DNA from: Sideroxyarcus sp.
Lineage (GTDB): Bacteria > Pseudomonadota > Gammaproteobacteria > Burkholderiales > Gallionellaceae
Length of the DNA: 35,080 nt
Direction of reading: 5' to 3'
NCBI GenBank assembly: GCA_030652215.1
Contig: JAUSBC010000011.1
Coordinates: 1-35,080, forward strand
A program made the translations under genes and the position numbers. How positions within the stretch are numbered: position 1 is the first letter of the stretch; the number at the start of each line of letters is the position of its first letter. The notes under the pieces were generated by a model. The model had not been told where the DNA came from. It saw only the letters and a list, made by a program, of their open reading frames with translations, and made no database searches. Below are positions 1-35,080 of this stretch, piece by piece.

Positions 1-3000
1 GGATTGGTTGGCTACAAAGTGCGCTTCAACGACAAGGTGTCGCCCGATACCTGCATCAAACTGATGACCGACGGCATTTTGCTGGCCGAAATCCACCACG
101 ATCCGCTGCTTAGGAATTACGACACCATCATCATCGACGAGGCGCACGAGCGCTCGCTGAATATCGACTTCCTGCTGGGCTACCTCAAACGGCTGCTGCC
201 GCGCCGGACGGATCTGAAGCTCATCATTACTTCGGCGACGCTGGATGCGGAGAGGTTTGCGAAGCATTTCTCCGGTGCGCCGGTGTTGCAAGTCACCGGC
301 CGCACCTATCCGGTCGAAGTGCGTTACCGTCCGCCACAGCAGAACGAGGAAGGTGATACGCAGGACGTACCCCAGGCAGTCTGCAGCGCGCTGGATGAAT
401 TGAGCATCGGCGGCCTGAAAGGCGATGTGCTGGTGTTCCTGCCCGGCGAGCGCGAGATACGCGACACCGCCGAGGCTTTGCGCAAGCACCAGCACAAAGG
501 ACTGGAGATACTGCCGCTGTTCTCGCGCCTGTCCATCGCCGAGCAGGATCGCGTGTTCAAGCCTGCCTCCGGTGTGCGCCGCGTGGTGCTGGCGACCAAT
601 GTGGCAGAAACCTCGCTCACCGTGCCCAACATCGGCTATGTGATCGACTCCGGCCTGGCGCGCATCAACCGCTACAGCGTGCGGCAGAAAGTGGAGCAGT
701 TGCGCATTGAGAACATCGCGCGCGCGGCCGCCAACCAGCGTGCCGGGCGTTGCGGTCGCGTGATGAGCGGCGTGTGCATCCGTTTGTATGAAGAGGCGGA
801 TTTCCTGCAACGGCCCGAATTCACCGATGCCGAAATTTTCAGGGTGTCGCTGGCCACCGTCATTCTGCGCATGAGTGCGCTGGGGCTGGGCGAGGTGGAG
901 GAATTCCCGTTCATCGAGCCGCCGGGTTCGCGTGCCATTGCCGACGGCTACCAGTTGCTGCAGGAACTCAACGCCATTGACGACAAACGCCAGCTCACGC
1001 CGCTCGGCCACGAACTCGCCAAGCTTCCGCTTGATCCCAAGGTCGCGCGCCTGCTGCTGGCGGGGCGGCAATTTCACTGCCTGAACGAGATACTCATCAT
1101 TGCCAGTGCGCTGGCGCTGCAGGACCCGCGCGACCGACCCTCGGAACGGCGCGAGGCGGCGGATGCCGCACACCAGCGTTTCAACGACGAGCGCTCGGAC
1201 TTCCTTGCTTACATCAAATTGTGGGCGTGGTTTCAGGATGCGATCAAGCACAAGAAGACCAACAAACTGTGGGCGAACGAGTGCCGCGAGAAGTTCCTTT
1301 CGCCGTTGCGGCTGCGCGAATGGCACGAGCTGTACCAGCAGTTGCACGCGCAGGTGTCGGAGATGGGCATGCGCTTCAACGAGCAACCGGCCACCTACGA
1401 ACAAATCCACAAGGCCTTGCTCACCGGTCTGCTCGGCAACATCGGCTGCAAGGGCGTGGATCGCGAGCCCTATTATCTCGGCCCGCGCGAGATCAAGTTC
1501 TTCATCGCATCCAATTCGGTGCTGGCGAAAAAGGGCACCAAATGGGTGGTGGCGGCCGAGATCGTGGAGACGACCAAGTTGTTTGCGCGCTGCGTGGCGC
1601 GCATCGAACCGGAGTGGCTGGAGGAAGTGGGTGCGCACCTGATCAAGCGCAGCTATTTCGATGCGCACTGGGAGAAGAAGGCGGCACAGGTCGCGGCGTG
1701 GGAGCGCAGCACGCTGTTCGGTCTGATTATCAATCCCAAGAAACGCGTGCATTACGGGCCGATGAATCCGGAAGAGTCGCGCGAGGTCTTCATCCGCGAG
1801 GCGCTGGTGAACGGCGAGTTCAACACCCAGGCGCCGTTCTTCGCGCACAACCAGAAACTGATCGAAGACATCGAGGCGCTGGAACACAAGGCGCGCCGTC
1901 CCGACGTGCTGGTGGACGACGAACTGATGTTCGCGTTTTACGATACGCGCATTCCGGCGGGCATACACAACGGCGCGGCATTCGAGCACTGGCGCAAGGA
2001 AGCGGAGCGCGAACAGCCCAAATTGCTGTACCTGAAAAAAGACGATTTGATGCGGCACGAGGCGGCCGGCATCACCACCGAACAATTCCCGCCGCAAATG
2101 CTCATGAACAACGTGAGCTACGCGCTGGCCTACAATTTTGCGCCGGGCAAGAACGACGACGGCGTGACGCTGACCGTGCCGCAGGCTTTATTGAATCAGG
2201 TCTCGGCGGCGCGTTGCGAATACCTGGTGCCGGGGATTCTGGCGGAGAAGATTGCGCAACTGGTGAAATCCCTGCCGCAGAAAGTACGCCGCAATTGCGT
2301 GCCGGTGCCGGAGTTTGCGGCGGCATTTTGCGCGGCGGTGAAGCCGTCCGACACGCCGCTGCTGCAGGCGCTGGCGCGTTACATTCGCGAACAAAAACAG
2401 CTCGACGTACCGCTGGATGCGTTTCGGCTGGAGCAGTTGCCCGCACACCTGCTGATGAACTTCCGCGTGGTGGACGAACACGGGCGGCAGTTGGGGATGT
2501 CGCGCAATTTCGCCGTTTTGCGCGGAGAGTGGGCACCCACGCAGGCCGCCGCAGTACCGGTGGCAACCGCGAAGAACGCAGCTCCGCAGCAGAAGGGCTC
2601 CGGTGAGCGCTTCACCGAATGGAAATTCGGCGACTTCAAACCCACCAGCACGGAACAACGCGCCGGACAGACCATCACCGTGTTCAACGCGCTGGTGGAC
2701 GAGGGCGACGCGGTAACCCTGCAAAGCTTCGATACGCAGGATGCCGCGAAGGCCGCGCACCGTCTGGGCTTGCGGCGCATGTTCATGCTGGCCCTGAAGG
2801 AGCAGGTCAAATTCCTGGAGAAAAATCTGCCCGGCTTGCAGGCGATGGCGATGCACTGGCTGCCTTTCGGTTCGCAGCAGGATTTGCAGCGCCAGATCCT
2901 CGCCGTGACCTTCGACCGCTGCTGCCTGAACGATCCCTGGCCGGAAAGCGAGAAGGAGTTCGCCGCACGCTGCAAGGACGCCAAGGCGCGCCTGAATCTG

Positions 3001-3450
3001 GTGGCGCAGGAGATCGCGCGGCTGGTTGCAGCCGTGCTGGCGGAGCATCACGCGCTGCAAAAGGCTTTGCCCAACTACAAGGCGCACGGGCAGGCGCAGC
3101 AGGATATTCGGCAGCAACTGGAGAGCCTGCTGGGCAAGGAATGGGTGGCGCGCACGCCGTTCGAGCGCATGCAGCATATGCCGCGTTATCTGAAGGCGAT
3201 CAACGTGCGCCTGGAAAAACTCCGCGCCAACCCAGCGCGCGATGCGCAGAACATGGCTCAGATGCATCCCCTGCAGCAGCAATGGCAGCGCCGGGTTGCC
3301 GCGCTGCACGGCGAGGCGGATGTGCGTCTGGAAGACTTTGGCTGGATGATGCAGGAGTTGCGCGTATCGCTGTATGCGCAGGAGCTCAAGACGCCGGTGA
3401 TCGTATCGGTGAAACGGTTGGAAAAAATTCTGGCGGGGTTGGGCAACTAA
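1..3450 (+). CDS. hrpA: ATP-dependent RNA helicase HrpA (5'-truncated by window edge)
   Basis: DEAH-box RNA helicase of the HrpA family, a cytoplasmic enzyme that unwinds RNA or remodels RNP and ribosomes using ATP. The reading frame is open from base 1, so the gene begins upstream; Walker A (motif I) is therefore not in the window. Counting from codon 2 (position 4), motif II DEAH is at residues 45-48, motif III SAT at 77-79 and motif VI QRAGRCGR at 245-252. After these come the helicase-associated region and a long C-terminal part of the type found in bacterial HrpA (DUF3418). About 1150 residues are visible of a family length near 1300. The stop is TAA. No clear terminator follows in the 122 bases before maeB. 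The family assignment is secure. Confidence 0.95.
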   Translation, partial: GLVGYKVRFNDKVSPDTCIKLMTDGILLAEIHHDPLLRNYDTIIIDEAHERSLNIDFLLGYLKRLLPRRTDLKLIITSATLDAERFAKHFSGAPVLQVTGRTYPVEVRYRPPQQNEEGDTQDVPQAVCSALDELSIGGLKGDVLVFLPGEREIRDTAEALRKHQHKGLEILPLFSRLSIAEQDRVFKPASGVRRVVLATNVAETSLTVPNIGYVIDSGLARINRYSVRQKVEQLRIENIARAAANQRAGRCGRVMSGVCIRLYEEADFLQRPEFTDAEIFRVSLATVILRMSALGLGEVEEFPFIEPPGSRAIADGYQLLQELNAIDDKRQLTPLGHELAKLPLDPKVARLLLAGRQFHCLNEILIIASALALQDPRDRPSERREAADAAHQRFNDERSDFLAYIKLWAWFQDAIKHKKTNKLWANECREKFLSPLRLREWHELYQQLHAQVSEMGMRFNEQPATYEQIHKALLTGLLGNIGCKGVDREPYYLGPREIKFFIASNSVLAKKGTKWVVAAEIVETTKLFARCVARIEPEWLEEVGAHLIKRSYFDAHWEKKAAQVAAWERSTLFGLIINPKKRVHYGPMNPEESREVFIREALVNGEFNTQAPFFAHNQKLIEDIEALEHKARRPDVLVDDELMFAFYDTRIPAGIHNGAAFEHWRKEAEREQPKLLYLKKDDLMRHEAAGITTEQFPPQMLMNNVSYALAYNFAPGKNDDGVTLTVPQALLNQVSAARCEYLVPGILAEKIAQLVKSLPQKVRRNCVPVPEFAAAFCAAVKPSDTPLLQALARYIREQKQLDVPLDAFRLEQLPAHLLMNFRVVDEHGRQLGMSRNFAVLRGEWAPTQAAAVPVATAKNAAPQQKGSGERFTEWKFGDFKPTSTEQRAGQTITVFNALVDEGDAVTLQSFDTQDAAKAAHRLGLRRMFMLALKEQVKFLEKNLPGLQAMAMHWLPFGSQQDLQRQILAVTFDRCCLNDPWPESEKEFAARCKDAKARLNLVAQEIARLVAAVLAEHHALQKALPNYKAHGQAQQDIRQQLESLLGKEWVARTPFERMQHMPRYLKAINVRLEKLRANPARDAQNMAQMHPLQQQWQRRVAALHGEADVRLEDFGWMMQELRVSLYAQELKTPVIVSVKRLEKILAGLGN

Positions 3451-3529
3451 AAACACGCCCGACCTTGGCGAGCAAGGGGTAATGCCGGCAACGGCACGCC
3501 ATCCTCCCGTATGCCGCAGCCCGACGCGC

Positions 3530-3535
3530 TATAAT
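3530..3535 (+). promoter_or_regulatory. candidate -10 box (TATAAT) upstream of maeB
   Basis: A perfect TATAAT hexamer lies about 37 bases upstream of the maeB start in the hrpA-maeB gap. I see no convincing -35 hexamer at 16-18 bases spacing, so this is a partial promoter match only. Confidence 0.4.
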
Positions 3536-3572
3536 CAAAACACGCCTCACAATCACGGAAAACGAGTGCACC

Positions 3573-5843
3573 ATGGACAAGTTACTGCGCGAAGCCGCAC
3601 TGCAATACCACCGCCAGGCCCCCGCCGGCAAAATCTCGGTCAACTCCACCAAGCCCATGATTACCCAGCGCGATCTTGCGCTGGCCTACTCGCCCGGCGT
3701 GGCCTCGGCATGCGAACTGATCGTGGAAAATCCCGCCGAGGTGCGCAACATGACGGCGCGCGGCAATCTGGTCGCGGTCATCACCAACGGCACGGCGGTG
3801 CTGGGGCTGGGCAACATCGGGCCGCTGGCGGCCAAACCGGTGATGGAAGGCAAGGGCGTGCTGTTCAAGAAATTCGCCGGCATCGACGTGTTCGACCTGG
3901 AAATTGCCGAACGCGATCCGGACAAACTGGTGGACATCATCGCCTCGCTGGAACCCACCTTCGGCGGCATCAACCTGGAAGACATCAAGGCGCCCGAATG
4001 TTTCTACATCGAGAGCAAGTTGCGCGAGCGCATGCATATCCCGGTATTTCACGACGACCAGCACGGCACTTCCATCATCGTCGGCGCGGCGCTGCTTAAC
4101 GGGTTGAAGGTCGTCGGCAAAAAGATCGAAGACATCAAACTGGTGGCGAGCGGTGCGGGCGCTGCAGCGCTGGCCTGCCTGGACATGCTGGTCGCGCTCG
4201 GCGTGCGCATGGAGAACATTATCGTCACCGACATCAAAGGCGTGGTCTACAAAGGCCGTACCGAAGAAATGGACGACAACAAGGCGCGCTACGCGGTGGA
4301 GACTTCCGCGCGCACGCTGGGCGAGGTCATTGCGGGGGCGGATGCCTTTTTGGGACTGTCTGCGGGCGGCGTGCTCAAGCCGGACATGGTCAAGAAAATG
4401 GCGGCCAAACCGCTGATTTTCGCACTGGCCAACCCCACCCCGGAAATCATGCCGGAAGAGGTCAAAGCCGTGCGTTCCGACGCCATCATGGCGACCGGCC
4501 GTTCCGATTATCCGAATCAGGTGAATAACGCGCTGTGCTTCCCCTACATCTTCCGGGGCGCGCTGGATGTGGGCGCCACCACCATCAACGAAGAGATGAA
4601 AAAGGCGGCGGTGCATGCCATCGCCGAACTGGCCGAAGCCGAGCAGTCGGACGAAGTGGCGTCGGTGTACGGCGAAGAGAACCTGACTTTCGGTCCCGAA
4701 CATCTGATCCCCAAACCGTTCGATCCGCGTCTGATCACGCGCATCGCCCCTGCCGTCGCACAGGCGGCGATGGACAGCGGCGTGGCGGAGCGCCCCATCG
4801 CCGATATGGCGGCTTACCGCGAGCAACTGTCGCAGTTCATCTATCACTCCAACATGCTGATGAAACCGGTGTTCAGCATCGCCAAGAAAAACCCGAAACG
4901 GCTGGTATATGCCGAGGGCGAAGACGAGCGCGTGCTGCATGCGGCGCAGATCGTGGTGGACGAGGGCATCGCCTATCCCATCCTGGTCGGACGTCCGGCC
5001 GTGATCGAGAAGCGCATCGCCAGGCTGGGGCTGCGCATTCGCGCGGGCGAGCATTTCGAACTGGTGAATCCGGAACACGACAGCCGCTATCGCGCCTATT
5101 GCGACGAATACCATCGCCTGATGCAGAGACAGGGCGTGACGCCGGATGTGGCCAAGCGCGAAATGCGCCGCCGCAACACGCTGATCGCGGCGATGCTGGT
5201 GCGCATGGACGGGGCGGATGCCATGCTGTGCGGCACCGTCTCGCAGCCGCTGAGCCATCTGCGCTACATCAATGAAGTCATCGGCCAGCATCCGGGCGCG
5301 AATGTGTACGCGGCGATGAATATCCTGATGCTGCCCAGAAACACCGTGTTCATTTGCGACACGCACGTGAATCTGGACCCGACTGCGGAGCAGATCGCCG
5401 CGATGACCCTGCTGGCGGCGGAAGAAGTGCGGCGCTTCGGTTTGGCGCCCAAAGTCGCACTGTTGTCGCACTCCAATTTTGGCAGCCACAAGGATGCGTC
5501 TGCGCTCAAGATGGCCCGTGCGCGCGAGTTGCTGGAAGGCCTGGCGCCGGACCTGGAAGTGGAAGGCGAGATGCACGGCGATGCGGCCTTGTCGGAAAGC
5601 CTTCGCACTCGGGCATTCCCGGCCTCGCGTTTGAAGGGCGAGGCGAACCTGCTCATCATGCCGAATCTGGATGCGGCAAACATCGCCTACAACCTGCTTC
5701 GGATCACGGGGAGCGAAGGCATCACCATCGGTTCCATCCTGCTGGGAGCGAACAAATCGGTACATATTCTGACGACCACCGCGACGGTGAGACGTATCGT
5801 GAATATGAGCGCGCTGGCAGTGGCCGGCGTGAAAAAACACTAG
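3573..5843 (+). CDS. maeB: NADP-dependent malic enzyme, MaeB type with C-terminal phosphotransacetylase-like domain
   Basis: Oxidative decarboxylation of malate to pyruvate, normally with NADP+, in the cytoplasm. At 756 residues it has the length of the two-domain MaeB class. Residues about 1-430 are the malic enzyme and NAD(P)-binding part, including a glycine-rich dinucleotide fold near [15 protein letters not shown] and the [11 protein letters not shown] stretch. Residues about 430-756 resemble phosphate acetyltransferase. In E. coli MaeB this domain is regulatory and senses acetyl-CoA, without transacetylase activity. The ATG at 3573 follows a short GA-containing leader and matches the family N-terminus. 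It is followed after 9 bases by a small unknown gene. Confidence 0.95.
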
Positions 5844-5852
5844 GGGAACGCA

Positions 5853-6092
5853 ATGAACAAGCATGAAGTGGAATTACTCAGCCAGGAAATCGAGATGTTG
5901 ATGAACGAGCGCGCGCGCATGCTCAGGGTGGTGGGCGCGGCGGCGGTGCTGGTGGCGAATGCGGATGCCACCAAATTGCAGCCGAACGCCGTGGAGGCGG
6001 CGGAAATGCTGTCCGAGATGCTGAATGCGCTGCCCGAGGAAACGCTGAAAGACGCGCTGGAATCGGTACACGCGGAGCCGGATGTGTCGTAA
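5853..6092 (+). CDS. small uncharacterised protein, 79 aa
   Basis: Not recognised. The ATG is preceded by GGGGAACGCA, a usable ribosome binding site, 9 bases after the maeB stop, so cotranscription with maeB is likely. The protein is predicted almost wholly helical: an acidic/basic amphipathic N-terminal third, a short Ala/Val-rich centre (residues about 26-37) and an acidic leucine-containing C-terminal helix. It has no signal peptide, no convincing membrane span and no cysteines. The reading frame fits the tight gene packing and ends 14 bases before the patatin gene. It could be a small adaptor-like helical protein, but no function can be assigned. Confidence 0.7.
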   Translation: MNKHEVELLSQEIEMLMNERARMLRVVGAAAVLVANADATKLQPNAVEAAEMLSEMLNALPEETLKDALESVHAEPDVS

Positions 6093-6106
6093 CGCATGAG
6101 ACGAGC

Positions 6107-7282
6107 ATGAGCCAGACTCCTCCCAAGATCGGACTTATCCTCACCGGCGGCGGTGCGCGCGCGGCGTATCAGGTCGGCGTGCTCAAGGCAATTTCGGAAT
6201 TCCTGCCGCGCCGTTCACACAGCCCTTTCCAGATCATCTGCGGCACGTCGGCGGGCGCATTGAATGCGGCGACGCTGGCGGTCAATGCCCGCAACTTCCG
6301 CAAGGGCGTCAAATACCTGATCAGCATCTGGATCAACTCGCACGTGAACGACATCTACCGCTCCGACGTGGTCGGCGTCGCGAAAAATACCGGGCGCTGG
6401 CTGTCCGGACTGGTGTTGAGCCTGTTTGGCGTCAACCGCATGACGCGTATTTCCCTGCTGGACAACTCGCCGCTGGCGGCTTTTCTGGAACAGACGCTGC
6501 CCTGCGAAAGAATCCAGGAGAACATCGACGCGGGCGCCTTGCATGCACTGAGCATTACCGCCTCGGGTTACGGCTCGGGGCACTCGGTTACGTTCTATCA
6601 GGGCGTGCCCGGGCTGCAACCGTGGAAGCGCGCGCGCCGTCTGGGCGTGGAGACCAAAATCGGCATCGAGCATCTGCTGGCTTCTTCCGCCATCCCCTTC
6701 ATATTTCCCGCCGTGCACATCCACCGCGAATACTTCGGCGACGGCTCCGTGCGCCAGATCGCACCCATCAGCTCGGCACTGCACCTGGGCGCCGACAAGG
6801 TGCTGCTGATGGGCGCATGGCACTTCGACGACGACGAATCGCGGCGCAACCGCATGGATACCTATCCCACGCTGGCGCAGATCGCAGGCCATGCACTGGA
6901 CAGTATTTTTCTTGACGGCCTGGAAGTGGATCTGGAGCGCCTGCAGCGCATCAACCGCACCGTCAGCCTGATCCCCGAAGAGTTGCGCACGGCCACCGAT
7001 ATGCGCCATATCGACGTGCTGGTCGTCACGCCCAGCATTCCATTGGAGCAGATCGCCGAACGTCATCTTTCGCGACTGCCCTGGACCATACGCCTGCTGC
7101 TGCGCGCGGCCGGCGTGATGCGCCGCAGCGGCGCCAATCTGGTGAGTTACCTGTTGTTCGACAGGCACTATTGCCACGCGCTGATCGACCTTGGGTATCA
7201 GGACGCGCTGAAGCGTCGCGAAGAAATCCAGAAGTTCCTGGGCTACGACACGCCGGTTGCCAAATGCGACATGCCGCAATGA
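6107..7282 (+). CDS. patatin-like phospholipase family protein
   Basis: Predicted serine acyl hydrolase of the patatin/RssA type. Residues 14-17 begin the glycine-rich oxyanion motif (GGGARAAYQVGVL), the nucleophile elbow GTSAG is at 46-50 with Ser48, and the catalytic Asp is in the DGS motif at 212-214, giving the family's Ser-Asp dyad. The 391-residue length exceeds the minimal patatin domain. The extra C-terminal 100 or so residues resemble the longer proteobacterial patatin proteins. No signal peptide is visible, so a cytoplasmic or membrane-peripheral location is likely. Its stop codon overlaps the birA start (ATGA). The substrate is unknown; lysophospholipid or phospholipid hydrolysis is a family-level inference. 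Confidence 0.88.
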   Translation: MSQTPPKIGLILTGGGARAAYQVGVLKAISEFLPRRSHSPFQIICGTSAGALNAATLAVNARNFRKGVKYLISIWINSHVNDIYRSDVVGVAKNTGRWLSGLVLSLFGVNRMTRISLLDNSPLAAFLEQTLPCERIQENIDAGALHALSITASGYGSGHSVTFYQGVPGLQPWKRARRLGVETKIGIEHLLASSAIPFIFPAVHIHREYFGDGSVRQIAPISSALHLGADKVLLMGAWHFDDDESRRNRMDTYPTLAQIAGHALDSIFLDGLEVDLERLQRINRTVSLIPEELRTATDMRHIDVLVVTPSIPLEQIAERHLSRLPWTIRLLLRAAGVMRRSGANLVSYLLFDRHYCHALIDLGYQDALKRREEIQKFLGYDTPVAKCDMPQ

Positions 7283-8271
7283 GCGCGGCGGAAGCGCCCA
7301 GGACGCTGACTTTTTCCCTGCTGCGCAAGCTGGCCGACGGTGAATTCCATTCCGGCGAGGTGCTGGCGCGGCATTTCGGCGTGACGCGGGCCACCGTGAA
7401 TAACGCCCTGCACGATGTCGAAAGTTTCGGCCTGACGCTGTACAGCGTGCGCGGCCGGGGTTACCGCCTGGCGCGGCCTCTGCAATGGCTGGATGTCGAT
7501 CTGATCAATGCCGGACTGGGCAGCGCGCGCGACGAACTGCATATCGAACTGCTGGACCATGTCGCTTCCAGCAATGCGCTGTTGCTGCAGCGCGCCGCAC
7601 AGGGCGCAGCCAACGGCACGGTGCTGGCCGTGGAGTGGCAGACAGCCGGACGCGGGCGTCTGGGCAGGACATGGCATTCCGGTCTGGGCGATGCGCTGAC
7701 TTTTTCCGTGTTGTGGCGATTCGAGAGCGGCTTGGCCGCGCTGTCCGGCCTGAGCCTGGCCGTGGGCATTGCCATGATGCGCGCACTGCAGGAGCTCGGC
7801 GTGCCGGGTGTCGGCCTGAAGTGGCCCAATGACGTGCTGGTGAACGAAGGCAAGCTCGCCGGCATATTGCTGGAGGCGCAGGGCGACATGCTCGGCCCCA
7901 GCGCGGTGGTGATCGGTATCGGCCTCAACCTGAGCGTGCCGGACGACATGCGCGGGCGCATCGAGCAAAGCGTGGCCGACCTTGCGTCGCTGGACATGCC
8001 CCTGCCCGAACGCAACGCGGTGCTTGCGGTATTATTGAAGCACCTGGTGGCGGTGCTGCACGAATTTGCCGCGCACGGCTTTGCGCCGCTGCGGGCCGAG
8101 TGGGAGCGCCATCACCTGTTCCAGCAACGTCCGGTGAAACTGCTGCTGCCCGACGGCTCGCACATCGCGGGTAGGGTGCAGGGCGCGACGGACGACGGCG
8201 CATTGCGGCTGGCGACAGCACAGGGCGAACAGGTTTTCAACGCGGGCGAAGTCAGTTTGAGGAGCGCATAA
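7279..8271 (+). CDS. birA: bifunctional biotin-[acetyl-CoA-carboxylase] ligase / biotin operon repressor
   Basis: Attaches biotin to the acetyl-CoA carboxylase carrier protein through biotinyl-AMP. I place the start at the ATG at 7279, which overlaps the upstream stop as ATGA. The open frame continues further upstream inside the patatin gene, but that extension has no family likeness. The 330-residue product has an N-terminal winged helix (about residues 8-66), so it may also act as a DNA-binding repressor. It then carries the ligase domain with the biotinyl-AMP loop GRGRLGR at 124-130 and a KWPNDV motif. It is followed directly by coaX, as in many betaproteobacteria. Confidence 0.93.
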   Translation: MSAAEAPRTLTFSLLRKLADGEFHSGEVLARHFGVTRATVNNALHDVESFGLTLYSVRGRGYRLARPLQWLDVDLINAGLGSARDELHIELLDHVASSNALLLQRAAQGAANGTVLAVEWQTAGRGRLGRTWHSGLGDALTFSVLWRFESGLAALSGLSLAVGIAMMRALQELGVPGVGLKWPNDVLVNEGKLAGILLEAQGDMLGPSAVVIGIGLNLSVPDDMRGRIEQSVADLASLDMPLPERNAVLAVLLKHLVAVLHEFAAHGFAPLRAEWERHHLFQQRPVKLLLPDGSHIAGRVQGATDDGALRLATAQGEQVFNAGEVSLRSA

Positions 8272-8997
8272 GTGTTGTTACTGGATGTGGGGAACAGCCG
8301 CTGCAAGTGGGCGCTGGTGCAAGCCGGAGCATGGGTACGCCAGGGCGTGGTGGGCAATACCGAATGGCTGGCCTTGCAGCACGCGCTTTCGGCCTTGCCC
8401 GCGCCGTCGCGCATCCTGGTTTCCAATGTGGCGGGGGAGGCGATGGCGCAACGTCTGGGCGCCGTCTGTGCCGGGTGGAAGCGTCCGCTGGAATTCGTGA
8501 CGGCAAGTGCCGGACAATGCGGCGTGCGCAACGGCTACGAGCAACCCGAACGTCTGGGCAGCGACCGCTGGGCGGCGCTGATCGCGGCGTGGGATCATGT
8601 GCGCGGCGCGTGCCTGGTGGTGAATTGCGGCACGGCCACCACGGTCGACGCGCTCTCGGCGCAGGGCGAGTTTCTGGGCGGCCTGATCCTGCCCGGCGTG
8701 AGCCTGATGCAACAGAGTCTGGCCACGAATACCGCCCAGCTTAAGGCCGAGCAGGGCGCGCTACGGGACTTTCCGCGCAACACGGCCGACGCCATCCATA
8801 GCGGAATGCTGCGTGCCACGCTGGGCGCGATCCGGCACCAGCTCGGTTTGCTGCAGACAGCCGGCGCAACCGTACGCTGTCTGCTGGGCGGCGGCGCGGC
8901 GGACGTGGTTCTGCCGCATCTCGACCCTGGGGCGGAGCGGATGGATCATCTGGTATTGACGGGATTGCAGATCATCGGAGAATCGAAAGCATGCTGA
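8272..8997 (+). CDS. coaX: type III pantothenate kinase
   Basis: First step of coenzyme A synthesis, phosphorylation of pantothenate, by the ASKHA-fold CoaX class. The start is GTG at 8272, immediately after the birA stop; a GAGGAG-type ribosome site lies in the birA 3' end (around 8258-8264), which supports this rare start. Residues 5-8 give the phosphate-binding DxGN motif, GSDRW is near residues 96-100, and the NCGTATTVD motif near 118-126 carries the catalytic Asp. The 241-residue length is typical. The stop overlaps the next gene's ATG by 7 bases, indicating translational coupling. Confidence 0.95.
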   Translation: MLLLDVGNSRCKWALVQAGAWVRQGVVGNTEWLALQHALSALPAPSRILVSNVAGEAMAQRLGAVCAGWKRPLEFVTASAGQCGVRNGYEQPERLGSDRWAALIAAWDHVRGACLVVNCGTATTVDALSAQGEFLGGLILPGVSLMQQSLATNTAQLKAEQGALRDFPRNTADAIHSGMLRATLGAIRHQLGLLQTAGATVRCLLGGGAADVVLPHLDPGAERMDHLVLTGLQIIGESKAC

Positions 8998-9746
8998 AGT
9001 GGATAGTGGGATTGTTGTTGCTGGCCAATCTGGCGTTGTTCGGCTGGATGAAGTGGGGTAGTGCGCTGACCGAGGACGCGCAAGCCGGCGCCGTGCAGGC
9101 CGCATTGAACCCGGACAAGATCAAACTGTTGGAAAGCCTCCCCGCGCCGAGCGCCATCCCCGCGTCGGGCGCTGCGCCAGCCCCGACGCTGCCCGCCCCC
9201 GCCTCGGCGCCCGTAGCCGGCGCCCCCTTGCCTGTGCCTGCGTCGACACCCACTCCTGCGGTGACGGCAGCGTCCGGGACTCCGAACTGTGCGGAATGGG
9301 GAGAATTCTCCGGGGCCGATCTGGCCCGTGCGCAGCAGGCATTGGCCGAACTGAAACTGGGCGATCGCCTGACGCAGCGTCTGCTGGAGCAGGATCACGG
9401 CTACTGGGTATACATCCCGCCGCTGAAAAGCCGCGCCGCAGTGGAAAAGAAGATATCGCAACTGAAAGAGCGCGGCGTGGTGGATTACTTCGTGGTGCAG
9501 GAAAAAGGCCGCTGGTTGAACGCCATTTCGCTGGGCGTGTTCAAGACCGAAGAGGCCGCGCAGAAATACCTCGCCACCCTGAAAACCATGAAAGTACGCT
9601 CGGCCACCATGGGCGAACGCAAGAGCAAACTCAAATTTACCGTGTTTGCCATGAAGGGGCTGGATGCGGGCCTGCTGGAGCGCCTGAACGTCATGCAGAA
9701 GGGATTTCCGGACAGTCAACTCAAAGTAATGGCATGCAGCAATTGA
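8991..9746 (+). CDS. SPOR-domain inner-membrane protein
   Basis: A 251-residue protein with one N-terminal membrane span (residues about 4-22). A Pro/Ala-rich low-complexity linker follows (about 55-95), then a C-terminal SPOR-like domain (about 98-245). The layout implies a cytoplasmic N-terminus and a periplasmic domain that binds denuded peptidoglycan glycans, as known for SPOR proteins at the division site. It is the usual companion of birA-coaX in betaproteobacteria. It overlaps coaX by 7 bases and is the last gene of the run before the tRNA. Similarity to the DedD/FtsN group is by architecture only. Confidence 0.82.
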   Translation: MLKWIVGLLLLANLALFGWMKWGSALTEDAQAGAVQAALNPDKIKLLESLPAPSAIPASGAAPAPTLPAPASAPVAGAPLPVPASTPTPAVTAASGTPNCAEWGEFSGADLARAQQALAELKLGDRLTQRLLEQDHGYWVYIPPLKSRAAVEKKISQLKERGVVDYFVVQEKGRWLNAISLGVFKTEEAAQKYLATLKTMKVRSATMGERKSKLKFTVFAMKGLDAGLLERLNVMQKGFPDSQLKVMACSN

Positions 9747-9771
9747 CACGAGGGGGTGAAATCAGCAAAAT
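9743..9771 (+). promoter_or_regulatory. candidate promoter for the tRNA gene
   Basis: A perfect -35 hexamer TTGACA (9743-9748) overlaps the stop of the preceding gene. It is followed after 17 bases by CAAAAT (9766-9771), a weak -10. The predicted start is about 46 bases before the tRNA 5' end. The weak -10 keeps confidence low. Confidence 0.35.
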
Positions 9772-9824
9772 GCCGCCCTTCTTCGAATTGGCGCTGGCAA
9801 CTGAGTGTCCGGGGAACAAGTTAC

Positions 9825-9901
9825 GGTGATATAGCTCAGTTGGTTAGAGCACAGCACTCATAATGCTGGGGTCGGTGGTTCAAGTCCACCTATCACCACC
9901 A
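9825..9901 (+). tRNA. tRNA-Met (anticodon CAU, elongator type)
   Basis: A 77-nt cloverleaf with encoded CCA. The acceptor arm GGTGATA pairs with TATCACC. The D arm is GCTC/GAGC with an AGTTGGTTA loop, the anticodon arm CAGCA/TGCTG has loop CTCATAA (anticodon CAT), and the T arm GGTGG/CCACC has loop TTCAAGT. It is not an initiator, because the acceptor has a paired first base and the anticodon stem lacks the three G-C pairs. The anticodon arm and variable loop (GGGTC) resemble the E. coli elongator tRNA-Met more than tRNA-Ile2 (lysidine-modified CAU). I still cannot wholly exclude Ile2. Confidence 0.93.
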
Positions 9902-9937
9902 AAAAAACGGTTTTCGGTTGTCTCGGAAACCTTCATG

Positions 9938-9970
9938 AACCCGCAAGGCGTATGGCTTTGCGGGTTTTTT
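9938..9970 (+). terminator. Rho-independent terminator after the tRNA
   Basis: Stem AACCCGCAA (9938-9946) pairs with TTGCGGGTT (9958-9966) across an 11-base loop and runs directly into a T tract (9965-9970). It probably ends the tRNA transcript 37 bases after its 3' end. Confidence 0.85.
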
Positions 9971-10040
9971 GTTGCCTGCGCATGCGCGGCATCTTCGGGC
10001 CGGGCGGCCGAATTTCAAAGCGCACTGCCAAACGCAAGGC

Positions 10041-10072
10041 AAAAAAAACTCCGGCACGGGCCGGAGTTTTTT
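10041..10072. terminator. bidirectional terminator, mainly for the minus-strand small gene
   Basis: An eight-A tract (10041-10048) leads into stem CTCCGGC (10049-10055), a four-base loop (10056-10059), GCCGGAG (10060-10066) and a T tract (10067-10072). The A tract reads as U on the minus strand, so it can stop transcription both ways. It lies 17 bases past the stop of the minus-strand small gene at 10089-10187 and faces the tRNA unit. Confidence 0.85.
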
Positions 10073-10088
10073 CAGAAGATCTTTTGTG

Positions 10089-10187
10089 TCAGATGTTTTT
10101 TGCGAACAACTGTTTTACCATCCACGCAGCATAAACAACCAGCATTACCATAGAACCGATTACGATCACATCAGTGATTAATGACAT
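10089..10187 (-). CDS. 32-aa single-span membrane protein, copy A
   Basis: A very short gene supported by several independent signals. A strong ribosome site (AGGAGGAG, complement of 10193-10200) sits 5 bases before the ATG, a good extended -10 promoter lies upstream and a strong terminator lies downstream. Most tellingly, a paralogue of exactly the same length lies just upstream. The product starts MSLITDV, has a hydrophobic span at about residues 7-24 and ends in a WM..QLF.K motif with basic residues, which suggests an N-out, C-in orientation. It shares 15 of 32 positions, without gaps, with copy B (10378-10476). I recognise no family. Tiny single-span proteins of this kind often act as accessory subunits of larger membrane complexes, but that is only an analogy. 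Confidence 0.8.
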   Translation of the reverse strand: MSLITDVIVIGSMVMLVVYAAWMVKQLFAKNI

Positions 10188-10238
10188 TTTTGCTCCTCCT
10201 CAGGCTAGATTGAACACACAAACTAAACGGTTATATGA

Positions 10239-10266
10239 ATGCTAGCACAATTTGTTTTAATGGCAA
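10239..10266 (-). promoter_or_regulatory. promoter for small membrane protein copy A
   Basis: On the minus strand, TTGCCA (complement of 10261-10266) is followed after 16 bases by TAGCAT (complement of 10239-10244). The -10 is preceded by TGC, an extended -10. The predicted start near 10232 gives a leader of about 45 nt before the ATG at 10187. Copy A therefore seems to be a separate transcription unit. Confidence 0.55.
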
Positions 10267-10338
10267 GATATTTGAGAGAAACGCCAATAGCCTAGCGGGA
10301 AAACCCGTAGGCACTAGTAAGGATTGAGGCAAATGAAA

Positions 10339-10367
10339 GCGGGGCGTTATTGCATATAACGCCCCGC
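10339..10367 (-). terminator. GC-rich hairpin after small membrane protein copy B
   Basis: A 12-bp perfect stem, GCGGGGCGTTAT with ATAACGCCCCGC, encloses a five-base loop (10351-10355), 10 bases beyond the stop of copy B. On the minus strand it is followed by TTTCATTTG, a poor U tract. It may be a weak terminator or an mRNA 3'-end stabilising hairpin between the two small genes. Confidence 0.6.
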
Positions 10368-10377
10368 CGGGACTGAC

Positions 10378-10476
10378 TTAGTCAGCTTTCTTAAACAGCT
10401 GAATGGTCATCCATACAGCAAAGCCAACCGAGAATATCGCGGAACCGACAGTTGCTACATCTGCAATGATGGACAT
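10378..10476 (-). CDS. 32-aa single-span membrane protein, copy B
   Basis: The second of two tandem paralogues. The ATG (complement of 10474-10476) is preceded by GAGGGAG (complement of 10483-10489). The product starts MSIIADV, has a hydrophobic stretch at about residues 8-24 and ends QLFKKAD before a TAA stop. Identical positions shared with copy A include M1, S2, I4, D6, V7, G11, S12, V17, A20, W22, M23, Q26, L27, F28 and K30. Even the leader is similar: both start codons lie downstream of CCTGAGG followed by a GAG-type ribosome site. Retained identity without length change indicates selection on the protein. Function and family are unknown. Confidence 0.8.
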   Translation of the reverse strand: MSIIADVATVGSAIFSVGFAVWMTIQLFKKAD

Positions 10477-10675
10477 ACTTTTCTCCCTCAGGAATTAGTT
10501 TTAGATGCGACTTATAATGACAAGAGTCGATGAATGTTCTTATGACATTTGTTGACTAATGCTTTTCAAATTATATTAGTATTTTTGTAGGACATTCCCA
10601 CATTTTGTATAAGGCTTATGATTAATAAGGCCTTAACGCAATTTTGACATTCAGAAAAAGTAACCGGTACACAGC
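10477..10675. other. AT-rich divergent intergenic region (small gene B / miaB)
   Basis: About 200 bases of visibly AT-rich sequence, unlike the GC-rich coding DNA around it. It must carry the leader of copy B (minus) and of miaB (plus). It has several AT-rich -10-like hexamers on both strands, including TATAAT (complement of 10572-10577). None has a good -35 partner at proper spacing, so I do not call a promoter. I see no tRNA, sORF or strong hairpin. Confidence 0.5.
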
Positions 10676-12007
10676 GTGCACACGAAGCTCTACATAAAAA
10701 CCTATGGTTGCCAGATGAACGAGTACGACTCGGACAAGATGTCCGACGTGCTGCTCGCCTGTGCAGGCATGGAACTGACCGACAAGCCGGAAGAGGCGGA
10801 CATCATTCTGTTTAACACGTGTTCGATACGCGAGAAGGCGGAGGAGAAGGTGTTTTCCGACCTAGGGCGCGCGCGCGTGCTGAAACAGAAGAATCCCGGA
10901 TTGTTGATCGGCGTGGGCGGCTGTGTCGCGAGCCAGGAAGGCGACGCCATCATCAAGCGCGCGCCTTATGTGGATGTGGTGTTCGGACCGCAGACGCTGC
11001 ATCGCCTGCCGCAACTCATCGAGGCGCGGCGCGCCAGCGGCAAGCCGCAAGTGGACATCAGCTTTCCCGAGATCGAAAAATTCGATCATGTACCCGCCAC
11101 GCAAACCACGCACGGCACGGCCTATGTTTCCATAATCGAAGGCTGCAGCAAATACTGCACGTACTGCGTGGTGCCCTTTACGCGCGGCGAAGAATTGTCG
11201 CGGCCGTTCGCCGATGTGATGCGAGAAGTGGAAAGCCTGACCGCGCAGGGTGTGGGCGAGATCACCCTGCTGGGGCAGAACGTGAATGCCTATCGCGGCG
11301 AGACGGAAGACGGCGACACGGTGGACTTTGCGTTCCTGCTGCGGGCCGTCGCTGCACACCCCGGCGTGCAACGCCTGCGCTTTTCCACCTCGCACCCGTG
11401 CGAGATGTCGCAACGCCTGATCGACCTGTACGCAACCACGCCCAAGCTGGCCAGCCATCTGCACCTGCCGGTGCAGTCCGGCTCGGACCGCGTGCTGGCC
11501 GCGATGAAACGCGGCTACACCGCGCTGGAATACAAATCCATTGTGCGCAAGCTGCGTGCGGTGCGGCCCAACATCTCCATCACTTCGGATTTTATCGTCG
11601 GCTTCCCCGGCGAAACCGAGGCCGATTTCGAAGCCACCATGAAGCTCGTCGAGGAAGTCGGGTTCGATGACAGCTTCACGTATATCTTCAGCGCGCGCCC
11701 CGGCACGCCGGCCGCCGAGATGGCGGACGATACGCCCGATGAAATCAAACTCGCGCGCCTGCACCGCTTGCAGGCGCGCATCGCCGAACTGGAGCAGCAG
11801 GTCAGTGCGGCGATGAGCGGCAGCGTGCAGCGCGTCCTCGTGGAAAATATTTCGCGCAAAAGCGAGCTTGAGTTGGCAGGGCGTACCGAAAACAACCGCG
11901 TGGTGAACTTCGCCGGTTCGCCCGGCATGCTCGGGCGCTATGTGGACGTGCGCATCCTGTCGGGGAGCATGCACACCCTGCGCGGCGAACTGGTGGTGCA
12001 GCCATGA
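10676..12007 (+). CDS. miaB: tRNA-2-methylthio-N6-dimethylallyladenosine synthase MiaB
   Basis: Radical SAM methylthiotransferase that converts i6A37 to ms2i6A37 in tRNAs. Cys12, Cys49 and Cys83 bind the auxiliary cluster in the N-terminal domain. The radical SAM triad Cys157, Cys161 and Cys164 (CSKYCTYC) binds the second [4Fe-4S] cluster, and a C-terminal TRAM domain binds RNA. Length 443 residues is normal. The start is GTG at 10676, chosen because the family N-terminus begins just before KTYGCQMN; no strong ribosome site precedes it. The stop overlaps the phoH ATG as ATGA. Confidence 0.95.
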
Positions 12008-12951
12008 ACGATACGGTAAGCCTTTCATTCGAACCGGTGGACAACGCACGTCTGGCGAACCTGTGCGGCGCGTTCGACGAGAATCTGCGCCAGATCGAAA
12101 CGGCGCTGGAAGTGAATATCGCGCGCCGTGGCGAACGCTTTACGATTAGCGGCGCGCAGGCCGGACTGGCGCGCGAAGTCATGGAGCGCTTCTATCTCGA
12201 AGCCAAACACGACATCTCGCTGGAGCGTTTGCAGCTCGGCCTCATCGAATGCATGAAACGCGACCTGCCCGATGCGAATAGCGAAGCGGTGCCGCTGCTG
12301 ATGACGCGCAAGGCCGAAGTGCGCGGCCGCACGGTACGCCAGAACGAATATCTGCAGGCCATCCAGGAACACGACATCACTTTCGGCGTCGGCCCCGCCG
12401 GCACCGGCAAGACCTATCTTGCTGTAGCTTCAGCGGTGGATGCGTTGCAGCGCGAGACGGTGAAGCGGCTGGTGCTGGTGCGGCCCGCAGTGGAGGCGGG
12501 CGAGCGTCTGGGTTTTCTGCCCGGCGACATGGCGCAGAAAGTCGATCCCTATCTGCGCCCGTTGTATGACGCACTCTATGATCTGATGGGACTGGACAAG
12601 GTCGCCAAGGCATTCGAGCGCGGCATGATAGAAGTCGCGCCGCTGGCCTACATGCGCGGCCGCACACTCAACCATTCCTTCATCATCATGGATGAAGCGC
12701 AGAACACCACGCCCGAGCAGATGAAGATGTTCCTCACGCGGATTGGTTTCGGCAGCAAGGCCGTCATCACCGGCGACGTGACGCAGATCGATCTTGCGCG
12801 CGGGCAGAAAAGCGGCCTCAACGATGCGCGCGTGGTGCTAAAGGACGTGCGCGGCATCGCCTTCCAGCAATTCCTGGCGGAAGACGTGGTGCGCCATCCG
12901 CTGGTGCAGAAGATCGTTTCCGCCTACGAAAAATACGAGCACAAACCATGA
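12004..12951 (+). CDS. ybeZ: PhoH-like ATPase (YbeZ)
   Basis: Cytoplasmic P-loop ATPase of the PhoH family, thought to work with YbeY in RNA processing. Walker A GPAGTGKT is at 130-137 and Walker B ends in DE at 230-231 (FIIMDEAQN). Residues about 1-110 form the N-terminal region typical of YbeZ. Both ends overlap neighbours by ATGA (miaB at 12004, ybeY at 12948), so the three genes are translationally coupled. Confidence 0.93.
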
Positions 12952-13400
12952 AAGAATCGCATCAACTCTCGCTGTCGGTGCAATACGCCAGCAATGCAAA
13001 AAACCTGCCGACGCGCCAGCAATTCCGCCGCTGGGTGAAGATCGCCCTGGAACAAGATGTGCAAATGACGCTGCGCGTCGTGAACGAGGCCGAGGGACGC
13101 GAATTGAACAAGGCATATCGCGGCAAGGACTATGCGACCAACGTGCTGACTTTTGTCTACGACGATGCTTCGCCAATCTGCGGTGATGTCGTCATCTGTG
13201 CCCCGGTGGTGGCGCGCGAAGCCAGAGAACAGGGTAAGGACTTGCTTGCGCACTATGCGCATCTAACCCTTCACGCTGCACTGCATCTGCAGGGTTATGA
13301 TCATGAAAAGACACGGGAAGCTGAGAGGATGGAGGCGCGCGAGACTGCGTTGATGCTCAAATTAAGGTATCCTGCGCCTTATCTTATTCGCGATGTTTAG
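12948..13400 (+). CDS. ybeY: endoribonuclease / rRNA maturation factor YbeY
   Basis: Zinc-dependent single-strand RNase needed for 16S rRNA 3'-end maturation and ribosome quality control. The metal site H109-xxx-H113-xxxxx-H119 (HAALHLQGYDH) is intact. At 150 residues the length is normal. The start overlaps the phoH-like stop and the corC gene begins 2 bases after the stop, the standard ybeZ-ybeY-ybeX arrangement. Confidence 0.95.
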   Translation: MKESHQLSLSVQYASNAKNLPTRQQFRRWVKIALEQDVQMTLRVVNEAEGRELNKAYRGKDYATNVLTFVYDDASPICGDVVICAPVVAREAREQGKDLLAHYAHLTLHAALHLQGYDHEKTREAERMEARETALMLKLRYPAPYLIRDV

Positions 13401-13402
13401 CA

Positions 13403-14260
13403 ATGGACGGTTCAGAAAGTAGTAACAAACCCGGATTTTTGGAACGGCTTTCCACGATGCTATTGCGGGAGCCGGAAGACCGCGAGCAGTTGATCGCGTT
13501 GTTGCACAGCGCCTACGAGCGCAACTTGCTGGATGCTGATGCCCTCTCCATGATGGAAGGCGTCATTCAGGTTTCCGAGCGCCAGGTGCGCGAAATCATG
13601 ATTCCGCGCGCGCAAATGGATGTCATCGACATCAGCCATCCGCCAGAACAATTCATCCCCTACGTCATCAACACCGCGCACTCGCGCTTTCCCGTCACCG
13701 ACGGCGACAAGGACAACATCATCGGCATTCTGCTGGCGAAGGATTTGCTGCGCTATTACGCGGGCGAAGAATTCGACGTACGCGACATGCTGCGTCCCGC
13801 CGTGTTTGTGCCGGAATCGAAACGGCTCAACATCCTGCTGCGCGATTTCCGCAGCAACCGCAACCACCTCGCGCTGGTGGTGGACGAATACGGCGGTGTG
13901 TGCGGCATGGTCACCATCGAGGACGTGCTGGAACAGATCGTGGGCGACATCGCCGACGAATACGATTTCGACGAGGACGAGGACAACATCATCCGCCAGG
14001 ACGACGCGCACTGGCGCGTCAAGGCCGACACCGAGATTGAGGATTTCAACGAAGCGATGGGTACGGATTTCAGCGACGAGGACTACGACACCATAGGCGG
14101 TCTGGTTCTCAAGGCTGCAGGCCAGCTTCCCAAACGCAACGAGTGCATCCAGATCGGCGAATGGCAATTCACCGTGCTGCGCGCGGACAGTCGCAGGCTG
14201 CATTCCCTGCTGGTGGAGCGTTCGCTGGTTTCGCCGGGAGACGGCGAGTCGGGGCACTAG
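13403..14260 (+). CDS. corC: CorC/YbeX-type CBS-domain protein
   Basis: A soluble 285-residue protein of the HlyC/CorC group. A CBS pair spans about residues 65-190 (REIMIPRAQMDVID and LVVDEYGGVCGMVTIEDVLEQIVGDI are landmarks). An acidic linker and a C-terminal CorC/HlyC transporter-associated domain follow (about 205-280). No membrane spans are present, unlike the longer CNNM relatives. YbeX has been linked to Mg2+/Co2+ handling and to ribosome metabolism. In related genomes lnt is expected next; here a convergent gene follows after 19 bases. Confidence 0.92.
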   Translation: MDGSESSNKPGFLERLSTMLLREPEDREQLIALLHSAYERNLLDADALSMMEGVIQVSERQVREIMIPRAQMDVIDISHPPEQFIPYVINTAHSRFPVTDGDKDNIIGILLAKDLLRYYAGEEFDVRDMLRPAVFVPESKRLNILLRDFRSNRNHLALVVDEYGGVCGMVTIEDVLEQIVGDIADEYDFDEDEDNIIRQDDAHWRVKADTEIEDFNEAMGTDFSDEDYDTIGGLVLKAAGQLPKRNECIQIGEWQFTVLRADSRRLHSLLVERSLVSPGDGESGH

Positions 14261-14279
14261 AAGCTCCGCGTCTTTTTAC

Positions 14280-15776
14280 TTACAACAACGGCTTGATCGG
14301 CATCAACTGCCAGAACCTCACCCGGATGCGCTTGGCAAACGACACATGCTGATCCGGGTCGTCCGTCGCCGCATTCCAGCTGTTTTCGGGCAACATATCC
14401 GACTCGATTGAGGCTTCCACTGCGCGGGCGAGCGTCTCGTCATGGATGATCGCGCCCACTTCGGTATTCAGGTTTTCCGAACGCGGGTCGAGATTGAACG
14501 TGCCGATATAGGCGATGCACGAATCGACCACCATCGTCTTGGCATGCAGGGCGAAGATGGGCGGTTCGATGCGTTCGCTCAGCGCACTTTTCCAGAGCTT
14601 GCTCCGGATCGCGGGTTCCGGTTTGTATTCGCGGATGTCCAAACCCATCTTGAGCAGGGCTTTGCGCTGGTTCCGGTAACCGCTGGAGGCTTGCAGGTTG
14701 TCGCTGGATGCCAGGGAATTCGTATTGATCCGTATGCGCACGCCGCGCGCGATGGCGCTTTTGAACAGCGAGATCGCCTCGTCCGAAAGCACCAGGTAAG
14801 GCGACTGGATGGTGATGCTGGACTGCGCCGTGCCGACGATGTTCGCCAGCGCGGCGGTGGTCAGCCCGCCGCCGCCCAGACTGAACCGGTTTTCGTTTTT
14901 GCCCGGCACATCGCTGATGAAATCCACCCGGCCCCATACCAGTTGTCCGGCCAGGCGCGGAAATTCTGCGGGAACGCTGTCGATTGCCGCGCGGACTTCG
15001 GGCTCAAAGTTCTCCGCAAGCGCAGCGTAGTCGTGCAGCGCGCGGTAGGTTGCGGCGACCTCGTCGTCGCCGACTTTCACGTTTTTTTGCAGTAAGCCGA
15101 TGCCGTCGTAGAGTTCCTCGACCTTCACGCTCAGTTCGCTCAGCCAGAATTTCTCGAAACTGTCGCGCATCGCCTGCACTGCTTTACCCAGTAACAACGC
15201 GTCACGGTCGCGGAAGTTGTATTCGTGGTTGTAGTCGAAATATTCGTCGGCCATGTTGCGCCCGCCGGTGATGGCGACCTTGCCGTCCACGATGAATGTC
15301 TTGTCATGCATGCGCTGGTTCACCCCGCGAAAATCGGTGGCCGCGTTCAGCACGCGTGCCTGCACCGGCACGCCGACGGAATTCCTGGGGTTGTAAATAC
15401 GGATGTCGATATTGGGATGCAGGGCCAGCGCCAGCAGCGATTTGTCCGGTGCATCTATCATCAGGTCGTCGACGACGATGCGGACTTTCACCCCGCGCTC
15501 GGCGGCTCGCAGCAACGCTTCGGCGGCCAATATGCCGATGTTGTCGGAACTCCAGATGAAATACTGCACTTCAATCGTTTGCTGCGCATGGTTGGCCAGC
15601 CACGCCCGGGCGAGTAGCGCCTCTTCTCCCGTATCGAGCACATAGACGCCGCTCGAATCTGGGTGCGCCGCAATCTGCCTGTCGATCAGATCCATTGAGG
15701 CATCGGCTTGCGCCCACGCAGCCGCGGGCAGGCTTGCGCACAGCAACAGCCAGAAACACATCCATGTATTTTTCAC
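14280..15776 (-). CDS. exported phospholipase D family protein (cardiolipin synthase-like)
   Basis: A 498-residue protein with two HKD catalytic motifs, H157-K159-D164 and H411-K413-D418, each in the HxKx4D form. It has the overall layout of ClsC/YmdC-type phospholipase D proteins. A signal peptide covers residues about 1-22 (hydrophobic LLLCASLPAAA, then AWA before QA), so the enzyme probably acts in the periplasm, unlike cytoplasmic-face cardiolipin synthases. The start is GTG at 15776 (alternative ATG five codons on). It lies 49 bases downstream of the XRE regulator gene on the same strand. Likely reactions are phosphatidyl transfer or hydrolysis; the substrate is unknown. Confidence 0.87.
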   Translation of the reverse strand: MKNTWMCFWLLLCASLPAAAWAQADASMDLIDRQIAAHPDSSGVYVLDTGEEALLARAWLANHAQQTIEVQYFIWSSDNIGILAAEALLRAAERGVKVRIVVDDLMIDAPDKSLLALALHPNIDIRIYNPRNSVGVPVQARVLNAATDFRGVNQRMHDKTFIVDGKVAITGGRNMADEYFDYNHEYNFRDRDALLLGKAVQAMRDSFEKFWLSELSVKVEELYDGIGLLQKNVKVGDDEVAATYRALHDYAALAENFEPEVRAAIDSVPAEFPRLAGQLVWGRVDFISDVPGKNENRFSLGGGGLTTAALANIVGTAQSSITIQSPYLVLSDEAISLFKSAIARGVRIRINTNSLASSDNLQASSGYRNQRKALLKMGLDIREYKPEPAIRSKLWKSALSERIEPPIFALHAKTMVVDSCIAYIGTFNLDPRSENLNTEVGAIIHDETLARAVEASIESDMLPENSWNAATDDPDQHVSFAKRIRVRFWQLMPIKPLL

Positions 15777-15825
15777 GTTATCGCATGCCTGAAAACAGAG
15801 TATTGGGGGGCGCTGCAGCTTGCAG

Positions 15826-16557
15826 TCAGCGGCGCAGTTTAGCGAAATCCGAAGGTTCCCACCCGCGCATCGCCAGCAACAGTCCCAACCCGCGCCGCTT
15901 GCTTAGCGGCGCGGACAGGCTTTCCTCGTGCAATTCGGCGAATTTTTTGCGCAGCCGGCGCAACTCGTCCTGTATCTGCGCCAAAGCCTGGTCGGTGAAC
16001 ATGCCGTGCACGAACGTCATCGTCTCGTCCGCATGGGCGAAATTGCTCTTCAAAAACTCGTCGATTCCCCGCGCCAGAAAGTATTGCCGGATCGGCCCTG
16101 CCGGTAGCCAGTCGAAATCGCGCGCCACATTGAGTCGGATGCGGTTGCCGGGCAGCAGGTCGATGATGCGCAGGGCGTCCAGCTGCAGCAGGTACTTGAT
16201 GCACTCCGCATCGCTCAGGCGATAAAGCTTCACGATCTCGTCCATCGACCAGTGGTTCAACGCACAGACGGCCACCATCAATAGTTTAGGATCGGAAACG
16301 ACCTCGCGTTCCTGCTTTTCAGTCAGCGTGCGCAAGGCGGGCTGTGCGGACTGGGCTTCCTTGCTCAGTTCGGCCAGCGTGTAACCCAGAAAATTGCCGA
16401 TTTGCACCAGACGGTCGACGGTGAGCCTTTCCGACGCAAACATGCGCTTGATGCTGGGCTCGGAGAGTTCGAGTGCGCGCGCAAGGTCGAGATAAGTCCG
16501 GCCCTGGCTCTTGAGCTGTTTCTTGATGGTTGAAATCAACTGGGCGGCTTCGGACAT
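15826..16557 (-). CDS. XRE-family transcriptional regulator
   Basis: A 243-residue protein with an N-terminal helix-turn-helix of the XRE/Cro type (about residues 8-65; the recognition region follows LARALELSEPSIKRMFA). The C-terminal region of about 170 residues is unrecognised, mostly helical, and begins like a second winged-helix-sized unit. It is the first gene of a minus-strand pair with the phospholipase D gene and diverges from the C92 peptidase-aas operon. A promoter and a perfect palindrome sit directly before its start, so autoregulation and control of both divergent units is a reasonable inference. Confidence 0.85.
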   Translation of the reverse strand: MSEAAQLISTIKKQLKSQGRTYLDLARALELSEPSIKRMFASERLTVDRLVQIGNFLGYTLAELSKEAQSAQPALRTLTEKQEREVVSDPKLLMVAVCALNHWSMDEIVKLYRLSDAECIKYLLQLDALRIIDLLPGNRIRLNVARDFDWLPAGPIRQYFLARGIDEFLKSNFAHADETMTFVHGMFTDQALAQIQDELRRLRKKFAELHEESLSAPLSKRRGLGLLLAMRGWEPSDFAKLRR

Positions 16558-16564
16558 GATGAAG

Positions 16565-16581
16565 GTATCGAATTGCGATAC
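16565..16581. promoter_or_regulatory. palindromic operator candidate GTATCG-N5-CGATAC
   Basis: A perfect 6+6 inverted repeat with a 5-base spacer (GTATCGAATTGCGATAC). It covers the predicted transcription start of the XRE gene and ends 8 bases before its ATG. Size and symmetry suit a dimeric XRE repressor. Its position just downstream of the -10 would block initiation. Confidence 0.6.
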
Positions 16582-16586
16582 TTCGC

Positions 16587-16615
16587 AGTCTAGGTTTCAA
16601 TGCTGCGTCAGTCAA
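16587..16615 (-). promoter_or_regulatory. promoter for the XRE-phospholipase D unit
   Basis: On the minus strand, TTGACT (complement of 16610-16615) is separated by 17 bases from TAGACT (complement of 16587-16592). The predicted start near 16580 falls in the palindromic operator candidate. Confidence 0.6.
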
Positions 16616-16678
16616 ACATATTGTTTTTCGCTTCCGATAGCTATTGTGGCGGCACTTTCAACCAGCGGAGAACAGAAC

Positions 16679-17362
16679 ATGCAAATCAAACTCGATCAAA
16701 GCCGGCGAATCGCCGGGGCCTTCCTGGCAGGTGCAGTCCTGCTCAGCATGAGTGCACTGGGTAATGAACAGCCGGAGTTGCAGCAAACAAAACTGCGCGA
16801 ACTCGGGCGGCAACTCGAAATCGGCGATGTGGTGTTTATCCGCATACCCAATGCGCCGTTCACCAAAGTGGCGGCAACGACATCGAGCTGGACCAATCAC
16901 GTCGGCATCGTAAGCAATGTGTCCGGTGCAGAACCGATGATCGCCGAAAGCAGGGTGCCCTTATCCGGCGCGACAACCTGGACCAAGTTTGTGAAGCGCT
17001 CCGATGCGGGACGGGTCGCCGTCACGCGCTTGCCCGAACCTCTGGATGCGCAGCAGCAGGAAAAGCTCAAGCAGGCCGTGGCGGCGCGGCAGAACATTCG
17101 CTACGACACGGGTTTCGATCTGCACTCAAGCGGGCAATTCTGTTCGCGCTATGTGCGCGAAGTGTTGCACGATGCGGCGGGCGTGGAGTTGGGCGAGGTG
17201 GAGAACTTCTCGACATTGCTGGACCACAATCCCGAGGCCGATCAGCAATTCTGGAAACTGTGGTATTTCGGGCAAATACCCTGGCAGCGCGAGACGGTAA
17301 CACCGGCGAGTCTGCTGCGGGATGGCAGAATGCGGGTCGTGTTTGACGGCCGTGCGAAATAA
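16679..17362 (+). CDS. exported YiiX-like (C92) permuted papain-fold protein
   Basis: A 227-residue protein with a signal peptide (residues about 1-28, Arg-rich start then AGAFLAGAVLLSMSAL). The mature part has the permuted NlpC/P60 order: a GDVVFIRI strand motif, then His in NHVGIV, then an acidic residue in MIAESR, then the likely nucleophile Cys in QFCSRYV. This is the layout of YaeF/YiiX proteins (peptidase family C92). I chose the ATG at 16679 because of the upstream GGAG and the signal peptide; the frame stays open further upstream without family likeness. It is the first gene of an operon with aas, 32 bases downstream, so a lipid-directed role (amidase, lipase or transacylase) is plausible but inferred. 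Confidence 0.82.
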   Translation: MQIKLDQSRRIAGAFLAGAVLLSMSALGNEQPELQQTKLRELGRQLEIGDVVFIRIPNAPFTKVAATTSSWTNHVGIVSNVSGAEPMIAESRVPLSGATTWTKFVKRSDAGRVAVTRLPEPLDAQQQEKLKQAVAARQNIRYDTGFDLHSSGQFCSRYVREVLHDAAGVELGEVENFSTLLDHNPEADQQFWKLWYFGQIPWQRETVTPASLLRDGRMRVVFDGRAK

Positions 17363-17394
17363 GCAAATCGAATTCACGTAAGGGAGCTTGAAAA

Positions 17395-19536
17395 ATGAGA
17401 AGCATCATCCGCATAGTCCTGAAATTCCTATTTCAGATCCTGTTCCGCGTACGCACCAAGGGCATGGACAAGGACTTCGATACCACCAAGCTGCTGGTCA
17501 TCGCCAACCATGAATCGTTTCTGGATGGTTTGCTGCTGGGCCTTTACCTGCCGTTTGACCCGGTGTTCGTGGTGCATACACAGGTGACACGCAGCTGGTT
17601 CTTCCGACTGATTCTGACCCAGGTGGACTACTTGGCAGTCGACACGGCCAGCCCGATGGCGGTCAAGAAGATCATCAAACTGGTCGAATCCGGCCGCCCG
17701 GTCGTGGTCTTCCCGGAAGGGCGCATCACGGTGACCGGTTCGCTGATGAAAGTGTATGAAGGCCCGGCCTTCGTCGCCGCCAAGACTGGCGCAACCATCT
17801 TGCCGGTGCGACTGGACGGCCCGGCACGTTCCTATTTCAGCCGCATCGTCGGCAAGACCAAGCGCAGCCTTTTCCCGCGTGTCACCATCTCCGCGATGGA
17901 GACCACGGTCATCCCGATGCCGGAAGGCGAGACCGCAAGACAGCGCCGCCGCAAGGCGGGCGATGCGATGCGCCGCCTGATGCAGAAAATGATCTTTGAA
18001 TCGCAACCCAAGCAGACGCTGTACTCCGGCTTGCTGGATATCATGGACATCTACGGCCGCAAACGCTGCGTGGTGGAGGATGCGAAGCAGATCGAGTATT
18101 CCTACGGCGACCTGCTCAAGATGACGCTGGCCCTGGGGCGCATCGCCGCCAAACACAGCAAGCCGCAAGAATGCGTGGGCATCCTGATGCCGAACGTCGC
18201 CGCGACGGTGTGCATGATGATAGGCATAGGCGCGCAAAACCGTGTGCCCGCCATGATCAACTACAAGGCCGGTACATCGGGCATGCAGGATGCCTGCACT
18301 GCGGCCAAGATAAGCACCATCTTCGCTTCGCGCGCTTTCATCGAGCAGGCCAAACTCACGGACGATATCGCCGCGATCAAGGATATCAATATCCTGTACG
18401 TTGAAGACCTGCGCCCGGCCATGAGCCTGGGGGACAAGTTGTGGGTGTTGTTTGGCATGCGCTTTCCGCGCCTGATGGAAAAGAACAGCGATCCTGCAAC
18501 AGCCGCAGTTGTGCTGTTCACTTCCGGTTCCGAAGGCAAGCCCAAGGGCGTGGTGCTGTCGCATCATGCGCTGCTGTCCAACATCGCGCAGATTCGCGCG
18601 ATCATCGATTTCTCGGCGGAAGACAAAGTGCTGAACGCGATGCCGATCTTCCATTCCTTCGGCCTCACGGGCGGCACGCTGCTGCCGATCCTCACCGGCA
18701 TGAACCTGTTCCTGTATCCCACGCCGTTGCATTACCGCGTCATTCCGGAAGTTGCCTACGACCGCAACTGCAGCGTGCTGTTCGGCACCAGCACCTTCCT
18801 CGCCAACTATGCCAAGTTCGCCAATCCCTACGACTTTTATCGCCTGCGCTATGTCGTGGCCGGTGCGGAAAAGCTTTCCGACACGGTGCGCAATCTGTGG
18901 GTGGAGAAGTTCGGCATCCGTATTCTGGAAGGTTACGGAGCAACCGAGACCGCACCCGTCATGGCTGTGAATACACCCATGGACTATCGCAGCGGCACGG
19001 TCGGCAAGTTCCTGCCGTGCCTCGAACATCGTTTGAACCCGGTGCCCGGCATCGACAAGGGCGGCATGTTGCACGTGCGCGGTCCCAACGTCATGTCCGG
19101 CTACTACCTGTTCAATAATCCCGGAGAACTGCAACCGCCCTCGTCGGAGGCGGGTGACGGCTGGTACGAAACCGGTGATGTGGTCAGCATCGATGACGAC
19201 GGTTTCGTCTCCATCGTCGGGCGTGTCAAACGCTTTGCCAAGGTGGCGGGCGAAATGGTGTCACTGGAAGTGGTGGAGAAAGTGGCATTGCAGGCGTCCC
19301 CCGGCGCGATGCACGGCGCCACAACGCAGCCCGACGGCGGACGCGGCGAAGCCATCGTGCTCTTCACCACCGATGGCGCGTTGACGCGCGATGCTCTGGT
19401 GGAATCCGCAAGGAAAATGGGCGTGTCCGAGATCACCGTGCCGCGCAAGATCCAGAAAGTGGATGCGCTGCCGTTGTTGGGTACGGGTAAAACCGATCAT
19501 GTGACTTTGAAGAAGATGGCGGAGACATTGCAATGA
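17395..19536 (+). CDS. aas: bifunctional 2-acyl-GPE acyltransferase / acyl-ACP synthetase (Aas)
   Basis: Re-acylates lysophospholipids at the inner face of the inner membrane, with fatty acids activated on acyl carrier protein. At 713 residues it matches E. coli Aas in length and domain order. A PlsC-type acyltransferase domain has H39-x4-D44 (NHESFLD) and FPEGR at 106-110. An AMP-binding synthetase domain has the P-loop TSGSEGKPKG at 376-385. The central region around HSFGLTGG and FANPYDFYRLRYVVAGAEKL closely resembles E. coli Aas from memory. A ribosome site (AAGGGAG) precedes the ATG. The stop overlaps lplT by ATGA. Confidence 0.93.
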   Translation: MRSIIRIVLKFLFQILFRVRTKGMDKDFDTTKLLVIANHESFLDGLLLGLYLPFDPVFVVHTQVTRSWFFRLILTQVDYLAVDTASPMAVKKIIKLVESGRPVVVFPEGRITVTGSLMKVYEGPAFVAAKTGATILPVRLDGPARSYFSRIVGKTKRSLFPRVTISAMETTVIPMPEGETARQRRRKAGDAMRRLMQKMIFESQPKQTLYSGLLDIMDIYGRKRCVVEDAKQIEYSYGDLLKMTLALGRIAAKHSKPQECVGILMPNVAATVCMMIGIGAQNRVPAMINYKAGTSGMQDACTAAKISTIFASRAFIEQAKLTDDIAAIKDINILYVEDLRPAMSLGDKLWVLFGMRFPRLMEKNSDPATAAVVLFTSGSEGKPKGVVLSHHALLSNIAQIRAIIDFSAEDKVLNAMPIFHSFGLTGGTLLPILTGMNLFLYPTPLHYRVIPEVAYDRNCSVLFGTSTFLANYAKFANPYDFYRLRYVVAGAEKLSDTVRNLWVEKFGIRILEGYGATETAPVMAVNTPMDYRSGTVGKFLPCLEHRLNPVPGIDKGGMLHVRGPNVMSGYYLFNNPGELQPPSSEAGDGWYETGDVVSIDDDGFVSIVGRVKRFAKVAGEMVSLEVVEKVALQASPGAMHGATTQPDGGRGEAIVLFTTDGALTRDALVESARKMGVSEITVPRKIQKVDALPLLGTGKTDHVTLKKMAETLQ

Positions 19537-20744
19537 TCGAAAGAAAAACCTTGGATATGCCGCTGCTGTCACTGGGCATGATGTCGGTGCTGGTGGCGCA
19601 GTTCCTCTCTGCGCTGGCCGACAACGCCATCCTCATCGCGGCCATCGCCATCGTCAAATCGCAGGGGCTGCCGAACCTCGTGCCGCTGCTGCAGGAATCT
19701 TTCGTCTTGCCCTTCATCTTGCTCGCGCCTTTCGTCGGTCAAATCGCGGACGGTTTCCCCAAAGGCCGCGTGATGCTGGTGGGCAATCTGATCAAACTCT
19801 CGGGTGCCATCGCCATGGTGGCAGGCGTCAACCCGCTCACCGCCTACGGACTGATAGGCATAGGTGCCGCCATGTACTCGCCCGCCAAATACGGCATTCT
19901 TGCGCAAATGTTTGGCCCTGCATTGCTGGTGCGCGCCAACGGCATGATGGAAGGCTCCACCATCGTCGCGATTCTGCTCGGCGTGATATTGGGCGGATGG
20001 CTGGCGGATCATTCGCTGCACTGGGCGTTCGTCGGCGTGATGTCGGCATATGGCCTGGCCGTAGTCGCCAACCTGTTCATCCCGCGTCTGCCCGCAGAAA
20101 ATGCCGGAGCGCATTTCCACCCGTGGCGCCTCATCAAACAATTCATGACATCGCTGGCTGTGCTGTTCAAGAATCCGGATTCGCGCTTCAGCCTGCTGGG
20201 CACCAGCGTGTTCTGGGGCAGCGGCACCACCTTGCGCCTGATGCTGTTTGCCTGGGTTCCGGCAGCCTTGTTGATCACCGATAACCAGACGCCCGCAAAT
20301 CTCATGGGAGCAGTCTCCATCGGTATCGTGCTGGGTGCGGTGGGCGCTGGTTTGTGGATTTCCTTGGACAATGTCAACCGGGCGCTTCTTGGCGGCCTGC
20401 TGCTCGGACCGTTCATCCTTGCTCTGGCCTTCATTCATGACTTGGGAATTGCCTATGCCTTGATGGTCGCCATCGGCATCTGCGGCGGTTCCTTCGTTGT
20501 TCCGCTCAACGCCTTGCTGCAAGCGCGCGGTCACGAGACTATCGGGGCGGGTAATGCGCTGGCGGTGCAAAATTTTGCGGAGAATATCGCCATGATGTTG
20601 TTCGTGGGCGGATATAGCATGGCGACTGCGGCGGGCGTATCGGTTACTGCCAGCGTCACGGTATTCGGCCTGGTCATGTTGATGGTCATTGGCTCGTTGA
20701 CGAAGCTCAGGTTCGAACGCCGAAAAAATGAGGAAGGAAACTGA
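19533..20744 (+). CDS. lplT: lysophospholipid transporter LplT
   Basis: Major-facilitator transporter that flips lysophospholipids from the outer to the inner leaflet of the inner membrane, delivering them to Aas. The 403-residue protein has about 12 hydrophobic segments and family landmarks such as VAQFLSALADNAIL, YSPAKYGIL, RFSLLGTSVFWG and GNALAVQNFAEN. It overlaps aas by ATGA. In E. coli the order is lplT then aas; here it is reversed. The pairing itself makes the assignment strong. Confidence 0.92.
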   Translation: MIERKTLDMPLLSLGMMSVLVAQFLSALADNAILIAAIAIVKSQGLPNLVPLLQESFVLPFILLAPFVGQIADGFPKGRVMLVGNLIKLSGAIAMVAGVNPLTAYGLIGIGAAMYSPAKYGILAQMFGPALLVRANGMMEGSTIVAILLGVILGGWLADHSLHWAFVGVMSAYGLAVVANLFIPRLPAENAGAHFHPWRLIKQFMTSLAVLFKNPDSRFSLLGTSVFWGSGTTLRLMLFAWVPAALLITDNQTPANLMGAVSIGIVLGAVGAGLWISLDNVNRALLGGLLLGPFILALAFIHDLGIAYALMVAIGICGGSFVVPLNALLQARGHETIGAGNALAVQNFAENIAMMLFVGGYSMATAAGVSVTASVTVFGLVMLMVIGSLTKLRFERRKNEEGN

Positions 20745-20746
20745 AA

Positions 20747-21349
20747 ATGATCAGCATCTATCAACTCAAACCGCGCTTCCAATCCATGCTGCGTCCGTTT
20801 GTTGCGAAACTGAATGAAATGGGCGTGACCGCCAATATGGTTACTCTGTTTGCAATGGCGGTTTCGTGCGCACTGGGCGCCCTGTTGCTTTGGGCGGGAA
20901 CATCCGAACTGTTCTTGCTCCTGCCCTTGTGGATGTTCTTGCGCATGGCACTCAATGCGGTGGATGGAATGCTTGCACGTGAATTCGGGCACAAATCTCC
21001 GCTTGGTGCATATTTGAATGAGTTGACCGATGTCGTTTCTGATGCGGCGCTTTACCTGCCATTCATAGCGATTTTCCCGTTCGGCTGGGCGAGTATCGCG
21101 GCAGTGATATTCCTGTCCGGTATTTCGGAAATGTCAGGTGCTCTGGCCCCGATGATTGGTGTTGAGCGCCGGTATGACGGTCCCATGGGGAAGAGTGATC
21201 GCGCTTTTGTATTTGGTTTTCTGGGATTGTGGCTTGGTATCGCCGGCAGTTTGCCGAACTGGATTTTCTGGATCATACCCATCATGGCAATCTTGATTCT
21301 GGTCAATGTGGCAAACCGTATCCGCAATGCTTTGAAGCAGCTTTCCTGA
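20747..21349 (+). CDS. CDP-alcohol phosphatidyltransferase family protein, YnbA-like
   Basis: A 200-residue membrane protein with the CDP-alcohol phosphatidyltransferase signature. In this protein the motif reads N70-xx-D73-G74-xx-A77-R78-x8-G87-xxx-N91-xxx-D95, with Asn at the first and third of the four usual Asp positions. From memory E. coli YnbA carries the same two Asn and matches elsewhere (start IYQ.KP.FQS.LRP; GKSDRA.IFG), so this is the YnbA branch and not PgsA or PssA. It starts 2 bases after lplT with a GGAAGGAAA-type leader, so it belongs to the aas operon. The alcohol acceptor is unknown. Confidence 0.88.
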   Translation: MISIYQLKPRFQSMLRPFVAKLNEMGVTANMVTLFAMAVSCALGALLLWAGTSELFLLLPLWMFLRMALNAVDGMLAREFGHKSPLGAYLNELTDVVSDAALYLPFIAIFPFGWASIAAVIFLSGISEMSGALAPMIGVERRYDGPMGKSDRAFVFGFLGLWLGIAGSLPNWIFWIIPIMAILILVNVANRIRNALKQLS

Positions 21350-21371
21350 TCAGCTCCTGCATTTTGGTTTA

Positions 21372-22103
21372 CTAGAACTTCTCTTCCTCACCCAGATACC
21401 GCCACTGCCCCACCGGCAGATCGCCCAGTTTCACTTTTCCGATTCGCACGCGTTTCAACGCGGTGACCTTCAATCCCACCATTTCGCACATGCGGCGGAT
21501 TTGGCGCTTTTTGCCTTCGTTGAGGATGAAGCGCAACTGGTCGTCGTTCAGCCAGCTCACTTTGGCGGGTTTGAGTTTTTTGCCGTCCAGCGACAGGCCG
21601 TGGTTGAGCAGGTTTAATCCGTTGCCGACGAGTTTGCCCTGCACGCGCACCAGATATTCTTTTTCGATGGGCGAATCTTCGCCGATGAGTTGTTTGGCGA
21701 TGCGGCCGTCCTGGGTGAGTACCAGCAAGCCGGTCGAGTCGATATCCAATCTTCCGGCGGGGGCTAGGCCCAGCATCTGGCTGCGGAAGAATTTTTGCGG
21801 CGATTTATCCTGTTCCCAGCGCGTTCCGGCTTCGATTAGCAGTATGGCCGGTTTGTGGCCTTCCTCGGCTTGTCCGGAGACGTAGCCCACCGATTTGTTC
21901 AGCAGGATGGTGACGCGTCCCTGTTGCTTGGCCTGAGCGGCTTTTTCCAGCGTGATTTTCTGCGACGGCAAGATTTTGGTGCCGAGTTCACTGACGGTTT
22001 CGCCGTCCACTTTGACCCAGCCTTTGGCGATGTAATCGTCCGCTTCGCGACGCGAGCAGAGTCCTTGTTCGGACATTAATTTAGATAAGCGTATTTTTTC
22101 CAT
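21372..22103 (-). CDS. RsuA/RluB/E/F-family rRNA pseudouridine synthase (RluF-like)
   Basis: Converts a uridine in rRNA to pseudouridine. An S4 RNA-binding domain occupies the first 60 or so residues ([18 protein letters not shown]), followed by the catalytic domain with the active-site Asp in [14 protein letters not shown] and the C-terminal [11 protein letters not shown] motif. I prefer ATG at 22103 (243 residues); an in-frame TTG two codons earlier overlaps the marC stop. E. coli RluF (23S U2604) is the closest sequence I can recall, but the exact target base is not established here. It sits downstream of marC with a 2-base gap and converges on the CDP-alcohol phosphatidyltransferase gene. 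Confidence 0.9.
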
Positions 22104-22105
22104 GA

Positions 22106-22729
22106 TCAACCCAATGCGGGAAACAGGCCGCGCAGCCCTCCCGCGATAAATTCAACCGCGATAGCGGCAAGTAGCAAACCCATCATGCGCGTGACGATGT
22201 TGCTGCCGATTTTGCCCAGGCGTCGTGAGACCCACGGGGCGATGAGAAAAGTGATCCAGACGATGAGGCTCAGGAGCATGAGCACCAGCGTCATTGCGCC
22301 GTAGTGTCCCACGGTGTCGCCCCGGTGCGCGTGGAGAATGACCGTGCTGATCGCGCCGGGCCCCGCCAGCAGCGGGGTGGATAGCGGCACGATGGCGATT
22401 GATGGCGTCGCATCGCTGTCCAAGTCGTCCGTAATGGGATGTGCTTTGTCGCCGATGAGCATGTTGATGGACATCAGCAGCAGCAGGATGCCGCCTGCGG
22501 TGCGGAAAGAATGGATGCTGATGCCGAAGAATTCCAGTATCGCCTCGCCCAGCAGCAGGGCGGCGAGCAGGATCGCCAGCACCGCCAGCGAAGCGATGAG
22601 TCCCACGCGTTCGCGCTTTTGCGCTGTCATGCCGGCGGTGAACGCGATGATGATGGGGATGATGCCGAACGGATCGATGATCGCGAACAGGCTGATGAAG
22701 ATTTTGGTGTATTCGGTAAAGTCGAGCAT
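22106..22729 (-). CDS. MarC-family integral membrane protein
   Basis: A 207-residue protein with about six hydrophobic segments, beginning in the family style ([23 protein letters not shown]). A central [10 protein letters not shown] stretch and a C-terminal [18 protein letters not shown] segment also fit MarC/UPF0056 inner-membrane proteins. Function is unknown; the older link to multiple antibiotic resistance has not held up for E. coli MarC. It starts 9 bases after the cyclic-nucleotide-binding gene with an AAGAAGA ribosome site. Confidence 0.9.
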
Positions 22730-22738
22730 GCTGTCTTC

Positions 22739-23212
22739 TTAAACGAGGTGGTCGACAAGTTGCCCCACAGCCATGCGCAGGCGGCGCGACAGGCTGACGG
22801 CAATGGCGCGGATGATGCGGGCGGCGATGCGCGGGTGTTCTTCCAGCATTTTGTCCAGCGCCTCCTTGGAAAGTGTCAGCAGCACGCTGTCTTCCGCCGC
22901 CTTGCAAGTGGCGGAGCGCCGTTCGCCGTCCAGCACCGCCATTTCGCCGAAGGCGCGGCCTTGTCCCAGCGTGGCGACTTCCACCAGTTCATTGTTCATG
23001 TTGGCCTTGAGCACGGAAATGCTGCCGGAATGCACAACGCACATGAAGGCGCCGATGTCGCCTTCGTCAAAAACGTCTTCGTCCTGCCCGATTTTGTTCA
23101 CGCCGAAATAGTGCGCGGCCGCGCGCAGTTCAGCCGGAGAGAGGTGGCTGAACAAGTCGCTGTCGACCAGCATGGAGCTGATCTCTTCGAGCAAGGCGGA
23201 ATGGCTGGACAT
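22739..23212 (-). CDS. stand-alone cyclic nucleotide-binding domain protein
   Basis: A 157-residue protein made almost wholly of one Crp/cNMP-binding fold. The phosphate-binding cassette is recognisable (FGEMAVLDGERRSA, with E90 and R99). No helix-turn-helix follows: the C-terminus is one amphipathic helix, so it is not a Crp-type regulator. It may bind cAMP, c-di-GMP or another ligand and signal by protein contact. A membrane diguanylate cyclase gene lies 2 kb away, which is suggestive only. It heads the marC-rlu strand and is divergent from lnt. Confidence 0.85.
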   Translation of the reverse strand: MSSHSALLEEISSMLVDSDLFSHLSPAELRAAAHYFGVNKIGQDEDVFDEGDIGAFMCVVHSGSISVLKANMNNELVEVATLGQGRAFGEMAVLDGERRSATCKAAEDSVLLTLSKEALDKMLEEHPRIAARIIRAIAVSLSRRLRMAVGQLVDHLV

Positions 23213-23256
23213 GATGCGAGTCGGGGTTACGGTGACGTGCGGCGGAAGTTACACCG

Positions 23257-23262
23257 TATAAT
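23257..23262 (+). promoter_or_regulatory. candidate -10 box upstream of lnt
   Basis: Perfect TATAAT in the 79-base divergent gap between the cyclic-nucleotide-binding gene and lnt. No clear -35 partner is visible (GTGACG at 19-base spacing is the nearest). If used, the lnt leader from the GTG at 23292 would be about 23 nt. Confidence 0.4.
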
Positions 23263-23291
23263 CTGGCGAATCAACTTAATTGCCACTATCC

Positions 23292-24815
23292 GTGAACAGA
23301 CTCATCGCCTCGCCCTACTTAATAGCCTTCATCGCGGGCGTGGTTGCCGTCTTCGGCTTCGCCCCGTTCGGCCTCTTCCCCTTGCCCGTCCTGTCGCTCG
23401 CCATCCTGTTCTGGCTGTGGAGCCGCGCCGAACGCCCCGCGCGGGCCGCCTGGCTGGGCTTCGCCTTCGGCATGGGGCTGTTCTGTGCCGGTATCGGCTG
23501 GATCTATGTTGCATTACATATATATGGGTATATGCATCCCGTCCTGGCGGGGCTGGCGACGGCGGCATTTGCGGCGGTGAACGCCACTCTGCCTGCGTTG
23601 GCGGGGTATGTGCAGGGCAGGGCAAAGGCAACACCGAATGTTCGCTTTTTGCTGGCCATGCCTGCCATCTGGACACTCGCCGAATGGCTGCGCGGCCTGC
23701 TGTTCACCGGCTTCCCCTGGCTTTCCGTCGGCTACTCGCAAGTGCCGGATAGTCCGCTGGCGGGCTATGCACCGCTGCTCGGTGTCTTTGGCGTGTCACT
23801 TACCGTGGCAGTGAGTGCAGGCTTGTTGCTGGTGTTGTGGAATTCGCGCTGGAGCAAACCTGGCAAGGTCGCGTTGGGAGCGTTGCTGGTGCTGTGTGCA
23901 ATCGGCGCGGCGTTGCGCGGCATCGAATGGACGCAGCCGCAAGGCGAGCCGCTCAAGGTTAGTCTGCTGCAAGGCAACATCGCCCAGGACGTCAAATTCT
24001 CCGAAGACGTGCTGATCGGCACCCTGGAAACCTATCGCCGGCTCGCACAAAGCAGCGATGCGCGACTCATCGTCATGCCTGAGACCGCGCTGCCGCTGCT
24101 GCGCGAGAACGTGCCGGATTCCTACCAGAGCATCCTGCGCGACCATGTGCGCAAGAACGGCGGCGACATCCTCATCGGCGCGTTCGAGAAGGAAGACGGC
24201 AACTACTACAACAGCGTCTATTCGCTAGGCAGCGCCGAGAGCCAGCACTACCGCAAGAACCACCTCGTTCCCTTCGGCGAATTCATCCCGCTGCGTCCCG
24301 TGCTCGGCTGGGTCATCAACGAAGTGCTGCAAATCCCGATGGGCGACCAGACCAGCGGCGGCGCGCACCAGCCGCCGCTCGAAGTCGCCGGGCAAAAGGT
24401 CGCGGTGAACATCTGCTACGAAGACGCCTTCGGCGAAGAAATCATCCGTGCACTGCCGCAAGCCACGTTGCTGGTCAACGTCACCAACGACGCCTGGTAC
24501 GGCGAATCGCACGCTGCCATGCAGCACAACCAGTTGTCGCAGATGCGCGCGCTGGAAACGGGTCGCATGATGTTGCGCGCGACCAATACTGGCGTGACTT
24601 CCGTCATCGGCGTGGATGGACGGATTCAGGCCATGTTGCCGCAGTTTGAGGAGGGGGTGCTGACGGCGAGTGTTCAGGGGTATGCGGGGAGGACGCCTTA
24701 TGTTTGGTGGGGGAATGGGGGGATACTGGTATTGATAATTTTGATGCTGGGCGTTGCGTGGAAGCTGCGCTACTCCTCCCCTGATAAGGGGAGGTCGGGA
24801 GGGGTTGGTTTGTAG
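23292..24815 (+). CDS. lnt: apolipoprotein N-acyltransferase
   Basis: Adds the third acyl chain to the N-terminal Cys of lipoproteins in the inner membrane. N-terminal hydrophobic segments precede a periplasmic nitrilase-type domain whose triad is intact: Glu264 ([10 protein letters not shown]), Lys322 ([12 protein letters not shown]) and Cys375 (NICYEDAF), numbered from the GTG at 23292. A TTG four codons upstream is an alternative start; neither has a clear ribosome site. At 507 residues it matches the E. coli enzyme. The last codons, after the final membrane segment (about positions 24772-24815), lie inside a dispersed palindromic repeat, so the tail [12 protein letters not shown] is probably not ancestral. 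Confidence 0.93.
24772..24808. repeat. dispersed palindromic repeat overlapping the lnt 3' end
   Basis: Stem CCTCCCC (24775-24781) pairs with GGGGAGG (24788-24794) around loop TGATAA, then TCGGGAGGGGTTGG. This sort of sequence is common as an interspersed element in proteobacterial genomes. It lies within the lnt reading frame and supplies its final codons. Confidence 0.6.
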
Positions 24816-24854
24816 GTATTTGCATTGAGCTAAACCAGCACCGTATGGGTTGGC

Positions 24855-24887
24855 GCGTAGGGTGGGCACGCTTCTGTGCCCACGCGG
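24855..24887. repeat. GGGTGGGCAC-type palindromic repeat
   Basis: Perfect 8-bp inverted repeat GTGGGCAC (24862-24869) and GTGCCCAC (24876-24883) with a 6-base loop, flanked by GCGTAGG and GCGG. It matches a repeat type I recognise from many bacterial intergenic regions. Confidence 0.6.
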
Positions 24888-24910
24888 AAATTGAAGTCAA
24901 TAAATCATGC

Positions 24911-24957
24911 AGCACGCCGCTTTGCGGCGACCCTTCGACAAGCTCAGGGCGAACGGT
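24911..24957. repeat. CTTCGACAAGCTCAGG-type dispersed repeat
   Basis: A small hairpin GCCGC-TTT-GCGGC (24916-24928) is followed by CCCTTCGACAAGCTCAGG and GCGAACGGT, a very common interspersed intergenic sequence in proteobacteria. It ends about 20 bases before the GIY-YIG gene. Confidence 0.6.
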
Positions 24958-24976
24958 CATTAGGTTATTCACACAA

Positions 24977-25231
24977 ATGAAATCACAAAACACCTCCTGG
25001 ACCTGCTACCTCCTCCAATGCGCCGACACCACCCTCTACTGCGGCATCACCAACTCCCTCGACAAACGCCTCGCCGCCCATAACGCCGGCGAAGGCGCCA
25101 AGTACACCCGCAGCCGCACTCCGGTGAAACTGGTGTATCAGGAGACTTGCGCAGACAGGTCGGCAGCGTCGAAACGCGAGCGCGAGATCAAGGCCATGCC
25201 GCGCGCGGCCAAGCTTGCGCTGTTTTGCTGA
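24977..25231 (+). CDS. GIY-YIG nuclease superfamily protein (UPF0213/YhbQ-like)
   Basis: An 84-residue single-domain GIY-YIG protein. The two strand motifs appear as YLLQC and YCGIT (Gly before Ile/Thr), followed by [17 protein letters not shown] with the conserved Arg and His, then a KREREIK helix. This is the compact YhbQ/UPF0213 form. Its cellular role is unresolved, with DNA repair or end-processing often suggested. I place the start at ATG 24977; the open frame extends upstream only through repeat DNA. It stands between lnt and the diguanylate cyclase and is not part of the conserved neighbourhood. Confidence 0.88.
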
Positions 25232-25256
25232 AGCGTTGCACAGACGGGGGCATTGC

Positions 25257-25284
25257 TTGACTTGAAAGGGGCGCGCTGTATAGT
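25257..25284 (+). promoter_or_regulatory. promoter for the diguanylate cyclase gene
   Basis: TTGACT (25257-25262) and TATAGT (25279-25284) are separated by 16 bases. The expected transcription start, about 7 bases on, is at 25290-25292, right before the ATG at 25293. Confidence 0.65.
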
Positions 25285-25292
25285 CAACCGCC

Positions 25293-26444
25293 ATGAAAGA
25301 CGCCGACTCACTACTCTCCACGGACGAAGATCCCGTGCTCAACATTCGTGTCCGGGCCGACCGGCTGCACCAGTTGTTTCGCCAGTCGTTTCCGGCAGTC
25401 TATGTCAGCGTCATTGTGGCGCTGTTGCTGTGTCAGGCGATGTGGGGCGAGGTGCGGCACGAGTTGCTGATCGGCTGGCTGGCCGCCATCTGCGTCAGTG
25501 CCGCCATCCGTTATGCCTTGTTCTGGTGGCACCGCCGCCGCAAGCCGCAAGGTCTGCAAATACTGGATTGGGAATTCCGTTATGCGGTTACGCTGCTGGT
25601 GCCTTCGCTGACCTGGGGTTTGGGGGTGATGTGGATCATGAGGGAAAGTTCGCTGCTGTATCAGCTCGTCGGGTTTGTATTTCTGCTCGGGATGGCGGGG
25701 GGCGCCATCTCGCTCTATTCTGCGCGGAGATACATGGCGATGGGGGCGATGGCAAGCGTATTGCTGCCTGCTACGGTCTGGTTCCTGTTGCGCGGGCAGC
25801 AGGTGGAGGTCAGTCTGGGCGTGGCGGCGCTGGTCTTTATGGGGGTGCTGACGCGTGCCAGTACGTCATTGTCCGCGACATTGGGTGACAATTTCCGCTT
25901 GGCCCACATATTGTCGGCTGCCAAGCAGAAAGCGGAGTTGATGGCGCACACGGATGAGTTGACGGGGCTGGACAACCGCCGCGCATTCTTCGACCGCGGG
26001 CAAACGCTGGCGAACTATTGCGAGCGCAGCCGGCTTCCGCTCTGCGTCGTGATGATAGATGCCGACCACTTCAAGCAGATCAACGATCGTTACGGCCATG
26101 CGGCGGGGGACGATGTGCTGTGCCATCTGGCTGGCAAGTTGAAGCTCAGTTTGCGCAAATCCGACGTGTGCGGACGCATGGGCGGCGAGGAGTTCGCCAT
26201 GCTGCTTCCAAACACGCAACTCGCCGAAGCGACGGCGCTGGCCGAGCGCTTCTGCCAGTCTTATGCCGCAACCCCGGCGCATTGCGACGGCGTGGAAATC
26301 AGCAACACCGTCAGCATCGGCGTGGCGAGCGAGGGATACGATATCGATCACCTGCTGCACTGCGCGGACGAAGCGCTTTATCAGGCCAAGGCGGCAGGCC
26401 GAAACCGGGTTGTTTCCCAAGCCTGTCCGGCCGATGCGGGCTGA
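25293..26444 (+). CDS. membrane-anchored diguanylate cyclase (GGDEF domain)
   Basis: Makes cyclic di-GMP from two GTP. The 383-residue protein has several hydrophobic segments in residues about 33-190, forming a membrane sensor of no named type, and a C-terminal GGDEF domain (about 215-375). The active-site signature is GGEEF at 297-301, which is competent, and an inhibitory RxxD I-site lies exactly five residues before it (R288-D291), so product feedback inhibition is expected. The start ATG has no Shine-Dalgarno sequence and lies almost on the predicted transcription start. The 3' end overlaps the glyQ promoter. Confidence 0.93.
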   Translation: MKDADSLLSTDEDPVLNIRVRADRLHQLFRQSFPAVYVSVIVALLLCQAMWGEVRHELLIGWLAAICVSAAIRYALFWWHRRRKPQGLQILDWEFRYAVTLLVPSLTWGLGVMWIMRESSLLYQLVGFVFLLGMAGGAISLYSARRYMAMGAMASVLLPATVWFLLRGQQVEVSLGVAALVFMGVLTRASTSLSATLGDNFRLAHILSAAKQKAELMAHTDELTGLDNRRAFFDRGQTLANYCERSRLPLCVVMIDADHFKQINDRYGHAAGDDVLCHLAGKLKLSLRKSDVCGRMGGEEFAMLLPNTQLAEATALAERFCQSYAATPAHCDGVEISNTVSIGVASEGYDIDHLLHCADEALYQAKAAGRNRVVSQACPADAG

Positions 26445-26470
26445 CGGAATTCAATGAAAAACTGTAGAAT
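26442..26470 (+). promoter_or_regulatory. promoter candidate for the glyQ operon
   Basis: CTGACG (26442-26447) and TAGAAT (26465-26470) have 17-base spacing. The -35 overlaps the cyclase stop codon. The predicted leader to the glyQ ATG is about 29 nt, too short for a riboswitch. Confidence 0.5.
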
Positions 26471-26505
26471 GCGGCCTTTCGCAAATACTGGCGGTTATCG
26501 AGCAT

Positions 26506-27465
26506 ATGCAAACCATTGGTTCCGACATCACGCGCTCCGCGCATGAGTCTTCACCGAAAGCTGGCCAAGGGCCGACTTTTCAGCAAGTCATTCTGACGCT
26601 TCAGCAATTCTGGGATAAGCAGGGCTGCGCGTTGCTGCAACCCTACGATATCGAAGTCGGCGCGGGCACGTTCCATACCGCCACTTTTCTGCGTGCAATC
26701 GGTCCCGAGCCCTGGCGCGCGGCCTACGTGCAACCTTCGCGCCGCCCCAAGGATGGGCGCTACGGCGAGAACCCCAACCGCCTGCAACACTATTACCAGT
26801 ATCAGGTGGTGCTGAAACCTTCCCCCGACAATATCCAGGAACTGTATCTCGACAGCTTGCGCGCACTGGGCATAGACACCGCCGTGCACGACATCCGTTT
26901 CGTCGAGGATGACTGGGAATCGCCTACGCTGGGCGCTTGGGGGCTCGGCTGGGAAGTGTGGCTGGACGGCATGGAAGTCACGCAGTTCACCTATTTTCAG
27001 GAAGTCGGTTCGCTCACCTGCAAGCCGGTGCTGGGCGAGATCACCTACGGGCTGGAGCGTCTGGCCATGTACTTGCAGGGCGTGGAAAACGTGTTCGACC
27101 TGGTGTGGGCCAAGAACGGCGACACCGTCGTTACTTACGGCGACGTGTATCACCAGAACGAAGTCGAGCAGTCGAAGTACAACTTCGAGCATTCCAACGT
27201 CGAGATGCTGTTCCGCCATTTCAACGAATACGAGGGTGAAGCCAAGCGCCTGATGGACGCAGGCTTGCCGCTGCCGGGGTTCGAGATGGTGATGAAGTGC
27301 TCGCATACTTTCAACCTGCTGGATGCGCGCGGCGCGATCTCGGTGACCGAACGCGCGGCCTATATCGGTCGGGTGCGCGCGCTGGCGCGGCAGGTGGCGC
27401 AGGCGTATTACGATTCGCGCGAAGCATTGGGTTTCCCGATGGCCAAAGTCGGGGGTAAGAAATGA
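26506..27465 (+). CDS. glyQ: glycyl-tRNA synthetase alpha subunit
   Basis: Catalytic class II subunit of the heterotetrameric bacterial glycyl-tRNA synthetase. Landmarks include [34 protein letters not shown] and [10 protein letters not shown]. At 319 residues it is slightly longer than the E. coli subunit because of about 20 extra N-terminal residues before FQQVILTLQ; a shorter start is possible but no better site is visible. It is the first gene of glyQ-glyS-gmhB-plsC-ygjP, all joined by overlapping starts and stops. Confidence 0.95.
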
Positions 27466-29621
27466 AACAGGTTAAAGAAACGTTATTGATCGAACTGCTC
27501 ACCGAAGAGCTGCCGCCCAAGGCGCTGGAAAAGCTTTCCGCGACCTTTGCCAATGAAGTGATGGCTGCGCTGAAAGAACAGGCGCTGCTGGGCGAAGCCA
27601 GCGTGTGCACGCCGTACGCCACGCCGCGCCGTCTGGCGCTGAGCATCACCGAGGTGTTGCAGCAACAGCCGGATCGGATCATCGAGCGCAAAGGCCCGGC
27701 GGTTGCGGCGGGACTGGATGCCGACGGCAAGCCGACCAAGGCGCTGGAAGGTTTCATGCGCTCGGCCAATGTCGTCTTGTCACAATTGTCGCGCGCGGGC
27801 GAGGGCAAGGCCGAATGCTTTGTGGCGCGCATCGAGCAGAAGGGCAAGGCGCTGGACGAATATCTGCAGGACATGGTGATCCAGGCGCTGAAGAAGCTGC
27901 CGGTGCCCAAGCTCATGCGCTGGGGCGATTCCGAACATCAGTTCGTGCGCCCGGTGCATGGACTGATCGTCCTGCACGGCAAGCGCGTGGTGAATGCGGA
28001 AGTGCTGGGTCTCACCAGCGGCAATGTCACCCGTGGACACCGCTTTATGTGCAGCGAACCAGTGACCATCCAGCATGCGGACGATTACGAAGCCACGCTG
28101 GCGCGCGACGGGCGCGTGGTTGCCAGTTTTGCGCAGCGCCGCGAAAGCATCGTGGCGCGGCTGGACGACTTGGCCGAGCAGAACGCGTCGATCTGGGTGG
28201 GGCATGCCAATTTCGACCTGGAAAAACTGCTCTCCATGTCCAACGAAGAGCGCAGCGTGCTGAGCACCCTGCTGGACGAGGTGGCAGGCCTGGTCGAATG
28301 GCCCGAGGTGTACGTCGGCGAATTCGAGAAAGAGTATCTCGACGTGCCGCAGGAATGCCTGATCCTGACCATGCAGCAGAACCAGAAGTATTTCCCGCTG
28401 CTGGACGCGGCCACCGGCAAGCTGCACAACAAGTTTCTGATCGTTTCCAACATGCAGGTGAACGATCCGCATCACATCATCGAAGGCAACCAGCGCGTGG
28501 TGCGCCCGCGCCTGTCCGATGCGCGCTTCTTCTTCAACCAGGATCGCAAGCAGAAGCTGGAATCCCGCGTCGAGAAACTCGGCAACGTGGTGTATCACAA
28601 CAAGCTGGGCTCGCAGTTGCAGCGCGTCGAGCGCATCACCACGCTGGCCGGAACCATCGCGCGCCTGTTGCAGGCGGACAAGGCCAAGGCGGAACTGGCC
28701 GCGCGCCTGTGTAAGGCCGATCTGCTAACCGATATGGTGGGCGAGTTCCCCGAGCTGCAGGGCATCATCGGGCGCTATTACGCCTTCCACGACGGCGAAG
28801 AGCTCGAAGTGGCAAACGCCATCGAGGCGCACTATCACCCGCGCTTTGCCGGAGATTCCCTGCCGCTGGGCGCGGTCGCCTGTGCGGTGGCGTTGGCGGA
28901 CAAGCTGGAAACCATCATCGGCATTTACGGCATCGGCCAGGTCCCGACCGGCGACAAAGACCCGTTCGGGCTGCGCCGCCAGGCGCTGGGCATTTTGCGC
29001 ATTTTGATCGAGACGCCGCTTGACCTTCCCTTGCCCGCACTGCTCAAGGCAACCGCGGACAATTTCCCCAAGGGCGTGCTGAGTGCGACCGTGGCGGCGG
29101 ATGTGGAAGGCTTCATGATGGACCGTTTGCGCGGTTATCTGCGCGAGCGCAGTTTTGACGTGTCGCATATCGAGGCGGTGCTGGCGGTGCTGAACGGCCG
29201 CCTGCACGAAGTGTTGCCGCGCCTGCAGGGCGTGCGCGCCTTCGCGGCGATGGAGGTGGCCAAGGATCTGGCGGCCGCCAACAAGCGCGTGCAGAACATC
29301 ATGCGCAAAAACCACGAGGAACTCGGCGCGGCGATGGCGAACGCGGTGTTTGATCCGGCCCTGATGACGGACCTGGCCGAGCGCAACCTGCATCAGGCAA
29401 TGCTGGATATCGCCCCGTTCGCGCAGAGCTATTTCAAGCGTGGCGAATACGGGCAGAACCTCAAGGCGCTGGTCACCCTCAAGTCCTTTATTGACGATTT
29501 CTTCGAACAGGTGATGGTGATGGCGGAAGACCAGAAGCTGCGCATCAACCGCGCGTTGCTGCTCAGGCAGCTGGGTAGCCTGATGAACCAGGTGGCGGAC
29601 ATCTCGAAACTGGCCGCATGA
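27462..29621 (+). CDS. glyS: glycyl-tRNA synthetase beta subunit
   Basis: The tRNA-recognition subunit of glycyl-tRNA synthetase. The 719-residue protein begins with the family N-terminus ([18 protein letters not shown]) and includes the QNQKYFPL region, an HD-like central part ([21 protein letters not shown]) and the C-terminal helical anticodon-binding domain. Length fits the family. Both ends overlap neighbours by ATGA. Confidence 0.96.
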
Positions 29622-30151
29622 CCAAACTCATCATCCTCGACCGCGACGGCGTAATCAACTTCGATTCCGACCAGTTCATCAAGAGCCCGGAAGAATGGAA
29701 GCCCATTCCCGGCAGTCTGGAAGCCATTGCGCGCCTGTGCCAGGCGGACTATCGCGTGGTGGTGGCCACCAACCAGTCCGGCATCGGTCGCGGCCTGTTC
29801 GACATGCCGATGCTCAATTCCATACACGAGAAGATGCACAAGGCCTGCGCGATGGTGGGCGGGCGCATCGACGCGGTGTTTTTCTGCCCGCATACCAACG
29901 ATGCGGACTGCGGTTGCCGCAAGCCCAAGAGCGGTATGCTGGAGGAAGTCGCCAGCCGCTACGGCGTCAGTCTGAAAGGCGTGCCTTCGGTGGGTGATTC
30001 GCTGCGCGATCTGGAGGCGGCGGCGCGCGTGGAGGCGCAACCCTATCTGGTGCTCAGCGGCAAAGGCATCAAAACGCAGGCCAAGGGCGGCCTGCCCGAA
30101 AATACGCTGATCTATCCGGATCTGGCGGCAGTGGTGGCGACTCTGGTATGA
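29618..30151 (+). CDS. gmhB: D-glycero-beta-D-manno-heptose 1,7-bisphosphate 7-phosphatase
   Basis: HAD-family phosphatase in ADP-heptose synthesis for the lipopolysaccharide inner core. The nucleophile pair is D8 and D10 (LDRDGVIN). ATNQSGIGRG forms the second motif. The zinc-binding loop C90, H92, C98, C100 typical of GmhB is intact, and the acidic motif is GDSLRDLEAA. At 177 residues the length is normal. It overlaps glyS and plsC by ATGA. Confidence 0.94.
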   Translation: MTKLIILDRDGVINFDSDQFIKSPEEWKPIPGSLEAIARLCQADYRVVVATNQSGIGRGLFDMPMLNSIHEKMHKACAMVGGRIDAVFFCPHTNDADCGCRKPKSGMLEEVASRYGVSLKGVPSVGDSLRDLEAAARVEAQPYLVLSGKGIKTQAKGGLPENTLIYPDLAAVVATLV

Positions 30152-30852
30152 CAGTTATTCGTTCGTTTCTCTATTATCTGGTGCAATTGATCTGGGTTCC
30201 CGTCTTTGCAACGGTGGTGCTGTTCACATTCCCGCTCAAACCGCATACGCGCTACCGCTTTGCCACTTTCATCGCCACCAGCACGATGTGGCTGCTGCGC
30301 GTGGTTTGCGGTATCCGCATGGAAGTGCGCGGTGCGGAGAACATCCCGAAACAACCCTGCATCGTGATGTGCAAACATCAATCGGCCTGGGAGACGTTTG
30401 CTTTGCAGAGGGTGTTTTCGGACCAGGTGTGGGTGCTTAAACGTGAGTTACTGTTTTTGCCGTTCTTCGGTTGGGGTTTGGCATTGACCAGTCCCATCGC
30501 CATCGACCGCAGCAAGGGCAAGCAGGCGATGCGCCAGTTGCTGGAGCAGGGCAAGGATAGACTTGACAACGGTTTCTGTGTGGTCATCTTCCCCGAAGGC
30601 ACGCGCATGCCCTACGGCGTGCGCGGCAAATACAAGATAGGCGGTGCGCTGCTGGGTGAAAGTTCGGGCGCGCCCGTGGTGCCCGTGGCGCACAATGCCG
30701 GCAAGTTCTGGGGGCGCAACTCCTTCCTCAAGCATCCCGGTACCATCGTGATGAGCATCGGTCAGCCCATCGACCCCACGGGCCTCAAGGCGGAAGAGAT
30801 CAGCCGTCGCGTGGAGGACTGGATTGAGGCCGAAATGATCAAGCTCGACTGA
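30148..30852 (+). CDS. plsC: 1-acyl-sn-glycerol-3-phosphate acyltransferase (PlsC family)
   Basis: Predicted inner-membrane acyltransferase forming phosphatidic acid from lysophosphatidic acid. Residues 1-55 contain hydrophobic segments, and the FPEGTR motif is at 148-153. The catalytic motif reads H77-QSAW-E82, that is H-x4-E in place of the usual H-x4-D; I recall the KHQSxWET form from other glyS-linked members, so it is likely a subfamily trait and not damage. The gene overlaps gmhB by ATGA and the next gene by one base (TGATG). Confidence 0.9.
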   Translation: MTVIRSFLYYLVQLIWVPVFATVVLFTFPLKPHTRYRFATFIATSTMWLLRVVCGIRMEVRGAENIPKQPCIVMCKHQSAWETFALQRVFSDQVWVLKRELLFLPFFGWGLALTSPIAIDRSKGKQAMRQLLEQGKDRLDNGFCVVIFPEGTRMPYGVRGKYKIGGALLGESSGAPVVPVAHNAGKFWGRNSFLKHPGTIVMSIGQPIDPTGLKAEEISRRVEDWIEAEMIKLD

Positions 30853-31592
30853 TGTTCAAGGCACTACGCCGCAAAGCTGTTCCTCCTGTCGTCGAACAAC
30901 GCAACATCCGCCTTTCCGGCAAAGAAATCAGTTACACCCTCAAACGCAGCGGCTACCGGCGCAGCATCGCCCTGCGCATCGACGATCGCGGCCTCACAGT
31001 GAATGCGCCGTTGCGTGCTTCCGAAAAATGGCTGCACAGCGTGTTGCAGGACAAAGCCGACTGGGTGGTTGAAAAGCTGGACGGCTGGCTATCGAAGAAG
31101 CCCGCACCGATATTCTGGGCCGAAGGCGCGCGCATCCCGTTTCGCGGTGAGGAATTCATTTTGACGCTGACGCCCAGGGCGCGGGGAGCCGTGCCGCAGT
31201 TGCACGGCGAGGTTCTGCACGTGCCGGTCGGTGCGGAAGCGGAGGCGGTGCATATCGAGAAGGCGGTGCTGCTCTGGTATCGAACCGAGGCCTTGCGCGT
31301 GTTCGAGGAGTGCGTGGCGTATTTCGCGCCGCTGTTGCAGGTTTCGCCGAGGGAAATCAGGTTGTCCGCAGCCCGCACCCAATGGGGGAGTTGCACTGCG
31401 CGCGGTGTGGTGCGCCTGAACTGGCAACTGGTGAAAATGCCGCTGCATTTGATCGACTATGTGGTGGTGCACGAACTGGCGCATCTTGTGGAGATGAACC
31501 ATTCACCCGCCTTCTGGAGCGTGGTGGAGCGCGCGTGTCCGGAATACCGGCAGTGCCGCGCGGAGTTGCGCAGTTTTGGGGTGGCGGAATAG
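30852..31592 (+). CDS. YgjP-like zinc metallopeptidase domain protein
   Basis: A 246-residue protein of the YgjP/DUF45 group, related to SprT and M48-type zincins. The metal site is H207-E208-LA-H211 with a third ligand probably H217 (HELAHLVEMNHSPAFW). The upstream TQWGSCTARG element is diagnostic of the group. No membrane segment is visible. Substrates are unknown. It is the last gene of the glyQ operon, starting on the plsC stop codon (TGATG). Confidence 0.9.
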   Translation: MFKALRRKAVPPVVEQRNIRLSGKEISYTLKRSGYRRSIALRIDDRGLTVNAPLRASEKWLHSVLQDKADWVVEKLDGWLSKKPAPIFWAEGARIPFRGEEFILTLTPRARGAVPQLHGEVLHVPVGAEAEAVHIEKAVLLWYRTEALRVFEECVAYFAPLLQVSPREIRLSAARTQWGSCTARGVVRLNWQLVKMPLHLIDYVVVHELAHLVEMNHSPAFWSVVERACPEYRQCRAELRSFGVAE

Positions 31593-31761
31593 GAGAAAGT
31601 CGGCCGGGACGGGGAATATGGCCTGCGACAAAATGCCGCATTCCCAAAACATCCAAACCGCCTTAGAGTTCGTCCTGCCAGACGGACAGACGCGTTTCCC
31701 AGTAGTCTCCTCCCAGATGAAGAACACCGTCCGTTTGGCCCCTTCCCTGTTTTGGCGCTCC
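31593..31761. other. convergent intergenic region with a long-loop inverted repeat
   Basis: A 169-base gap between converging ygjP and cyaY. GCCAGACGGAC (31677-31687) and GTCCGTTTGGC (31729-31739) form an 11-bp inverted repeat with one G-T position and a loop of about 41 bases. There is no U tract. Open frames here overlap real genes and lack ribosome sites. I see no convincing gene. Confidence 0.4.
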
Positions 31762-32073
31762 CTAGAAATCCAGCTTCTTCCCGGCTCCCGCCAGCACCAG
31801 CTCGCTTAGCTTGGCATACAGTTCGCTGCCGTCGCGCTGGCTGAACCAGCGGTCGTCCTGCCATGAAAAGTGGAAGCCGCCGGATTTGGCGGCCAGCCAG
31901 ATCTCCCGGTTGGGCACATGGCGATTGACAATGACTTTGCTGTCGTCCGCAAACTCGATTTCCATCACGCTGCCGTTGCTGTCGTAGTCGATACCCTCGT
32001 CGTTTTCGTCCAATACCTGCTCTATGTGCTCAAACACGGCATCGGCCAGCTCGTTGAATTCGTTTTCCGTCAT
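31762..32073 (-). CDS. cyaY: frataxin homologue CyaY
   Basis: Iron-binding regulator of Fe-S cluster assembly that contacts the IscS desulfurase. At 103 residues it has the normal CyaY size. I use the ATG at 32073 with AAGGAAG before it; the open frame extends upstream through the neighbouring gene's end. The first 34 residues hold 12 acidic side chains, the acidic ridge that binds iron in E. coli CyaY. The beta-sheet surface motif VNRHVPNREIWLAAKSGG with its conserved Trp is intact. It lies 13 bases downstream of the frataxin-protease fusion gene on the same strand. Confidence 0.93.
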   Translation of the reverse strand: MTENEFNELADAVFEHIEQVLDENDEGIDYDSNGSVMEIEFADDSKVIVNRHVPNREIWLAAKSGGFHFSWQDDRWFSQRDGSELYAKLSELVLAGAGKKLDF

Positions 32074-32086
32074 GTGTCTTCCTTGA

Positions 32087-33379
32087 TTAACGCCGCCCGA
32101 TCGACATGCTGCTGTCGCTTTGGCTGACTTGAAAATTGCGCAGCACATTCGCGCCGAGCAGGTTGGTTTCCAGATTCGGCATCACCGCCACGGTGATGTT
32201 CTCCAGCACGAAATTGCCCAGCGTCATGTGCGGCACCAGCGCGATGCAGCCGTTGGCCGTGCCGTTCGCGGTCTGGAACTGCATTTCCTTGCAGTTGCGT
32301 ATGCCGACCTGGCGCGCGAGTTCGCTGGAAATGGAAGTAACCGATGCGCCGGTGTCCACCATGAACGTGACGGCAATGTCGCCGATGGTGCCGGGCAGAT
32401 AGAAATGTCCGTTGGCCTGGCGCCTAACCTCCATATTGCCGTCGCCCGTAAAAGTCGGCGCGGGCAATTCGGCTTCGGAAATGTCGGATTTGATGAAAAG
32501 CTGGAAATCCGCCACGCCGCTACCGGAAGTCTGCAAGGCAAGCTGCAGCGGTTTGTTCGTTTGCACGTCCAGCGGTTTGTCGAATTTGAGCAGATGTCCC
32601 TGCGAGAAGCCTTTGCGCGGATTGCACCAGGTGTTGCCCACGCTGAACATCATGTCGTATTGCCCGACCGGCAGGCGCAAGGTCGTACTGTGCCGGGCAT
32701 GAATCAACACCGACAAAGCCGGGATCGCAGTCTGCGGGGCGGAGAGAAGTAATAGCACAGGATGCGTATGGTCGTTCTTGAGCGTGAGTTGGGGATCGTC
32801 CGGATTGTCAGTGCGCAGTCCGGGTTCGGCGAAGACATTCACGCTGCCGTTGACCGGGAAGCCGTCCTCGCATTGCAGGTTCGGGGTGTTGAGCGCGAGC
32901 GGTGCGCCGGACGGGCCAAGCGGTGCGCCCAATTTGAGTGCCGCCCAGAAACCGATCAAACCCGCCAGCGCCAAGATCAGCACGTTGCGCACGCCGTGGC
33001 TCTGCTTTGCTTCGCGGTAGGCGACGGCTTGCGGGAGCACGACCGGCTGCACTTTGGCAGCGGGCGCGCGCGCGTTGAGCGGGTTGGCGGCGATGGTCTG
33101 CTCGATGATTTCGTTCAGTCTGGCGTAGAGCTCGGTTTGGTCGTGCGCGCGCCAGGTGCCGTCGCAATGCGCGAACTCGATGCCGCCGGAGCGAGCGGCC
33201 AGCCACACGTTTTGTGTCTGCACGTCGTAATTGACGAGAATGCGTTGTCCGTCGGCGAATTCCAGGCGCAGCGCATTGCCGTTCAGGTTCTGGCGGATAT
33301 CCACGCCGCGCTCGTTCACCATGCGCTGGATGCGGGCGAACAGCGCGCTGCCCGGTTCGTTGCCTGGACTTTCCATCAT
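32087..33379 (-). CDS. fusion protein: frataxin-like domain, membrane span, retropepsin-type aspartic protease
   Basis: A 430-residue protein with an unusual order. Residues about 10-95 resemble CyaY encoded next door: ALRLEFADGQRILVNYDV, then NVWLAARSGG, aligns with MEIEFADDSKVIVNRHV and EIWLAAKSGG. A basic linker leads to a membrane span at about 131-148. A middle region (about 155-310) is unrecognised, apparently beta-rich and has three Cys. Residues about 325-425 form a retroviral-type aspartic protease domain with active site D342-T-G-A-S and the partner motif near LLGANVLRNF. Topology would put the frataxin-like part in the cytoplasm and the protease in the periplasm. The frataxin part has only 4 acidic residues in its first 34, so the iron-binding ridge is lost. 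There are two adjacent ATGs at 33379 and 33376, with GGGCGGGA upstream. Confidence 0.88.
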   Translation of the reverse strand: MMESPGNEPGSALFARIQRMVNERGVDIRQNLNGNALRLEFADGQRILVNYDVQTQNVWLAARSGGIEFAHCDGTWRAHDQTELYARLNEIIEQTIAANPLNARAPAAKVQPVVLPQAVAYREAKQSHGVRNVLILALAGLIGFWAALKLGAPLGPSGAPLALNTPNLQCEDGFPVNGSVNVFAEPGLRTDNPDDPQLTLKNDHTHPVLLLLSAPQTAIPALSVLIHARHSTTLRLPVGQYDMMFSVGNTWCNPRKGFSQGHLLKFDKPLDVQTNKPLQLALQTSGSGVADFQLFIKSDISEAELPAPTFTGDGNMEVRRQANGHFYLPGTIGDIAVTFMVDTGASVTSISSELARQVGIRNCKEMQFQTANGTANGCIALVPHMTLGNFVLENITVAVMPNLETNLLGANVLRNFQVSQSDSSMSIGRR

Positions 33380-33384
33380 ATAAT
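33379..33384 (+). promoter_or_regulatory. candidate -10 box for lptM-lysA
   Basis: TATAAT, which overlaps the divergent fusion gene's start codon. The best -35 at 17-base spacing is TTCGTT (33356-33361), poor. The leader to lptM would be about 45 nt. Confidence 0.4.
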
Positions 33385-33436
33385 CCCGCCCGTTCTGATT
33401 TGAAGTCTGATCTCAATACTATTGAAAGGTGTGGCC

Positions 33437-33586
33437 ATGCGTACTCTTTGCATTATGTTGCTGTTGAGCATCTTCCTGCAAGGTTGCGGACGCAAAGGCC
33501 CGTTGATCTTGTCGCCTTTGCCGGTAGCCGGCACGCAGACGGCGCCCGCACAACCTTCCACCGAGAAAACCGAAAGCAAAAAGTAA
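33437..33586 (+). CDS. lptM: LptM (YifL)-type small outer-membrane lipoprotein
   Basis: A 49-residue lipoprotein. A short signal peptide ends in the lipobox L-Q-G-C with Cys17, followed by GRKGPLILSPLP, the hallmark of LptM/YifL (GCGxKGPL then Pro). The rest is a hydrophilic Pro/Thr/Lys tail. In E. coli LptM assists oxidative maturation of the LptD-LptE lipopolysaccharide translocon at the outer membrane. It lies 2 bases before lysA and divergent from the cyaY side, the common proteobacterial arrangement. Confidence 0.9.
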   Translation: MRTLCIMLLLSIFLQGCGRKGPLILSPLPVAGTQTAPAQPSTEKTESKK

Positions 33587-33588
33587 CC

Positions 33589-34836
33589 ATGACCGAATAT
33601 TTTCACTATGAGCAGGACCGGCTGTTTGCCGAAAACGTCGCGCTGGACGACATCGCGCAGCGCTTCGGCACGCCGTGCTATGTCTATTCGCGAGCCGCGC
33701 TGAGTGACGGCTACCGCCAGTTCGAGGCGGCCTTCAAGGAGCGCGAGCACCTGATCTGCTACGCGGTGAAAGCCAATTCAAATCTTGCCGTGCTCAACGT
33801 GTTTGCACGCCTGGGTGCCGGCTTCGACATCGTTTCCGGCGGCGAACTGCAACGCGTGCTGGCGGCGGGAGGTGCAGCCGGTAAAGTGGTCTTCTCCGGC
33901 GTGGGCAAGAGCAAAGCCGAGATGCGGCAGGCGCTGGAAGCCGGAATACTCTGCTTCAATGTCGAATCTCCGTCAGAACTGGAACGACTGAACGAAGTAG
34001 CAGGCAACATGGGCAAGATTGCGCCGATCAGCTTTCGCGTGAATCCCGATGTGGATGCCAAGACGCACCCCTACATCTCCACCGGACTCAAGCAGAACAA
34101 GTTCGGTGTGGCTTACACCGAAGCGCTGGCGCTGTATCGCCAGGCGGCTGGCATGCCGCATTTGCGCGTCACGGGCATGGATTGCCACATCGGCTCCCAG
34201 CTCACCGAGACCAGCCCGTTCATCGCGGCAGCGGAAAAGGTGCTGGCGCTGGTCGATCAACTGGCGGCCGAGGGCATCGTCCTGGAGCACCTCGACCTGG
34301 GCGGCGGACTCGGAATTTGCTACGACGACGAGACTCCCCCTTCCATCGCCGAATACGCGCAAGCCTTGCTGGGCGCGCTTTCCGGGCGTTCCGAGAAGAT
34401 CATCGTCGAGCCTGGCCGGGTGCTGGTCGGCAATGCCGGCGTGCTGCTCACCCGCATCGAATACCTCAAGCATGGCGAGGAAAAGAACTTCGCCATCGTC
34501 GACGCGGCGATGAACGACCTCATGCGTCCGGCACTTTACGACGCCTTCCACGCCATCCGGCCGGTACGGCAAAGTGCTGTCGAGAAGCAGCTCTACGAAG
34601 TGGTTGGTCCCATCTGCGAGACCGGCGATTTTATCGGTCATGCCCGCGAGATGGCCGTGGATAAAGGTGATGCGCTGGCCGTGATGTCCGCCGGAGCGTA
34701 TGGAATGAGCATGAGTTCGAACTACAACACCCGTCCGCGGGCAGCCGAAGTGATGGTGGACGGGAGCAAAACTCATCTTGTTCGAGAGCGCGAAACAGTC
34801 CGCCAGCTCTACGCTTCAGAGAAAATCATCTCGTGA
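33589..34836 (+). CDS. lysA: diaminopimelate decarboxylase
   Basis: PLP enzyme for the last step of lysine synthesis, meso-diaminopimelate to lysine. The start is the ATG at 33589, just after lptM; the open frame runs further upstream through lptM out of its frame. At 415 residues it is normal. The PLP lysine is K61 (CYAVKANSN). Other landmarks are DCHIGSQLTE, the EPGRVLVGNAG stretch and CETGDFIG carrying the active-site Cys of the partner subunit. No classical terminator follows; a 12-base palindrome ATTTCGCGAAAT lies at 34841-34852. Confidence 0.95.
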   Translation: MTEYFHYEQDRLFAENVALDDIAQRFGTPCYVYSRAALSDGYRQFEAAFKEREHLICYAVKANSNLAVLNVFARLGAGFDIVSGGELQRVLAAGGAAGKVVFSGVGKSKAEMRQALEAGILCFNVESPSELERLNEVAGNMGKIAPISFRVNPDVDAKTHPYISTGLKQNKFGVAYTEALALYRQAAGMPHLRVTGMDCHIGSQLTETSPFIAAAEKVLALVDQLAAEGIVLEHLDLGGGLGICYDDETPPSIAEYAQALLGALSGRSEKIIVEPGRVLVGNAGVLLTRIEYLKHGEEKNFAIVDAAMNDLMRPALYDAFHAIRPVRQSAVEKQLYEVVGPICETGDFIGHAREMAVDKGDALAVMSAGAYGMSMSSNYNTRPRAAEVMVDGSKTHLVRERETVRQLYASEKIIS

Positions 34837-34865
34837 AATTATTTCGCGAAATATGCATAAAAGTG

Positions 34866-34895
34866 TTGCGCATTTTTTTTAATCGCGCATAGAAT
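34866..34895 (+). promoter_or_regulatory. promoter for the histone H1-like gene
   Basis: TTGCGC (34866-34871) and TAGAAT (34890-34895) are separated by 18 bases that include an eight-T run. The predicted leader to the ATG is about 105 nt, long for this window. Confidence 0.5.
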
Positions 34896-35007
34896 GCAAG
34901 CACCGTGCGTGTTGGGAGATTTCAAGCAATAGAAAGACGCATCGGGAGTGCAGTTGGTGCACGAAAATAACACCTGGTTAGTCCATCAATTTTTATAAGG
35001 AATGAAA

Positions 35008-35080
35008 ATGGCTGCAACAACCAAAGCAAAAAGCACCACCAAAAAGGCTGCCGCAAAGAAGCCGGCTGCAAAGAAAGCAG
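35008..35080 (+). CDS. histone H1-like Ala/Lys-rich DNA-binding protein (3'-truncated by window edge)
   Basis: Only the first 24 codons are present: MAATTKAKSTT followed by repeated KKAAAKKPA units. This composition matches bacterial histone H1-like (KAAxKKPA-repeat) nucleoid proteins, which bind DNA through unstructured lysine-rich tails. I chose the ATG at 35008 over the one at 35002 because ATAAGGA (34995-35001) is then correctly spaced, 6 bases away. Confidence 0.75.
   Translation, partial: MAATTKAKSTTKKAAAKKPAAKKA

Follow-up and report, generated by a model that had tools for sequence, protein, structure and literature searches.

A frataxin fold is joined in a single chain to a retropepsin-like protease in Sideroxyarcus sp. 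and its close relatives. In the stretch of DNA that we analysed (35,080 nucleotides, hereafter the window), a gene just upstream of cyaY encodes a frataxin-fold domain, a probable transmembrane span, an uncharacterised domain with two invariant cysteines and a clan AA protease domain. This anatomy is well supported, and the architecture is new both for membrane-anchored clan AA proteases and for frataxin. How such a protein would act we infer from its parts: our best explanation, to which we give not quite an even chance, is that cyaY was duplicated and fused and that the copy was re-specified as a cytoplasmic docking or dimerisation domain controlling a periplasmic protease. No earlier description of a frataxin-protease fusion was found among the matches listed from the open-licence PMC literature, which agrees with the first-pass annotation of this DNA, where none was named; searches of the same literature returned no paper on CyaY in Sideroxydans or on frataxin in Gallionella.

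Anatomy and topology of the fusion protein

The open reading frame is exact in the coordinates and strand first assigned to it (Table 1). At its N-terminus, the Pfam profile PF01491 (Frataxin_Cyay) matches residues 15-96 with an E-value of 4.3e-9 (36.9 bits against a cut-off of 21.3), and it is found at E 0.01 or better in all 29 fusion orthologues. The NCBIfam equivalog TIGR03421 (FeS_CyaY) barely misses the fusion, with 53.2 bits against a cut-off of 53.25. Because this score falls just below the cut-off whereas the neighbouring CyaY reaches 118.5 bits, the fused domain is, judged by its sequence, related to CyaY yet no orthodox CyaY. The two domains of the window share 38% identity, and a profile of fused domains (12 of 29) aligned in hhalign with a CyaY profile (7 of 41) over 93 columns with a probability of 99.8% and an E-value of 2.8e-28; a control against a protease profile gave a probability of 0.1%. 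A medium-confidence model of the N-domain (pLDDT 66.5, built from four sequences) runs helix, five strands, helix, and its top five PDB matches in Foldseek are frataxins, with modest TM-scores of 0.39-0.51; the full-length model (pLDDT 37.8) was not usable. The first-pass annotation had proposed a frataxin-like N-terminal domain and suggested checking it by structure prediction and profile comparison, and both point to frataxin, in line with PF01491. The sequence motifs that it listed as shared with CyaY are present, except that in the last of them the spacing from Trp to ELYA is one residue shorter in the fusion. CyaY ends at about the juxtamembrane motif (residues 98-106) of the fusion protein, in which N102 is found in 29/29 fusion orthologues in our alignment.

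The C-terminal domain, recognised at first by its DTGAS retropepsin motif, is matched above cut-off by PF13975 (gag-asp_proteas, Pfam; residues 329-415) and by the NCBIfam model TIGR02281 (clan_AA_DTGA; 71.9 bits against 57.95), and in a profile search it finds the Rickettsia protease APRc (5c9b) at E 4.6e-16. By sequence, the N-terminus has its closest solved relative in CyaY of B. cenocepacia and the C-terminus in APRc of Rickettsia. Between span and protease lies a fourth element (residues 168-305) that had been overlooked when the protein was described as a single span followed by a protease; the span itself, at ~129-149, is probable by hydropathy. This middle domain has no Pfam match and no convincing match among PDB profiles (top E 1.5). 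A domain of this kind, of ~135 residues with two invariant cysteines, precedes clan AA proteases in several lineages.

Table 1. Features of the fusion gene and its neighbours in the window
Feature	Position	Strand	Basis and remarks
Fusion gene	32087..33379	(-)	430 aa; ATG at 33379; stop included; ORF list
Frataxin-fold domain, residues 12-96	33092..33346	(-)	PF01491; hhalign against CyaY; Foldseek
Juxtamembrane motif S-N-P-x-N-x-R, residues 98-106	33062..33088	(-)	Directly past the frataxin fold
Probable transmembrane span, residues ~129-149	32933..32995	(-)	Hydropathy; helix in a low-confidence model
Uncharacterised, putatively extracytoplasmic domain, residues 168-305	32465..32878	(-)	Invariant C170 and C252
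Clan AA retropepsin-like domain, residues 314-430	32090..32440	(-)	PF13975, TIGR02281; invariant C363 and C378
Catalytic motif D342-T-G-A, residues 342-345	32345..32356	(-)	Sequence; orthologue alignment
cyaY, ordinary frataxin	31762..32073	(-)	13 nt past the fusion's stop; TIGR03421 118.5 bits
lptM-like lipoprotein gene, divergent	33437..33586	(+)	PF13627 26.0 bits, just below the cut-off of 27.3
lysA-like gene	33589..34836	(+)	ORF list; presumably diaminopimelate decarboxylase, named from its translation

Hydropathy peaks at the proposed span in 15/29 orthologues, at ~205-235 in 13/29, and at neither of the two in L031. A second span at ~205-235 would place the protease in the cytoplasm; we set this candidate aside as the less probable reading, since the aligned stretch is polar in the frataxin-less relatives L052 and L055, and we read it as strands rather than as a span. 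Four cysteines, C170, C252, C363 and C378, are invariant in 29/29 and all lie in the C-terminal half, and the same four are found in the aligned relatives of two alignments (26 rows, 22 of them fused, and 15 rows, 10 of them fused). Because the invariant cysteines lie only C-terminally, and because L055 starts with a stretch resembling a signal peptide, the N-terminus is probably cytoplasmic and the protease periplasmic. To this extent the topology first proposed is probable; the iron-sensing step that had been attached to it found no support, as described below.

Distribution, locus and origin

Full-length fusion genes are present in 29 of the 158 genomes of the family (Gallionellaceae), the window's included, namely in 26 of the 34 genomes of the window's genus (g1) and in three of genus g8; three of the genomes carrying them are single contigs (G050, G057 and G069). 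Three further g1 genomes (G091, G099 and G107) hold the 3' end of the gene alone, at a contig edge. No fusion was found at the intact cyaY-lptM-lysA locus of G097 and G111, and no frataxin whatever was detected in G105, G109 and G113, whose genomes are 63 to 73% complete. Beyond the family, no other frataxin fusion appeared among the best matches listed from 300 genomes of the order, nor at E 1e-30 in 369 genomes of the class and 398 of the phylum, the three samples overlapping.

Directly after the fusion and on the same strand, cyaY follows in 26/29 genomes; the gap between the two genes measures -14 to 15 nt at 25 loci and 105 nt at one. The 105-nt gap, in L014, holds an inverted repeat built on GTGCGAATTTATTCGCAC, by eye possibly a REP-like element. 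A promoter scan returned one promoter-like site at the start of the fusion, with 0.6 expected by chance, and we give it no weight. The divergent lptM-lysA flank was seen at the four loci inspected (the window, L036, L049 and L050). At seven loci of other genera cyaY adjoins lysA without the fusion, lptM being undetected in four of the seven; five of the seven also share the gmhB, plsC and YgjP-like genes with the window. In G073 (L036 6505-7926, minus strand) a DUF4139 gene (PF13598) stands between fusion and cyaY on the same strand. In G043 and G079 the fusion is found at a different locus from the cyaY-lysA region, beside genes that we take from their translations to resemble gph, ubiG, gyrA and serC.

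In a tree of the frataxin domains, which has few columns and a midpoint root only, a single branch (support 100/99) parts the 29 fused domains from 41 CyaY; among the fused domains, the G073 copy splits off first. These sequences are read most simply as an old fusion of single origin. The copies of G079 (L021) and G043 (L023) cluster with the g1 members L015 and L019, at 100/99 in one tree and 82/60 in another, and this grouping suggests that the fusion was transferred into g8. The remainder of the protein is also found without frataxin: L052-L054 consist of a short tail, a hydrophobic stretch, the middle domain and the protease, L055 has a start that by eye resembles a signal peptide, followed by middle domain and protease, and L085 and L086, each from a genome of another class, begin with a hydrophobic segment, ahead of the middle domain and a DSGA protease. 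On this comparison the middle-protease module exists independently of frataxin, which argues that a cyaY copy was fused to a pre-existing extracytoplasmic module.

We estimated dN/dS for 178 pairs with dS under 1.2 and give figures for the 40 closest. In these, the value for the frataxin part is mostly 0.1-0.4, with a maximum of 0.72 (L014/L017), that for the protease part is 0.03-0.48, and the linker reaches up to 1.09. Of all the domains the protease varies least, with a mean pairwise identity of 0.73. D342 is present in 29/29 orthologues and D-T-G in 26/29; the motif is lost in L016, L017 and L018 (VDPDTP and LDTDSP), which retain the whole protein and form one clade (support 100/95), so that the tree indicates a single loss. 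Within the pair L017/L018, dN/dS is 0.093 for the frataxin part and 0.177 for the protease part. These three proteins are likely pseudoproteases, and the persistence of the clade implies that catalysis is not always the point. A tie between D-T-G loss and absence of SUF was considered and rejected: the three genomes without D-T-G (G050, G057 and G101) are without SufB, but so are 22/29 fusion genomes in all.

The frataxin surface and Fe-S assembly genes

We compared the 29 fused domains site by site with 41 CyaY (48 before removal of seven duplicate rows). Because all of these sequences are related, a count at a site does not stand for as many separate changes. Over the part that corresponds to E. 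coli residues 1-33, the fused domains have a mean of 4.3 acidic residues (3-7) against 9.3 (7-12) in CyaY and a net charge of -1.1 (n=29) against -7.9 (n=41); mean pI is 5.9 against 4.45. The IscS-contact sites of E. coli CyaY include, in the part of PMC5176006 drawn on here, D11, E18, D22, D31 and E33, and their equivalents are acidic in 41/41, 38/41, 41/41, 41/41 and 31/41 CyaY, respectively, but in only 7/29, 4/29, 7/29, 1/29 and 2/29 fused domains. R53, present in 41/41 CyaY, occurs in 0/29 fused domains. Against this trend, 25/29 fused domains keep an acidic residue at the position of D29, and 25/29 have Glu at that of D3. Other positions invariant in CyaY (41/41) are replaced: E40 by Arg or Lys in 26/29, H54 by Asp in 26/29 and H70 by Glu in 29/29; Q47 (E. 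coli numbering) is fixed in 29/29 fused domains. W61, which the same part of PMC5176006 links with IscU contact in E. coli CyaY, is present in 41/41 CyaY and 29/29 fused domains, and core residues are kept too. Proposed iron sites of E. coli CyaY include E19, E44 and H58 (PMC5607177, in part); the equivalents are absent already from many CyaY of this set, and because they are so often missing locally we regard the ridge as a whole as the fairer measure. By this measure most of the iron/IscS acidic surface of the fused domain is gone, while the core and the exposed Trp of the sheet are retained. The first-pass annotation had cited the acidic ridge as the means by which the domain could sense iron; that ridge is mostly absent from the fused domains, and most IscS-contact residues are replaced.

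Gene content bears on the same question. We examined 19 genomes of g8: 16 gave no frataxin match, G073 carries CyaY as well as the fusion, and the fusion was the sole frataxin detected in G043 (100% complete) and in G079 (85%). IscU was tested in 12 genomes, of which seven belong to the 29 with the fusion. It scored above cut-off in 5/12, namely G073 and four genomes of g1; the other 7/12, G043 and G079 included, gave weak IscU matches only, at 40-49 bits. A desulfurase above the IscS cut-off was present in 12/12, and in G043 and G079 it clears that cut-off by ~1 bit and lies <8 kb from sufB. SufB is found in 7/29 fusion genomes, and the fusion is retained in genomes with ISC, with both ISC and SUF, and with SUF but IscU below cut-off. 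As G043 and G079 keep the fusion although no CyaY was detected in them and their IscU matches stay below cut-off, regulation of ISC cannot, on this gene content, be its general function. Five g8 genomes without a frataxin match (G008, G026, G033, G058 and G067) have IscU below cut-off and SufB present, and theirs seems to be a lineage that has exchanged ISC for SUF. The iscS of the window adjoins iscU, and the usual CyaY docking site on its product looks intact because the KPRVR arginines are there. Given the loss of the ridge and of R53, and given G043 and G079, the domain is unlikely to be a canonical sensor of iron or a regulator of ISC, and both its sequence and the gene content largely contradict the iron-sensor reading.

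Mechanism and competing explanations

Each chain of a retropepsin supplies a single catalytic Asp, and the active form is a homodimer. RloA proteases are described as dimers whose interface holds the active site (PMC12239564, in part), and APRc as cross-linking as dimers (PMC4140852, in part). In the explanation that we favour, a duplicate of cyaY would have fused in frame with an already existing periplasmic module, either membrane-anchored or secreted, of two-cysteine and retropepsin domains, giving a product that would sit in the inner membrane with its frataxin fold in the cytoplasm and its protease in the periplasm. The fused frataxin would have shed most of its iron/IscS acidic surface, retained its core and fixed new residues, and it could serve as a docking or dimerisation handle that joins two chains on meeting a cytoplasmic partner, in general not the ISC machinery. 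Pairing or placement of the chains via the re-specified surface would then set periplasmic proteolysis. A related claim, that this is the first transmembrane frataxin, a paralogue without most of the iron/IscS surface that acts as a cytoplasmic control domain and signals outside Fe-S assembly, we advance tentatively, as somewhat less than evenly probable. Both stay short of an even chance because the case for the topology is built on hydropathy, where a second stretch competes with the proposed span. We also count against our explanation the adjacency of cyaY in 26/29, which would equally fit a link to CyaY or ISC, the persisting acids at the D29 and D3 equivalents, and the 85% completeness of G079.

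The frataxin part might instead be a passive cap that brought a new promoter and a stable N-terminus to an old periplasmic protease and is kept for folding or expression alone. L052-L054 do with a short N-terminal tail, and the partner of the frataxin part is so far not known, both of which would suit such a role; purifying selection on the domain in most of the 40 closest pairs and the newly fixed E70 and Q47 (both 29/29, E. coli numbering) indicate a specific surface, however, and we consider this rather unlikely, though to be taken seriously. The clade that keeps the protein without D-T-G, at the low L017/L018 dN/dS values given above, would be at home with a scaffold that holds a cytoplasmic protein at the membrane or envelope, its protease activity dispensable, but D-T-G is retained in 26/29 and no other domain is as well conserved as the protease, which makes this improbable.

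A sensor of iron or Fe-S status, its frataxin domain binding iron or IscS/IscU and signalling across the membrane to the protease, draws on the fold itself, on the position closely upstream of cyaY in 26/29, on the IscU-linked W61 kept in 29/29 (PMC5176006, in part) and on a lineage related to iron oxidisers such as Sideroxydans. Against it stand the mostly lost ridge, the loss of R53 in 29/29, and G043 and G079, which keep the fusion without detected CyaY and with IscU below cut-off; we think it quite improbable. The window's genome is a draft of 128 contigs, and the first-pass annotation had allowed for a join between two separate genes; such a join, or a decaying pseudogene, has practically no probability and is refuted by full-length orthologues in 29 genomes, three of them single-contig, in whose frames there are no internal stops and for which dN/dS is mostly well under 1.

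The fusion shares its fold, its core and the exposed Trp61 with CyaY/frataxin (PF01491, TIGR03421; E. coli 1ew4, B. cenocepacia 4jpd), but it is without most of the acidic ridge and R53, has H54 and H70 replaced, and bears a span and a protease. Rickettsia APRc is similar in its membrane-linked N-terminus and outward-facing retropepsin domain, both predicted; in contrast to the fusion, three spans are predicted and outer-membrane accumulation is reported (PMC4140852, in part), and no middle domain is visible in the alignment. The Pseudomonas RloA proteins are periplasmic retropepsin-like proteases with DTG plus Ala, dimeric and with a disulfide, a likeness taken from their description only; unlike the fusion they have a signal peptide and an operon with RloB and RloC, and the part of PMC12239564 drawn on here describes no cytoplasmic domain. 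The nearest functional analogue is SpoIIGA of B. subtilis, a signal-transducing membrane aspartic protease, and PerP of Caulobacter is a regulated bacterial aspartic protease (both PMC4140852, in part). Within our own set, L052-L055, L085 and L086 share the middle domain and protease; where the fusion has frataxin, they have either a short tail and a span or a start resembling a signal peptide. Neither SpoIIGA nor PerP is known to carry a frataxin domain. Work on frataxin has dealt almost exclusively with its part in Fe-S assembly, as a helper that binds iron.

If the explanation that we favour is true, the capacities of the frataxin fold would be separable from those of its acidic ridge, in a lineage that has retained the fold without most of the iron/IscS surface, and has done so even where neither CyaY nor IscU was detected, and the little-studied bacterial retropepsins would gain a cytoplasm-to-periplasm control device, in relatives of iron oxidisers.
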